From: Methylophaga sp.
Lineage (GTDB): Bacteria > Pseudomonadota > Gammaproteobacteria > Nitrosococcales > Methylophagaceae
Direction: 5' to 3'
Assembly: GCA_011053005.1 (NCBI GenBank)
Contig: DRHW01000005.1
Coordinates: forward strand, 1-64,000
DNA length: 64,000 nucleotides
Each line of letters starts with the position of its first letter. The stretch's first letter is position 1. The notes under the pieces are model-generated. The model ran no database searches. It was not told the DNA's origin and was given only the letters and a program-made list of their open reading frames with translations. Positions 1 to 64,000 of this stretch are shown here, in pieces. The position numbers and the translations under genes were made by a program.

Positions 1-71
1 ATTTAGGTTCAATTTATGCAGTTGTAAGTCAACACCCCAAAATTAAGACTCATTAAGTGTTGGAGCGGACA

Positions 72-1523
72 ATGAAGCAAGCATGGAATAACTACGATCC
101 GGGCGATTTTTATGATGAATTGATGTATGCAAAGCATCAACCTCACCCCTTTAGCTACAAACTCATGCAGTATCTACAGGCGATGAAAAAAGACATTTTT
201 GCTCGCCGTATACGTGAATCTGAGTTAGAAATGCGTGAACGTGGTATCACATTTACCGTTTATTCTGATGCTGGAAATATTGATAGGGCTTGGCCATTTG
301 ACATCATTCCTCGAGTGATTCCTAAAGCAGAATGGGAACGCACTGAAAAAGGGCTTAAGCAACGGATGAGCGCACTAAATAAATTCATCCAAGATATATA
401 CAACGATGGCAACATCATGAAAGATGGCATTGTTCCTGAAGAGGTCGTATTGCAATCAAAAGGCTATCGAGCCGTTTGCAAAGGTATGACACCAGCTCAT
501 GGCGTGTGGGCTAATATTTGCGGATCAGATTTAGTACGCGACGATCGCGGTATCATGTATGTGCTAGAAGATAATTTACGCGTGCCATCCGGCGTTGCTT
601 ATATGCTAGAAAACCGTAAAACAACTAAGCGCGTCCTGCCTGAAATATTCCAACTACTTAATATCAGCCCGGTCAGTGATTACCCTGCTCACTTAGCGAG
701 TATGCTCGCTTCACTTCGACCTGATCTTGATGATCCAACCATTGCATTACTTACTGCTGGTACGCACAACTCGGCTTATTATGAGCATGCTTATTTGGCT
801 CAACAAGCCGGCTTAATCTTATTAGAAGGACCGGATCTCATCGTTGGTAAAGATGATTATGTCTATATGAAAACCATTCATGGTCTTAAAAAAGTCGATG
901 TTATTTATCGCCGTATTGATGATGATTTTATTGACCCTGAAGTGTTCCGAGAAGATTCGCTGTTAGGCGTTCCAGGTATTATGCGCTCGTGGAAAGCGGG
1001 TAAAGTGGCGATTGCTAATGCGCCTGGTTGCGGTGTGGCGGATGATAAAGTCTTATATGCCTATGTGCCTGATATGATTCGATATTATCTAAATGAAGAA
1101 CCACTATTACCGAATGTGCCGACAATGCTATGTCGCAATGAAGAGGATTTAGCTTATGTGTTAGAACATTTAGCTGAACTCGTTGTAAAACCTGCAAATG
1201 AATCAGGTGGTTACGGAATGTTAGTTGGACCACATGCTAGCGCAGAACAAGTTGAAGCATTTCGAGAAGTATTGCTCGCTAATCCTGATAATTATATCGC
1301 CCAACCAACACTTAAACTCTCTGTCTCACCCACGTGTTGTGAAGAACAAGGCGTCGCAGCACGTCATGTTGATTTACGGCCTTTTATTCTGAGTGGTCAT
1401 GACACCTATGTAACACCGGGCGGCTTAACGCGTGTGGCGCTTGTTAAAGGTTCATTAGTCGTTAACTCATCACAAGGTGGTGGCAGCAAAGACACGTGGA
1501 TTGTTGATGAAGGAGAAATGTAA
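72..1523 (+). CDS. Circularly permuted ATP-grasp protein (DUF404/DUF407 type)
   Basis: First gene of the Anbu-associated operon. The 483-residue product has the length and composition of the circularly permuted ATP-grasp family, predicted to be an ATP-dependent carboxylate-amine ligase, probably acting on peptide or protein substrates; the substrate is unknown. A segment around residues 375-390 (VVKPANESGGYGM) looks like the nucleotide-binding, glycine-rich lysine loop. I place the start at the ATG at 72 because GGAG lies at 62-65, 6 bases upstream; an in-frame GTG at 57 would put that Shine-Dalgarno inside the gene. The stop overlaps the next start by one base (TAATG), so translation is probably coupled. 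The family assignment is firm; the reaction is inferred. Confidence 0.85.
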   Translation: MKQAWNNYDPGDFYDELMYAKHQPHPFSYKLMQYLQAMKKDIFARRIRESELEMRERGITFTVYSDAGNIDRAWPFDIIPRVIPKAEWERTEKGLKQRMSALNKFIQDIYNDGNIMKDGIVPEEVVLQSKGYRAVCKGMTPAHGVWANICGSDLVRDDRGIMYVLEDNLRVPSGVAYMLENRKTTKRVLPEIFQLLNISPVSDYPAHLASMLASLRPDLDDPTIALLTAGTHNSAYYEHAYLAQQAGLILLEGPDLIVGKDDYVYMKTIHGLKKVDVIYRRIDDDFIDPEVFREDSLLGVPGIMRSWKAGKVAIANAPGCGVADDKVLYAYVPDMIRYYLNEEPLLPNVPTMLCRNEEDLAYVLEHLAELVVKPANESGGYGMLVGPHASAEQVEAFREVLLANPDNYIAQPTLKLSVSPTCCEEQGVAARHVDLRPFILSGHDTYVTPGGLTRVALVKGSLVVNSSQGGGSKDTWIVDEGEM

Positions 1524-2464
1524 TGTTATCAAGAGTAGGTGAACGCGTGTACTGGATGGCACGTTATCTCGAACGCGTGGAAAATACAGCGCGCTTAATT
1601 AATGTCCATACCGCCTTATTAATGGATTTGCCAAAACAAAACGAAATTAACTGGTTTACCTTAATTAAAATCTTTAATAGTGAGCGAGCCTATCACGAGC
1701 AATATTTACGCATTCATGAAAAAAACATCATGCATTTTCTCGTTGCCGAAATGAACAATGCTTCTTCTTTAGTTCAGGCGCTCATGCAAGCCAGAGAAAA
1801 TATTAGAACATCATTAGATGTATTGCCTGAAGAAGCATGGGAGCAAATTAATGAACTTCATCTGATGGTGAAAGGGTCTTTATCAGCTATCGGTAATCGT
1901 CGTCGCCGCCAAAATATGTTGTTAAAAATCATGGAACGCTGTCAATGTATTAGCGGCATCATCGATAACCACATGAGTCGTAACCATGCTTATGATTTCA
2001 TCCAAATCGGCAAATATATTGAACGCGCCGATATGACCAGTCGTATTTTAGAAATGACTTCATTACTTGCTTCAGATACTCCTAGCGAACAAGTATCCAA
2101 ACATCAAGGTATCTTGTGGGCAAACTTACTCAAAGCAATTAGTGCACAACAAATGTATTTACATGAGAAGCGCAGCGCAGTGACCGCTGATAAAGTCCTC
2201 GATTTTTTGGTTACGGACAGCGCCTTACCTCGTTCTTTGAGTTTTGCCTTGGCGAGCATTGGCAATTATCTAAATGCTCTGCCTGAACCTGAAGATCCAA
2301 TTGTTATTCAGCAGCAAATTCTTGAAAACTTAAATGCATACCGATCTTGTAATATTCCCGCTGATGAAATTCATTTTTTTATGGATAGCTTCCAAATGCG
2401 TCTTATGGAACTGCATAAAAAAATTAGCTCGAAATGGTTTTATCCAGATTTTGAAATAATATGA
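1523..2464 (+). CDS. Alpha-E domain protein (DUF403)
   Basis: A 313-residue, strongly helical, soluble protein of the alpha-E (DUF403) family. It opens with the characteristic LSRVGERVYWMARYLERVENTA-like region (residues 2-23) and has a second similar stretch near residues 165-185 (IGKYIERADMTSRIL). The family is nearly always encoded next to the permuted ATP-grasp protein and often with a transglutaminase-like protease and Anbu. No catalytic residues are established, so an adaptor or substrate-presenting role is only inference. The start shares an A with the upstream TAA, and the end overlaps the next gene by four bases (ATGA), so the three plus-strand genes form one tightly coupled operon. 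Confidence 0.85.
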   Translation: MLSRVGERVYWMARYLERVENTARLINVHTALLMDLPKQNEINWFTLIKIFNSERAYHEQYLRIHEKNIMHFLVAEMNNASSLVQALMQARENIRTSLDVLPEEAWEQINELHLMVKGSLSAIGNRRRRQNMLLKIMERCQCISGIIDNHMSRNHAYDFIQIGKYIERADMTSRILEMTSLLASDTPSEQVSKHQGILWANLLKAISAQQMYLHEKRSAVTADKVLDFLVTDSALPRSLSFALASIGNYLNALPEPEDPIVIQQQILENLNAYRSCNIPADEIHFFMDSFQMRLMELHKKISSKWFYPDFEII

Positions 2465-3480
2465 AACGATTTATTTGCCAATGTGGTCAAGAAGTATTTT
2501 TCCAGAATACGCATTGTAATGCCTGTGGAATTGAACTGGGTTTTTCGCCATCAAAACAAACGGTACTCGCACTATTTGAAAATAAAAATGAGCCTAATTG
2601 GCATCGATATGATGGTTTAGCCAATTCATATCGCATTTGCCAACACCGCGATCATGACATCCAATGTAATTGGTTGATTGAGGGAGAACCCGATCACGTG
2701 CAATGTATATCTTGTCGCACAACACGGACTATCCCCGCACTTGATCAGCCAGAAAATATGCGCCGCTGGACCGTGATGGAGGCCAATAAACGTAGAATGA
2801 TTTTTGGTTTGTTGGATATGGGATTATCGATCACCAGCTATATAGAAGATAAAGAACATGGGCTAGCATTTGATTTCCTAGAAGACCAACGAACTAACGC
2901 GTCGATGAATGAAGAACATATACTCAGCGGTCATGCCAAAGGCGTCATAACGATCAATGTTGCCGAAGCCGATGGAAGTTATCGAGAAGCAACCCGTGAA
3001 GCAATGAATGAATCTTTTCGTTCATTATTAGGTCACTTTCGCCATGAAATTGGTCATTATTATTGGGAGCGCTTAATTCCTCATTCGATAGATTACCTAG
3101 CATTTAAGCAATTGTTTGGTGACGAAACCCAAGATTATGGCACGGCATTAGATCAATATTATCTTAATGGCCCAACAGATAACTGGCAGGATAATTATAT
3201 TTCTGCTTATGCCAGCATGCATCCATTGGAAGACTGGGCTGAAACATGGTCGCATTACATGTTGATGCGTGAAACTATCGAAACCGCATTCAATTACCAA
3301 ATTTGTCCTAAATTAACGCCATACAGTGATTTTGATATTTGGATGTCGGAATGGATGGAGCTGGCTGTTGTTTTAAATGCGTTAAGCAGAAGCATTGGTA
3401 ATGCTGACGCTTATCCTTTTATTATTTCAGAAACGGTTAATACCAAACTTAAGTTTATTCATCATCTGGTGAACGGCTAA
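2461..3480 (+). CDS. Putative zinc-binding metallopeptidase (DUF2248-like)
   Basis: A 339-residue protein with an N-terminal zinc ribbon (Cys6, Cys8, Cys19, Cys22), a second cysteine-rich patch at residues 60-86 and a gluzincin-type HExxH motif, HEIGH at 195-199. This matches the putative zinc-binding metallopeptidase family that often accompanies the ATP-grasp/alpha-E pair. No signal peptide or membrane segment is visible, so it is probably cytoplasmic. It starts within the alpha-E stop (ATGA) and its TAA directly abuts the stop of the convergent Anbu gene. The family commonly has a further glutamate ligand, plausibly in the LEDWAETWSHY segment near residue 260. The substrate is unknown; it may act on products of the neighbouring ligase. 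Confidence 0.8.
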   Translation: MKRFICQCGQEVFFQNTHCNACGIELGFSPSKQTVLALFENKNEPNWHRYDGLANSYRICQHRDHDIQCNWLIEGEPDHVQCISCRTTRTIPALDQPENMRRWTVMEANKRRMIFGLLDMGLSITSYIEDKEHGLAFDFLEDQRTNASMNEEHILSGHAKGVITINVAEADGSYREATREAMNESFRSLLGHFRHEIGHYYWERLIPHSIDYLAFKQLFGDETQDYGTALDQYYLNGPTDNWQDNYISAYASMHPLEDWAETWSHYMLMRETIETAFNYQICPKLTPYSDFDIWMSEWMELAVVLNALSRSIGNADAYPFIISETVNTKLKFIHHLVNG

Positions 3481-4221
3481 TTACTCAGTCGTTTTTATGA
3501 AATCAGAAATCCGTGGCATCGCGCTGAATGCTTCATTGAGTTTTTGATCCCATTCACGGCGAATAAGGGTGAGATACGTATCGTCTGCCTCTAAAACATG
3601 ATGATTAGCAAATGAGTAACTATCATTTTCATAAATCAACATTTCAATAGGAGGGCCAACACTGGCATTACTTTTCATCGTCGAATCCATAGAAATGAGC
3701 GAACAGGTTGCCGCATCAATTAACGATGTCTGACGTGTTAAAAAGCGGTCTAGAACGGGCTTGCCATATTTGCTTTCACCAATTTGTAAGTAAGGCGTTT
3801 CAGCAGAAGTGGTGATGTGATTGCCTTGCGGATAAATCAAGAATGCTTGTGAGCGCTCACCTTGAATTTGACCTGCAAATAACAAAGTTGCTTCAGGTGC
3901 AAAACCTGATTGCTCTTTTTCAGAATAGCGGCGAATGCGACTACTTAACACATCGCCCAAATAATCTGCAATATCCGACAAATACTTAAATGAGTTGATG
4001 TTATGCTCATTACCTTCGCGAATATCACGTCTCACTTGCTCAATCACACACTGCGTCGTAGCCAAATTACCCGCACTCATGATCACAATACTGCGATCGG
4101 GCATCGTTTCATATCTGAACATCTTGCTATAGGTGCTGACGTTGTCGATTCCAGCGTTTGTTCGTGAGTCTGAAGTAAGCACTAAACCTTTATCCAGAGA
4201 AATGGCAACACAATAGGTCAT
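3481..4221 (-). CDS. Anbu proteasome-type protease
   Basis: The 246-residue protein is a bacterial 20S-proteasome-like peptidase of the Anbu (ancestral beta subunit) group, an N-terminal nucleophile hydrolase distinct from HslV. After removal of Met1 the first residue is Thr, followed by the proteasome signature: counting that Thr as 1, Asp17 (TSDSRTN) and Lys32 (STYSKMF) correspond to the catalytic Asp and Lys of the beta subunits. Length is typical for Anbu. It has no adjacent ATPase such as hslU. Its gene is convergent to the ATP-grasp operon, with abutting stops, and divergent from erpA. A GGAA is present upstream of the ATG. The protein is predicted to assemble in the cytoplasm and cleave peptides; physiological targets are unknown. 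Confidence 0.88.
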   Translation of the reverse strand: MTYCVAISLDKGLVLTSDSRTNAGIDNVSTYSKMFRYETMPDRSIVIMSAGNLATTQCVIEQVRRDIREGNEHNINSFKYLSDIADYLGDVLSSRIRRYSEKEQSGFAPEATLLFAGQIQGERSQAFLIYPQGNHITTSAETPYLQIGESKYGKPVLDRFLTRQTSLIDAATCSLISMDSTMKSNASVGPPIEMLIYENDSYSFANHHVLEADDTYLTLIRREWDQKLNEAFSAMPRISDFIKTTE

Positions 4222-4376
4222 TCGAGTTCCAACAAAAGTAAGGGCGGTAAGCTAGTCGAGTTAGCTAAGACGATGTTATTTATAGCTCATTTTCTCACAA
4301 TATTACACAGATAAATCGCTATACTATGAAAAAAATTCAGCCCTTATAACGCCATCGACCGAAAACAGCAAGAGTA

Positions 4377-4408
4377 ATTCTTGACTAAATTACTCAGTCT
4401 TGGATAAT
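4377..4408 (+). promoter_or_regulatory. erpA promoter with IscR type-1-like operator
   Basis: A near-consensus sigma-70 promoter is visible: TTGACT at 4381-4386, 16-base spacer, GATAAT at 4403-4408. Overlapping its -35, bases 4377-4401 match the type 1 IscR consensus as I recall it (ATASYYGACTRWWWYAGTCRRSTAT) at about 20 of 25 positions, including TTGACT and TACTCAG. In E. coli the [2Fe-2S] form of IscR represses several Fe-S biogenesis genes, including erpA, through such sites. The spacing to the erpA start fits. No iscR gene is in this window. Confidence 0.55.
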
Positions 4409-4441
4409 AGGGAATCAATTCTATTAAGTTTGGAGACTCTC

Positions 4442-4783
4442 ATGAGTGAAATGCCTAGTCCAGTTAATTTTACCGATGCCGCTGCTAGTAAAGTAAGCGC
4501 ATTAATTGCCGAAGAAGGTAATGATCAACTTAAACTACGTGTATTTATTACCGGTGGTGGTTGTTCAGGCTTTCAATATGGTTTTACTTTCGAAGAAGAA
4601 GTTAGCGAAGGTGATACACAAGTCGAAAAAGCGGGTGTAACACTACTTATCGATCCGACAAGTTATCAATATCTAGTAGGTTCTGATATCGACTACAGTG
4701 ATGGTGTCGAAGGATCACAATTTGTTATTCGTAACCCAAATGCAACATCAACCTGTGGTTGTGGTTCATCATTCTCAGCTTAA
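4442..4783 (+). CDS. erpA: Iron-sulfur cluster insertion protein ErpA
   Basis: A 113-residue A-type carrier that delivers Fe-S clusters to apoproteins such as the isoprenoid enzymes IspG/IspH. The three cluster-binding cysteines are present in canonical positions: one in [11 protein letters not shown] and two in the C-terminal CGCGSSFSA. The product resembles ErpA more than IscA because of the sequence around the N terminus and the C-terminal CGCGSSF. The ATG at 4442 is chosen because GGAG at 4432-4435 precedes it by 6 bases; a longer reading frame from 4400 would overlap the -10 element. The gene is convergent with mnmE and behind a promoter that looks IscR-controlled. Confidence 0.93.
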
Positions 4784-4827
4784 ATTTAAAACATCACTTT
4801 CAGTAAATGTAAGTATTTAATAACTGA

Positions 4828-6168
4828 TTATTTACCGATACAAAAGCTAGAAAAGATCTTATCTAGCAAATCTTCATTACTGAAACTGCCTGTAATTTCG
4901 CCAAGTGCTTGTTGTGCTTGGCGAAGCTCTTCAGCAAGCAACTCTCCTGCGCCCATTCCCGTTAAACAGTCATAACCTGCCTCTATCGCTATTCGAGCGC
5001 GAGCAATCGCATCTAAGTGACGACGACGGGCAATAAACACGCCTTCATCGTGCGGATGATAACCAACCGCATCGCACAAATAATTTTCTAACAAATCCAT
5101 GCCTTCGCCTGTTTTGGCTGACATATAGATAACTTGCTGATTATTTTCGGTGACGAGTTCGACTTTATGGCCAGTTTTATCGGCTTTATTTCGAATAAGT
5201 GTCAGTGGAATATGCGTTGGTAGTGACGCTAAAATCGCCTTGTCTTCAGCATTTTCGCCCTTGCTATCATCCATCACCATTAAAATATGATCGGCTTGGG
5301 CAATTTCCGTTTGTGTGCGGCGAATGCCCTCACGCTCAACTTCGTCAGGTGAATCATGCAGACCAGCCGTATCAGAAATACGTAATGGCAAACCGCCTAA
5401 ATGAATTTGTTCGCGTAAGACATCACGTGTGGTACCTGCAATATCCGTGACGATAGCCGCATCATGCCCTGCAAGTTGATTGTGCAAGCTTGATTTACCG
5501 GCATTGGGTTGACCTGCAAGCACAATGCTAATGCCATCTCGTAATAAGCGACCTTGCTGGGCACTTGCTTGAATACCATCTAACACGGCAAGCAAAGCTT
5601 GTAATTGTTTATCAACCGCTGCTTCTGCTAAGAAATCTATTTCTTCATCACTAAAATCAATTGAAGCTTCAACAAACATCCGGAGTTCTGTTAATTTTTG
5701 TAATAAGTTGTCGATACGCTCAGAAAAGACACCTTGCAAAGAACGCATAGCACTGCGCGCAGCTTGTTCGGTAGAACTATCGATCAGATCGGCTACCGCT
5801 TCTGCTTGTGCCAAATCCATTTTATTATTTAAAAATGCACGTTCTGAGAATTCACCAGGTCTCGCCATTCGAGCGCCAAGACTAATGGCTCTTTGACATA
5901 AGCGGTCCAATACAATGGGACTGCCATGACCTTGCAACTCGATGACATCTTCACCGGTAAACGAAGCGGGATTAGGAAAATACAACACAATCCCGCTATC
6001 GATAATTTCACCATCGTGATCACGAAAATGACTAAATTGAGCATAACGTGACGGTGGAAGTTTGCCACAGATGGATTGAGCAATCTCGGCGCTCTTACCA
6101 CCAGATAATCTCACAACACCGACACCTGCTCGTCCCGGCGCTGTAGCTATCGCGACTATTGTTTCCAT
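4828..6168 (-). CDS. mnmE: tRNA modification GTPase MnmE
   Basis: MnmE works with MnmG to place the carboxymethylaminomethyl group on wobble uridine 34 of certain tRNAs. The 446-residue product has the N-terminal tetrahydrofolate-binding domain (starting METIVAIATAPGRAGVG), a helical domain, an inserted Ras-like G domain with GQPNAGKSSL, TTRD, DTAGL and NKAD motifs, and the invariant C-terminal CIGK with the catalytic Cys. The start at 6168 is set by homology; the frame stays open upstream but adds unrelated residues overlapping the yidC end. It lies 19 bases after yidC, probably in the same transcript. Its partner mnmG is about 32 kb away here, unlike the adjacent order in many relatives. 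Confidence 0.95.
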   Translation of the reverse strand: METIVAIATAPGRAGVGVVRLSGGKSAEIAQSICGKLPPSRYAQFSHFRDHDGEIIDSGIVLYFPNPASFTGEDVIELQGHGSPIVLDRLCQRAISLGARMARPGEFSERAFLNNKMDLAQAEAVADLIDSSTEQAARSAMRSLQGVFSERIDNLLQKLTELRMFVEASIDFSDEEIDFLAEAAVDKQLQALLAVLDGIQASAQQGRLLRDGISIVLAGQPNAGKSSLHNQLAGHDAAIVTDIAGTTRDVLREQIHLGGLPLRISDTAGLHDSPDEVEREGIRRTQTEIAQADHILMVMDDSKGENAEDKAILASLPTHIPLTLIRNKADKTGHKVELVTENNQQVIYMSAKTGEGMDLLENYLCDAVGYHPHDEGVFIARRRHLDAIARARIAIEAGYDCLTGMGAGELLAEELRQAQQALGEITGSFSNEDLLDKIFSSFCIGK

Positions 6169-6187
6169 ATAATTGACTGCGAACTGA

Positions 6188-7840
6188 TTAAAGCGCGCCC
6201 AACTTACGGGTAATGTTCCACTGCTGTGCAATGGATAAAGTATTGTTCACAACCCAGTATAAAACGAGACCTGACGGGAAGAAGGCAAAAAATACTGTAA
6301 AAATAATCGGAAATGCTTTCATCACCATTGCTTGAGCAGGATCTTGCGGAGCAGGATTTAACTTCTGCTGGAAGAACATGCTTAAACCGAATAACACCGG
6401 TAAAACGAAATACGGGTCCATCGCAGTAAGATCTTGAATCCACAATATAAATGGCGCTTGGCGTAATTCTATACTTTCAACCAATACCCAGTAAAAAGCT
6501 AAAAACACTGGCATTTGTACCAAGATAGGTAAACAACCACCTAAGGGGTTAATTTTCTCAGTACGATATAAATCCATCATCGCCTTATTAAAGGCTGGTT
6601 TATCGTCACCATAGCGCTCTTTTAAGCTCGCTAATTTAGGTGTCAATTTACGCATAGATGCCATTGATTTGTAACTTTTAGCTGATAATTTATAAAATAC
6701 AAGCTTAATCAGAATAGTTAAAAATACAATTGACCAACCCCAGTTATTGGTCAATTTATGAATCCATTCCATAATCGTAAATAACGGTTGAGAAATAATC
6801 GTCAAAATACCGTAATCAACCGTCAAGTCGAGATTGTTAGCGACGGCTTCTAATCTTTTATGTTCTTTTGGTCCCAAATACATTGAATATTTAGCTGTTG
6901 CCGTCGCACCATTAGCCACGTTAATGTCAGCCATTTTGGCACCAGCGGTGTAGTTGTTTTTATTCAAAGACTTGCCATAAAAACCATTTTCTTGGTTATT
7001 TTGGTCAGGAATTAATGCAGCCACAAAATAATGTTGAATCATCGCTGTCCAGCCATTCATTGCTTTTTGGCTGAATGCTGCATCGTCTAAATCATCAAAC
7101 TTAACCTTTTCATATTCGTTACCTTTACTAGAAAATACTGCACCAGTATAGGTATAAATAAAGCCGGAAGCTTTTGGTGGACGAGTACGGTTAAACTGTG
7201 AATAGGGATAAGCGGTAAACTGTTGGCCAGACTCATTTTCAATCAAATAATCCACGTCAACAAGGTAGCTATTACGCTTAAAATGATAGGTTTTAGTCAC
7301 TTTTAAGCCATTCGCAGATTGCCAATGTAATGGCACAGCGATTGAATCCTGTCCATCGCTCAACTCATATTGCGCTTGCTCCGCAGTATATTGGTCATAG
7401 TGCGTTGGTGCTGCCACATTTGATCGTAAACCAGACTGTACAACAAAGAACTCGTCTGACTTATCAGAAAGCAGTTGAACTGGTACATTAGGCCTTGTTG
7501 ATTCGACGGGGTAATTAAGCAACGCTAGGTTATGAATATCCGCCCCTTGCGTGCTGATATATAAATCAATGATATCCGTTTTAACATGAATTTTATTGGC
7601 ATCACTGGCGGCATCTTGCTCTTTTGTGGGCAGGCTATCAGGTGATGTTGGCAGGTCAGGTAAATCTTGCTGATGTTGACCTTGTGGTTTCACGCCGTCA
7701 GCGTTAGGCACATCGGACATTAAATCTTTATTTTCTTGAGCAAGCTTTTGTGGTTGAACATAATCCGTTTGCCATGCCTGCCATAATAATAAGGAGACAA
7801 TCAATAAGCCAAAGATGAGATATGTTTTTAAGTTATCCAT
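6188..7840 (-). CDS. yidC: Membrane protein insertase YidC
   Basis: The 550-residue inner-membrane insertase works alone or with SecYEG to insert proteins such as Fo subunits a and c. The N-terminal transmembrane helix (about residues 5-22) is followed by a large periplasmic beta-rich domain (about 60-340) and the conserved core of five transmembrane segments from about 355. Within the core are the conserved cytoplasmic loop ([16 protein letters not shown]) and [16 protein letters not shown]. Length equals that of gammaproteobacterial YidC. The start overlaps the end of yidD by eight bases, and it belongs to the rpmH-rnpA-yidD-yidC-mnmE series. Confidence 0.96.
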
Positions 7841-8069
7841 TGTGTTTTTTAGTCTTTAATTGAGGAACGGGATCTAGTCCACCTTCGTGCCAAGGGTGGC
7901 AGCGTGAAAGTCTTCGCAAGCCAAGCCAAAAACCACGTATGGTGCCAAAACGTGAAACGGCTTCTATCATATATTGGGAACAGGTAGGATGAAAACGACA
8001 ATTTGCGCCCATAAGTGGGCTGATGATTAATTGGTAGCCTCGAATGAGACCAATCAAGATTTTTGCCAT
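7833..8069 (-). CDS. yidD: Membrane protein insertion efficiency factor YidD
   Basis: A 78-residue amphipathic protein of the YidD (DUF37, haemolytic domain) family that assists YidC-dependent insertion at the inner membrane. The family signatures are clear: [25 protein letters not shown] and the [13 protein letters not shown] segment, with three cysteines. I set the start at the ATG at 8069 because [13 protein letters not shown] aligns with the family; the frame extends seven codons further to 8090. It overlaps rnpA upstream by 16 bases and yidC downstream by 8 bases, a compact arrangement conserved across bacteria. Confidence 0.93.
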
Positions 8070-8407
8070 TGCGCTATCACCGTTAACCAATGTTGCTCCA
8101 ATGCTGCCCAGATCTGTATTGATTCTCGTTGTTTTACATCGGGACGAGATAACACCACAATATCTATATTGGCTAAGTCAGTTTGATGCTGTCTAAATGA
8201 CTCACGAATAATTCGCTTCAATCGATTGCGCTGATGTGCGAATTTAAGATGTTTTTTTGCTATGGCCAAACCTAAACGCGGATGACCAACGGTATTTTCA
8301 ACCGTCAAGATTGTCAAGCCACCACCACCTGCGCGTTTTGCTTGACGAAATACCCGAGAAAAGTCTCTCGGGCTATTCATTTTCATGGCTCGGCTAAAGC
8401 GCGCCAA
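8054..8407 (-). CDS. rnpA: Ribonuclease P protein component
   Basis: The 117-residue basic protein subunit of RNase P, which with the M1 RNA matures tRNA 5' ends. The RNR signature is present ([15 protein letters not shown]) together with the [12 protein letters not shown] stretch. The start appears to be TTG at 8407: AGGAG lies eight bases upstream, and the next in-frame ATG (8386) would remove conserved basic residues and lacks a Shine-Dalgarno. Rare start codons are common for rnpA. It follows rpmH closely, as in nearly all bacteria. Confidence 0.93.
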
Positions 8408-8437
8408 GTCATGTTCTCCTTAAAAACTTAAGAAGAA

Positions 8438-8572
8438 TTATACAGTTAGGCTTGCACGACCTTTTGCACGACGTGCATTAATTACACGACGACCACCAAC
8501 AGTTTTCATACGTGCACGAAAACCATGTGTACGGTTACGCTTTAAATTACTAGGCTGAAAAGTTCTTTTCAT
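8438..8572 (-). CDS. rpmH: Large ribosomal subunit protein bL34
   Basis: A 44-residue, very basic ribosomal protein of the 50S subunit. The sequence [19 protein letters not shown], then the [15 protein letters not shown] region, is canonical bL34 at exactly the usual length. The true start is the ATG at 8572; an open frame 20 codons further upstream is untranslated leader. It is the first gene of the minus-strand series leading to mnmE, driven by the promoter at 8643-8672 and divergent from dnaA. Confidence 0.97.
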
Positions 8573-8642
8573 TTCATCAACTCCAATCAAAAATTCGGGT
8601 TTTGCTCCAAGCAGCATGATCAGCCTGGGCAAAAGGGCTGAA

Positions 8643-8672
8643 ATTATAGTGTTTTATATTGGTTGAAGTCAA
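8643..8672 (-). promoter_or_regulatory. rpmH promoter
   Basis: Read on the minus strand: TTGACT (8667-8672), an 18-base spacer and a perfect TATAAT (8643-8648). This places the transcript start near 8636 and gives a leader of about 65 bases before rpmH. The strength of the match fits a ribosomal-protein gene. Confidence 0.65.
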
Positions 8673-8734
8673 CTGATTGTTCATTGTCAAATTAAAACAA
8701 GAAACCATTAATAGCGCTTGCTAAAAATAAACAT

Positions 8735-8773
8735 TGGGGATAACTTTAACGGTTACGCTTAAAGCATTATACT
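8735..8773 (+). promoter_or_regulatory. Putative dnaA promoter with a DnaA-box-like site
   Basis: A -10-like TATACT lies at 8768-8773, with a poor -35 (TTTAAC, 8745-8750) at 17 bases. Immediately upstream, TGGGGATAA at 8735-8743 is the reverse complement of TTATCCCCA, one base from the strong DnaA box TTATCCACA. That would allow DnaA autoregulation. The whole rpmH-dnaA gap is AT-rich, but only this one box-like site is visible, so I do not call it oriC. Confidence 0.35.
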
Positions 8774-8851
8774 TGCTGTCGCAAATCTAATCATCAATCA
8801 CACTGATTTTTTATTAAATAATATTCAAACTTACAAAATTAAGGAGCCGCT

Positions 8852-10192
8852 GTGTCATCACCCCTTTGGGAAAAATGCCTGTCCCATCTTGAAGGTGAGC
8901 TGTCAGCACAGCAACTCAATACTTGGTTACGTCCGTTACATGCCATTCAAACCCCGACCAGCCTACGATTACTGGCACCAAATCCTTATGTGCAAGCATG
9001 GGTACAAGAGCAGCTTGAAACAAAAATAAACCAACTTATTCAAGCCTTAACTCAGGGGGCCATTAGCTCGGTAACAATTGATGTAGGCAGCAATAAACCC
9101 GCTGCAACTGAAGCCAAAACGGTCACCCCCCCTTCTTCTGATCAAGCTAAAACAATGGCACCTGCGGCAGGTTCTCCGCTCAACCCTGCTTTTACGTTTG
9201 AATCGTATGTTGAAGGGAAATCAAACCAGATTGCGCGAGCAGCGTCTTTACATGTCGCCGAATCTCCAGGCACCAGTGGCTACAATCCGCTATTTTTATA
9301 TGGCGGAACAGGGTTAGGTAAAACACATTTAATGTTGGCCATTGGCAATCAAATTAAAAAAGATAATCCAAAAGCCAAAGTGATGTATCTATCTTCAGAA
9401 CGTTTTGTACAAGATATGATTACCGCATTGCGCAATAACGTCATTGATCAATTTAAAGCGCATTATCGTAGTGCAGATGCTTTGCTGATCGACGACATAC
9501 AATTTTTTGCTAAAAAAGAGCGCTCACAAGAAGAGTTTTTCTATACTTTTAATAGTCTGTTAGAAGGTCAAAAACAAATTATTTTGACCTGTGACCGATT
9601 CCCGAAAGAAGTAGAGAACCTTGATGAACGTCTTCAGTCTCGCCTCGGTTGGGGGCTCACGATTGCAATTGAGCCGCCAGAGCTAGAAACACGCGTCGCG
9701 ATCTTAATTAAAAAAGCCCAACAAAACTTGGTGATGTTGCCAGAAGATGTCGCTTTTTTCATCGCTCAACGCATTAAATCTAATGTGCGAGATTTAGAAG
9801 GTGCATTACAACGTGTCCTCGCTTTTTCACGTTTTACCAATCAACCCTTTTCAATTGAGATGGCGCAAGAAGCCTTAAAAGACCTGCTCGCTTTACATCA
9901 AAAATTGGTTACATTAGATAGCATTCAAAAAACAGTCGGCGAATATTTCAAAACTCGTGTGTCAGAGTTACTGTCTAAAAAACGTACACGTTCAATAGCT
10001 CGCCCACGCCAAATAGCCATGGCGCTGGCAAAAGAGTTGACCAATCATAGTTTGCCTGAAATTGGTGAAGCTTTTGGTGGCCGCGACCATACCACGGTGT
10101 TACATGCTTGCCGTAAAATAGCCGAATTAAAAGAATCTGATGCACGTATTGCTGAAGATTACCGCAACTTACTTCGAACCCTGTCGAGTTAG
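8852..10192 (+). CDS. dnaA: Chromosomal replication initiator protein DnaA
   Basis: The 446-residue AAA+ initiator binds DnaA boxes, melts oriC and loads the DnaB helicase. Domain I occupies about residues 1-80, a low-complexity linker 80-110, and the AAA+ module 115-330 with Walker [11 protein letters not shown] and Walker [10 protein letters not shown]. Domain IV is a DNA-binding helix-turn-helix near the C terminus with the signature [12 protein letters not shown]. The start is GTG at 8852, preceded by AAGGAG at 8841-8846. It is divergent from rpmH and followed 15 bases later by dnaN. Confidence 0.97.
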
Positions 10193-10207
10193 ACCGAGAG
10201 TATCATC

Positions 10208-11311
10208 ATGCAATTTACTGTCAGCCAAGAAATCATCGCCCGACCACTGCAATTGGTTTGTAGTATTGTCGAACGACGCGCTACTTTGCCTATTTTATCG
10301 ACCATTTTATTGCGTACACATGGCAATCAATTATCGATGACCAGTACCGATATGGAATTGGAAATGATCGCTACTTTACCGGTAGCCGTCGAACAAGAAG
10401 GCAAAACGACTGTTTCTGCCCGAAAATTTCTTGATATTTGCCGCGCTTTACCCAGTAACGCGACGATCAGTTTCAATGCTCAAGATGGTAAAGCTATTGT
10501 TCGTGCAGGAAAAAGTCGTTTTTCATTAGCTACTTTGCCAAGTGAAGACTTTCCAGATAGTGAAGGTGCTAATTATGTTGATGAAATTAGTCTTCCACAA
10601 TCGGCATTAAAAGCACTGCTAGATGAAACAAGTTTTGCCATGGCAAGCCAAGATGTGCGCTATTACCTAAACGGCTTATTGCTTGAGCGTGAAGGTAATG
10701 TTCTAAGGACAGTGGCAACAGATGGTCACCGTCTTGCTCTAGGTAGCCTAACAACTGCCAATACCATTACTGAAAAAAGCAGTATTATCATTCCTCGTAA
10801 AGCGATTATGGAACTAGGTCGCTTATTAAATGACAGTGAAGATAATGTGAACATTGCTTTTAGTAATCAGCAAATCAAAGTCGAATTACCTGACTTGCAT
10901 TTCACGTCGAAACTTATTGACGGTCAATTTCCCAACTACGAACGTGTGCTTCCTTTGGGCGGTGATAAAGAAGTAATAGCTGAACGTGATCAACTCAAAC
11001 AAGCTTTATCTCGCGCGGCAATTTTATCAAGTGATAAACAACGAAGCGTAAGAATTAATCTTGAGTCAGGCTTGCTTAAAGCGACCGTCATTAATCAAGA
11101 ACAAGAATCAGCAGAAGAAGAGATTAGCGTTGAATATAATGGCGCACCATTAGAGATAGCCTTTAATAATGCTTATTTACTCGATTTATTAAACGCCATT
11201 CCTGATGACAAAGTAAGAATGGTGTTCAGCGATGAAAACAGCAGCGCCTTAATTACACCTGCTGATGACAAACTTGAGCGGCAATATGTTGTTATGCCGA
11301 TGCGTCTATAA
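10208..11311 (+). CDS. dnaN: DNA polymerase III sliding clamp (beta subunit)
   Basis: The 367-residue beta clamp, a homodimeric ring that tethers polymerase III and other partners to DNA. It has the usual three-domain length, the N terminus MQFTVSQEIIARPLQLVCSI, the RTVATDGHRLALG motif around residue 175 and a C terminus ending YVVMPMRL, the peptide that closes the partner-binding pocket. It is cotranscribed with dnaA. In most gammaproteobacteria recF and gyrB follow; here a YbiI-like zinc-finger gene follows instead. Confidence 0.97.
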   Translation: MQFTVSQEIIARPLQLVCSIVERRATLPILSTILLRTHGNQLSMTSTDMELEMIATLPVAVEQEGKTTVSARKFLDICRALPSNATISFNAQDGKAIVRAGKSRFSLATLPSEDFPDSEGANYVDEISLPQSALKALLDETSFAMASQDVRYYLNGLLLEREGNVLRTVATDGHRLALGSLTTANTITEKSSIIIPRKAIMELGRLLNDSEDNVNIAFSNQQIKVELPDLHFTSKLIDGQFPNYERVLPLGGDKEVIAERDQLKQALSRAAILSSDKQRSVRINLESGLLKATVINQEQESAEEEISVEYNGAPLEIAFNNAYLLDLLNAIPDDKVRMVFSDENSSALITPADDKLERQYVVMPMRL

Positions 11312-11328
11312 GTTAGAGGAGTTTAATC

Positions 11329-11595
11329 ATGGCAGGCGGCTGGTCAAAAGATGGTGCAGTACAAGACCAAATTGATGCAAGCGTAGAAGATGCCATCAGT
11401 CTGGCACGTAGTCGATTGCCACATGGCGAAAGCTTAACGCACTGTGAAGAATGTGATGCCAAAATTCCTGAAGCCCGTCAAAAAGCGATTGCAGGAGTTA
11501 GACTATGCGTCAACTGTCAGTCAGCACTCGACAAAGAGCAAGCCAAACAGACGGGTTATAACCGGCGCGGCAGTAAAGACAGTCAATTAAGATAA
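11329..11595 (+). CDS. DksA/TraR-family C4 zinc-finger protein, YbiI-like
   Basis: An 88-residue protein with the C4 zinc finger of the DksA/TraR family: CEEC at about residues 39-42 and CVNC near 60-63. The length, the opening AGGWSKDGAVQDQI and the ending TGYNRRGSKDSQLR resemble E. coli YbiI closely. The protein lacks the long coiled coil that DksA inserts into the RNA polymerase secondary channel, so a transcription role is uncertain. A GAGGAG-like site precedes the ATG. It lies 17 bases after dnaN on the same strand and is convergent with the Kef-type transporter, taking the position where recF is usual. Confidence 0.85.
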   Translation: MAGGWSKDGAVQDQIDASVEDAISLARSRLPHGESLTHCEECDAKIPEARQKAIAGVRLCVNCQSALDKEQAKQTGYNRRGSKDSQLR

Positions 11596-11614
11596 ATGGC
11601 AGGTTGATTATTGA

Positions 11615-13348
11615 TTAATGCCTCAACTCACCCATTACCACTTTGTTTTCGCTCACTTTTTTCACGACATCTGAATAATAGTCATCGCGGAATTCATTAA
11701 TAACGCGCGTCACTTCAGCACTATCCACACCGCTTCCCAATAATGTTTCCTCAGTCAAACGTAAACTAATTTCTAATGTTTCCGATACCGTTGTTGTCGC
11801 ACCTTCACTGATTAAATCGGCACAATGTTGTCGATCCCGTGCTCGTGCATGAATCGGCATATCCGGATAAGCCTGTCTTGTTAATAAGACCAATCGATCC
11901 ACTTTTTCTGGCTCTTCCAACGCAATAACGAGCATTTTGGCGCGTTCAGCTCCGGCAGCTTGTAAAACCTTAACTTGACTTGCATCCCCAAAAAACACTG
12001 GAAATCCTTGTGCTCGAGCAGATTTAACACGCTCTTGTTTCATATCTAAAGCAATATATGATACGCCAGCCTCACCTAGTAAAGCCCCCACCCTTGCCCC
12101 TACACGTCCAAAACCTGCCAAAATCACATGCGCTTCAGAGTCATCAATAAAGACCGCATATTCACCATCATCTGAGGGTTTAGGCACATAATATTTGAGC
12201 AACAAAATATTAGCGCCTTTGACCACAAACGGTGTCAAAACCATCGTCAAAGCAATAATCAGCGTTAATATTTGACCCAACTCCGCATCTAAAAGACCCG
12301 ATGTTGCTGCTACACCAAACAATACAAAACCAAACTCACCGCTTTGTGAAAGCAAAGCGCCAGACTGCACCGCAACATCATGTCTTGCTCCGCCTATTCT
12401 CACTAAGGTATAGACCACTGAGCCTTTGATGACCATCAAACCAATTGTCAGCCCTATGATGGCGCCAAGATGATGCCACAACAATCCAAAATCAACGCCC
12501 ATGCCAACCGTCATAAAAAACAGTCCGAGCAAAATTCCTCTAAATGGTAAAATATCCGCTTCGATTTGGTGACGATATTGAGACTCCGCCAGCATCAACC
12601 CAGCTAAAAATGCGCCTAAGGCCATTGATAAACCAACCGACTCCATCAACCATGCAACACCCAAAACCAGTAAAACCGCCACAGCGATAAAGACTTCAGG
12701 ATCTTGACTCGCGACAATCCTCCCCAAAATAGGGTTGAGTAAATATCGGCCCATTAATAACAAGCCAATAATAACGGCAATGCCGTAAAGTAAGCTGAAC
12801 TCCGTTATTTCCGCGTCTTGACCACCACCAGCAAGATAAGACACTAAGGCTAATAATGGCACCACCGCTAAATCTTGAAACAGTAAAACCGAAAATGACA
12901 TGCGACCCATCACAGTCGAAATCCCGCCTCGTTCAGCCAAAAGCTTCAAACAAAAAGCCGTAGAGGATAATGCCAACCCGAAACCGATAACAATGGCACT
13001 TTTAGTTGAAACACCTAACCATATCGCAACACCATACAACGCAGCCGCAGTTAAAAATAGTTGGCCGGCACCGAGCCCAAGTACCATTTTCCGCATGCGC
13101 CATAACTTATCCGGTTTAAGCTCTATACCAAGGACAAACAATAGAAAGATCACACCAAACTCGCCTAAATGACGAATTTTATCCACTTCGGTGATGATGC
13201 CTAATCCCCAAGGTCCCAATACGACACCAGCAGCTAAATAGCCGAGTAAAGCGCCCAAACGTAGAGCATGAAAAAGCGGCACAACTACAACCGTAGCTAA
13301 CAGTAAGGCTAAAATATCGACTAAATAACTGGCTTCATGTTCACCCAT
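11615..13348 (-). CDS. Kef-type cation:proton antiporter (CPA2) with RCK domain
   Basis: A 577-residue inner-membrane transporter of the monovalent cation:proton antiporter-2 family, resembling KefB/KefC potassium efflux systems. Residues 1-385 form about 12-13 hydrophobic segments, including the conserved LGEFGVIFLLFVLGIEL region. A C-terminal TrkA-N/RCK domain begins near residue 405 with the Rossmann motif GFGRVGARVG. No KefF/KefG ancillary oxidoreductase is adjacent, so glutathione-adduct gating is not assured and the ion could be K+ or Na+. It stands alone between convergent YbiI-like and the downstream-transcribed hem genes. Confidence 0.87.
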   Translation of the reverse strand: MGEHEASYLVDILALLLATVVVVPLFHALRLGALLGYLAAGVVLGPWGLGIITEVDKIRHLGEFGVIFLLFVLGIELKPDKLWRMRKMVLGLGAGQLFLTAAALYGVAIWLGVSTKSAIVIGFGLALSSTAFCLKLLAERGGISTVMGRMSFSVLLFQDLAVVPLLALVSYLAGGGQDAEITEFSLLYGIAVIIGLLLMGRYLLNPILGRIVASQDPEVFIAVAVLLVLGVAWLMESVGLSMALGAFLAGLMLAESQYRHQIEADILPFRGILLGLFFMTVGMGVDFGLLWHHLGAIIGLTIGLMVIKGSVVYTLVRIGGARHDVAVQSGALLSQSGEFGFVLFGVAATSGLLDAELGQILTLIIALTMVLTPFVVKGANILLLKYYVPKPSDDGEYAVFIDDSEAHVILAGFGRVGARVGALLGEAGVSYIALDMKQERVKSARAQGFPVFFGDASQVKVLQAAGAERAKMLVIALEEPEKVDRLVLLTRQAYPDMPIHARARDRQHCADLISEGATTTVSETLEISLRLTEETLLGSGVDSAEVTRVINEFRDDYYSDVVKKVSENKVVMGELRH

Positions 13349-13381
13349 AAAGTGATTGCTTCCTTAATTGCTGTCATATCA

Positions 13382-14581
13382 CTAAATAATAATATGGGAT
13401 TGTTTCACCATCATGGCTAAACCTTGTTTATACATCTCTGCCGCCGCCTCTTTTTTACCTTCAGCGGTTAACACTTCGGCTAAAATTTGGTAGGTTTCAC
13501 CTGTCGCGCCATGTTCAAGGCTAGCTCGTAGATACTCTTCGGCTTTTGCCCACAACTTATTGGCAAAGGAAAGTCGGCCTAATGTCAGTAATAACGTCGC
13601 ATTACGTTCATTATTGATTAACCATTTTTCTGCTTTTGCCAAGCGTTTCAACACATCACCTTGTTTTATCAGACCATACTGATAAATAAGGGAGTCACTC
13701 CACTGATTACGCAGAAAATTTTCAATCAGTTCATTAGCTTGTAATTGTTCACCCTGTTGAATTAAACCGATCACATACGGTGTCAGCAATAATTCAGATT
13801 GACGCAATTTATGAGGTAATTGCTGCCAAAGTGCAGCCATTGATGACCAATCTTGATTGAGCAAAGCGGCTTGCAACTGTGCAATCATGGCTTCGCTCGA
13901 TAAAGTATCGACTTCTGCCGCCGCTAATACATGACGCTTACGTAAATCAGGCAGCACCTCTTGCACGCCTTGCCATTGGTTCATATCCTGATAAAGCTGC
14001 TGTAATAACTGTAAAACGTGTGGCTGTTTTGGCGCTATTTCTCGCAGATGCTGCAAGGTTGCCAAAGCATGCTCATTTTGGCCCGCGGCAATTTGTAATT
14101 CCGCCTGTACAACACCTACGGCGATTTCAGAGCCAGCAGTTGTTTGATGTGCTAGCGCCAAATACTCATCTCGGCGGCCCATTGCATCTTGTTTTTGAGC
14201 TGCACGCGCGGCAGCTAAATAGTGTAGTAATGGCGTATCGCTATTGCTTGCATTATTAATTAATAATCGCTCTGCCTCCGCCCAACGGCCTTCTTCAAGG
14301 GTAATCAATCCGCTGGTTAATGCTTTATTAGCACGTTTGTGTTGTTGTAATGATTGCCAGTTTGCGATCTTCTGAGGCGTACGTTTTACAAAAACTAATG
14401 TCCTTAAAACAAAATAGGCCGTCACCACTAAGAATAGAAACGCCACGATAAATACGATTAACGATGTTTCTAAACTCCAACTGCCATATTTCAATAAAAC
14501 AAAACCTGGTTCAAAATCAGCCAGCCACATGACGCTGGTGCCGACGAGTAAACCGATGACAATAATGAGCAATAGTTTCAT
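13382..14581 (-). CDS. hemY: HemY-type TPR membrane protein
   Basis: The 399-residue last gene of hemCDXY. Two N-terminal membrane helices (about residues 2-22 and 40-62) are followed by the HemY_N domain and tetratricopeptide-like helical repeats facing the cytoplasm or periplasm. Despite the name it is not the protoporphyrinogen oxidase called HemY in Gram-positives. In gammaproteobacteria it is thought to scaffold or influence haem synthesis, but no reaction is established. It overlaps the end of hemX by four bases (ATGA). Confidence 0.85.
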   Translation of the reverse strand: MKLLLIIVIGLLVGTSVMWLADFEPGFVLLKYGSWSLETSLIVFIVAFLFLVVTAYFVLRTLVFVKRTPQKIANWQSLQQHKRANKALTSGLITLEEGRWAEAERLLINNASNSDTPLLHYLAAARAAQKQDAMGRRDEYLALAHQTTAGSEIAVGVVQAELQIAAGQNEHALATLQHLREIAPKQPHVLQLLQQLYQDMNQWQGVQEVLPDLRKRHVLAAAEVDTLSSEAMIAQLQAALLNQDWSSMAALWQQLPHKLRQSELLLTPYVIGLIQQGEQLQANELIENFLRNQWSDSLIYQYGLIKQGDVLKRLAKAEKWLINNERNATLLLTLGRLSFANKLWAKAEEYLRASLEHGATGETYQILAEVLTAEGKKEAAAEMYKQGLAMMVKQSHIII

Positions 14582-15651
14582 TGTTGGTCACCATATTGTT
14601 GCAACCAATTTAATGATGCTGAAATATCAGGAATATCAACAGCTATGGTTTGCGACTGCATTTCTGTCACCATCTCAAGCATCGCATCACGCTCTGGGCC
14701 AATAAAATATTGTTGTAACCACTTTGCAGTAGATGCCAAATTATCATGAAAAGCGACTTCTCTACCTGATAATAATCCTAGTTTGGCGCTTTCTAATTTC
14801 AAACGCAGATTTTGGTACAAGAAATAACGTTGTTCTGGTACTAAGACCGCAACAGCGGCATCCTGCTGATGACGAATCACCACTAAAGATTTAATTTCTT
14901 GCCAAGTCTTTGTCAACGCCATTTGCCACGTCGAAGCTAATGATGAATCATTTGCAGAACCATTATTAGTTTGATCGCTAAATGGCTGGCCCATCAAGAC
15001 ATCTAAATCATCTACTTTATTGAGCGCGCTTTGTAACTGCATAGCTAAACCATCAACATCAACTTGAGCGACCGAAGCTAAGGCCAGTTTTTCGTCAGCA
15101 ATTAAGGTCCGTAATTCATGTAAACGTGGATCAGTTAATGATAGAACTTGCTTGTCGGCTAGTTCCAATGCCTTTTGCGCTTTATCAATATCACCCGCTA
15201 GCAGAACGCTTTGATTAGCAGTCTGTAATAAAAATTTAAGTTCTGCCAATGTCCAAAAACGTAAAACACCATCATTGGTTAATTTTTGAGCTTTTGCCAA
15301 ACTATCAACTTTATCTAATAAAGCATTATTTGCCGCGTTTAATTCAGTAAAACGTTGCTCAGTTGCCTCGTTATCAACGGTTACACTTTGCTCGAATTGA
15401 CGAAACGTATGATTAAGTTGCTCAGTTGATAATACATTTTCAGTCAATGCGGCTGTTTTGAGTTGCTCCGTGTGCAATTGCTGTTGAAAAAACCAAAATA
15501 AACCCGCCAGCAAGCCTAATAAAATAACAATGGCTATCCAGATAGGGAGGAATTTAGAACGTACAATCGGCTTTTTTTCTAATGACTCAACATCTGCTGG
15601 AGATATTGTTTCCTTAGGATTGGTTTGTGGCTTATTATTTTTTTCCATCAT
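14578..15651 (-). CDS. hemX: HemX-family membrane protein
   Basis: A 357-residue membrane-anchored protein of the HemX (uroporphyrinogen-III C-methyltransferase-like) family. It has a short polar N terminus, one transmembrane helix at about residues 35-56 and a long helical, partly coiled-coil domain. The methyltransferase motifs of CysG/CobA are absent, so the old enzymatic name is probably misleading and a regulatory or scaffold role is more likely. Start: two adjacent ATGs (15651 and 15648) follow GGAG; the second has better spacing. The gene overlaps hemD by 17 bases. Confidence 0.82.
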   Translation of the reverse strand: MMEKNNKPQTNPKETISPADVESLEKKPIVRSKFLPIWIAIVILLGLLAGLFWFFQQQLHTEQLKTAALTENVLSTEQLNHTFRQFEQSVTVDNEATEQRFTELNAANNALLDKVDSLAKAQKLTNDGVLRFWTLAELKFLLQTANQSVLLAGDIDKAQKALELADKQVLSLTDPRLHELRTLIADEKLALASVAQVDVDGLAMQLQSALNKVDDLDVLMGQPFSDQTNNGSANDSSLASTWQMALTKTWQEIKSLVVIRHQQDAAVAVLVPEQRYFLYQNLRLKLESAKLGLLSGREVAFHDNLASTAKWLQQYFIGPERDAMLEMVTEMQSQTIAVDIPDISASLNWLQQYGDQQ

Positions 15652-16402
15652 TTTGCTCCATCCGATTTACTTGCTGCATCACCGCAGCATCACTCGCATC
15701 ATCTACCACTACACAGTGTTGAAACCCTAAGCTTAGGGCATGTTGTCTAATTCGTTCACTCATCACGATAAGCCATTTTGATGTTAACTCATCAATATTA
15801 ATCAATAGACATACATTATCTAATCCGGCGACACTGGTAATCACAATACAATCTGCCGTTTTGGCTAGTTCAATTTCTTGCTTTGATCGCGTCGCTAAAC
15901 CACGTTGATAAACCTCAAGATATTTAATATTAGCATCTCTTGCAATCAAGGTATCCGCCAAATGCTCTCGACCGCCGTCACCTCTGACGATCAATATGTG
16001 TTTATTTTGCACATTGTTCAATTCAGGCATTAGTAATAATGCTTCACTGCCACCGGGTGGTGGTGGCAGAATATTGACTCGCAATCCTTGTTCTCGCATG
16101 GTTTCGGCGGTGCCTGCACCTACGGCTACCAACTGAATATCATCGGGTAAAGATCCTTGCATTCCAGCCATAAAATGAATCACCGCATTACGACTAACAA
16201 AGATAATCATATCTTGTTGATTGATGCTAATTTTTGATTCATTCCATGACGAAATCGGCAGGATATCAATGACTGGGAATGCAATGGCAATGCCACCGCC
16301 AGCAGTAATACTGTTACATAATGTTGCGGCTTGTTGCTCTGGTCGGGTCACCAACACTTTTAGCCCATTGAGTGACCCAGCATGTGATGACTTAGTCACC
16401 AT
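15635..16402 (-). CDS. hemD: Uroporphyrinogen-III synthase
   Basis: A 255-residue cytoplasmic enzyme that cyclises hydroxymethylbilane with inversion of ring D to uroporphyrinogen III. The family is poorly conserved, but the [14 protein letters not shown] start, the [14 protein letters not shown] segment and the [11 protein letters not shown] region support it, as does position directly after hemC. I take the ATG at 16402, which overlaps the hemC stop by 11 bases; the frame remains open further upstream inside hemC but those residues are not family-like. Confidence 0.9.
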
Positions 16403-17321
16403 AAATAGCGGCCAAAATGTCATCCGCACCTTGTGATAACAACTCTTCTGCCAACGCAATACCTAATGATTCTGCCTCTTCAGCTTTGCCTCGCACTTCT
16501 GCGCGTAAGGTTAAACTTCCATCGGGCCGCCCGACCAAACCACGTAACCAAATATTGCCATTGTCTAATAAAGCATAACCGGCAATCGGCACCTGACAAC
16601 CGCCATTAAGACGCTTATTCATCGCACGTTCGGCCGACACAATAATCCATGTCTCAGGACATAATAGTGGTGCAATCAATGCATTAATCTCAGCATCATC
16701 AACTCGCGTTTCAATACCTACCGCGCCTTGACCTACCGCTGGCAAACTTTGTTCTGGCGATAATGGGCTTCTAATTCGAGCGTCTAACTTCAAACGTTTT
16801 AATCCTGCTGCCGCTAAAATTATCGCGTCATATTCACCCGCATCTAATTTAGCTAAACGCGTATTGACATTGCCACGTAGCGTTAATATTTGTAGATCAG
16901 GACGCGCTGCTCTTAATTGACATTCGCGACGTAAACTAGACGTGCCCACTTTCGCGCCCTGCGGTAAATCATCAACCGTCGCGTAATTGTTTGATACAAA
17001 AGCATCCCGTGGATCTTCTCGCACGCAAATGACTGGCAAATGTAAGCCTTCAGGAAACACCATCGGCACATCTTTCATCGAATGTACGGCAATGTCAGCT
17101 TCGCCGCTCAACATGCTCTGCTCTAACTCTTTAACAAATAGACCTTTACCGCCAATTTTCGCTAGTGGCACGTCTAAGATCTTATCGCCTTGAGTCACTA
17201 TTTTAACCAACTCAACCTGCAACTCAGGATGTAAAGCCAATAAAGCATCACGCACAAATTCTGCCTGCCACATAGCCAGCGGACTTCTGCGTGTCGCGAT
17301 TTTAACAATTTTATTCGTCAT
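16392..17321 (-). CDS. hemC: Hydroxymethylbilane synthase (porphobilinogen deaminase)
   Basis: The 309-residue enzyme polymerises four porphobilinogens to hydroxymethylbilane. The N-terminal [13 protein letters not shown], the VHSMKDVP motif and the dipyrromethane-attachment cysteine in [13 protein letters not shown] are all present. The ATG at 17321 is preceded by a purine-rich AAAGAGAG and matches the family start; the frame extends 32 codons upstream into the intergenic region without similarity. It heads hemC-hemD-hemX-hemY and is divergent from argH, a conserved gammaproteobacterial arrangement. Confidence 0.95.
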
Positions 17322-17547
17322 TTTTACTCTCTTTAGTTTTGTCGTGGTGAAGCACCATCCATCGTGCTCACTCGCTAGGATCTTAAATTGACTCGTTGAT
17401 TGAAACGATAAGTTCATCCACCGTTGCCAAGTCCAGCGAGTTGCTAGCCTCGCTTATTTCATAACAATTCTAGCATTTCTGACGTAGATCTCGAATAACC
17501 GCGTTATAATTCCACTTTATTTCGACAATTCAAGATACTGAATCATT

Positions 17548-18957
17548 ATGACTTCTAATTCGACTGAAACAACACCCAAGAAAAAATTATCTTCTGCTCG
17601 CCTAACTCAGCCGACTAATGCTTTTGTCGAAGAATTTACGGCTTCGGTGCAATTTGATAAACGTATGTATCGCCAAGATATTCAAGGATCGATTGCTCAC
17701 GCCACCATGCTAGAAAGTGTCGGCGTTTTGACCAAAGCGGAATCTACTCAAATTATTGACGGCTTAAACAACATTATCATCGAAATCGAAAACGGTGATT
17801 TTGAATGGTCTATCGCTCAGGAAGACGTACACATGAACATCGAAGCGCGGCTAATTGCACGTATCGGTGAAGTAGGTAAAAAATTGCACACCGGGCGTTC
17901 ACGTAATGACCAAGTTGCAACTGATGTAAGGCTTTACTTACGCGATATGATTGAACCAATAAGGTCTGAGTTATTTCGCTTACAAGATGCATTACTCAAT
18001 GTCGCTGAACGCGAAGCCGATACGATTATGCCAGGCTTCACCCATCTACAAACAGCCCAACCCATTACCTTCGGTCATCACATGCTGGCATGGTATGAAA
18101 TGTTAGTGCGTGATGCTGAACGTTTAGATGATTGTGAAAAACGGGTGAACTCATTACCGCTGGGCGCCGCAGCATTGGCTGGTACAACCTTCCCAATTGA
18201 TCGTGAGTTAACGGCTAAATTACTTGGTTTTGAGCGTATTTGTTTGAATTCACTCGATGCAGTAAGTGATCGCGATTTTGCGATTGAATTTACTAGTTTT
18301 GCTTCTTTACTGATGATGCATATGTCGCGATTTTCAGAAGAACTGATAATTTGGTCATCGGCACAATTTGATTTTGTCGATTTAGGGGATGCGTTCTGCA
18401 CTGGCTCGTCAATCATGCCGCAAAAGAAAAACCCTGATGTACCAGAATTGATTCGCGGTAAAACAAGCCGTGTTTACGGCAACATGTTCAATTTATTCAC
18501 CTTGATGAAAAACCAACCTTTGGCTTACAACAAAGACAATCAAGAAGATAAAGAACCTTTATTCGACACGATCGATACTTTATTAGGTTCTTTACGCGTA
18601 TATGCCGACATGATAGCTGCTATTTCCGTTAAGAAAGACAATATGCGTAACGCTGCATTACGTGGATATGCAACGGCGACCGACTTAGCTGATTATTTAG
18701 TACGCAAAGGCGTTGCCTTCCGTGACGCTCATGAAGTGGTCGGTTTATCGGTAGCTTATGGCATTAAACACAAAAAAGATTTGTCAGAACTAAGTTTAGA
18801 AGAATTACAAAGCTTCTCAGATCAAATCAGTGGTGATGTGTTTGAAGTTTTAACCTTAGAAGGATCGGTGGCAGCACGCGATCATCTTGGTGGCACGGCG
18901 CCTAATCAAGTGCGTGCGGCAATTCGTTATGCACGTTCACAACGTGAAGCTGATTAA
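17548..18957 (+). CDS. argH: Argininosuccinate lyase
   Basis: The 469-residue cytoplasmic enzyme cleaves argininosuccinate to arginine and fumarate, the last step of arginine synthesis. It has the superfamily signature [12 protein letters not shown] near residue 288, whose flexible loop carries the catalytic serine, and the upstream motifs [13 protein letters not shown] and [10 protein letters not shown]. Length is normal. A TATAAT at 17505-17510 lies 38 bases upstream and could be its -10, although I see no good -35; the Shine-Dalgarno is weak. It is divergent from hemC and no other arg gene is in the window. Confidence 0.96.
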
Positions 18958-18991
18958 GTCTTAGACTTTAAAATTTAACTTAACGCTGAGT

Positions 18992-20113
18992 TTATTCAGG
19001 CTGCAAGATGATTGCGGCCTGATAACGCGGACGGCCATAACCTAAAATTCGGTTAAATTCCTGATGAGTAACTGGGATATACAAACTATCGGTCACGCTT
19101 TTATTTTCTTCCAAATCTATTTCAGGATCATGAAAATACACAAAGGTATCTGAAATAGAAGCCAACACGACCCAATGTGGCGATTTGCTCTGATTCAAAC
19201 GATAAGAACTAATTAATACGACGGCCAATGCCCCTTGTTCTAAATAGGATTGCAAAATAGCCACGTCTACTGGCCCCTCTTTCAGCGTCATTTTAGTCTC
19301 AGCAATCGCGACTTGAAAATCTTGATGGACTAATTCAACGACGGCTTTTTTCTCGTCATTTCGCACGCTATTTATAAAAGGCGTTTCGGTGCTGCTAGTA
19401 ATCAATGTTGTTGAAAAACCACGGTTATAAGCCGATAGCGCAAGTCCATGTGGACTACATCCACCATGACCCGATGTCATAAAAATAGTAGTGGCTTCAC
19501 GCCATAATTGAAGTTCTAAACTACGATCTAGTTCAAAATCTGGTCTGAGAGTTTTCATCACCATCATCAATGAAGCTGGGCCGCAGGTGAAATCGGTACT
19601 TTGTGAGTAATGCACGACCTGCTGATGTGCCTCTTCAGGTTCGTGATGGAGCACTTTCATCATTCTTAATGCATCAGTATGATCTTCATAATAATCGCTG
19701 ACCACATCAAACACTTCGTAGCCTAGTTTTTCATACAATCGAATCGCACCAGCATTGTCAGGTCGCACTTCCAACCGTAAAAAACTACGACCATCTTCTA
19801 AAGCTTCATGCTCTGCAATTTCCATCAACTGTTTGGCAAGACCAAGCTTTCTCTGTTCGGCTGCAACTGCCAACGAATAAACCCGGCCTAACGAAGTGCC
19901 TTGATGATAAAGCAGTAATACATAACCAACGACGTGCTTTTCAGATTCGGCCACCAGCAGCAACGCACGACCTTTGGTAATCATCCACTTGAAACTCCGG
20001 CGTGATAATTGGTCTGAATCAAAACAAGTGTTCTCTAGCTCGACCAACTGATCGACATCGCTAATAACGGCGGGTCTTATCCAAACATTATTATCAGTTG
20101 TGAGCATGACCAT
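18992..20113 (-). CDS. GNAT acetyltransferase fused to a C39-like peptidase domain
   Basis: A 373-residue two-domain protein. Residues 10-155 are a RimI-like GNAT N-acetyltransferase, with the acetyl-CoA loop at EQRKLGLAKQLM and the RLYEKLGYE motif. Residues 165-373 are a papain-like C39 domain (DUF3335 type), with candidate catalytic Cys in TDFTCGPASL, His in SPHWVVLAS and Asp in YFHDPE. There is no secretion signal, so both activities should be cytoplasmic. The fusion is continuous with no frameshift. It overlaps the upstream DUF2817 gene by 20 bases and lies next to a divergent ATP-grasp ligase, suggesting that all three act on one peptide-like substrate; the substrate is unknown. Confidence 0.82.
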   Translation of the reverse strand: MVMLTTDNNVWIRPAVISDVDQLVELENTCFDSDQLSRRSFKWMITKGRALLLVAESEKHVVGYVLLLYHQGTSLGRVYSLAVAAEQRKLGLAKQLMEIAEHEALEDGRSFLRLEVRPDNAGAIRLYEKLGYEVFDVVSDYYEDHTDALRMMKVLHHEPEEAHQQVVHYSQSTDFTCGPASLMMVMKTLRPDFELDRSLELQLWREATTIFMTSGHGGCSPHGLALSAYNRGFSTTLITSSTETPFINSVRNDEKKAVVELVHQDFQVAIAETKMTLKEGPVDVAILQSYLEQGALAVVLISSYRLNQSKSPHWVVLASISDTFVYFHDPEIDLEENKSVTDSLYIPVTHQEFNRILGYGRPRYQAAIILQPE

Positions 20114-21164
20114 CCAATCCGCTTAAACCATTTAGCCCCATCTCTATCACCTGACGGCCACGAAACAACACTAATTCCTGCCATTGTTTTTGATCGGGAC
20201 AGAAAAAATCCTGCATCGCGTATTTAATCTCACGCGTTTTGTCATCTTGCCAACTGACTTTTTGTTGTTGTAATTGCTGATCGGCAAATAAAGCACGCAA
20301 CATTTCACTGCTACCAAAAGTGCCAAATTCAAGCGTGACAAAACTGACATGGTCTCCCTGAGCATGCCAAAAATAATCATGTAAGCCCTGTTTTAAACCT
20401 GAACTAGAGGTACCTAACACTGGCTCGGTCAAGGTTGCGCCATAGATATCTACTAAGGATTGTCTAGCTGCACAATCGACCGGATGATCGCTAATCAATT
20501 CACCATGCCCATACGGACCTAAGCCACTATGTAAATCAATGACCATTACCTGCTCACGTTCTGCGAGATGAAGTTGTCCCGCTAATTGCTCAACACATTC
20601 ACGTGACCAACTTGGTTTTGTGCCACCAAAATACAAAGCCTTTTGATCTTCATATTGTCCTTCACTTAATAAATCAAATTGTTCACGGTTGCCGCCCACT
20701 GCATCAATATCGGCTTTTTTATTAATTAAATCTTGCCAGATATGAGCTGATTGCGATGTAGGCAACGGCGCAGAAAAATCGACAAAGTTACGATTAACAT
20801 CAATCCCTTCGTGATCACTTCGGCTCGCCCAAGCTAAACCCCAAGGATTTAGCGCATGCACTAATACCACGCAAACATCCGCGGGCAAACGTCGATAACG
20901 ACTTAAAAAATCCGATTGTATGGCAGAACCAATACCGCCTTCAACACCATGTAAACCAGAGACTAAAACCAACACCTTTGGTGCAGTGATATTACCTAGC
21001 CAAGCGATATCGCAAAATAATTTTTCGCCTTTCGGCCCTTTAAGTGGATGTTTATAACTATTCACTTTATCCACAATTGAGCTCATTTCAGTTGCGGACA
21101 TAAATTTTTCGCGGGCATCAGCATAACGCTGTGAAAACACATTTAAAACGGCATCGGTATACAT
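20094..21164 (-). CDS. DUF2817 M14-like zinc hydrolase
   Basis: A 356-residue protein of the DUF2817 family, related to M14 carboxypeptidases and succinylglutamate desuccinylases. Likely zinc ligands are His and Glu in SGLHGVEGGIGS (HxxE) and a later His in VIDLHSGLGPYG; the NPWGLAWASRSDHEGIDVNRNF stretch is family-typical. No signal peptide is seen. The ATG at 21164 is preferred because GGAG sits just upstream; an in-frame TTG at 21179 would include that site. It is translationally coupled to the GNAT-C39 gene. It may hydrolyse an amide or terminal residue on the product of the divergent RimK-like ligase (inference). Confidence 0.8.
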   Translation of the reverse strand: MYTDAVLNVFSQRYADAREKFMSATEMSSIVDKVNSYKHPLKGPKGEKLFCDIAWLGNITAPKVLVLVSGLHGVEGGIGSAIQSDFLSRYRRLPADVCVVLVHALNPWGLAWASRSDHEGIDVNRNFVDFSAPLPTSQSAHIWQDLINKKADIDAVGGNREQFDLLSEGQYEDQKALYFGGTKPSWSRECVEQLAGQLHLAEREQVMVIDLHSGLGPYGHGELISDHPVDCAARQSLVDIYGATLTEPVLGTSSSGLKQGLHDYFWHAQGDHVSFVTLEFGTFGSSEMLRALFADQQLQQQKVSWQDDKTREIKYAMQDFFCPDQKQWQELVLFRGRQVIEMGLNGLSGLDGHAHN

Positions 21165-21330
21165 AACACGGTTCTCCAAGTCACAAATTTTTCGCGAAGA
21201 ATAGGTGAGTTTTTAGCATTAATCCAGTAAATAAATCATCGCTGAAAAATAATTATTACACAGCATTAATAATAACTTTACTATTCGGTTTGAGGATACA
21301 CATTTCTATAAGAGGCAATAAGCCACCAAA

Positions 21331-22815
21331 ATGACTAAACACTTGATAATTATTGAAAATAAAGCAGATTGGGCGCCCTATTTTCCTAGCGTTCAGGTTA
21401 TTACTGTTGATGAATATTTACAAAACCCGTCGCAAACCAGTAAAGCACGCGCGCAAGTCATTAATCTCTGTCACAGTTTAGATTATCTTAGCCCAGGTTA
21501 TTACTGCTCAATGGTATCGGAAGCTCGCGGCCATAAAGTCATTCCTGGCTTGCGTACCATTAATGATCTATCACGCAAAAGTCTCTACGCTTACGACATC
21601 ACCGATTTAGCACCGCAACTGGATAACTTAATCTCGGCGACTGAAAATAGTGATCAACGTCCTTTCGTTGCAAAAGTATTTTTTGGTCATTGTGATATCA
21701 AACCCTTACAAAAACTGGCGCGGCAAATTTATGAACAGTTTCCTTGTCCGATAGTTGAAATTGAATTTAGTCACAAAGAACACTGGCAAATTAGTAAAGT
21801 AAAAGCAGGTGCGATTAATAAACTTACTGATCTTGAACAAGATAGTTTTGCTGATGCACTCGATAACTTTGATCGCAAATTGTGGCGTAAACCCTCTAAG
21901 AAACGTAGTTTTCGATACGACATGGCTATTTTGCATAATCCTGAAGAAAAAATGCCGCCGAGTGATGCGACCGCTTTAAAACGATTTATTCAAAGTGGTC
22001 GACGAATTGGGATTGATGTTGAACTTATTACACCTAAAGACTACAACCGTTTAGCAGAATATGATGCCTTGTTTATTCGTGAAACGACGGCGACCAATAA
22101 TCACACCTATAAATTTGCTCGTCGAGCGGAAAGCGAAGGTCTGGTTGTCATTGACGATCCGACGTCCATCATTCGTTGCACTAATAAAATCTACCTAATG
22201 GAATTATTAGCGGCTAATAAATTGCCGATGCCTGATTCCTACTTACTCTATCGTAATGATCATGCAGGAATGGATAGAATCTGTAATGAGGCAGGCTTCC
22301 CACTGGTAATGAAAATCCCTGATGGCGCCTTTTCTCGCGGCATTATCAAAGTCAATGATGCTGAAGAACTTCGTTTACATGCCGCTGAGTTTTTTCAACA
22401 ATCAGCCATCGTGTTGTTACAAGAGTTTATGTATACCGATTATGACTGGCGGATTGGCGTGTTTAATAACAAAGTCATCTATGCCTGCCAATATTTTATG
22501 AGCAAAGGTCACTGGCAGATTTATAACCACAATACGGCTAAAGGCACGATGAGCGGTAAATCAGCCGCTGTGCCGATTAGTGAAGTGCCAGAAAAGGTGC
22601 TTAAAGTTGCACTAAAATCAGCCAAATTAGTGGGTGAAGGTTTATATGGTATTGATATCAAACAAAGCGGCGAAAGAGTCGTTTTAATTGAAATCAACGA
22701 CAACCCAAGTATTGATAGTGGTGTGGAAGATGCTTATCTCGGCGTCGCTTTATACGACGATATTATGCGTGAGTTTTTACGACGACTTGAAGAACAAAAA
22801 TCCAGTAGCCATTAA
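21331..22815 (+). CDS. RimK-type ATP-grasp ligase with RLAN N-terminal domain
   Basis: A 494-residue ligase. The first about 190 residues match the RimK-like ATP-grasp N-terminal (RLAN) domain, and a RimK-type ATP-grasp core follows at about 200-485. Nucleotide-binding features include MKIPDGAFSRGIIKV and LQEFMYTDYDWRIGV, and the magnesium-binding EINDNPSID lies near residue 460. Such enzymes add amino acids, often glutamate, to a carboxylate with ATP hydrolysis. It is too long to be ribosomal RimK itself. It is divergent from the DUF2817/GNAT-C39 pair, sharing a 166-base regulatory gap, and ends at a strong terminator. Substrate unknown. Confidence 0.85.
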   Translation: MTKHLIIIENKADWAPYFPSVQVITVDEYLQNPSQTSKARAQVINLCHSLDYLSPGYYCSMVSEARGHKVIPGLRTINDLSRKSLYAYDITDLAPQLDNLISATENSDQRPFVAKVFFGHCDIKPLQKLARQIYEQFPCPIVEIEFSHKEHWQISKVKAGAINKLTDLEQDSFADALDNFDRKLWRKPSKKRSFRYDMAILHNPEEKMPPSDATALKRFIQSGRRIGIDVELITPKDYNRLAEYDALFIRETTATNNHTYKFARRAESEGLVVIDDPTSIIRCTNKIYLMELLAANKLPMPDSYLLYRNDHAGMDRICNEAGFPLVMKIPDGAFSRGIIKVNDAEELRLHAAEFFQQSAIVLLQEFMYTDYDWRIGVFNNKVIYACQYFMSKGHWQIYNHNTAKGTMSGKSAAVPISEVPEKVLKVALKSAKLVGEGLYGIDIKQSGERVVLIEINDNPSIDSGVEDAYLGVALYDDIMREFLRRLEEQKSSSH

Positions 22816-22833
22816 TATATAACAGCTAATAAC

Positions 22834-22870
22834 AAAAAAGCGGCGAGAATTTAATTATCGCCGCTTTTTT
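22834..22870. terminator. Bidirectional intrinsic terminator
   Basis: A perfect 13-base inverted repeat (AAAAAAGCGGCGA and its complement) encloses an 11-base loop and has T-runs on both strands. It ends the RimK-like gene on the plus strand and the TonB receptor gene on the minus strand. Confidence 0.9.
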
Positions 22871-22897
22871 TATTACTCAGTCTTATCAGTTTAAAGC

Positions 22898-24970
22898 TTA
22901 GAAACTATAGCTTGCACCAACATGAAGCCCCCGCTCTTCGCCAACAAAGTAACGATCTGTCTTATTAAAAGCGTTTACATAGTTATAATCAGCACGTTCG
23001 GCATACTCGGTATTAAGCAGATTAGAAATCTCACCATATACGGCTAAACTATTGCTGACTTGATAACTTGTTCTGAGATTTAACAAATCATGACCGTCAT
23101 AGCTATGCGTATTACCTGAATCGGTATAATAACGTCCAACATGGATCCACTCTAACTCAGCACGGCTTTTTGGCATGAAATTCCAACCAAAACGAATATT
23201 AGCAAGCTGTCTAGGTGCTGCACTTATATCATCACCATTCGAAATACTATCCGAACCTAAAGGATCGCTTCCTGCATGCTCAAAGTCATATTGATGACGC
23301 GCATAGGTGAAACTACCGCCTAAATCAAACTGCTCACCAATAGGTGAAAAAGCGCTTAATTCAATACCATAATGCTGTGTTTTTCCATCAGGCACATTAT
23401 TATCTGCCGTGTCACGAAAGAAATAATGTCTTTTCTTCATATAAAACGTCGTTGCTTCATATTGGATACCATCACCTACTTTTCTGACGCCGACTTCAAT
23501 ACTATCAATTGTTTCAGAATCAGCAGTAAGTGATGTATTGGACTCTAGACGTGAACGATAAAGATCCGTCGTTTGTGGCGCACGATTACCACGCGCTAGA
23601 TTAATAAATGCACTCGTATCTTCAGTCAAAAATTGGGTTAATCCAAGTTTAGGGCTGAAGTTACTAAAATTATCTGTGCTATCCGCAGGTCGAAATAAAG
23701 TCGAACTGCCAGGTGCTAAACCATTTGAAACGTTATTATCGTACTCATACCGCGTGTACTCATAACGAGCACCTGCCGTAATTCGTGTTTTATCTGCAAC
23801 CTGCCATTCCGTATGAACATAAGGTGCAATTACTGTCGCGTCGACATCATAATCGTAGTGTGTGCCAGGAGGATATTTCCCAAATAAAGTTCTAGGGTCT
23901 GTCTGAATTTCAGATAACGAGCCTTGAGTATATTCAACGTCTGTTCCGAAAATGACTTTATGACCGCCTTCCAAATCTTTGTAATAAGCCGCTAACAAAC
24001 CCGCGCTTCGATGATCATTTTTTTCAACAGGTGTTCCGGGCAAGAAGTGCATCAAAAAGTCCATTTCGGTATAACGCACATAAGGCGTCAAACTGAAATA
24101 AGATGAATCTGTTAATTCATGATCCCATCGTGTTGATAAACGTGCTGATTTAGCATTGCGATAAGCATCTGGATTTGCATTTATTTTAGATTTGCCTGTA
24201 TTTTTATATGCTTCAAAACCTGGTGTATAACCCGCTGTTTCTTGATTTAAATTAGCCGCATTAAACACGGTTTTAAAGGTATCTTTTTCACCATAATAAT
24301 CATGGCGGAAGGTCATTTTTTGTTGATCAAAACCTGAATCATCAACATAACCACCGTCATGCGTTCCATTAATGCTAAAACGATAAGCTTGATTACCAAT
24401 CGTGTCGCTCACCGTGGCCTTGGTTTCATAAAGATCATGTGGCCCAGCCGAGACATCAATCGACCGTTCAAGATCTAATGAAGGAGCGCGAGAAAGTACA
24501 TTGATCAAACCATGTACCGCATTTGAACCATACAGAGCACTACCTGGGCCACGTACAACCTCAATACCACCTGCTTGTTCTGTGTTAGCTTCAAACAAGC
24601 CGTTTACATTGGCAAAGCCCGCAGCCCGCATTGGCACGCCATCTTCCAAATACAAAAATGAACCCGCTCCTGCTCCACCACTCAAAACAGGAGAACGAAT
24701 TGAGGTTAAATGCTCTTGACCATTTCCACGTTGAATCATGACGCCAGGAAGACGATTAATCACTTCGGAAATATGATCAGCGTGTACAAAATCAATGTCT
24801 TTTTCTGTGACTTTAGCCGTGTTACCTGCGAGATCGAGGAGTGACGTTTCCGAACGTGTGCCAGTGACAACTAAGCTATCTAAGGTGACATCACTGTCAG
24901 CAATAACGAGCGGACTAATACAGGAACTACTTAGCGCAACTAATAAAGTAACCTTTCTCAACGTGAACAT
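22898..24970 (-). CDS. TonB-dependent outer-membrane receptor
   Basis: A 690-residue receptor. A signal peptide (cleavage about residue 24, after VIA) is followed by a TonB-box-like DSLVVTGTR, a plug domain (about 45-150, with SNAVHGLINVLSR) and a beta-barrel ending in the aromatic GASYSF expected of outer-membrane proteins. Such proteins import siderophores, haem, cobalamin or other scarce ligands using TonB-ExbBD energy. No periplasmic binding protein, ABC transporter or TonB is adjacent, and I see no Fur box or cobalamin riboswitch in the short upstream region, so the ligand cannot be assigned. It is a single-gene unit bounded by the terminator at 22834-22870. Confidence 0.9.
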   Translation of the reverse strand: MFTLRKVTLLVALSSSCISPLVIADSDVTLDSLVVTGTRSETSLLDLAGNTAKVTEKDIDFVHADHISEVINRLPGVMIQRGNGQEHLTSIRSPVLSGGAGAGSFLYLEDGVPMRAAGFANVNGLFEANTEQAGGIEVVRGPGSALYGSNAVHGLINVLSRAPSLDLERSIDVSAGPHDLYETKATVSDTIGNQAYRFSINGTHDGGYVDDSGFDQQKMTFRHDYYGEKDTFKTVFNAANLNQETAGYTPGFEAYKNTGKSKINANPDAYRNAKSARLSTRWDHELTDSSYFSLTPYVRYTEMDFLMHFLPGTPVEKNDHRSAGLLAAYYKDLEGGHKVIFGTDVEYTQGSLSEIQTDPRTLFGKYPPGTHYDYDVDATVIAPYVHTEWQVADKTRITAGARYEYTRYEYDNNVSNGLAPGSSTLFRPADSTDNFSNFSPKLGLTQFLTEDTSAFINLARGNRAPQTTDLYRSRLESNTSLTADSETIDSIEVGVRKVGDGIQYEATTFYMKKRHYFFRDTADNNVPDGKTQHYGIELSAFSPIGEQFDLGGSFTYARHQYDFEHAGSDPLGSDSISNGDDISAAPRQLANIRFGWNFMPKSRAELEWIHVGRYYTDSGNTHSYDGHDLLNLRTSYQVSNSLAVYGEISNLLNTEYAERADYNYVNAFNKTDRYFVGEERGLHVGASYSF

Positions 24971-25055
24971 AAAACGCTCTCCAACTTATAATAATTTTAG
25001 TCGAGCATTGTCGCATAACCTTAAGATTTAAGACTCAGAAAAATCCTTAAAAAGC

Positions 25056-25084
25056 CTTGTAATTCCCCCTCAATGCCCCCATGT
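25056..25084 (+). promoter_or_regulatory. Sigma-32 (heat-shock) type promoter for cbpA-degQ
   Basis: CTTGTAA at 25056-25062 and CCCCATGT at 25077-25084 are separated by 14 bases. The heat-shock consensus is CTTGAAA, 13-15 bases, CCCCATNT, so only one base of the -35 deviates. The predicted start near 25091 is about 31 bases before the cbpA ATG. Chaperone and protease genes downstream make the assignment plausible. Confidence 0.65.
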
Positions 25085-25121
25085 GATGATTTAAATAAAT
25101 TTAGGTGGCTAAAGTACATTT

Positions 25122-26030
25122 ATGGAATACAAAGATTATTATCAAATTCTCGGTGTCGCACGTGATGTCTCTAAAGATGACCTCAAAAAAGCATATCGAA
25201 AGTTAGCACGTAAATATCATCCCGATGTCAGTAAAGAGGCTGATGCTGAAGCTAAATTTAAAGAATTAGGTGAAGCCTATGAAGTCTTAAAAGATCCAGA
25301 AAAACGGTCGCAATATGATCAGTTTGGTTCAAATTATAAAAATGGCCAATCTTTTACGCCACCACCAGGTTGGGGACAACAAGGTGGCCGCGGTGGATTT
25401 GATGGCAACAGCAACTTCAGTAGCTTTTTTGAAAACATGTTTGGCGGTGGCGGCATGGGCGGCGGCGGTAGAGATAATTTCTACGCCAAAGGTGAAGATG
25501 TAAACGCTAAAATTAACATTTCACTTGAAGATGCATTTCATGGCGCCCAAAAGAGCATTCGGCGGCCGAGTGGCTCAAATGAAACAGGCACACTTAATGT
25601 CAAAATTCCAGCAGGAATTACATCTGGTAAAAAAATTCGTTTATCAGGTCAAGGCCGTGCGGGCATGGGTAATATTGCCGGTGATTTGTTATTAGAAATC
25701 AATATTGCAGGACATGCTTATTACCGCTTAGATGGCAGTAATGTTTTACTTGATCTTCCGATTGCACCATGGGAGGCCGCATTAGGCGCTAAAGTCACCG
25801 TACCGACCTTGGCTGGTAAAATTAATCTTACTATTCCAGCGGGTGCCAAAAGTGGTCAAAAAATGCGCTTAAAAGGTCGTGGATTGCCCGGCAAAGAAGC
25901 AGGCGATCAAATTGTAAATTTACAAATTATGACACCAGCGGCTGATAATGATAAAGCGACAAAGTTCTACCAGCAAATGGCAGAAGAACTGAGCTTTAAT
26001 CCTCGCGAAGAATTGGAACGAACATTGTAA
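25122..26030 (+). CDS. cbpA: DnaJ-class co-chaperone, CbpA-like
   Basis: A 302-residue J-domain protein. The J domain spans residues 1-70 with HPD at 33-35, which stimulates DnaK ATPase. A Gly/Phe-rich linker (about 75-120, with runs of glycine) leads to a DnaJ C-terminal substrate-binding region without the Cys-rich zinc finger of DnaJ. That architecture and length are those of CbpA, a curved-DNA-binding and stress co-chaperone. The usual partner cbpM is not present. AGGTGG at 25103-25108 is the best ribosome-binding site, though distant. It is followed 9 bases later by degQ and preceded by a heat-shock-like promoter. Confidence 0.9.
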
Positions 26031-26039
26031 GGAGTCTTT

Positions 26040-27419
26040 ATGGCAAGAGTTAAATCTGCTCTCGTTTGGTTAGCAGCGCTTAGTTTACTGGCTCAAGTGG
26101 CCTTTGCGGGACTACCTTTTGCATGGTTTGGTGGCAATGGTGAAATGCCATCATTGGCACCAATGCTTGATCAATCAAAACCAGCGGTGGTGAATATCGC
26201 CACCAAAAGTCTGGTGCCTGTTCAAGATAATCCTTTACTCAACGATCCTTATTTTCGCCGCTTTTTTAATATTCCACCTCAACAACCACGCCAACGCACA
26301 GCCCAAAGTCTCGGTTCAGGTGTGATTTTTGATGCCCAAAAAGGCTTAGTATTAACCAACAATCACGTGATCAATAAAGCAGATCAAATCACTGTTTCAT
26401 TAACCGATGGTCGCAGTTTTCAAGCAAAAGTAGTTGGAAGCGATCCGGCGACTGATGTAGCTTTAATTCAAATTCCAGCTGAACAACTCACCGCCTTACC
26501 TCTGGCTAATTCTGATAAATTGCGCGTGGGTGACTTTGTGGTCGCAATCGGTAATCCTTTTGGTTTAGGTCAAACCGTCACATCGGGCATTGTCAGTGCA
26601 CTTAGTCGAAGTGGCTTAGGCATTGAAGGTTATGAAAATTTTATACAAACTGATGCCTCCATTAATCCTGGTAACTCTGGCGGTGCTTTAGTCAATCTAC
26701 GTGGAGAATTAGTAGGTATAAATACCGCCATCTTTTCACCCAACCAAGAAGCGAGCAATATCGGCATCGGATTTGCCATTCCAAGTAATATGGTGAAACA
26801 AGTAACCGATCAACTGCTTAAATTTGGTGAAGTACGACGCGCTCATCTTGGTGTGCAAATGCAAGATCTCACGCCTCAGCTCGCTCAAGCATTTAATATT
26901 AAATCGGATCGTGGTGCGGTTGTGACAAATATTGCCGCCGATTCAGCCGCTGCTGAAGCAGGCTTAAAAATCGGTGATATCGTGACCGCCGTTGATGGCC
27001 ATAAGTTAGTGAATGCTGATAGCTTTCGTAACTCGATCGGACTGCTACTAGTTGGGCAAACCATCAACATTGAAATATTACGTGATGGTAAAAGCAAAGT
27101 AGTAAAAGCAACCGTAAAAGAAATGCCAAAATCAGCTCAACACGGCGAAGTTCATCCAAAATTATCAGGTGCAACCTTCGGGGATATTGAACAAGGCTCG
27201 CCCTACTTTGACAAACTTAAAGGCGTTGTGATTTATTCAGTTAAACGCGGTAGTGCTGCTGATATTGCAGGTTTGCGGACGAACGATATTATTACGTCGG
27301 TTAATAAAAATCTCGTCGCTAGTTTAGAAGAATTTAAACCTTATGCTTATAGTGATGGTAAGCAATTACTTCTAAATATTACCCGCAATGGACAGGCTAT
27401 GTTTTTGATATTGCGTTAA
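26040..27419 (+). CDS. degQ: Periplasmic serine endoprotease DegQ/DegP-like
   Basis: A 459-residue HtrA-family protease-chaperone. The signal peptide (cleavage after AFA near residue 23) directs it to the periplasm. The trypsin-like domain carries the triad His109 (TNNHV), Asp139 (ATDVAL) and Ser213 (GNSGGAL); two PDZ domains follow at about 265-350 and 375-455. Length is between E. coli DegQ and DegP, and without a phylogeny either name is possible. It is the second gene after cbpA, preceded by AAGGAG. It should degrade misfolded envelope proteins; coupling to a heat-shock promoter links cytoplasmic and envelope quality control. Confidence 0.9.
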   Translation: MARVKSALVWLAALSLLAQVAFAGLPFAWFGGNGEMPSLAPMLDQSKPAVVNIATKSLVPVQDNPLLNDPYFRRFFNIPPQQPRQRTAQSLGSGVIFDAQKGLVLTNNHVINKADQITVSLTDGRSFQAKVVGSDPATDVALIQIPAEQLTALPLANSDKLRVGDFVVAIGNPFGLGQTVTSGIVSALSRSGLGIEGYENFIQTDASINPGNSGGALVNLRGELVGINTAIFSPNQEASNIGIGFAIPSNMVKQVTDQLLKFGEVRRAHLGVQMQDLTPQLAQAFNIKSDRGAVVTNIAADSAAAEAGLKIGDIVTAVDGHKLVNADSFRNSIGLLLVGQTINIEILRDGKSKVVKATVKEMPKSAQHGEVHPKLSGATFGDIEQGSPYFDKLKGVVIYSVKRGSAADIAGLRTNDIITSVNKNLVASLEEFKPYAYSDGKQLLLNITRNGQAMFLILR

Positions 27420-27442
27420 ACGCCGTACTGCATTCTCAACTA

Positions 27443-27490
27443 TAAATAAAAGGCTATCTGATTAATAAAGATCAAGTGGTCTTTTATTTA
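27443..27490 (+). terminator. Possible terminator after degQ
   Basis: TAAATAAAAG (27443-27452) and CTTTTATTTA (27481-27490) are perfectly complementary, with a smaller AAAGATC/GGTCTTT hairpin nested near the right arm and followed by T-rich sequence. The stem is AT-rich, so termination strength is uncertain. It lies between the convergent degQ and glmU genes. Confidence 0.45.
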
Positions 27491-27521
27491 GCCTACAACT
27501 GGTAGATTTAATGAATTATCA

Positions 27522-28886
27522 TCATTTCTTCTTTACTGGCCTCTGCCATCCCTTAACTGTTCGCTGTTCCGACTTGGTTAGAGTCAACGCATCAGCAGGT
27601 GCTGTTTTACGAATTGTTGAACCTGCGCCAATCGTCGCACCATTTTCAATCGTCACTGGCGCGACTAATTGTGTGTCAGAACCTACAAAGACACGATCGC
27701 CAATGATAGTTCGATGTTTATTGGCACCATCATAATTACAGGTAATGGTTCCAGCACCAATATTTACATCGGCGCCCATATCAGTGTCACCAATATAACT
27801 GAGGTGATTTACTTTAGAGCCTTTACCAATATTGGCATTTTTCGTTTCAACAAAGTTACCAATTTTTGCCTTATCAGCCAGTATTGTGCCCGGTCTTAAT
27901 CGTGCAAATGGTCCAATATTGACATTAGCACCAATAACACTCGAATCAATCATACTGTTGGCTAAAATAATCGTGCCTTCGCCAATCGTTGCATCTTTAA
28001 TAATGCAATTTGCACCGATTTTCACATTATTCGCTAATGTAACTTTACCTTCGAAAATAACATTCACATCGATGGTGATATCTGTTCCCGTTATAAGCTC
28101 GCCACGAATATCGATACGAGCAGGATCAGCAAGCGTTACGCCATTCACCATAAGATCATTGGCTTGTAATAGCTGATAATGACGCTCTAATGCTGCCAAC
28201 TGTTGGCGTGTATTAACGCCGGCCACTTCCGTGTTATCAGCACAACAGAGAGTGTTAATCGAAATACCATCTGTAACTGCAAGTGAAACCATATCAGTCA
28301 AATAATACTCACCTTGTACATTGTTGTTAGTGAGTTTTGCTACCGATAGCGCTAACCATTTTGCTGGCAACACCATAATGCCGCTGTTCACTTCTTTAAT
28401 TGCTAAAGTTTCAGTATCAGCGTCTTTTTGTTCAGTGATGCAGATAACTTCATCCGCATCATTTCGCACAATTCGGCCATAACCCGTTGGGTCAGCAAGT
28501 TCTGTCGTCAAAATTCTCAAACTATTAGCATCACCACAGTCAATTAATCGTTGCAACGTCGACACTTTAGTCAGTGGCACATCACCATAGAGCACAAGAA
28601 CTTGATCAGCATCAGAAAATTGATCGATTGCTTGCATTACTGCATGACCCGTTCCTAGTTGTTCATTTTGCACCACTTCAACAACCTGCTTTGTCGCTAA
28701 TAATGGTTGTAGCTGTTCTGCACCATTACCAGTGACTAAGCTCAAATTAATAGGATTTAATTTTTTTGCAGTATCAATAACGTGTTCAACAAGTGGTTTA
28801 GCCGCCAGTTTGTGCATGACTTTGGTAATGGCAGATTTCATTCTTGTGCCTTTCCCAGCAGCTAAGATGACGATACTTAATGACAT
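27522..28886 (-). CDS. glmU: Bifunctional UDP-GlcNAc pyrophosphorylase / GlcN-1-P acetyltransferase
   Basis: The 454-residue cytoplasmic enzyme makes UDP-N-acetylglucosamine for peptidoglycan and LPS. The N-terminal uridyltransferase has LAAGKGTRMKS at residues 7-17, and the C-terminal half is a left-handed beta-helix of hexapeptide repeats with the acetyltransferase active site (GDTDMGADVNIGAG region). Length equals E. coli GlmU. It follows atpC in the same direction, an order conserved in gammaproteobacteria, but a terminator at 28941-28967 intervenes, so it probably has its own promoter or relies on read-through. Confidence 0.96.
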   Translation of the reverse strand: MSLSIVILAAGKGTRMKSAITKVMHKLAAKPLVEHVIDTAKKLNPINLSLVTGNGAEQLQPLLATKQVVEVVQNEQLGTGHAVMQAIDQFSDADQVLVLYGDVPLTKVSTLQRLIDCGDANSLRILTTELADPTGYGRIVRNDADEVICITEQKDADTETLAIKEVNSGIMVLPAKWLALSVAKLTNNNVQGEYYLTDMVSLAVTDGISINTLCCADNTEVAGVNTRQQLAALERHYQLLQANDLMVNGVTLADPARIDIRGELITGTDITIDVNVIFEGKVTLANNVKIGANCIIKDATIGEGTIILANSMIDSSVIGANVNIGPFARLRPGTILADKAKIGNFVETKNANIGKGSKVNHLSYIGDTDMGADVNIGAGTITCNYDGANKHRTIIGDRVFVGSDTQLVAPVTIENGATIGAGSTIRKTAPADALTLTKSEQRTVKGWQRPVKKK

Positions 28887-28940
28887 ATATATTTCCGTTA
28901 ACGATATTTGAGCTAGCTATTCTAACAAATTTTAGACAAA

Positions 28941-28967
28941 AAAAAGGCTGTCATAAGACAGCCTTTT
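28941..28967 (-). terminator. Intrinsic terminator of the atp operon
   Basis: On the minus strand AAAAGGCTGTC, a four-base loop and GACAGCCTTTT form an 11-bp stem followed by further T residues. It lies 18 bases beyond the atpC stop and before glmU. Confidence 0.9.
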
Positions 28968-28984
28968 ATTCAGCATGTGGTCTT

Positions 28985-29407
28985 TTAGTGACCTTTGCCT
29001 TTTCTCATACGTTCAATACTACGTAGTTGAGCCATTGCTTCTGCCAATTTAATTTGTGCTTCAGCATATTCCATCTTCGCACCACGCTCGTTTAATGAAC
29101 GTTCTGCATCTGCTTTGGCTTCTAGTGCTGCGGCTTCATCAATATCATCAGCACGTAAAGCTGTATCTGCTAAGATGGTGACGATATTTGGTTGTACTTC
29201 AAGAATACCACCTGACACGTAGAACTGTTCTTGTTTTCCATTGAGCAATATGCGTACTTCACCCGGTTTTAAACGAGTCAACATAGGTGTATGACGTGGG
29301 TAAATACCCACTTCGCCCATGACTGCAGAAGCAAATACAGCTTCTACTAGACCTGAATAAATCGAGGTGTCTGCGCTTACGATATCAACGTGAATTGTCA
29401 TTGCCAT
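28985..29407 (-). CDS. atpC: F1Fo ATP synthase epsilon subunit
   Basis: The 140-residue epsilon subunit of the F1 central stalk, which couples rotation and inhibits ATP hydrolysis. It has the N-terminal beta-sandwich (HVDIVSADTSIYSG, VGIYPRHTPMLTRLKPGEV) and a C-terminal two-helix region. AGGAGG precedes the ATG at 29407 by nine bases. It is the last gene of the atp operon. Confidence 0.96.
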   Translation of the reverse strand: MAMTIHVDIVSADTSIYSGLVEAVFASAVMGEVGIYPRHTPMLTRLKPGEVRILLNGKQEQFYVSGGILEVQPNIVTILADTALRADDIDEAAALEAKADAERSLNERGAKMEYAEAQIKLAEAMAQLRSIERMRKGKGH

Positions 29408-29428
29408 TGTCCAGCACCTCCTAAAAGG

Positions 29429-31722
<2,294 letters not shown>

Positions 31723-31736
31723 GGCTTATGCTCCGA

Positions 31737-33278
31737 TTACCAACTACCTGTAGTTTTGAAACTTTCAATCGCAGCCGTCATAGCACTTGCGATATCTTTA
31801 TCAAACCCACCGGTTTCATTTATTTTAGCCATTAGATCAGCATGATTAGATTTCATGTGTGACAACAAAGCTGCTTCGAAAGAACCTACTTTCTCTACGG
31901 CCACATCATCAATAAAACCTTCGTTAGCTGCATACAATGACATCGACATTTCAGCAATTGATAAAGGCTTATACTGACCTTGTTTCATCAATTCTGTAAC
32001 GCGTTGACCACGTTGAATTTGCTTACGTGTAGCTTCGTCTAAATCAGATGCAAATTGAGCAAATGCTGCTAATTCACGATATTGAGCTAAATCAAGACGT
32101 GTACTACCACCCAATTTCTTAATGATCTTAGTTTGAGCAGCACCACCAACACGCGATACAGACAAACCAGCATTAATCGCAGGACGAATACCCGAGTTGA
32201 ACAAATCTGTTTCTAAGAAGATCTGACCATCAGTAATCGAAATTACGTTAGTTGGTACGAAAGCAGATACGTCACCAGCTTGTGTTTCAATGATTGGTAA
32301 AGCAGTTAATGAACCTGTTTTTCCTTTCACTGCACCGTTAGTGATTTTTTCTACATAGTCAGCGTTTACACGTGAAGCACGCTCTAATAAACGAGAATGA
32401 ATATAGAAAACGTCACCAGGATAAGCTTCACGACCAGGTGGACGACGTAACAATAATGATACTTGGCGATAAGCCCAAGCTTGTTTTGTTAAATCATCAT
32501 ATACGATTAAGGCATCTTCACCTTTATCACGGTAGTATTCACCCATTGAACAGCCAGCATATGGTGCAATAAATTGCAATGCAGCTGAATCAGACGCTGC
32601 CGCAGCAACGATCGTTGTATACTCTAAAGCGCCGTGTTCTTCTAATTTACGAACCACGTTCGCAATTGAAGATGCTTTTTGTCCGATAGCAACGTAGATA
32701 CATTTAACGCCTGTACCTTTTTGGTTGATAATCGCATCAATAGCAATGGCTGTTTTACCTGTTTGACGGTCACCGATGATTAACTCACGTTGGCCACGGC
32801 CAACTGGAATCATGGCATCAACAGATTTCAAACCTGTTTGTAATGGCTGATCAACCGATTGACGAGCAATAACGCCTGGCGCTACTTTCTCAATTGGCGC
32901 TGAACCTTCAGCTGCGATTTCACCTTTACCATCGATTGGGTTACCTAAAGAGTCAACAACACGACCCAATAAAGCTTCACCGACGGGTACTTCTAAAATA
33001 CGGCCAGTACATTTAACACTATCACCTTCTGTGATGTGTTGGTAAGGACCTAAAATTACTGCACCGACAGAATCACGTTCTAAGTTTAAAGCCATACCAA
33101 ATGTATTACCTGGGAACTCTAACATTTCCCCAGACATAACATCAGCCAAGCCATGAATACGAACGATACCATCAGTTACACCAACAACAGTACCTTCTGT
33201 GCGTGCTTCAGTTGCCCCATCAAAGCTTTCAATTCGCTTTTTGATTAGGTCACTGATTTCTGCTGAATTCAGTTGCAT
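31737..33278 (-). CDS. atpA: F1Fo ATP synthase alpha subunit
   Basis: The 513-residue non-catalytic nucleotide-binding subunit of F1. Features include [16 protein letters not shown] at the N terminus, the P-loop [13 protein letters not shown] near residue 170, and the arginine-finger region around [10 protein letters not shown]. Length matches E. coli AtpA exactly or nearly so. It lies between atpH and atpG. Confidence 0.97.
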
Positions 33279-33303
33279 CTCTGTTTCCTCTTTAAACGGG
33301 CCG

Positions 33304-33837
33304 CTAGATTATAGCGTTGGCCAGTCTGTTCAATTTACCCAAGGCAGATCCATCAATGATCAGATCACCTGCACGAATAATCGCACCACCCAATAAGCTG
33401 TCATCGATCGTTGTGATCAATGTTACATCTCTTCCTATGCGTTTTTTCAACGCAGCAGCGATGTTGCTTTCTTGTTCTGATGTCAATGCTCTTGCTGATG
33501 TTACTTCGGCGGTCATTGTTTGCTCCGCTTTAGCACGTAATTCTTCAAAAATTACGGCTATGTAAGTCAACATTTGTAGTCGATTACTCTCAGCTAATAA
33601 TGCTAAGAACTTACGAGCATCATCATTTATCAAATCGCCAGATATATCCGCTAATAGCGTCACGACCTGAACATCACTGACTGCTGGGCTAGTAATTATG
33701 GATTGCATTTTTGGATCTGCTACACATTGCGCTAATACCGCAAGTAAGTCAGACCAGCCCTTCAACTCATCTTTTTCTTTTGCAATTGCAAAAACTGCAA
33801 CAGCATAGGGACGAGCGATGGTAATTGCTTCAGCCAT
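33304..33837 (-). CDS. atpH: F1Fo ATP synthase delta subunit
   Basis: The 177-residue delta subunit links the peripheral stalk (b dimer) to the top of F1. It begins [21 protein letters not shown] and has the OSCP-like C-terminal motif [22 protein letters not shown]. Spacing of 11 bases from atpF and 25 from atpA is normal for the operon. Confidence 0.96.
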
Positions 33838-33848
33838 CCTTTCTTCCT

Positions 33849-34319
33849 CTAGATCCGGCCAACCAATTCTTGTAACAAATCGGTATGTGCCTTGTCATCA
33901 ATTTCACGGCTAAGAATTTTGGCAGCACCCGCGATAGCAACGCTACCTACTTGTGCTCGCAACTCATCTCTTGCACGATTAGCTTCTTGTTTAATTTCTG
34001 CTTGTGCAGAATTTAAAATTCGCTCACCTTCAATGCGTGCATTATCTTTAGATTCGTCAACAATTTCATTACCACGACGTTGCGCTTGGGTAATAATATC
34101 GTTCGCTTGTTCTTTAGCTTCGTGAATAACTTGTTGTGCGCGTTTTTCAGCTAACTCTTGCTCATGCTTTCCGCGTTCTGCAGCAGCTAAGCCATCCGCA
34201 ATTTTCTTTTTGCGTTCATCAAGCGCTTGAATAATCGGTGGCCATACATATTTCATGCAAAAGCCAATAAAGATTAAAAAAGCAATTGCTTGGCCTATCA
34301 AGGTTGCATTGATATTCAT
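33849..34319 (-). CDS. atpF: F1Fo ATP synthase b subunit
   Basis: The 156-residue peripheral-stalk subunit. One N-terminal membrane helix (residues 4-25, MNINATLIGQAIAFLIF) is followed by a long charged helix that dimerises in the cytoplasm and contacts delta at its C terminus. Length equals E. coli AtpF. Confidence 0.96.
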   Translation of the reverse strand: MNINATLIGQAIAFLIFIGFCMKYVWPPIIQALDERKKKIADGLAAAERGKHEQELAEKRAQQVIHEAKEQANDIITQAQRRGNEIVDESKDNARIEGERILNSAQAEIKQEANRARDELRAQVGSVAIAGAAKILSREIDDKAHTDLLQELVGRI

Positions 34320-34367
34320 GCCAATACCTCTTCTTTATCGCAATAATCTATAAATGTACAAATATGC

Positions 34368-34625
<258 letters not shown>

Positions 34626-34671
34626 TTAAAAAAATAAACTTACAAAAAATAAACGTGAAACTTGTTCTAAC

Positions 34672-35954
<1,283 letters not shown>

Positions 35955-35993
35955 GACTCGCAGAGATTTCGCTGTCGATAAGCAAACCACGGC

Positions 35994-36023
35994 ATTATAT
36001 CGACCACTTACTTATTAGGTCAA
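35994..36023 (-). promoter_or_regulatory. atp operon promoter
   Basis: On the minus strand TTGACC (36018-36023), an 18-base spacer and a perfect TATAAT (35994-35999). The predicted start near 35987 gives a leader of about 33 bases before atpI. It is the best promoter match in the parB-atpI gap. Confidence 0.7.
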
Positions 36024-36062
36024 TCAAATTGTTGATTAATCTCTAGATTGGACATTACTTAA

Positions 36063-36076
36063 GCTTAATATTAAGC
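36063..36076. repeat. 14-bp palindrome upstream of the atp promoter
   Basis: GCTTAATATTAAGC is a perfect palindrome, about 40 bases upstream of the atp -35. It could be a protein-binding site, but being AT-rich it may be chance. Confidence 0.3.
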
Positions 36077-36195
36077 CCTTATCGCCGACATTGACTACAG
36101 ATCAGGTACAACTCTTTGAAAATTTTGAATAGGCTAGTTGATCTTCATGTTTTCAATCTGATGACAAATGATGTAAGGAATTGATGCTCGCAACC

Positions 36196-37053
36196 CTATT
36201 TAATACGCTTAATAATTTTCTTTAGCTCAGCAACATCAGCATAATCAATAACTAACTTTCCTTTACCGCTAGCACTGTGTTTTACCGTAAATTTATCACC
36301 AAACTTTTCACTTATTAGACTCTCTAGTTGATTTAATTCTGCTAAATGTTCTGTTGATTTTTGTATGGCTTCTTTTTCCGGTTTTAATAACCGTCTAATT
36401 AATTGTTCTGTTTCGCGTACAGACAAGCCTTTTTCTACGATATGTCTTGCACTATCTGACTGGCTTTCACCTTCTAATGCCAATAAAGCGCGTGCATGAC
36501 CCATCTCTAGATCGCAATTTTCAACCAATCGTTTTACATCGTCATTTAGATTTCGTAGGCGTAATAAGTTTGAAACTGCTGCTCGCGAACGCCCTACGGC
36601 TTCGGCCGCTTCTTGATGGGTCATCGTAAACTCTTCACGTAACCGATGTAGTGCGTTTGCTTCTTCCATCGGGTTTAAGTTTTCTCGTTGTATATTTTCA
36701 ATTAATGCCATTGCAATCGCACTGCGATCTGACACATCTCGCACTAAAGCAGGAATCAAATCTAAACCCGCAATTTTAGATGCCCGCCAGCGCCGTTCAC
36801 CGGCAATAATTTCATAACGTCCACCATTAACAGGACGGACAACGATAGGTTGAACCAAACCTTGTGCTCGTATCGAGTCTGCTAATTCATTTAATGATTC
36901 TTCTGACATATCAACACGAGGTTGGTATTTACCCGGCTGAACCATATCGAGAGGAAAATATTGCAGACTATCATCCAAACTTTCATCATCATGCTGGACA
37001 TCAGACAGCAGAGCATCTAATCCGCGACCCAATCCTCGTTTTTTAATTGCCAT
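36196..37053 (-). CDS. parB: Chromosome-partitioning protein ParB
   Basis: A 285-residue CTP-dependent DNA clamp that loads at parS and spreads. The N-terminal domain has GERRWRAS, the nucleotide-binding arginine box, and the central region has the helix-turn-helix TQEE-like segment (MTHQEAAEAVGRSRAAVSN). A C-terminal dimerisation domain follows. It opens with the family-typical basic stretch KKRGLGRGLDALL. The start immediately follows the parA stop. A candidate parS is at 49697-49712. Confidence 0.95.
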   Translation of the reverse strand: MAIKKRGLGRGLDALLSDVQHDDESLDDSLQYFPLDMVQPGKYQPRVDMSEESLNELADSIRAQGLVQPIVVRPVNGGRYEIIAGERRWRASKIAGLDLIPALVRDVSDRSAIAMALIENIQRENLNPMEEANALHRLREEFTMTHQEAAEAVGRSRAAVSNLLRLRNLNDDVKRLVENCDLEMGHARALLALEGESQSDSARHIVEKGLSVRETEQLIRRLLKPEKEAIQKSTEHLAELNQLESLISEKFGDKFTVKHSASGKGKLVIDYADVAELKKIIKRIK

Positions 37054-37845
37054 CTAGGTATCCACTTTTTCAGGGGTGCTGGTGCTTTCACGTCGCATAA
37101 ACTCACTTGCCATTGCCATATAAGCAATCGATCCTCGTGAGCTTCGATCATAGCTAATCACAGGAATACCGTGACTCGGTGCTTCTGCCAAACGAACGTT
37201 TCTAGGAATAATCGAGTGAAATACTTTTTTATTAAAGTGTGTAATAAGTTGCCGTGAAACTTGGCCAGCTAAATTATTTCGAGCATCAAACATGGTACGA
37301 ATTAAACCAGTAACCTCTAATGCCGGATTAGCTCGCTGTTTTACACGTTCAATCGTTTTTAATAAGGACGATAAACCTTCCAAAGCATAATATTCACATT
37401 GAATGGGAATAATGACACCTTTCGATGCCACCAAGGCATTTAATGTCAGCATACTTAAAGAAGGAGGACAATCAATCAAAATGAAATCATATTTTTCACG
37501 CGTTGATTCCAAGGCTAAACGCAAACGATGTTCGCGCAACTTCACCTCTAATAATTGCACTTCGGCAGCAGTCAAATCGGAATTGGTGGGCATCACATCA
37601 AAGCTTAAATCATCAGGACGTATTATCGCATCAGCCGCTTTAGCTGTCGTCATAATGACATCGTAACTACTTTTATCTATCGCATCTTTATCGATACCAC
37701 AGCCGGTAGAAGCATTACCTTGCGGATCGAGATCGATTAATAATACTTTTTTACCCGCATCGGCTAAGGCAGCCGCTAAATTAACGGTGGTGGTGGTTTT
37801 CCCTACCCCACCTTTTTGATTGGTAACCGCGTAAATATTTCCCAT
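37054..37845 (-). CDS. parA: Chromosome-partitioning ATPase ParA
   Basis: A 263-residue deviant Walker ATPase that binds nucleoid DNA and moves ParB-parS complexes. The N-terminal VTNQKGGVGKTTTTVN contains the deviant P-loop with the signature lysine, and DLDPQGNAST and LIDCPPSLS provide the other ATPase motifs. It is chromosomal (Soj-like) by size and by its location between rsmG and parB. Confidence 0.96.
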   Translation of the reverse strand: MGNIYAVTNQKGGVGKTTTTVNLAAALADAGKKVLLIDLDPQGNASTGCGIDKDAIDKSSYDVIMTTAKAADAIIRPDDLSFDVMPTNSDLTAAEVQLLEVKLREHRLRLALESTREKYDFILIDCPPSLSMLTLNALVASKGVIIPIQCEYYALEGLSSLLKTIERVKQRANPALEVTGLIRTMFDARNNLAGQVSRQLITHFNKKVFHSIIPRNVRLAEAPSHGIPVISYDRSSRGSIAYMAMASEFMRRESTSTPEKVDT

Positions 37846-37856
37846 TCACTATGCCT

Positions 37857-38489
37857 TTAATTCTTAATCAAACGTACCAAATGTCTTTTGCCATCGCAAT
37901 TGGGTACATCCAGTGATACGACATCTTGCAGGCTAAAGCCTTCAATATTCGCAGCCAATTCTTCTTCTGGATATACACCCTTCATCAGTACGAGACTGCC
38001 AGCATCATCGCAGTGTCTGCCAGCTAAATCAATAATGACATCAATCGTCGAGAAAGCACGTGCGGTTACGGTTGTAAATTTGGCTAATTCGGCCTGTTCA
38101 ACGCGGCCATGTACAACAGTGATATTTGTTAAACCCAGCTCAGCTTTTACTTGTTGTAAAAAACGGGTTTTTTTTGAATTACTATCTAATAAAGTGACTG
38201 ATATATTTGGGTTAGCAATTGCAACCGGAATACCAGGCAAGCCAGCGCCAGTTCCCACATCCAATAATGATGGTCCAGGCAAATAAGGCAAAACAGCCAA
38301 ACTATCTAAGATATGACGGCTGATCATTTCTTGTGGATCACGTACCGAAGTCAGGTTATAAACCTTGTTCCACTTATCTAATAGTTGAACATACGTCAGC
38401 AATTGGCTTATTTGCAGCTCGGTCAGATCCAACTTTAAAGTGTCACAGCCTTGAAGTAATTGTTGCTTCAGTTGGGCTTCATTGTTCAT
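37857..38489 (-). CDS. rsmG: 16S rRNA (guanine527-N7)-methyltransferase
   Basis: A 210-residue SAM-dependent methyltransferase, formerly GidB, that modifies G527 of 16S rRNA; loss can cause low-level streptomycin resistance. The SAM-binding motif [16 protein letters not shown] is at about residues 73-88. The start overlaps the mnmG stop by four bases (ATGA). Confidence 0.95.
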
Positions 38490-40375
38490 CCATTTACAAC
38501 CTTACTCTGTTCGCCACGCTTCAAATGGACTAATAATAATGACACTGCAGCCGGCGTTACACCTGAAATACGGGCCGCTTGACCAAGACTATTTGGCCGT
38601 GCATTGGCCAGTTTTTCACGTACTTCGTTTGATAAACCGCGTACCGTTCCATAATCAAGATCGTCGGGTAATGCAGTTGTTTCATTACGCTTCAATCGAT
38701 CAATTTCAGTTTGCTGACGCGTGATATAACCAGCATATTTGGTATGAATCACTACTTGCTCAGAAACATCTTCATCTAATACCGTTTCTTCACCCATCAA
38801 TAACAATAAGGCGGCATAATCTACTTCAGGACGACGTAATAATTCTAATGCCGAGTTCACCTTATTCAGAGGCTCACCTAAAACTTGTTCCGCTACACTC
38901 TGATCAACATTTTCTGGCGTAAATTTGTAAGCCGTTAACCGCTCCGTTTCGGTGGCGACTGCTTCTTGTTTAGCGGTAAATATCGCCCAGCGCTCATCAT
39001 CAACCAGCCCTAATTCACGTCCTTTTGGTGTCAATCTAATATCGGCATTATCTTCACGTAATAATAAGCGATATTCTGCACGGCTGGTAAACATACGGTA
39101 AGGTTCGCGCGTACCTAAGGTAATTAAGTCATCAATCATCACGCCGATATACGCTTCATCACGACGCGGGAACCACGTATCCAAACCTCGTGCTTGCAAG
39201 CCAGCATTAATACCAGCAATCAAACCTTGAGCAGCGGCTTCTTCATAGCCTGTCGTACCATTGATTTGACCGGCAAAAAACAAACCTGCCATATGTTTAG
39301 TTTCTAACCACGGTTGTAAATCACGTGGATCAAAATAATCATATTCAATCGCATAACCTGGTCGCGTAATGTGGGCGTTTTCTAAACCTTTCATTGACCG
39401 AACAATTTGATATTGCACATCAAACGGTAAGCTCGTTGAAATACCATTTGGATAAACTTCACCACAATTCAAACCTTCTGGCTCTAAGAATATTTGGTGA
39501 GAAATCCTGTCAGCAAACCGTACCACTTTGTCTTCAATCGACGGGCAATAACGCGGACCAATGCCTTCGATTTCACCGCTGTACATTGGTGAACGATCCA
39601 AGTTATTACGAATAACATCATGCGTTGCTTCATTTGTATGCGTAATGTGACACGAAATCTGAGCCGGATGATCGCTGCGTTTACCTAAAAAAGAAAACAC
39701 AGGGGTCGGTGTATCACCTGGTTGTTCAGCTAATTGTGAATAATCAATGCTATTAGTTGCAATTCGCGGTGGCGTACCTGTTTTTAAGCGATCGACTCTA
39801 AACGGTAAAGCGCGCAATCTTTGTGACAAGGTCATCGAAGCCGGATCACCTGCGCGGCCACCCTGATGGTTTTGCAAGCCAATATGAATCAAACCACCTA
39901 AAAATGTACCGACAGTTAACACGACTGATTTAGCGGAAAAACGTAAACCTACTTGGGTCACGACACCGACTACCCGATCATTTTCGACTACAAGATCATC
40001 AACGGTTTGTTGAAATAAATAAAGATTCGGCTGGTTTTCAAGGTAATTGCGCACAGCGGCTTTATATCGAATACGATCTGCTTGTGCTCGGGTTGCTCTT
40101 ACAGCCGGCCCTTTGCTTGCATTCAAGATACGAAATTGAATCCCGCCCTGATCAGCGGCTTGCGCCATAATGCCGCCAAGTGCATCGATTTCTTTAACCA
40201 AATGACCTTTGCCAATTCCGCCGATAGCAGGATTACAGCTCATTTGACCTAATGTTTCGATATTCTGTGTCAGCAATAAGGTTTTCACGCCCTGACGCGC
40301 AGACGCCAATGCGGCCTCCGTACCAGCGTGACCGCCGCCGACAACAATCACATCATAATGATCTTGATAACTCAT
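38486..40375 (-). CDS. mnmG: tRNA uridine-5-carboxymethylaminomethyl modification enzyme MnmG
   Basis: The 629-residue FAD protein, formerly GidA, partners MnmE in wobble-uridine modification. The FAD-binding [15 protein letters not shown] starts near residue 13, and the conserved cysteine motifs NCGEVYPNG and YCPSIEDK are present. Length equals E. coli MnmG. It heads the mnmG-rsmG-parA-parB transcript and is divergent from dgkA. Confidence 0.96.
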
Positions 40376-40557
40376 AACTCACCAAACACGTTTAAAATTA
40401 ATGATCGGTCATTTTAACATGCGTGCAATAATTATGAGTCAAAATGATCAATACCATTTTCTTTACGCTAACTATAACTGACTGACATTACAAGAATTTA
40501 GACGGGGATAATCCATGTTATAGTCGCCGCCAATCTTATACTTGGAATACATTTACG

Positions 40558-40911
40558 ATGGAAAAAAATACTGGCATTAAACGGATTTTGTACGCGACAC
40601 TTTACTCTTGGCAGGGTTTTAAATCTGCCATTACGAATGAGTCTGCCTTCCAACAAGAATTTCTGGCGGTGATTTTACTCGGCGGCTTGAGCTTTTTTCT
40701 TGACGTAACAGCCTACGAACAACTAGCGATGATTATCAGCTTAGTTGTCATTTTGATTGTTGAAATATTAAATTCCGCAATCGAATGCGTCGTTGATCGC
40801 GTTGGAACAGAGCACCATGCGCTATCAGGACGCGCCAAAGATTATGGCTCTTTAGCCGTTTTATTATGCATCCTGATAGCGATCGCTGTTTGGGCTGTCG
40901 TCTTAATCTAA
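40558..40911 (+). CDS. dgkA: Diacylglycerol kinase
   Basis: A 117-residue inner-membrane kinase that recycles diacylglycerol to phosphatidic acid. Three membrane helices are predicted, with the active-site signature EILNSAIECVVDRVG at about residues 63-77 and an N-terminal Glu in KSAITNESAFQQE. Length is close to E. coli DgkA. It is convergent with lgt, three bases apart. Confidence 0.94.
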   Translation: MEKNTGIKRILYATLYSWQGFKSAITNESAFQQEFLAVILLGGLSFFLDVTAYEQLAMIISLVVILIVEILNSAIECVVDRVGTEHHALSGRAKDYGSLAVLLCILIAIAVWAVVLI

Positions 40912-40914
40912 CGT

Positions 40915-41682
40915 TTATTTACGATAAGCACGAAGCATTATAAACGCGCCAAGTAAAATCATTGGTAATGACAAAATTTGTCCCATTGTCAGCCAATCAA
41001 ATGCAAAGTAACCATACTGTTGGTCAGGAATGCGAACCAATTCAACTAGCGATCTAAACACACCGTAACCCAACAGGAATAAGCCTGAGACGGCAGATAC
41101 AGGTTTCGGTTTTGCAGAATAAAGCCATAAGATGATAAATAACACCAGACCTTCTAATCCAGCCTCATAAAGTTGTGACGGATGACGTGGTAACGGGCCG
41201 CCATTCGGAAATACCATTGCCCACGGTACATCACTGACTTTTCCCCATAACTCACCATTAATAAAATTACCGATTCGTCCAAAAAACAAACCGATTGGCA
41301 CCATCGGTGCTATAAAGTCACTAATTGTAAAAAAAGATTTCCCTGTTTTTCTTGAAAAAAACCAAAATGCGGCTAATACACCTAATAAACCGCCATGAAA
41401 TGACATTCCACCTTGCCAAATTTTGAGGATATTGAGTGGATGTTCCAAGGTGTTAGGTAAATCGTAAAAAATAACCGAACCTAAGCGACCACCAATAATG
41501 ACTCCAATTGCACCATAAAATAATAGATCTTCAACCTGCTCAGCAGTCCAGCCATAGCGTTCAGCGCGTATGCGCCCTAACCACCATGCACCGACAAAAC
41601 CGCATAAGTACATTAAACCATACCAATGAATATGTAGCGGGCCTAAGGACAAGGCAACGGGATCAATTATTGGGTATACCAT
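40915..41682 (-). CDS. lgt: Prolipoprotein diacylglyceryl transferase
   Basis: A 255-residue polytopic inner-membrane enzyme that adds diacylglycerol to the lipobox cysteine of prolipoproteins, the first step of lipoprotein maturation (LolB at 60 kb is one likely client). The Lgt signature [13 protein letters not shown] is present, as are [11 protein letters not shown] at the N terminus and HPSQLYEA. The ATG at 41682 follows an AGGTGA Shine-Dalgarno; an open frame 26 codons upstream runs into the sigma-54 regulatory region. Confidence 0.95.
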
Positions 41683-41752
41683 TGTTATTTCACCTAGATA
41701 AATTAGCGGACTATGATAACAAGCCTTGTTTAAAAGCAATAATTTCATTATT

Positions 41753-41798
41753 TGCACCAAGAAAGAGCGCTCCGTTACTAAACCGCACTAAAATGTGC
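41753..41798 (+). promoter_or_regulatory. Two NtrC-like enhancer sites
   Basis: TGCACC followed seven bases after the GCAC core by GAGC (41753-41770) is a degenerate match to the NtrC dyad TGCACC-N5-GGTGCA. GCACTAAAATGTGC (41785-41798) is a perfect dyad by arms but with six, not seven, bases between them. The centres are about 30 bases apart, three helical turns, and lie about 100 and 130 bases before the predicted sigma-54 start, the usual enhancer distance. Confidence 0.45.
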
Positions 41799-41864
41799 CT
41801 ATAATGCTATGTCAACATACAAGCATCATTTATAACCAGTTGAATTACATCAAAATAAGCATGT

Positions 41865-41880
41865 TGGCACACAAACTGCA
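41865..41880 (+). promoter_or_regulatory. Sigma-54 promoter of the porin-glnK-amtB group
   Basis: TGGCAC at 41865-41870 and CTGCA at 41876-41880 match the sigma-54 consensus TGGCAC-N5-TTGCA except for one base, with the required ten bases between the -24 GG and the -12 GC. Transcription should begin near 41891, 89 bases before the porin ATG. Nitrogen-regulation genes downstream support the call. Confidence 0.75.
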
Positions 41881-41979
41881 AAAGTTGTTGTAGTCTGAAT
41901 ACACAATGTTGTCAGAGAACAACAACATCGCATTCAAACGGTTTTATTACTTTAATTAAATAGTCACGAGGAATTGATA

Positions 41980-42681
41980 ATGAATCTGAAAAAAATCTCA
42001 ATGTTATGTTTAGCAGCAAGCACTGCATTTGCAGCATCTTCAGCAATGGCATGGGAAAGTGCAGATGGCGCTTGGTCTACATCTGCTAATGTTGCACTAT
42101 CATCTGAATACGTATTCCGTGGTATTACACAAACGGATAGTGATCCTGCTATTTCTGGTGGTTTCGACTTAAACCACACAACTGGCGCTTATGCTGGTGC
42201 ATGGGCATCAAATGTTGACTTTGGTGATGATGCTTCAATCGAAATCGACTACTACGCTGGTTTTGCAAGTGATATTGCTGATACAGGCTTTTCATACGAT
42301 GTAGGTGCGATTTACTACGATTACCCAGGCGCATCAGACCTGAGTTTAGACTTCACAGAAGTATACGGTTCATTAAGCTATAGCTTCTTAACTGCAGGCG
42401 TTGCATACACTATCGATGCCGATGACAAAAATTATGAAGATAGCGTTTATTACTCATTGGATGCAGCTCATGACATCGGTATGTTTAGCTTAGCCGCTGG
42501 TGTAGGTTACTACGATTATGATTTTGGCGAAGATTACACAAACTACCATGTTGGTGTATCAACTGAGGTTGTTGGCCTAGGTGTAGATTTAACATACACA
42601 GATACTGACAACAACGGTGATGATCTTTTCGGCACAGCAGCTGACAGCACATTCATCTTCACTGTATCTAAATCAATGTAA
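41980..42681 (+). CDS. TorF-family putative porin
   Basis: A 233-residue outer-membrane protein. The signal peptide (cleavage after AMA, residue 24) is followed by SEYVFRGITQTDSDPAISGGFDL, the typical start of the TIGR02001/TorF family, and alternating aromatic beta strands end in a terminal ...FTVSKSM. It is acidic, rich in Asp and Tyr. GAGGAA at 41968-41973 sets the ATG at 41980. Being first behind the sigma-54 promoter and just before glnK-amtB suggests a role in admitting nitrogen compounds under ammonium limitation; transport substrate is not known. Confidence 0.82.
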   Translation: MNLKKISMLCLAASTAFAASSAMAWESADGAWSTSANVALSSEYVFRGITQTDSDPAISGGFDLNHTTGAYAGAWASNVDFGDDASIEIDYYAGFASDIADTGFSYDVGAIYYDYPGASDLSLDFTEVYGSLSYSFLTAGVAYTIDADDKNYEDSVYYSLDAAHDIGMFSLAAGVGYYDYDFGEDYTNYHVGVSTEVVGLGVDLTYTDTDNNGDDLFGTAADSTFIFTVSKSM

Positions 42682-43086
<405 letters not shown>

Positions 43087-43101
43087 TTTTAGGAGCATCA
43101 A

Positions 43102-44382
43102 ATGGAAAATGTAACAAATCAAATTTTCGAGCTCCAATATGCCTTAGACACCTTTTACTTCCTAGTAATGGGTGCATTGGTTATGTGGATGGCAGCAGGT
43201 TTCTCAATGTTAGAAGCAGGCTTGGTTCGAGCAAAAAATACCACCGAAATTTTAACGAAAAACGTATTATTATTTGCCATTGCGTGTACGGCTTATATGG
43301 TTATAGGTTATGACATCATGTACGGCGGCGGCATCTTCTTAGAAGGTATTGCAGGCGGTGACACGTTAACGGCAGATGCATTAGCGGCATCAGCAGAAGC
43401 CGGTTTTGATGGTGGTTCAGTATACTCCACAGCTTCAGATTTCTTCTTTCAAGTAGTATTCGTAGGTGCGGCAATGTCAATCGTATCTGGTGCGGTTGCT
43501 GAACGAATGAAGTTATGGGCATTTGCTGCGTTTGCAGTAGTGATGACAGCATTCATTTACCCGTTGGAAGGTTCTTGGACTTGGGGTGGCGGTGAAGTAT
43601 TTGGCATGTATAGCTTAGGCGACATAGGTTTCCTAGATTTTGCTGGGTCAGGTATCGTTCACATGGCAGGTGCATCAGCAGCTTTAGCGGGTGTTATCTT
43701 ACTAGGTGCTCGTAAAGGTAAATATGGTCCTAACGGCGAAATTCGCCCAATTCAAGGTGCTAACTTGCCAATGGCAACACTAGGTACCTTCATTCTATGG
43801 ATGGGTTGGTTTGGCTTTAATGGTGGTTCGGTATTAAAACTAGGCGATGTGGCTAGCTCTAATGCCGTGGCGATGGTATTTCTAAATACCAATGCTGCAG
43901 CTGCAGGTGGTGTAATTGCAGCACTTATTGTTGCTAAGTTAATGTTCGGTAAAGCTGATTTAACCATGATATTGAATGGTGCATTAGCAGGCCTAGTCGC
44001 TATTACAGCCGGTCCAGATACACCGACACCATTAATAGCAACAATCATTGGTGCTGTGGGTGGTGCGTTGGTAGTATTCTCAATCGTCACCTTAGATAAA
44101 ATGAAACTTGATGATCCAGTTGGTGCCATCTCGGTTCATGGTGTAGTTGGTTTATGGGGTCTATTCGCAGTACCGTTAACTAACCCAGATGCAACCTTTA
44201 TCGCGCAATTGATTGGTGCGGCAACTATCTTTACTTGGGTATTTGTGACAAGTTTCGTAGTCTGGTTAGTCATCAAAATGGTGATGGGTATCCGAGTCAC
44301 TGAAGAAGAAGAATACGAAGGTGTTGATTTAAGTGAGTGTGGTATGGAAGCATATCCAGAGTTCACTAATAATACGAAATAA
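43102..44382 (+). CDS. amtB: Ammonium transporter
   Basis: A 426-residue trimeric inner-membrane channel for ammonium. Eleven transmembrane segments are apparent; the pore's twin histidines are found in SGIVHMAGASAAL and ISVHGVVGLWG, and the family signature DFAGSGIVHMAGA is present. No cleavable signal peptide precedes the first helix, unlike E. coli AmtB. It lies 15 bases after glnK and ends at the terminator at 44410-44441. Confidence 0.95.
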   Translation: MENVTNQIFELQYALDTFYFLVMGALVMWMAAGFSMLEAGLVRAKNTTEILTKNVLLFAIACTAYMVIGYDIMYGGGIFLEGIAGGDTLTADALAASAEAGFDGGSVYSTASDFFFQVVFVGAAMSIVSGAVAERMKLWAFAAFAVVMTAFIYPLEGSWTWGGGEVFGMYSLGDIGFLDFAGSGIVHMAGASAALAGVILLGARKGKYGPNGEIRPIQGANLPMATLGTFILWMGWFGFNGGSVLKLGDVASSNAVAMVFLNTNAAAAGGVIAALIVAKLMFGKADLTMILNGALAGLVAITAGPDTPTPLIATIIGAVGGALVVFSIVTLDKMKLDDPVGAISVHGVVGLWGLFAVPLTNPDATFIAQLIGAATIFTWVFVTSFVVWLVIKMVMGIRVTEEEEYEGVDLSECGMEAYPEFTNNTK

Positions 44383-44396
44383 CTACATATTCTTAG

Positions 44397-44410
44397 TTAG
44401 TTTAAACTAA
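44397..44410. repeat. 14-bp palindrome before the amtB terminator
   Basis: TTAGTTTAAACTAA is a perfect palindrome abutting the terminator hairpin. AT-rich; it may simply extend the terminator structure. Confidence 0.4.
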
Positions 44411-44441
44411 GGGCGACTCATAGTTTGAGTCGCCCTTTTTT
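44410..44441 (+). terminator. Intrinsic terminator after amtB
   Basis: AGGGCGACTCA, a five-base loop and TGAGTCGCCCT form a perfect 11-bp stem followed by TTTTT on the plus strand, 28 bases after the amtB stop. Confidence 0.92.
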
Positions 44442-44523
44442 ATTGCAAGCTTGCAATATAACTGTCGACATATTATTTTACGCATCTCAATCTCATCAAC
44501 AAATCACTAGAAAGGTAGCTTTT

Positions 44524-44982
44524 ATGGATAATTCATCATCAACGACCACTGATTTTTTATCTATCCTAGTGAGATTACTTGGTCTTGTGATGCTACTGAT
44601 TGGTTTATTTATTGGCATTAAGGTCATTTTTGAAGCTTGGCATTTATATAAAGAACCTCAAAATATCGAACGTTTTGCTGATGCCATTGAACAGGGATCG
44701 CATCTCGATGTCATGCTTGCCAAATTTACCCCGCAAACGAAAGCAGAAAACAGTGAAGCGAGCGTGCAACAAACCTTGCCCGATGCTCAAGCAAGCCCTG
44801 AATCATTGCGAGTTACTTATTTTTTAGCTTGGATCATCGCAATATTATTATTGATGGTTATCGGTGGACTCGCATCCAGTGCAATTAGGACGGGTGGACA
44901 GCTTGCTTTGTATGACTTGCAAGTTAAACGTTTTGCCAGACAATTAATCAATGAAGCACGTAAAACTAACGACCGTAATTAA
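44524..44982 (+). CDS. Hypothetical two-helix membrane protein
   Basis: A 152-residue protein I do not recognise. Two hydrophobic segments (about residues 12-37 and 101-124) bracket a hydrophilic stretch of about 60 residues rich in Glu, Gln and Ala, probably periplasmic or cytoplasmic depending on orientation; the C terminus is basic. The ATG at 44524 follows AAGG; an open frame from 44425 lies within the terminator and is not credible. It is monocistronic, after the amtB terminator and convergent with an EamA transporter. Confidence 0.75.
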   Translation: MDNSSSTTTDFLSILVRLLGLVMLLIGLFIGIKVIFEAWHLYKEPQNIERFADAIEQGSHLDVMLAKFTPQTKAENSEASVQQTLPDAQASPESLRVTYFLAWIIAILLLMVIGGLASSAIRTGGQLALYDLQVKRFARQLINEARKTNDRN

Positions 44983-45001
44983 TTTACAAACTTCATTCTA
45001 G

Positions 45002-45928
45002 CTAGCGCTTTTGCAACATTAAACTCATTACCCCGACAATGACTAACAAAACACCGAGAGCGATAGTCAACGTAAACGGCTCGCCTAATAAATAAACCGC
45101 TAAACCAATAGTGAATATCGGTCCTAACATGCCGACAACGCCACTTTGAGCAGGACCGATCCGATGTATCGCTTCTGTCATCATAAAGCTAGGTATCACA
45201 GTACTGAAAATAACCAACAGACTGAGCCATAACCAAGCTGCATTGGTTATTGTTAGCTGAGTTATATCTATCGTCACTATGCCGTGTAATACACCAAAAA
45301 TGCTCGATGCAATCATCGCAATGCTGGTAAATAATTTACTGCCTAACTGCTTGATAAATGTACGGCTAAGCAAAACATACAAAGCGAAACTTAACGCTGA
45401 ACCTAATACTAAACTCACACCCTCAAACACACTATTTCCAGTTAGTTGTAATTCTTGTCCCATTACCACTAAAAGCCCAGAATACGTGACTATTAATGCA
45501 AAAATAAGGCGGCGAGTTAAGCCCTCGTTAAACAAAAAATAACCAATCATGGCCACCATAAATGGGTAAGTAAACAAGCTCAATCTTTCAAGCTGCGCAC
45601 TGATGAGCTCAAGTCCCATTAAATCCAATAATGAAGCGAGATAATAGCCCAGAAAACCAAGCACTAAGATTGATCTCAACGTTGCAAAATCAAGCGTCGC
45701 GGGCTTTGTTTGGGAACGTAACAACCATAACAAAATCACCAGATATATTGGTAAAGCCAATACCATCCGCAACACTAATACCGCGTTTGCATCTAAACCT
45801 TGCTGATACAAGAATTTGATGAAAATAGATTTTAACGAAAACAGTAATGTACCAAATATCGCCAAAAAGAAGCCTATTAACAGGTTTTTATTGGGTAAAA
45901 TCGCTGAACTAGTAGGGTCAGTTGTCAT
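45002..45928 (-). CDS. EamA/DMT-family transporter
   Basis: A 308-residue inner-membrane protein with about ten hydrophobic segments arranged as two EamA repeats (roughly residues 15-150 and 165-305), the drug/metabolite transporter superfamily. Such proteins export or import amino acids, nucleosides or other metabolites; no substrate can be assigned. It is a single-gene unit. The 207 bases upstream to hemE hold a hemE terminator and otherwise nothing I recognise. Confidence 0.85.
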   Translation of the reverse strand: MTTDPTSSAILPNKNLLIGFFLAIFGTLLFSLKSIFIKFLYQQGLDANAVLVLRMVLALPIYLVILLWLLRSQTKPATLDFATLRSILVLGFLGYYLASLLDLMGLELISAQLERLSLFTYPFMVAMIGYFLFNEGLTRRLIFALIVTYSGLLVVMGQELQLTGNSVFEGVSLVLGSALSFALYVLLSRTFIKQLGSKLFTSIAMIASSIFGVLHGIVTIDITQLTITNAAWLWLSLLVIFSTVIPSFMMTEAIHRIGPAQSGVVGMLGPIFTIGLAVYLLGEPFTLTIALGVLLVIVGVMSLMLQKR

Positions 45929-46081
45929 GAAGGTAACTTCACCTATGAAAGGGTGAGAGAAAGATGCTACATTGCCATTATTTAAACATCAGCCACTTAA
46001 CGAAACAAGCCTACTCATTATTTATTGTTGTATTTGCAGAGACTCGACGTTCTAAACATCATAAAACAATAACATTGGAGG

Positions 46082-46102
46082 AAAAAGACGATTTAGATCG
46101 CC
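46082..46102 (-). terminator. Intrinsic terminator after hemE
   Basis: On the minus strand GGCGAT, loop CTAA and ATCGTC (one G-U pair) are followed by TTTTT. It lies about 34 bases after the hemE stop. Confidence 0.6.
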
Positions 46103-46135
46103 GTTTTATCATAGTTCAGCTATAAATCGCCTGCG

Positions 46136-47206
46136 CTATTTTTGGTGGTAAGGTTCACTCAATGTATGCACTGAATTAATGAGCCGTTCCATTTTTTCTG
46201 GTTCAATTGTTGGGTGAATACCATGACCTAAATTAAATACATGGCCTGTTTCGCCTTTACCAAAACTCGCTAAAACACTGGCTACTTCTTGTTCAACGCG
46301 ATCAGCTGAAGCATAAAGTACACAAGGATCCATATTACCTTGCAAAGTGACCTTATCACCCACTCGTTGCCGTGCTTTGCCAAGATCAGTCGTCCAATCA
46401 AGACCGATTGCATCAACGCCTGTTTGGGCCATTAATTCTAACCATTGACCGCCCCCCTTAGTGAATAAGGTAACAGGTACGATTCGGCCTTCATTTTCAC
46501 GGGTTAATCCCGCTACTATTTTTTGCATATAACTGAGCGAGAATTCTTGGTAATTTTCGGTGCTTAATGCGCCGCCCCAAGTATCAAACAACATAATAGC
46601 TTGCGCGCCAGCAGCGATCTGAGCATTTAAATAAGCAATCACAGAATCCGCTAGCACATTCAACAAGGCATGCATTTGTTTTGGTTCATCAAACATCATG
46701 CCTTTGACTTTAGCAAAATCTTTACTCGAACTGCCTTCCACCATGTAACACGCTAAGGTCCATGGGCTACCGCTAAAGCCGATCAGTGGTACTTTGCCAT
46801 CGATTTCACGACGAGTAAGACGAATCGCATCCATCACATAGCCAAGATTATCTTCCATATCTGGCACGCCCAGCTTGGCGATATCGGCTGCTGATTTAAT
46901 AACGTTGGTAAATTTAGGCCCTTCACCTGCAACAAAATGTAAACCAAGCCCCATTGCATCAGGAATCGTAAGAATGTCTGAAAAAATAATCGCCGCATCA
47001 AGATCAAAACGACGCAATGGTTGTAATGTCACTTCACAAGCGAGTTCTGGCGTAGAACATAATGTCATGAAGTCGCCCGCTTTCGCCCGCACTTCCCGAT
47101 ACTCTGGTAAATAACGACCCGCTTGACGCATCACCCATACCGGCGTTTTATCTACCGGTTGACGTTGTAATGCACGTAAATAGCGATCGTTTTGTAATGC
47201 TGACAT
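46136..47206 (-). CDS. hemE: Uroporphyrinogen decarboxylase
   Basis: The 356-residue cytoplasmic enzyme converts uroporphyrinogen III to coproporphyrinogen III. Both signatures are visible: [16 protein letters not shown] at the N terminus and [16 protein letters not shown] near residue 145. Length is standard. It follows gltD by 51 bases on the same strand and ends at an intrinsic terminator, separate from the hemCDXY cluster. Confidence 0.96.
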
Positions 47207-47257
47207 GGTATTCCTTAAATAACTGTTTTGTTCTGAATCCGATATGCGGCCTAAAAA

Positions 47258-48691
<1,434 letters not shown>

Positions 48692-51600
48692 TTATGCTGC
48701 TTTGCTTGTTGAGGTTAACAAGGATGCCAATGCCGCTGCTTTCGGTTTAACCAACCAGAATTGTTGCAAGCGCTGCTCGAACATATCTAATAATTGGTTA
48801 CCCCAGTCACTGCCTGTTTCACGGACGTGATCTTCAATCAAACCTTTCAAATGCAAGACATGTTCAGACAAGTCCGCATCATTCATTCGAATAACTTCAA
48901 CGAGTTCAGGGTTGTAACGCGCTTTAAACGTATCTTCAATATCTAGCACATAAGCAAAACCACCGGTCATACCAGCACCGAAATTCAAACCTGATTCGCC
49001 TAATACTGCAACAACGCCGCCAGTCATGTATTCACAACCGTGATCGCCGATACCTTCAACGATGGCTGTTGCACCCGAGTTACGGACAGCAAAACGTTCG
49101 CCAGCCATACCTGCGGCATATAAATGACCGCCAGTTGCACCATATAGACAAGTATTTCCCATGATGCTGGCTTGCTGTGTTGCAAAGTTACTTTCTGCTG
49201 ATGGGTAAATAGAAATCTTACCCGCCGCCATACCTTTACCAACATAATCGTTAGCATCACCTTCCAAACGCATTTCTAAGCCACCGGCATTCCATACACC
49301 AAAGCTTTGGCCTGCAGAACCTTTAAGTTGCATTCTAATTGGCTTATCACTCATGCCATAGTTTCCATGATGACGAGCAATTTCACCCGAAATACGTGCA
49401 CCGATTGAGCGATTAATATTTCGAATATCATATTCAAAGAAGCCGCCTGTTTTATTGGCAATAGCATCTTGCATATCCACAATCATTTGTTCTGCTAGTT
49501 CACCTTTGTCATAAGGCGAATTTTTAGGTGCTAAACAATAATGAGGTTTATCGGCAGCAACACCCGCATCAGATAATAACGGTGTTAGGTCTAATCGATT
49601 TTGCTTATCCGTTGTACCCGGTAGAATTTCAAGCAAATCGGTACGACCAATCAACTCAGCCATACTGCTCACGCCTAGAATAGCTAACCATTCTTGTGTT
49701 TCACGTGCAACAAACTGGAAGTAGTTCATCACCATTTGTGGCAAACCAATAAAGTGCTTGCTACGTAAAGCATCATTTTGTGTTGCAACACCGGTCGCAC
49801 AGTTATTTAAGTGACAAATTCGTAAGAATTTACAACCTAAAGCGACCATTGGACCGGTACCAAAACCAAAGCTTTCAGCACCTAAAATAGCTGCTTTAAT
49901 AACATCTAGACCTGTTTTTAAACCGCCATCTGTTTGCAAACGTACTTTGTCACGTAGATCATTAGCACGTAAAGTTTGGTGCGCTTCAGTTAACCCTAAC
50001 TCCCACGGACCACCTGCATATTTAACGGATGATAATGGGCTTGCCGCGGTACCACCGTCATAGCCAGAAATCGTAATTAAATCAGCATATGCTTTGGCAA
50101 CACCGGCCGCGATCGTACCTACTCCTGCTTCAGAAACCAATTTCACTGAAATTAACGCAGCAGGATTAACTTGTTTCAAATCGAAAATAAGCTGTGCCAA
50201 ATCTTCAATAGAATAAATGTCATGATGTGGTGGTGGTGAGATCAAGGTAACGCCAGGAACCGAGTGACGCAACGTCGCAATCATTTGATTCACTTTGCCA
50301 CCTGGTAATTGACCACCTTCACCCGGTTTAGCACCTTGAGCGACTTTGATCTGTAAGACTTCAGCATTCACTAAATAATTGGGTGTGATACCAAAACGAC
50401 CCGACGCAACTTGCTTAATTTTAGAAACACGTTCGGTACCGTAACGAGCAGGATCTTCACCACCCTCACCAGAATTAGAACGACCACCAAGACGGTTCAT
50501 CGCTGTTGCCATCGCTTCATGCGCTTCTGGTGACAAAGCACCTAAAGACATACCTGCGCTATCAAACCGCGACAAAATGTTCGTAATCGGTTCAACTTGA
50601 TCTAATTCAAGCGGTTTATCAGCCACTTTAAGTGCTAATAAATCACGTAATACCATCGCAGGACGTTGATTAACTAGGTCAGCATAAAGTTTATAATCCT
50701 CATATTGACCACCTTGCACCGCTTTTTGCAGTGTTGCGATAATATCTGGGTTATAAGCATGGTATTCACCGCCATGAACAAACTTTAATAAACCACCTTG
50801 TTCACGTTTTTTGCGTTTATTCCACGCACGATCAGCAACAGCTTGTTGCTCAGCTTGAATTTCTTCAAATCCTGTACCGCTAATTCGGCTTGTTGTTGCA
50901 GTAAAGCATTTAGCCACAACTGTTTCATTTAAACCGATGATTTCATATAACTGAGCACCACGATAACTAGCAATGGTTGAAATGCCCATTTTCGAAATAA
51001 TCTTGAATATGCCTTTGTTAATACCTTTGCGGTAACGCTTGCACACTTCAGGGCGTGATAAGTCTTTAATCTCACCCGTAGTAATTAAATCATTCAATGT
51101 GGCGTAAGCTAAATATGGATAAACGGCCGTTGCACCGTTACCGATTAATACCGCAAAGTGATGTGAATCACGCGCTGTTGCCGTTTCAACAACAATATTG
51201 CCGTTACAACGTAAACCCGCTTTAATCAAACGCTGATGCACAGCACCAGTCGCTAATAAAGCGTGAATCGGTAATTGTTCAGGCGTTATGCCACGATCGC
51301 TCAAGACAACAATAACCGCACCATCACGTACCGCTTGTTCTGCTTGTTCAACCACCGCGTCAATTGCCGCTTCCAAACCAACGGGTGCAGAATAAGCCAA
51401 TGAAATAGTAACGGCTTTATATTCACTATCAGTTTCGCCTAATGCAACTAACTGCTGAAAACGACTTTCCGATAATATCGGGGAATCCACCACCAAGCGT
51501 TGAGCATGATCGGCGCCTTCTTCAAATAAGTTACGTTCTTGACCGAAACAGGTTTCCAACGACATCACAATACTTTCGCGTAGAGGATCAATCGGTGGAT

Positions 51601-53161
51601 TGGTAACCTGTGCGAATTGTTGACGGAAATAATCAAACAATGAACGTTCACGTTGTGACATCACAGCAAAAGGCGCGTCATCACCCATTGAGCCCATTGC
51701 TTCTTGCCCAGATTCACCTAAAACGCGAATAACTTGGTCGCGTTCTTCAAAGCTGATTTGGAACAATTTTTCGTAGGACGTAAGATCATTACCTTCCAAT
51801 GTAGGCAAGGTCTCATCATCTGCTTTGTCTTCTAAACGCTGCAGATGTGTTTCAATCCATTCGCGATAAGGCTGGGCATTTTTCAGCATATTGTTGATAT
51901 CTTCAGGTAATAAAAACTCACCTGTAGCAGTATCAACAGCCAACATTTGTCCTGGTTTTAGACGGCCTTTAGCAACCACATCTTCTGGTTTATAGTTATA
52001 AACACCGACTTCAGAAGCAATCGTAATATGACGATCTTTAGTGATGATATAACGTGCGGGACGAAGACCATTACGATCTAGACTACAAGCAGCATAACGA
52101 CCATTGGTTAAGACGATACCCGCTGGGCCATCCCAAGGTTCCATGTGCATAGAGTTATAGTCATAAAAAGCTTTAAGATCTTTGTCCATCGTGTTGTCGT
52201 TCTGCCATGCAGCAGGCACCAACAAACGCATCGCACGGAACATGTTCACACCACCGGCCATCAATGCTTCAAGCATATTATCCATGCTAGATGAATCTGA
52301 TCCTGTAGTTCCAACAAGCGGACGAATATCATCCATATTGTCAATTAATTTGGTCGCAAATTTCGCACCACGCGCCAAAGCCCAGTTACGGTTACCTTGC
52401 ACGGTGTTAATTTCACCGTTGTGCGCCAAATAACGGAAAGGCTGTGCCAATTTCCATTGCGGCCATGTATTGGTAGAAAAACGTTGATGAAATACGCAAA
52501 TTGCAGTTTCTAAGCGCTTATCTTGCAAGTCTTTATAAAATACTGGCAGATACGCAGGCATCACCAAACCTTTATATGACACCACTTGTGATGACAAGGT
52601 AGGTATATAAAACGCATCATCATTAGTCACTGATTTTTCAGCCAAACGGCGCGCAATATATAAATAACGCTCAAATGCGGCTACATCCATATCTGCACCG
52701 GCATTTACGAAGACCTGACGCATAATTGGCAATAATGCCAAGGCAGTTTCACCACATGCCGTTTCAGGATCGACGGGAACATCACGCCAGCCCAAGACTT
52801 CAAGCCCTTGGTCCGTCAGTCGTTGCGTAACGATTGCTTGATTGGTTTCAGCTTTTACAGCATCTTGCGATAGAAAAACCATACCGACGGCATAGTTATC
52901 TGTAAGCTTAAAACCAAGTTCTTCAGCAATCGCACGGAAAAAACCATCCGGCTTTTTCATTAATAAACCACAACCATCGCCCGTCTTACCGTCGGCACCA
53001 ATGGCACCTCGATGTGTTAGATTACCTAACGCCTCAATCGCCGTTTCAACAAGCCAATGACTTGGCTTATCATCCATCTGAGCGATCAGACCGAAGCCGC
53101 AGTTATCTTTTTCAAATTCTGGCCGATAAAGGCCTTGTGTCAATTCTGTTGGCTGACTCAC
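48692..53161 (-). CDS. gltB: Glutamate synthase (NADPH) large subunit
   Basis: The 1489-residue catalytic subunit, which uses glutamine and 2-oxoglutarate to make two glutamates. A short propeptide of 20 residues precedes the N-terminal nucleophile Cys21 ([10 protein letters not shown]) of the class II amidotransferase domain. The central domain, an FMN-binding barrel with the 3Fe-4S cysteines near [15 protein letters not shown], and the C-terminal beta-helix (GXXGG-like repeats) complete the family architecture. It works with GltD and, in nitrogen-poor conditions, with the AmtB-GlnK system upstream. A parS-like sequence lies within it. Confidence 0.96.
49697..49712. other. Candidate parS site inside gltB
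   Basis: TGTTTCACGTGCAACA differs at one of 16 positions from the widespread chromosomal parS TGTTTCACGTGAAACA. It lies about 12 kb from parAB. It also encodes ordinary GltB residues (ARETQ), so coincidence is possible; I noticed no other match this good in the window, though I could not search exhaustively. Confidence 0.4.
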
Positions 53162-53394
53162 GTCTGTACCTTCAAATTACAGTTAACGCCTGTCTCCTCG
53201 CCACCCTATACAGATGAGGAGCACTGTCTCTAGAAATAAAAGACGGCAAATTGGATCAACTATTATAGCGATTGATCTAACACCATTCAATGACTAGACT
53301 GCTTTTGCACGCTAGATATCCCCTACAAACTTCCCTAATTTCAATAAAATAGCTAAAATGTCACGTTGGTTTAAAGAAATATAATGGAAAAATC

Positions 53395-53886
53395 ATGGAT
53401 AATCCAGTAATCGGCGTCGTCATGGGAAGCAATAGTGACTGGCCTGTGATGCAAAAAGCGGTTGAGCAACTTGAAGCCTTTGGTATCGCTTATGAAGCGA
53501 AAGTTGTTTCCGCCCATCGCACGCCTGATTTGCTTACAGAATATGCCCTTACCGCTAAAGATAGAGGCATTGCTTGCATTATTGCTGGTGCCGGTGGCGC
53601 AGCACATTTACCCGGCATGTTAGCGGCAAACACCATCATTCCAGTACTGGGTGTACCTGTGCCATCGCGCTATCTAAAAGGCCAAGATTCTCTATTATCT
53701 ATTGTGCAAATGCCCAAAGGCATTCCTGTCGCAACTTTTGCTATTGGTGAAGCAGGCGCTGCCAATGCTGCATTATTTGCTATTGCACAATTAGCGACAA
53801 CAAATAACGATCTTGCGGCTAAATTAGAACAATTCCGCAAAGATCAGCACCAAGCAGTGTTAAATATGACGCTTCCTCCGCAATAA
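53395..53886 (+). CDS. purE: N5-carboxyaminoimidazole ribonucleotide mutase
   Basis: The 163-residue enzyme interconverts N5-CAIR and CAIR in purine synthesis. It has the phosphate-binding [13 protein letters not shown] at residues 8-20 and the catalytic-site [10 protein letters not shown], with the [16 protein letters not shown] loop. It is the first gene of purE-purK. A TATAAT at 53379-53384 is so near the ATG that it cannot be a normal -10 for this start; the real promoter is probably further upstream in the 233-base gltB-purE gap, where I recognise no operator. Confidence 0.95.
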
Positions 53887-53917
53887 CGATCTACTTAATA
53901 ATTAAAGACTCATCATT

Positions 53918-55048
53918 ATGATATTACCTGGCGCAACTCTCGGCATGCTCGGCGGCGGTCAATTAGGCCGAATGTTTACTACGGCAGCACAAACCATGGG
54001 CTATAACGTCGTCGTATTAGATCCTGATGCGAACAGTCCGGCAGGCACCATCGCTGACCAACATATTTGTGCAAACTATACTGATGAAGCGGCACTGCAA
54101 CAATTAGCTGAGTTATGTGATGCCGTGACCACCGAGTTTGAAAACATTCCAGCAGCGACCCTGTCTTTTTTAGAAGCTCAAACCATTGTTCATCCTTCAT
54201 CAAAAGCACTCGCAACGACGCAGAATCGGATTATTGAAAAACAATTTATTGCCTCACTAGGTATTCCTGTCGCACCATTTTCTGCCATTCGCTCCTTAAA
54301 TGATATCGCTGCAATTGCAGCTAATTTTCAGCTACCTGCAATCTTAAAAGTCGCTAACTTTGGTTACGATGGTAAAGGCCAAGTCGTCTGTGAAACCATT
54401 GAAGCCGTTCGCGAAGCCTTTCAAGCATTAGGCGAAGTCGAGTGTGTTTTAGAACAACGTATTAATCTAGAACGTGAAGTATCAACAGTATTAGCACGCG
54501 GTCAGTCTGGCGATATTACCAATTTCCCTGTCGCAGAGAATGTTCATATCAATGGCATTTTGCACGCTACAACCGTACCTAGTAGCGTCACCGAACATCT
54601 TGCACAAACAGCTATTGATATGGCAGATAAAATTGCTGAAGGTTTAGGCTATGTAGGCATTATGGCCGTAGAGTTTTTCATTTCTCAAGAAGGTGATGTG
54701 ATTGCTAATGAAATAGCACCACGTCCACATAACTCGGGTCATTTCACACTTGATGCTTGCGAGACATCACAATTTGAGCAACAGGTACGCATGTTGTGTG
54801 GCTTGCCTTCTGGCAATTGTGAATTGAAATCGCCCGTTGTTATGATCAATATTCTGGGCGATGTATGGGGAAGTAGCGAGCCACACTGGGATGCATTGCT
54901 AGCACAACCTAATAATAAACTACATTTATACGGCAAAAAAGAAGCACGTACTGGTCGTAAAATGGGGCATTTTAATGTACTTGCTACAGACATTGAACAA
55001 GCGACCACTATCGCCAACCAGTCTTTTGAAGACTTAAAAGCAAATTAG
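53918..55048 (+). CDS. purK: 5-(carboxyamino)imidazole ribonucleotide synthase
   Basis: The 376-residue ATP-grasp enzyme makes N5-CAIR from AIR, bicarbonate and ATP. The N-terminal LGMLGGGQLGRMF is the signature, and the ATP-grasp centre contains KVANFGYDGKGQ; the metal-binding region is NEIAPRPHNSGHFT. It follows purE by 31 bases and is followed by the small membrane protein gene. Confidence 0.95.
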   Translation: MILPGATLGMLGGGQLGRMFTTAAQTMGYNVVVLDPDANSPAGTIADQHICANYTDEAALQQLAELCDAVTTEFENIPAATLSFLEAQTIVHPSSKALATTQNRIIEKQFIASLGIPVAPFSAIRSLNDIAAIAANFQLPAILKVANFGYDGKGQVVCETIEAVREAFQALGEVECVLEQRINLEREVSTVLARGQSGDITNFPVAENVHINGILHATTVPSSVTEHLAQTAIDMADKIAEGLGYVGIMAVEFFISQEGDVIANEIAPRPHNSGHFTLDACETSQFEQQVRMLCGLPSGNCELKSPVVMINILGDVWGSSEPHWDALLAQPNNKLHLYGKKEARTGRKMGHFNVLATDIEQATTIANQSFEDLKAN

Positions 55049-55120
55049 ATTAAAGCTTACTGAGAGAAATTTTCGTAAGACTTAGAACTTAATAACAAAT
55101 GACGTTAAAAGGATGGTTAG

Positions 55121-55300
55121 ATGGAAGACAATAATCCCACTCAAGTACAAATCACCGATATAAAAATGCCTTTTTGGTCTATGGTTATTTTTATGGTGAA
55201 AGCTTCTATCGCTTCGATACCTGCGTTTATCATTTTATCAATAATTGGTACGCTGGTATTTAGTCTTATTGGTGGCTTTATGGGCTTTGGACGGTTTTAA
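55121..55300 (+). CDS. Small membrane protein, 59 residues, downstream of purK
   Basis: A short gene encoding MEDNNPTQVQ...: a polar N terminus of about 17 residues, then KMPFWSMVIFMVKASIASIP and a hydrophobic helix (about residues 33-55) ending GFMGFGRF. AGGA at 55110-55113 gives normal spacing to the ATG at 55121. The MPFWSMVIFMVK...IPAFI pattern looks like a conserved small inner-membrane protein family of unknown function, from memory. It follows purK by 72 bases on the same strand; a small hairpin lies just downstream. Confidence 0.75.
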   Translation: MEDNNPTQVQITDIKMPFWSMVIFMVKASIASIPAFIILSIIGTLVFSLIGGFMGFGRF

Positions 55301-55345
55301 CTTACATAATCGTCAATTGATTTTCTGAAATCATTATAGGGGGAC

Positions 55346-55370
55346 GACGGCGTTAATTAAACCCGCCGTC
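55346..55370. terminator. Possible hairpin between the small membrane gene and ychF
   Basis: GACGGCG (55346-55352) and CGCCGTC (55364-55370) form a 7-bp GC-rich stem with an 11-base loop. There is no clear T-run, so termination is uncertain. It separates convergent transcription units. Confidence 0.4.
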
Positions 55371-55386
55371 CCGATGTTAATTTGAT

Positions 55387-56478
55387 TTAAACATTAAAGC
55401 GGAAGTGCATAACATCACCATCTTTGATGATGTACTCTTTGCCTTCTAAACGCCATTTACCGGCATCTTTTGCGCCTTGTTCGCCTTTATATTGCACATA
55501 GTCTTGATAACCAATTACTTCTGCGCGAATAAAACCTTTTTCAAAGTCAGTATGAATAACGCCCGCACCTTGTGGCGCAGTCGCACCAACGCGAACAGTC
55601 CAAGCCCGTACTTCTTTTACGCCCGCCGTGAAATAAGTTTGTAATCCTAATAAAGCATAACCACTACGAATCACGCGGTTTAAACCCGGTTCTTCTTGGC
55701 CCAACTCTGCTAAAAATTCATTTTTCTCTTCAGCATCAAGTTCAGCAATTTCAGATTCAATCGCCGCACAAATACTAACAATTGGTGCGCCTTCTTTTTC
55801 TGCATAAGCGGTTAAAAGGTCAAGCAAAGGGTTATTTGCAAAGCCATCTTCCGCCACGTTAGCGATATACATCGTTGGTTTAATAGTAATAAGATGCACT
55901 TCATTCAATAAAGCGAGTTGCTCAGCATCTAGGCTCATTGATCTCACTAATTGACCTTCATTCAGTACTTCACGAATTTCCGTCAATAACTCAAGTCGTG
56001 CTTTAGCCGTTTTATCGCCACCTTTTGCATCACGTGTCGTTTTAGTAATCGCTTTTTCAACGCTTTCTAAATCAGCAAGGCACAATTCAGTATTGATCAC
56101 TTCAACGTCATCAAGCGGCGAGACTTTGTTCGCTACGTGAATAACATTATCATCATTAAAACAACGCACAACGTGAGCAATAGCATCAGTTTCGCGAATA
56201 TTAGCAAGAAACTTGTTACCTAAACCTTCACCTTTTGATGCGCCAGCAACTAAACCCGCAATATCAACAAATTCCATCGTTGTTGGTAATATCCGTTCTG
56301 GTTTCACAATGGCGGCTAATCCATCCATTCTCAAATCAGGCACTGGGACAATACCTACGTTAGGTTCAATAGTACAAAACGGATAGTTTTGTGCATCAAT
56401 ACCTGCTTCTGTCAGCGCATTAAATAAGGTTGATTTACCAACATTGGGTAGGCCTACGATGCCACATTTGAATCCCAT
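55387..56478 (-). CDS. ychF: Ribosome-associated ATPase YchF
   Basis: A 363-residue OBG-family P-loop protein that hydrolyses ATP rather than GTP and binds ribosomes. The P-loop [14 protein letters not shown] is at residues 8-21, [17 protein letters not shown] provides G3, and a C-terminal TGS domain (about 280-363) closes it. The length equals E. coli YchF. It follows pth by eight bases, the conserved pth-ychF pair. Confidence 0.96.
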
Positions 56479-56486
56479 GATATTTC

Positions 56487-57059
56487 CTATTGTGAGTGTA
56501 GCCAGTTCATGGCTTTATCTAAGTTGCCGGATACAATATCAGGCAGAACCCTTAACGAATCATCTATCGCCGAAACAATAAGTTGGCGATCAGGCTGTGA
56601 CGGTTTACTTAATACATAATCAGCCACTTGGCGACTATCGCCGGGATGGTCTATACCTAAGCGACAACGTAAAAAGTCTCTACTGCCTGTTTGAGCAATA
56701 ATGTCACGCAAACCATTATGACCACCATGACCACCGCCACGCTTTAAGCGTGCAACGCCGGTTGAGAGATCAAGCTCGTCATGAATAATCAGTGTATTAG
56801 TTAAGGGAATTTTATAAAAATTGGCTAATGCTGCTACGGATTGACCACTGCGATTCATAAACACCAGTGGTTTGAGCAGAAATAGTTTATGTTCTGAAAA
56901 TGGGCACTGAGCCAGCTGACCATGAAATTTATTTTCAACGGCAAAGGTTGTCGATAAATCATGTGCCAGCTGGTCCAGCCACCAAAACCCAACATTATGT
57001 CGAGTGTGTTCATATTGAGGACCGGGATTGCCCAATCCAGCGATTAACCAATTAGCCAC
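56487..57059 (-). CDS. pth: Peptidyl-tRNA hydrolase
   Basis: The 190-residue enzyme releases peptides from prematurely dissociated peptidyl-tRNA. It opens [24 protein letters not shown], with the catalytic His in TRHNVGF, and carries the HDELDL motif with the catalytic Asp. Length is normal. It lies between rplY and ychF as in many gammaproteobacteria. Confidence 0.96.
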
Positions 57060-57093
57060 TCACCGCCCCTCAATTGATTACTACTGAAACGTA

Positions 57094-57765
57094 TTACTCA
57101 GCGTCAGCTTCAGCTGCCGCATCTTCTTCATCTTCTTCAACATCTGCAGCAGGACCACGAGGTGCATGAATGCTTACAACCGCTTGGTCATAAGAAGAAC
57201 GTTCACCTTCTTCTAACTCTTCATCTTGGCTATGAGATAAAGCCGTTAATGTAACGCCTTTAGGCAATACAAGTTCAGACAAGTGAATGGTTTCATCCAT
57301 AGCTAGCTTAGATACATCAATGTCGATAGATTCAGGTAAATCTTTTGGTAAACATGATACTTCGACTTCCGTCATTAAGTGAGCGATTAAACCACCAGAT
57401 TTAACACCAGGCGCAACATCTTCACCATTAAAATGCAAAGGAATGTTCATTGTTAATGCGTGATTTGCACTAACGCGCAAGAAATCAGCATGCATGATTT
57501 TTACATCACTTGCAGGGTGACGTTGCAAATCTTTCAAAACAACTTTTTGTTTTTTGCCATCTACATTTAATGTCAAAATGTGTGAATAGAATGCATCTTC
57601 AGCAAGGTGACGTAAAAACTTGTTGTGCTCGATAGTTACTGAAATCGGTGCTTCATCAGATCCATATACGATTGCTGGAACTTGACCCGCATGACGTAGA
57701 CGGCGGCTCGCACCCTTCCCTAAGTCAGTACGTAGTTCAGCTTGAACTTCAAATAAATTTTTCAT
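57094..57765 (-). CDS. rplY: Large ribosomal subunit protein bL25, CTC type
   Basis: A 223-residue 5S-rRNA-binding protein. The N-terminal bL25 domain (residues 1-95, with RTDLGKGASRRLRHAGQVPAIVYG) is followed by the TL5/CTC beta domain and an acidic C-terminal tail rich in Glu, Asp and Ala. It is longer than E. coli bL25 (94 residues), as is usual outside the enterics. GGAG precedes the ATG at 57765; eight further in-frame codons upstream are leader. Confidence 0.95.
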   Translation of the reverse strand: MKNLFEVQAELRTDLGKGASRRLRHAGQVPAIVYGSDEAPISVTIEHNKFLRHLAEDAFYSHILTLNVDGKKQKVVLKDLQRHPASDVKIMHADFLRVSANHALTMNIPLHFNGEDVAPGVKSGGLIAHLMTEVEVSCLPKDLPESIDIDVSKLAMDETIHLSELVLPKGVTLTALSHSQDEELEEGERSSYDQAVVSIHAPRGPAADVEEDEEDAAAEADAE

Positions 57766-57804
57766 TGTTTTCTCCAAAATCATGAACAAACTTTGTTGTC
57801 CATT

Positions 57805-57828
57805 AAAAATGCCGCCTTTCGGCGGCGC
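57805..57828 (-). terminator. Intrinsic terminator after prs
   Basis: On the minus strand GCCGCC, loop GAAA and GGCGGC are followed by ATTTTTA. The GAAA tetraloop and 6-bp GC stem are typical. It lies between prs and rplY, so rplY probably has its own promoter, which I could not resolve in the short gap. Confidence 0.75.
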
Positions 57829-57911
57829 TTTGCCTCCCCGCGACCAGGGTCAGCATATAAAGAACATAAACTTGTTCTTTGCAACCCACTAAAAAATTGA
57901 GTTTAGTGTGG

Positions 57912-58847
57912 TTAATCCATATACAAGGAACTAACTGATTCCTCGTTACTTATTCTATACATCGCTTCTGCTAGCATTTCAGCAATACATAACTGGCGAA
58001 TAGTCTTACACTTACGCGCATTTTCTTGCAGTGGAATAGTATCAGTAACAATCAACTCATCCAGTACCGAAGCGTCAAGATTATCAATAGCCGCTCCAGA
58101 TAATACGGCATGAGTACAATAAGCCACTACCCGTGTTGCACCTTGTTTTTTCAAAGCTTCAGCTGCCGCACATAATGTACCTGCAGTATCGACCATATCA
58201 TCAATCAAGATACAAACCCGACCTTCAACCTCACCGATGATATTCATCACTTTGGCAACATTGGCTTTTGGACGACGTTTATCAATAATCGCTAATTCAA
58301 CACCTAAATGCTTTGCTAGCGCTCGAGCACGCACTACACCACCAACATCAGGTGAAACAACCACTAAATCTTCATATTTATGCTTCCAAATATCACCTAG
58401 TAATACTGGCGAAGCGTAGACATTATCAACAGGACAATCGAAGAAACCTTGGATTTGATCGGCATGCAAATCAACAGTTAATACGCGATCCGCACCCACG
58501 CCTGTCAACATATTCGCCACGACTTTAGCGCTGATTGCCACCCGAGCAGAACGAGGTCTGCGATCTTGACGGGAGTAACCAAAATAAGGAATCACTAAGG
58601 TAATACGTTTTGCTGATGAACGACGAATAGCATCCGTCATCACCATCAATTCCATCAAATTATCATTAGTAGGACGGGATGTAGGTTGCACAATGAACAC
58701 ATCTTTGCCACGTACATGATCCAAAATTTCGACCATGATTTCACCATCACTAAATTTTTCAACCGTAGCTTTACCTAACGGTACATTTAAAAATTGAGCG
58801 ATATTTTGTGCGAGACGGGGATGGGCGTTACCAGTAAAAACCATCAT
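57912..58847 (-). CDS. prs: Ribose-phosphate pyrophosphokinase
   Basis: A 311-residue enzyme that makes PRPP from ribose 5-phosphate and ATP. The [11 protein letters not shown] start, [10 protein letters not shown], the HADQIQGFF segment and the PRPP loop [10 protein letters not shown] are all present. I chose the ATG at 58847 because it gives the usual length and N terminus (MMVFTGN for MKLFAGN). An in-frame GTG at 58898 would add 17 residues and lies close to a possible promoter start; neither has a convincing Shine-Dalgarno. It lies just after tRNA-Gln on the same strand. Confidence 0.9.
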
Positions 58848-58933
58848 GCTGTGATCAGCGGTGCGTTCTTGTAACTTGAGGAGTCTATTTTTTGTCACAG
58901 TTTATAATGCCGAATGTTCTGTCAAATAAAGAA

Positions 58934-59008
58934 TGGCTGGGGTACCAGGATTCGAACCTGGGAATGCAAGGATCAAAACCTTGTGCCTTACCGCTTGGCG
59001 ATACCCCA
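58934..59008 (-). tRNA. tRNA-Gln (anticodon UUG)
   Basis: A 75-base cloverleaf including an encoded CCA. The seven-base acceptor arms TGGGGTA/TACCCCA pair perfectly, the anticodon loop TTTTGAT carries UUG, and the T loop is TTCGAAT. The discriminator is G. It lies between ispE and prs on the same strand, a conserved arrangement in gammaproteobacteria. Confidence 0.97.
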
Positions 59009-59070
59009 ACTGTAAAAAATCATTCTAACATTTGCAGCACATTATGACTTCATTTTTTTAAAGTCTTTTG

Positions 59071-59895
59071 TTAAATGTTTGTAAGTGGCGAGCGATTACA
59101 ACCTTTTGCCACAAATCCTTGCCATGATTCTGGCAAGTCATCCATTATTTTTTGCGCTTGTTGCTGATTACTAACATCAACAAAAACACATGCTCCCGTC
59201 CCCGTCATTCTTGCTTTGCCGTACTGTGACAGCCAAGATAACGATTCAGAAACAGCGGGATAATGGTTTTTTACTACATCTTCACAAACATTTCTGCCTT
59301 CCCCTGAAAGGAAGCGCGATATTGTGATAGGTTCACAGTCTCTCGTCAACTGTGTTGTTGAAAATATTTCACTGGTCGATACGTGACATGCTGGAACAAT
59401 GACGACATACCAAGGCTCAGGTGGTGAAATAGGCGTTAACTTTTCACCCACACCTTCAGCCCATGCGGCATTGCCATGAATAAAAACAGGTACATCCGCG
59501 CCTAATTTCAAGCCAATTGCGGCTAATTCATCGTTTGATAACTGACAGTTCCATAGCTGATTAAGGGCGACCAATGTTGTGGCAGCATTCGAGCTACCAC
59601 CGCCCAAACCACCGCCCATTGGTAAACGTTTATCCAATGAAATATAAGCGCCTTGAGTGGTTCCAGTATGATGCTGTAATGCCTTTGCTGCGCGAACAAT
59701 GAGATTGTTATCGTGCTCAACACCTTCTATTGGGGTTAATAATTCAATATTTGGCGTTACTGTCGGCTCAAAAGATAAAGTATCGCCATAGTCTAAAAAC
59801 TGAAAAGCAGTTTGTAATTCATGGTAACCGTCACTTCGGCGGCCTGTAATATGCAAAAAAAGATTTAGTTTTGCGGGAGAAGTCCAGCTGGTCAT
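59071..59895 (-). CDS. ispE: 4-diphosphocytidyl-2-C-methyl-D-erythritol kinase
   Basis: A 274-residue GHMP kinase of the MEP isoprenoid pathway. The SPAKLNLFLHITGRRSDGYHEL start and the ATP-binding LPMGGGLGGGSSNAA loop are diagnostic, with TGTGACVF near the C terminus. The ATG at 59895 forms an ATGA overlap with the lolB stop and aligns with E. coli IspE; another in-frame ATG at 59910 adds five residues. Confidence 0.94.
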   Translation of the reverse strand: MTSWTSPAKLNLFLHITGRRSDGYHELQTAFQFLDYGDTLSFEPTVTPNIELLTPIEGVEHDNNLIVRAAKALQHHTGTTQGAYISLDKRLPMGGGLGGGSSNAATTLVALNQLWNCQLSNDELAAIGLKLGADVPVFIHGNAAWAEGVGEKLTPISPPEPWYVVIVPACHVSTSEIFSTTQLTRDCEPITISRFLSGEGRNVCEDVVKNHYPAVSESLSWLSQYGKARMTGTGACVFVDVSNQQQAQKIMDDLPESWQGFVAKGCNRSPLTNI

Positions 59896-60503
59896 TCGAG
59901 ATGACGCCATCTAGTTACAATCAGTCGAAGGCTCAAATCTTGATTTTTTATGAAAATTTTAGACGGTACGGAATAGCCATCAAAAGGCATATATTTTAAA
60001 AAGCTAATATCCCAGCCTTGTTGAATAAGGTGCGTAATTTGTCCTTTATCATCTAAATCTAATTTATCAATATTAATAGGCGAGTAAGGAATACCTCGCA
60101 CCCAATCACGTAATGCGCTCACCGGCAATTGTATGCCCAGCGCTTTTTGAATCAATATTTCTGGATCAGCCGCTGAAATTGTCTGACCATCTACCATCGT
60201 CAATATTGCTTTACTTGCATTACCTTCTAGCGTGATGCCACCTTGAGAAAAGGGTCCTTCAATCTTGATTTGATAAGCGCCGTGATTTTCTTGCCAGCGT
60301 AGTCCTGCATTCCAGCCTTCTTTACCTTGCGTAATCGCTGTCCGACCTTGTAACTGCCACTGATCAAGATCAACTAGGGCTTGATGTCGCAATTGCCACA
60401 ATAACTCTGGATCACTGGCAGGTCGTTGTTGCCAAAGAGGTGCGCAAGCAGTCAATGACAATAAAAGAACGAGAATAAATGTCGATCTCATTAATGATCT
60501 CAC
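59892..60503 (-). CDS. lolB: Outer-membrane lipoprotein receptor LolB
   Basis: A 203-residue lipoprotein that inserts lipoproteins received from LolA into the outer membrane. The signal peptide ends in the lipobox LTAC (Cys20); the mature part has the LolB beta fold, with LQGRTAITQGKEGWNAGLRWQ and the YSPINIDKL segment. It overlaps the TPR lipoprotein gene by four bases (ATGA) and ispE by four. Its position before ispE-prs is that of E. coli lolB. Confidence 0.93.
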   Translation of the reverse strand: MRSLMRSTFILVLLLSLTACAPLWQQRPASDPELLWQLRHQALVDLDQWQLQGRTAITQGKEGWNAGLRWQENHGAYQIKIEGPFSQGGITLEGNASKAILTMVDGQTISAADPEILIQKALGIQLPVSALRDWVRGIPYSPINIDKLDLDDKGQITHLIQQGWDISFLKYMPFDGYSVPSKIFIKNQDLSLRLIVTRWRHLE

Positions 60504-62263
60504 TGGCCAAATCGGGACATCGTTTTACGAAGTAAGGTATTGTTAGGATCCTTTTTCAAACCATCATCCCAAGCTTTTTTAGCTTCTACTTTTTTACCGC
60601 GTTGCCATAAGATCTCACCTAAATGAGCCAAAAACTCAGCATCAGACTGAATAGCAACGGCCTGTTTGATGTATTTCTCAGCCAAATCTAAATGACCTAA
60701 ACGATAATGTGCCCACGCTAAGCTATCCAAATAAAATGCATCATTCGGGCTGATTTCAACGGCCTTACTGATCAATGCCAAAGCTTCTTGATGACGATCT
60801 GTTCGATCCGTTAAGGTATAACCCAATGCATTTAAAGCCTGACTATTATTTGGCTCTTTTTTCAAAATTGCGCGTAAATCATCTTCCAGAATACTTAATC
60901 TATTCAATCGCTCAGCAACCATTGCACGGCCATAAAGCAACTCTGTTTGTCCCGGAAATTGCTGTAAAGCTTCTGTATATAAATCAAATGCGGCCTGATC
61001 TTGATTACGCTCTCTTAAAAAAGAAGCTTCGAATAAATAATATTGCAAGGCATTTTTAGGCTGTTCTGCACGCAGTAATTGTAAGTGCAGTCTGGCTTTA
61101 TCCATCTGCCCGTCATCTGCTAACAAATTAATGTAGCTTGACTGAGCGGCCTCAAAACGCGGGCTATCGACAGGCACAGAATCAAACCAAACCATCGCGG
61201 CTTCATTGTTATGATTTATTTGTTCAGCTAATCCCATAAAATAAGCTGCTTGTTTGCCGTTATCGCCCATCGCGATCAATTGATTAAAATAGTGCTTAGC
61301 TTCTTGGCCATCTTGTCCTTGAATGGCAATCAAACCCAAGGCAAAGATAACTTCTTCATTTTCTGGCGCATCAGCATTCAACTGCAAAAATATCTCACGT
61401 GCTTCTTCTGTTTTATTGTTTTCACCCAATAATTTTGCATAAGCAAACTGCATATTTTCACTGGCATCATCGCTTGTCGCAGGCTTTTTCAGTAAAGCCA
61501 TTGCCGATGTTCCCTTACCCATACGCTGTAATATTTCTGCTTTTAGGATTAGCGCATCGTCACGTTTAGCATCATTTTTAAGTACTTTATCGACATTAAG
61601 CAATGCAGTATCGTAGTTTTTATAAAATGCTTGCATCCGCGCATAAACAAAAATAACTTCAGGATCATTGTTTTGGAAGGCCTTTAGCTCTTCAATCACA
61701 CTTAGAGCTTGTTCCTGCTGTGCCAATTCAATCAAATTATCAGAGACCCTGGCCAAATAAACACCTGATTGTTCTGGCGCCAGTGATAATGCGGTATTCA
61801 CATCCTTAACAACCATTGCATAATCGCCTTTTAACAATAAAAAAGGCACTTGCATGATGTAGATATCAGCATCGTTTGGATCAACTTCAATCCAGCGCTC
61901 TAATGCACGATTGATCCGTGGTTGATTACGGGTAAAGTTGGCAATTTGCGTCGAGCGTGCAGCCACTGCGGGTGAATCAACGATATTTGCTGCATTGTTA
62001 TATAATTCTGCCGCGATACCAATTTCACCTCTTTGGCCTGCTATTTCTGCGGTCAAAATGTCATAGACCAACTCTGCGCTTAACGGCAAATCGGGCTGCT
62101 TTTTAGGTTCTACTACTTCTGCGGAAGCAACCTCTTGCGGCGCAGGCTCTATTGATTGAGCGGGTGCGACAGCGCAGGCCACCAATAAGATAGATGAAGC
62201 AAAAACAACGCTTCGTTGAATAGAGAACACTGAACGAAGCCAATGTGATGGTAATAAATCCAT
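60500..62263 (-). CDS. TPR-repeat lipoprotein
   Basis: A 587-residue protein with an N-terminal signal and lipobox (LLVAC, Cys30), so probably a membrane-anchored periplasmic lipoprotein. It then consists almost entirely of tetratricopeptide repeats; clear units are around LYTEALQQFPGQTELLYGRA and the C-terminal HYRLGHLDLAEKYIKQAVAI. TPRs mediate protein interactions. The ATG at 62263 places the lipobox sensibly; 33 more codons upstream run toward hemA and look like leader. Cotranscribed with lolB, it may help envelope lipoprotein handling (inference); I know no established function. Confidence 0.85.
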   Translation of the reverse strand: MDLLPSHWLRSVFSIQRSVVFASSILLVACAVAPAQSIEPAPQEVASAEVVEPKKQPDLPLSAELVYDILTAEIAGQRGEIGIAAELYNNAANIVDSPAVAARSTQIANFTRNQPRINRALERWIEVDPNDADIYIMQVPFLLLKGDYAMVVKDVNTALSLAPEQSGVYLARVSDNLIELAQQEQALSVIEELKAFQNNDPEVIFVYARMQAFYKNYDTALLNVDKVLKNDAKRDDALILKAEILQRMGKGTSAMALLKKPATSDDASENMQFAYAKLLGENNKTEEAREIFLQLNADAPENEEVIFALGLIAIQGQDGQEAKHYFNQLIAMGDNGKQAAYFMGLAEQINHNNEAAMVWFDSVPVDSPRFEAAQSSYINLLADDGQMDKARLHLQLLRAEQPKNALQYYLFEASFLRERNQDQAAFDLYTEALQQFPGQTELLYGRAMVAERLNRLSILEDDLRAILKKEPNNSQALNALGYTLTDRTDRHQEALALISKAVEISPNDAFYLDSLAWAHYRLGHLDLAEKYIKQAVAIQSDAEFLAHLGEILWQRGKKVEAKKAWDDGLKKDPNNTLLRKTMSRFGQ

Positions 62264-62389
62264 AATAAAACAACCTGAACGATTGATTTTGGTAGAATGG
62301 CACATTGATTTAAACAATCTGCCCCCAAAATATAAATTAACGGTTGTAGAGTTTACCAGCATTTAACGACGATTTATCACCAAAAAAAT

Positions 62390-63649
62390 ATGCAATTTGT
62401 CACCTACGGTATTAACCACAACACAGCTCCTATAAGCATACGTGAAAATATTGCGTTTAATGCTGACGTGCTGCCTGCTGCGTTAGCCTCTCTGAAACAG
62501 CAGCCGTATGTGGTTGAGGCCGTCATATTGTCGACGTGTAACCGAACCGAAATTTATTGTTATATTGATGATGATTGCCAAATACTCATCAATGAATGGC
62601 TGCATGAATTTCATCAACAAACCGAAAATTCGTTGAATGAACACCTTTATTGCTATCAAGACAATGAGGCTATGCGACATTTATTACGCGTGGCCTGCGG
62701 CTTAGATTCAATGATGCTCGGCGAATCGCAAATTTTAGGACAAATCAAAACCGCTTATAGTGACGCGCTGAACGCTCAAACATTAGGCAAAATGTTAGGG
62801 CGATTATTTCAACATGCATTCACTGTCGCCAAACAAGTGCGTACAGACACTGCTATTGGCGATAGTCCGGTTTCAGTCGCGTTTGCCGCTGTTAGTCTGG
62901 CTAAACAAATTTTCAGTAATTTAGCGGATTCCACTGCATTATTAATTGGTGCCGGCGAAACAATAGAATTAGTCGCGCGACATTTGCACGATAATGGCGT
63001 TGGTCGCATTATTATTGCTAATAGAACGATTGAACGCGCACACGAATTAGCACGACAGCTTGATGGTTATGCGATTAGCTTGAGTGAAATGCCTAATCAC
63101 TTAGCCGAAGCCGATATCGTCATTAGTTCAACTGCAAGTCAGTTACCAATTTTAGGTAAAGGAACGGTTGAACGCGCACTTAAACAACGAAAACGCCGGC
63201 CGATTTTTATGGTCGATATTGCCGTACCACGCGATATTGAGCCTGAAGTGGGCAACTTAGAAGATATCTATCTGTATTGTGTAGATGACTTGCATGGCAT
63301 CATTAAAGAAAACCTGCAATCACGACGTGAAGCAGCAGTACAAGCAGAAGAAATTATAGACAATCAAGTAGAACATTTTATCGCATGGCTACGAACACAA
63401 GATGCTGTTCCTGTAATTAGAGCCATTCGTGAAAAAGCAGAAATAGAAAGTGAATACTTACTTGAAAAAGCAAAAAAACGATTAGAACAAGGCCTGCCCG
63501 TTGAAGCAATATTAGAAGATCTGGCCAGAACCCTAACCAATAAATTATTACATGAACCAAGTAGACAGCTACGCCAATCGGGCTTTGATACCGACAACCA
63601 TTTAATTGAAGCAGCGCGTAGCCTCTTCAATCTTAAGGATTTACCGTGA
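62390..63649 (+). CDS. hemA: Glutamyl-tRNA reductase
   Basis: The 419-residue NADPH enzyme reduces glutamyl-tRNA to glutamate-1-semialdehyde, the first committed step of tetrapyrrole synthesis in the C5 pathway. The catalytic Cys50 is in ILSTCNRTEIY; the NADPH domain follows at about 170-310 and the dimerisation helix at the C terminus. The end overlaps prfA by four bases (GTGA). It is divergent from the lolB group. With hemC, D and E also present in this window, four of the early pathway steps are encoded here. Confidence 0.96.
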   Translation: MQFVTYGINHNTAPISIRENIAFNADVLPAALASLKQQPYVVEAVILSTCNRTEIYCYIDDDCQILINEWLHEFHQQTENSLNEHLYCYQDNEAMRHLLRVACGLDSMMLGESQILGQIKTAYSDALNAQTLGKMLGRLFQHAFTVAKQVRTDTAIGDSPVSVAFAAVSLAKQIFSNLADSTALLIGAGETIELVARHLHDNGVGRIIIANRTIERAHELARQLDGYAISLSEMPNHLAEADIVISSTASQLPILGKGTVERALKQRKRRPIFMVDIAVPRDIEPEVGNLEDIYLYCVDDLHGIIKENLQSRREAAVQAEEIIDNQVEHFIAWLRTQDAVPVIRAIREKAEIESEYLLEKAKKRLEQGLPVEAILEDLARTLTNKLLHEPSRQLRQSGFDTDNHLIEAARSLFNLKDLP

Positions 63650-64000
63650 AAGACTCCATAAAAAGTAAGCTAGAAAGCTTAATTGAACGCCAAGAAGAAA
63701 TTAGCGGCTTATTATCCGATCCTCAAACGATGGCTGATCAAAATAAATTTCGCACATTATCACAAGAATATGCGCAATTAGAGCCGGTAGTGCGCAACTT
63801 CACTGCGTATAAAGTTGCTTTACAAGCGTTTATTGATGCTAAAACCATGATGCAAGAAGATGATGCTGAAATGCGTGAAATGGCTAAAGAAGAATTAGCA
63901 GAAGCAGAAGCAGATGAAGAAAGATTAGAACTCGTTTTACAAAAACTACTGTTACCCAAAGATCCTAATGATCAGCGCAACATCTTCTTAGAAGTTCGTG
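63646..64000 (+). CDS. prfA: Peptide chain release factor 1 (partial, runs off the window)
   Basis: The first about 118 residues of RF1, beginning at GTG 63646, which overlaps the hemA stop by four bases. The opening VKDSIKSKLESLIERQEEISGLLSDP and the later LAEAEADEERLELVLQKLLLPKDPND are the conserved N-terminal helical domain. The GGQ and anticodon-like PxT regions lie beyond the window. The hemA-prfA order is that of E. coli. Confidence 0.95.
   Translation, partial: MKDSIKSKLESLIERQEEISGLLSDPQTMADQNKFRTLSQEYAQLEPVVRNFTAYKVALQAFIDAKTMMQEDDAEMREMAKEELAEAEADEERLELVLQKLLLPKDPNDQRNIFLEVR

Follow-up and report, generated by a model that had tools for sequence, protein, structure and literature searches.

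A divergently arranged RLAN-RimK ligase and DUF2817/GNAT-C39 gene pair in Methylophaga: a possible pathway for a short N-acetylated peptide

The window, i.e., the whole stretch of 64,000 nucleotides of Methylophaga sp. that was analysed (contig DRHW01000005.1), carries in its ORF list three uninterrupted open reading frames between positions 18992 and 22815. Two are located on the minus strand and the third diverges from them on the plus strand. The features are:

18992..20113, minus strand: GNAT domain (about residues 8-155) fused to a predicted C39-like/DUF3335 papain-fold domain (168-370), 373 aa; from Pfam and conserved residues
20094..20113, minus strand: 20-base overlap of the end of the DUF2817 gene with the start of the GNAT-C39 gene; from ORF coordinates
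20094..21164, minus strand: putative DUF2817 hydrolase of zinc-carboxypeptidase (M14-like) fold, 356 aa; from Pfam, structure model and conserved residues
21165..21330, no strand: divergent intergenic region, 166 bp to the ligase ATG; from geometry, given the ATG at 21164
21331..22815, plus strand: predicted amide/peptide ligase with RLAN (about 27-176) and RimK-like ATP-grasp (about 284-463) domains, 494 aa; from Pfam

A sequence-only reading had described a coupled gene pair divergent from the ligase. The 20-base overlap between the DUF2817 and GNAT-C39 genes agrees with this and suggests translational coupling. The mechanically called DUF2817 frame extends from 20094 to 21179 (minus strand) with a TTG start at 21179. 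Translation more probably begins at the ATG at 21164, because a matching methionine opens three homologous reading frames (L030, L021, and L027) and a GGAG is positioned 9 nt upstream. The intergenic region presumably harbours promoters for both directions; a promoter scan returned no site inside 21165..21330 and, across the region, a site number not above that of shuffled sequences, and a terminator scan performed no better than shuffles. Reading the three protein sequences by eye, neither signal peptides nor membrane segments are evident. The neighbours among the window genes scanned encode argininosuccinate lyase, a TonB-dependent receptor, and a DnaJ-like protein.

The initial domain calls, i.e., an RLAN ligase, a DUF2817 protein, and a GNAT-C39 fusion, were all confirmed by Pfam. 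In the ligase RLAN (PF14401) is recognized at 1.1e-49 (168.4 bits vs. a curated cut-off of 25) and RimK (PF08443) at 3.2e-11. The cut-off of 143.4 bits for the RimK family of alpha-L-glutamate ligases (TIGR00768) is missed with 100.8 bits, or 102.3 bits in the genome search. A canonical RimK is present elsewhere in the genome (277.7 bits), and two loci other than that of the RLAN ligase pass this threshold. In a fold search, residues 193-492 of the ligase model, a span which excludes the RLAN domain, match RimK, LysX, and ArgX with Z-scores of 26-28. K286, K328, R374, D442, E454, and N456 are kept in 76 of 76 aligned rows. Modelled fold and ATP/Mg-binding residues together point to an ATP-grasp enzyme of the RimK/LysX/ArgX type.

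The fusion protein unites GNAT (PF00583, 9.7e-18) with DUF3335 (PF11814, 7e-81; 271.1 bits vs. a cut-off of 25). By sequence, the nearest solved structures of its GNAT part are N-alpha-acetyltransferases (NAA10, Sulfolobus Ard1, RimI), and the RimI cut-off (TIGR01575, 86.4) is narrowly missed with 82.1 bits. In the C39-like domain Q171, C177, and H313 occur in 51 of 51 rows; position D329 carries Asp in 43 rows and Glu in the other 8. The curated match and the Gln/Cys/His/Asp set mark this domain as a predicted member of the DUF3335/C39-like papain fold.

DUF2817 (PF10994, matched at 1.6e-79) is a family without assigned function. The structure model (pLDDT 92.6) fits M14 carboxypeptidases first, with VIA-align Z-scores of about 22 and up to 22.8 (rmsd 2.9, 260 aligned), and H77, E80, H217, and E284 (numbering from the TTG) are found in 24 of 24 aligned rows. 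This argues for an M14-like (funnelin) fold in which HxxE ... H supplies the zinc ligands and a Glu acts in catalysis, i.e., for a putative carboxypeptidase, and supports the earlier description as a zinc hydrolase resembling carboxypeptidases. Foldseek matches to the model include aspartoacylase and succinylglutamate desuccinylase structures; since these are missing from the 50 VIA-align matches listed, an aspartoacylase-type deacylase is less favoured than a carboxypeptidase. A weak sequence match to catalase-peroxidase structures (E ~0.04) was taken as chance.

The alignments consist of non-redundant rows, i.e., 75 of 118 ligases, 23 of 27 DUF2817 proteins, and 50 of 65 GNAT-C39 proteins from the loci, each supplemented by that of the window; rows with <85% coverage were removed before redundancy filtering. 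In the resulting 76, 24, and 51 rows the residues are invariant or nearly so. Thus, the active sites, judged plausible from the sequence, are not lost in relatives.

Gene neighbourhoods were called with a plain longest-ORF rule, and neighbour counts over 120 RLAN loci were obtained by tblastn. In 111 of the 120 loci a GNAT is located ≤3.5 kb from RLAN; in the outer flanks this holds for 1 of 120 (787 kb vs. 918 kb searched); of the 9 loci without a nearby GNAT, 6 have <3 kb of sequence on one side. C39 is near RLAN in 68/120 loci and DUF2817 in 27/120, and in many RLAN loci the GNAT has no C39 domain. The full trio is repeated in 8 of 13 relative loci. Of 200 genomes of the phylum 42 possess RLAN and 35 DUF3335; both occur in 34 and are linked in 32 of these. 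The Fisher tests on this co-occurrence take no account of kinship. Full-length DUF2817 is encoded in 29 of the 200 genomes, 22 with and 7 without RLAN; within those 22 it is linked to RLAN or C39 in 15 and unlinked in 7. In the ligase tree the combined C39 and DUF2817 state requires 5 changes, at least 4 of them forced by well-supported branches, which implies repeated origin or retention of this association; DUF2817 linkage is present also in family f42 and HdN1.

These data confirm a linkage conserved in other genomes. The trio repeated in relatives and the linked co-occurrence of the families over 200 genomes demonstrate a grouping beyond chance. The idea of a set of three enzymes holds for its core, the RLAN ligase and the GNAT; the partners are unequal, and C39 and DUF2817 are additions. 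DUF2817 may be an accessory, or partly a mere neighbour, because 93 of the 120 loci have none near RLAN and its full-length form is absent from 20 of 42 RLAN genomes.

At a single locus of the 120 (L024) the ligase is flanked by a C39-like gene on one side and a GCS2 carboxylate-amine ligase on the other, an arrangement which resembles a peptide-metabolite operon. GCS2 is common overall (150/200 genomes) and was dropped as a regular partner with this one occurrence. A search of plasmids for annotated neighbours yielded mostly unannotated megaplasmids. The three proteins matched no family of PADLOC-DB 2.0.0 at E up to 0.01, and a role in anti-phage defence was rejected.

The set has a further correlate in DUF155, a family related to human RMND1, which is a disease gene tied to mitochondrial translation. 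Among 59 relatives all 7 genomes with DUF155 carry RLAN; the converse does not hold, DUF155 being found in 7 of 14 RLAN genomes. In the genome of the window DUF155 is located on another contig. DUF155 kin (RMND1) act at the mitochondrial ribosome, as described in an excerpt of PMC5264221. What is newest among our observations is the link to DUF155; otherwise the cluster belongs to a previously predicted kind.

Our best explanation, held tentatively and at somewhat less than an even chance, is a cytoplasmic pathway for production and turnover of a short N-acetylated non-ribosomal peptide according to the logic of NAGGN (N-acetylglutaminylglutamine amide) or NAAG. The GNAT would acetylate an amino acid or peptide at its alpha-amino group. 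With ATP, the RLAN-RimK ligase would then attach another amino acid to the carboxylate of this substrate, and its kinship with RimK, LysX, and ArgX suggests glutamate or a similar acidic residue as the most likely addition. The C39-type domain may cut or exchange an internal amide bond, and the DUF2817 enzyme may trim the product from its free carboxyl end, such that the joint action of the enzymes would set amount or length of the product. In some lineages DUF155, a presumably membrane-anchored partner, might join the process. The conserved ligase-GNAT linkage, the intact catalytic residues, and the RimK/LysX/ArgX-like ATP-grasp half support this proposal; the loci without a GNAT near RLAN and the frequent absence of DUF2817 speak against it.

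The main rival, which we consider rather unlikely, is a reversible protein tag: the ligase would append a short tail at the C-terminus of one protein or a small number of proteins, the GNAT would acetylate an N-terminus, C39 would remove the tail, and DUF2817 would trim it residue by residue. Indeed, a ligase closest in fold to RimK, LysX, and ArgX, which act on protein carboxyl ends, and a GNAT closest to protein N-alpha-acetyltransferases fit a protein target, and a pair of endopeptidase- and carboxypeptidase-type enzymes suits a tail of more than one residue. RimK and RimB on ribosomal protein S6 would be a parallel; on tubulin, TTLL ligases add and CCP carboxypeptidases trim tails. RimB takes off glutamates added by RimK (PMC11957791), and the association of RMND1 with the mitoribosome gives the DUF155 link the same direction. 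Against a tag, no candidate target protein is linked to the loci, and ribosomal protein S6 is an unlikely target because a separate canonical RimK is encoded in the genome and the S6 tails of 9 RLAN-positive and 17 RLAN-negative relatives look alike by eye, the latter being weak evidence. This sample derives from 30 loci with 27 ORFs, of which G047 was in the wrong frame, leaving 26 usable tails from relatives of the window genome. On balance a free product is preferred over a protein-attached one.

A role in maturing or turning over a small peptide of ribosomal origin, in which the set would ligate to, acetylate, and cut a gene-encoded peptide, appears improbable: a NAT-type GNAT and a papain-like domain suit peptides and GNAT-C39 and RLAN are repeatedly together, yet no recurrent small ORF accompanies the set above the gene-call floor of 80-90 aa, below which ORFs are invisible. 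Equally a long shot is a four-part system in which membrane-anchored RMND1/DUF155 would bring ligase, acetyltransferase, and both peptidases to ribosomes or nascent chains, where these enzymes would assemble and edit a short peptide tail or a peptide product. That three unrelated housekeeping enzymes are chance neighbours, with DUF2817 linked via shared ancestry only, is hardly credible. DUF2817 genomes without RLAN and those with both unlinked would be compatible with it; the RLAN-GNAT linkage far above that in the flanks and the DUF2817 linkage, which requires several separate changes on the tree and extends to family f42 and HdN1, disfavour it.

Few products are known for amidoligase-peptidase systems, which have long been predicted from genome context. 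The present locus, from a host lineage of ordinary bacteria, offers a compact, predicted cytoplasmic set whose active sites are invariant and whose core pair is well defined. E. coli, one of 14 control genomes, has no match to RLAN, DUF3335, DUF2817, or DUF155; thus, two-gene expression there could reveal the product. If functional, the DUF155 coupling would provide a bacterial handle on RMND1, and if the four-part system were true, human RMND1 would derive from a partner of a system that modifies peptides, with bacteria as test ground.

ATP-grasp amidoligase systems were reportedly predicted by Iyer et al. in 2009, with the RLAN-RimK family named there. The attribution of such a prediction to Iyer, Aravind and colleagues, made from the sequence alone, is corroborated by PMC10318531, which in the part available credits Iyer et al. 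(2009) with DUF3335-GNAT fusions. In RimK/RimB, the S6 glutamylation system of PMC11957791 and PMC12239564 as excerpted, a RimK-type ligase is likewise opposed by a peptidase; RimB is a retropepsin, whereas a papain-like domain, an M14-like enzyme, and RLAN are encountered here, and none of the window genes scanned next to the ligase encodes a retropepsin. Pseudomonas RloABC, in the excerpted text of PMC12239564, also couples an ATP-grasp protein genetically to peptidases. It differs by secreted retropepsins and a 7-TM inactive transglutaminase, neither of which adjoins this locus.

In common with the locus, the mammalian NAA/NAAG system (NAT8L, RIMKLA/RIMKLB, and aspartoacylase; PMC3872778, in part) has a GNAT, a glutamate ligase resembling RimK, and a zinc hydrolase; structures of the aspartoacylase family appear among the Foldseek matches of DUF2817. 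As far as that source extends, it comprises neither RLAN nor C39, and DUF2817 fits carboxypeptidases first. The NAGGN osmolyte pathway itself (Ngg/AsnO/peptidase; PMC8070244, in part) was rejected for the window genome: nothing exceeds the TIGR03103 (NAGGN synthetase) cut-off of 569, the GNAT domain reaching 24.9 bits. Two of 59 relatives have a match, and one genome (G054) has NAGGN synthetase together with RLAN and GNAT-C39; hence NAGGN and this set are not substitutes. In the accessible text of PMC8070244 GNAT and ATP-grasp are one protein in Ngg, separate here, and the peptidase families are unlike. There, too, GNAT and ATP-grasp activities yield a dipeptide that is acetylated, the operon includes a peptidase gene, and in P. 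aeruginosa this operon is divergent from another gene, a regulator. By analogy, the obligate pair of GNAT and ATP-grasp would follow the logic of Ngg and of mammalian NAA/NAAG synthesis as these excerpts present it.

The three genes that the sequence-only reading had proposed at 18992-22815 are all intact open reading frames of the window:

18992-20113, minus strand: fusion of a GNAT acetyltransferase with a DUF3335/C39-like domain, 373 aa (ORF call)
20094-21179, minus strand: DUF2817 gene, mechanical ORF with a likely ATG start at 21164 (ORF call)
21331-22815, plus strand: RLAN-domain ATP-grasp ligase

The fusion gene overlaps the end of the DUF2817 gene by 20 bases. The flanks are unremarkable, with argininosuccinate lyase on one side and a TonB-dependent receptor and a DnaJ-like protein on the other. 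After the ligase, 22898-27419 encodes the TonB-dependent receptor, the DnaJ-like (CbpA-like) protein and a DegP-like protease, a block which is repeated beside the cluster in Methylophaga loci. A contig scan yielded at least 586 encoding stretches, the best 80 of which were turned into loci; among the matches listed, Methylophaga are the nearest named relatives. The listed matches also include RLAN genes in records whose titles name Bacteroidetes, Eremiobacteraeota and Bacteriovoracaceae (L069, L076, L090), which may reflect transfer or misbinned contigs.

RLAN is present in 14 of 59 relative genomes. Outside the window genome 13 loci around RLAN were compared: eight possess the whole trio of RLAN, GNAT-C39 and DUF2817, three lack DUF2817, one has RLAN with a GNAT match only and one, by the same test, RLAN only. 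A tblastn search of 120 RLAN loci found C39 nearby in 68, DUF2817 in 27, DUF155 in 8 and GCS2 in 1. GNAT lies within 3.5 kb of RLAN in 111 of these loci and is upstream and divergent in 89; the outer flanks, although longer (918 kb versus 787 kb near RLAN), contain one in 1 locus of 120. Across 200 genomes of the phylum RLAN occurs in 42, DUF3335 in 35, full-length DUF2817 in 29 and DUF155 in 23. Of the 34 genomes that have both RLAN and DUF3335, 32 show the two linked; RLAN and DUF2817 occur together in 22, and in 15 of these DUF2817 is linked to RLAN or C39. Linkage is conserved in other genomes, and the absence of it that would have refuted the sequence-only reading does not occur. Full-length DUF2817 is missing from 20 and DUF3335 from 8 of the 42 RLAN genomes, and 7 of 29 DUF2817 genomes are without RLAN, which counts against a tight trio. 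The ligase has an acetyltransferase, not a peptidase, as its obligate partner.

The predicted active sites are preserved as well. In all 76 aligned ligases the ATP-grasp residues K286, K328, R374, D442, E454 and N456 are invariant (E365 in 68). H77, E80, H217 and E284 of DUF2817, numbered from the TTG at 21179, are invariant in 24 of 24 homologues, as are Q171, C177 and H313 of the C39-like domain in 51 of 51, where position 329 holds Asp in 43 rows and Glu in the other 8. Therefore, loss of the predicted catalytic residues in relatives does not occur. Of 51 aligned GNAT domains, 47 retain R88 and 45 retain G91.

The ligase model (pLDDT 84.7, pTM 0.62) over residues 193-492 is closest to RimK of Pseudomonas syringae (Z 27.7, rmsd 2.6, 273 aligned), followed by ArgX and LysX (26.8) and, below these, D-Ala-D-Ala ligases (23.5 and lower). 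The DUF2817 model (pLDDT 92.6, pTM 0.92) fits M14 carboxypeptidases (best Z 22.8, rmsd 2.9, 260 aligned); among solved proteins its sequence profile comes closest to REP34, putative metallopeptidases and MpaA, all weakly. Nearest to the GNAT half are N-alpha-acetyltransferases, and its score is slightly below the RimI cut-off.

On a tree of 76 ligases the state 'C39 + DUF2817' requires five changes, and well-supported branches make at least four of these unavoidable; 'GNAT only' requires ten. These labels hinge on contig ends, so some of the inferred changes may not be real. G114, G118 and G201 carry two RLAN genes each. In G114 one stands beside GNAT-C39 (L136), the other beside GNAT alone (L135), which offers a natural experiment on the contribution of the C39 domain. 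At L024:7388-10798 (G044) RLAN is flanked by a separate gene for a C39-like peptidase and by one for a GCS2 carboxylate-amine ligase; GNAT was looked for at this locus and not found, and DUF155 follows three genes further on. Two genomes have additional DUF3335 genes that are not near RLAN: a contig of G252 bears two (L126, G252:C15), and a stand-alone copy resides in G065 (L137, G065:C2), a genome without RLAN. A CorA-like transporter gene directly follows RLAN in 14 loci, L031 and 13 other Pseudomonas-type loci, perhaps by shared ancestry only.

A candidate fourth component is DUF155 (PF02582), the family to which RMND1 and Sif2 belong. L024, L043 and several loci of family f42 carry it within the cluster, and in L122 it neighbours DUF3335/DUF2817. 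In the phylum set 16 of 23 DUF155 genomes possess RLAN, all 16 also DUF3335, and 11 of the 16 are linked (kinship uncorrected). Within f42 DUF155 occurs in 11 of 12 RLAN-positive genomes and in none of at least 35 others; among the 59 relatives all seven DUF155 genomes are RLAN-positive. In the window's genus it is found in 5 of 29 genomes, all five among the six with RLAN, and it lies on a different contig from RLAN; therefore, co-occurrence is not mere hitch-hiking of neighbours. The window genome's own DUF155/RMND1-family gene (L142:7979-8797, G000:C7) is not at the RLAN locus; its neighbours are guaA and a DUF6524 gene. Against the link count the absence of DUF155 from 7 of 14 RLAN-positive relatives and 26 of 42 RLAN-positive phylum genomes, and 7 of 23 DUF155 phylum genomes without RLAN. 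Among the entries listed from the open-access literature no paper ties DUF155 to RLAN or DUF3335, which carries little weight outside open papers. A bolder reading, in which a membrane-anchored RMND1/DUF155 protein would bring the ligase, the acetyltransferase and the two peptidases to ribosomes or nascent chains, is quite improbable.

RLAN and DUF3335-GNAT were reportedly named and predicted by Iyer et al. in 2009. The present analysis adds counts for the core pair, the repeated association of DUF2817 together with the fold of that protein, and the connection to DUF155. For the DUF3335-GNAT fusion a passage of PMC10318531 cites Iyer et al. 2009.

What does the ligase extend? Ribosomal protein S6 is an unlikely target because the window genome carries a full canonical RimK elsewhere and the S6 tails of relatives show no visible difference. 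Besides canonical RimK, a second locus (G000:C19:128273-129100) scores above the TIGR00768 cut-off with 162.1 bits. N-acetylglutaminylglutamine amide (NAGGN) was rejected as the product since no synthetase match exceeds the cut-off in the window genome and G054 carries NAGGN synthetase and RLAN together. A tail on a protein, built and edited by the cluster enzymes, is a serious rival, if a rather unlikely one: protein carboxyl ends are the substrates of RimK, LysX and ArgX, the GNAT domain is of the protein-acetylating type, and a ligase opposed by a RimB-like peptidase is already known, as PMC11957791 describes.

We tentatively favour a free N-acetylated short peptide as the product because the ligase's obligate partner is an acetyltransferase, as in the logic of two known pathways. 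The C39-type domain and DUF2817 would then serve in turnover or editing of the acetylated peptide, and from the RimK group alone we infer that acyl acceptor and donor may be acidic. According to a section of PMC8070244 the NAGGN synthetase Ngg both acetylates one glutamine and attaches a second; in the NAAG pathway, as outlined in part of PMC3872778, NAT8L works with RIMKLA/RIMKLB. Both pair an acetyltransferase with a ligase by the same logic as the RLAN-ligase/GNAT core.
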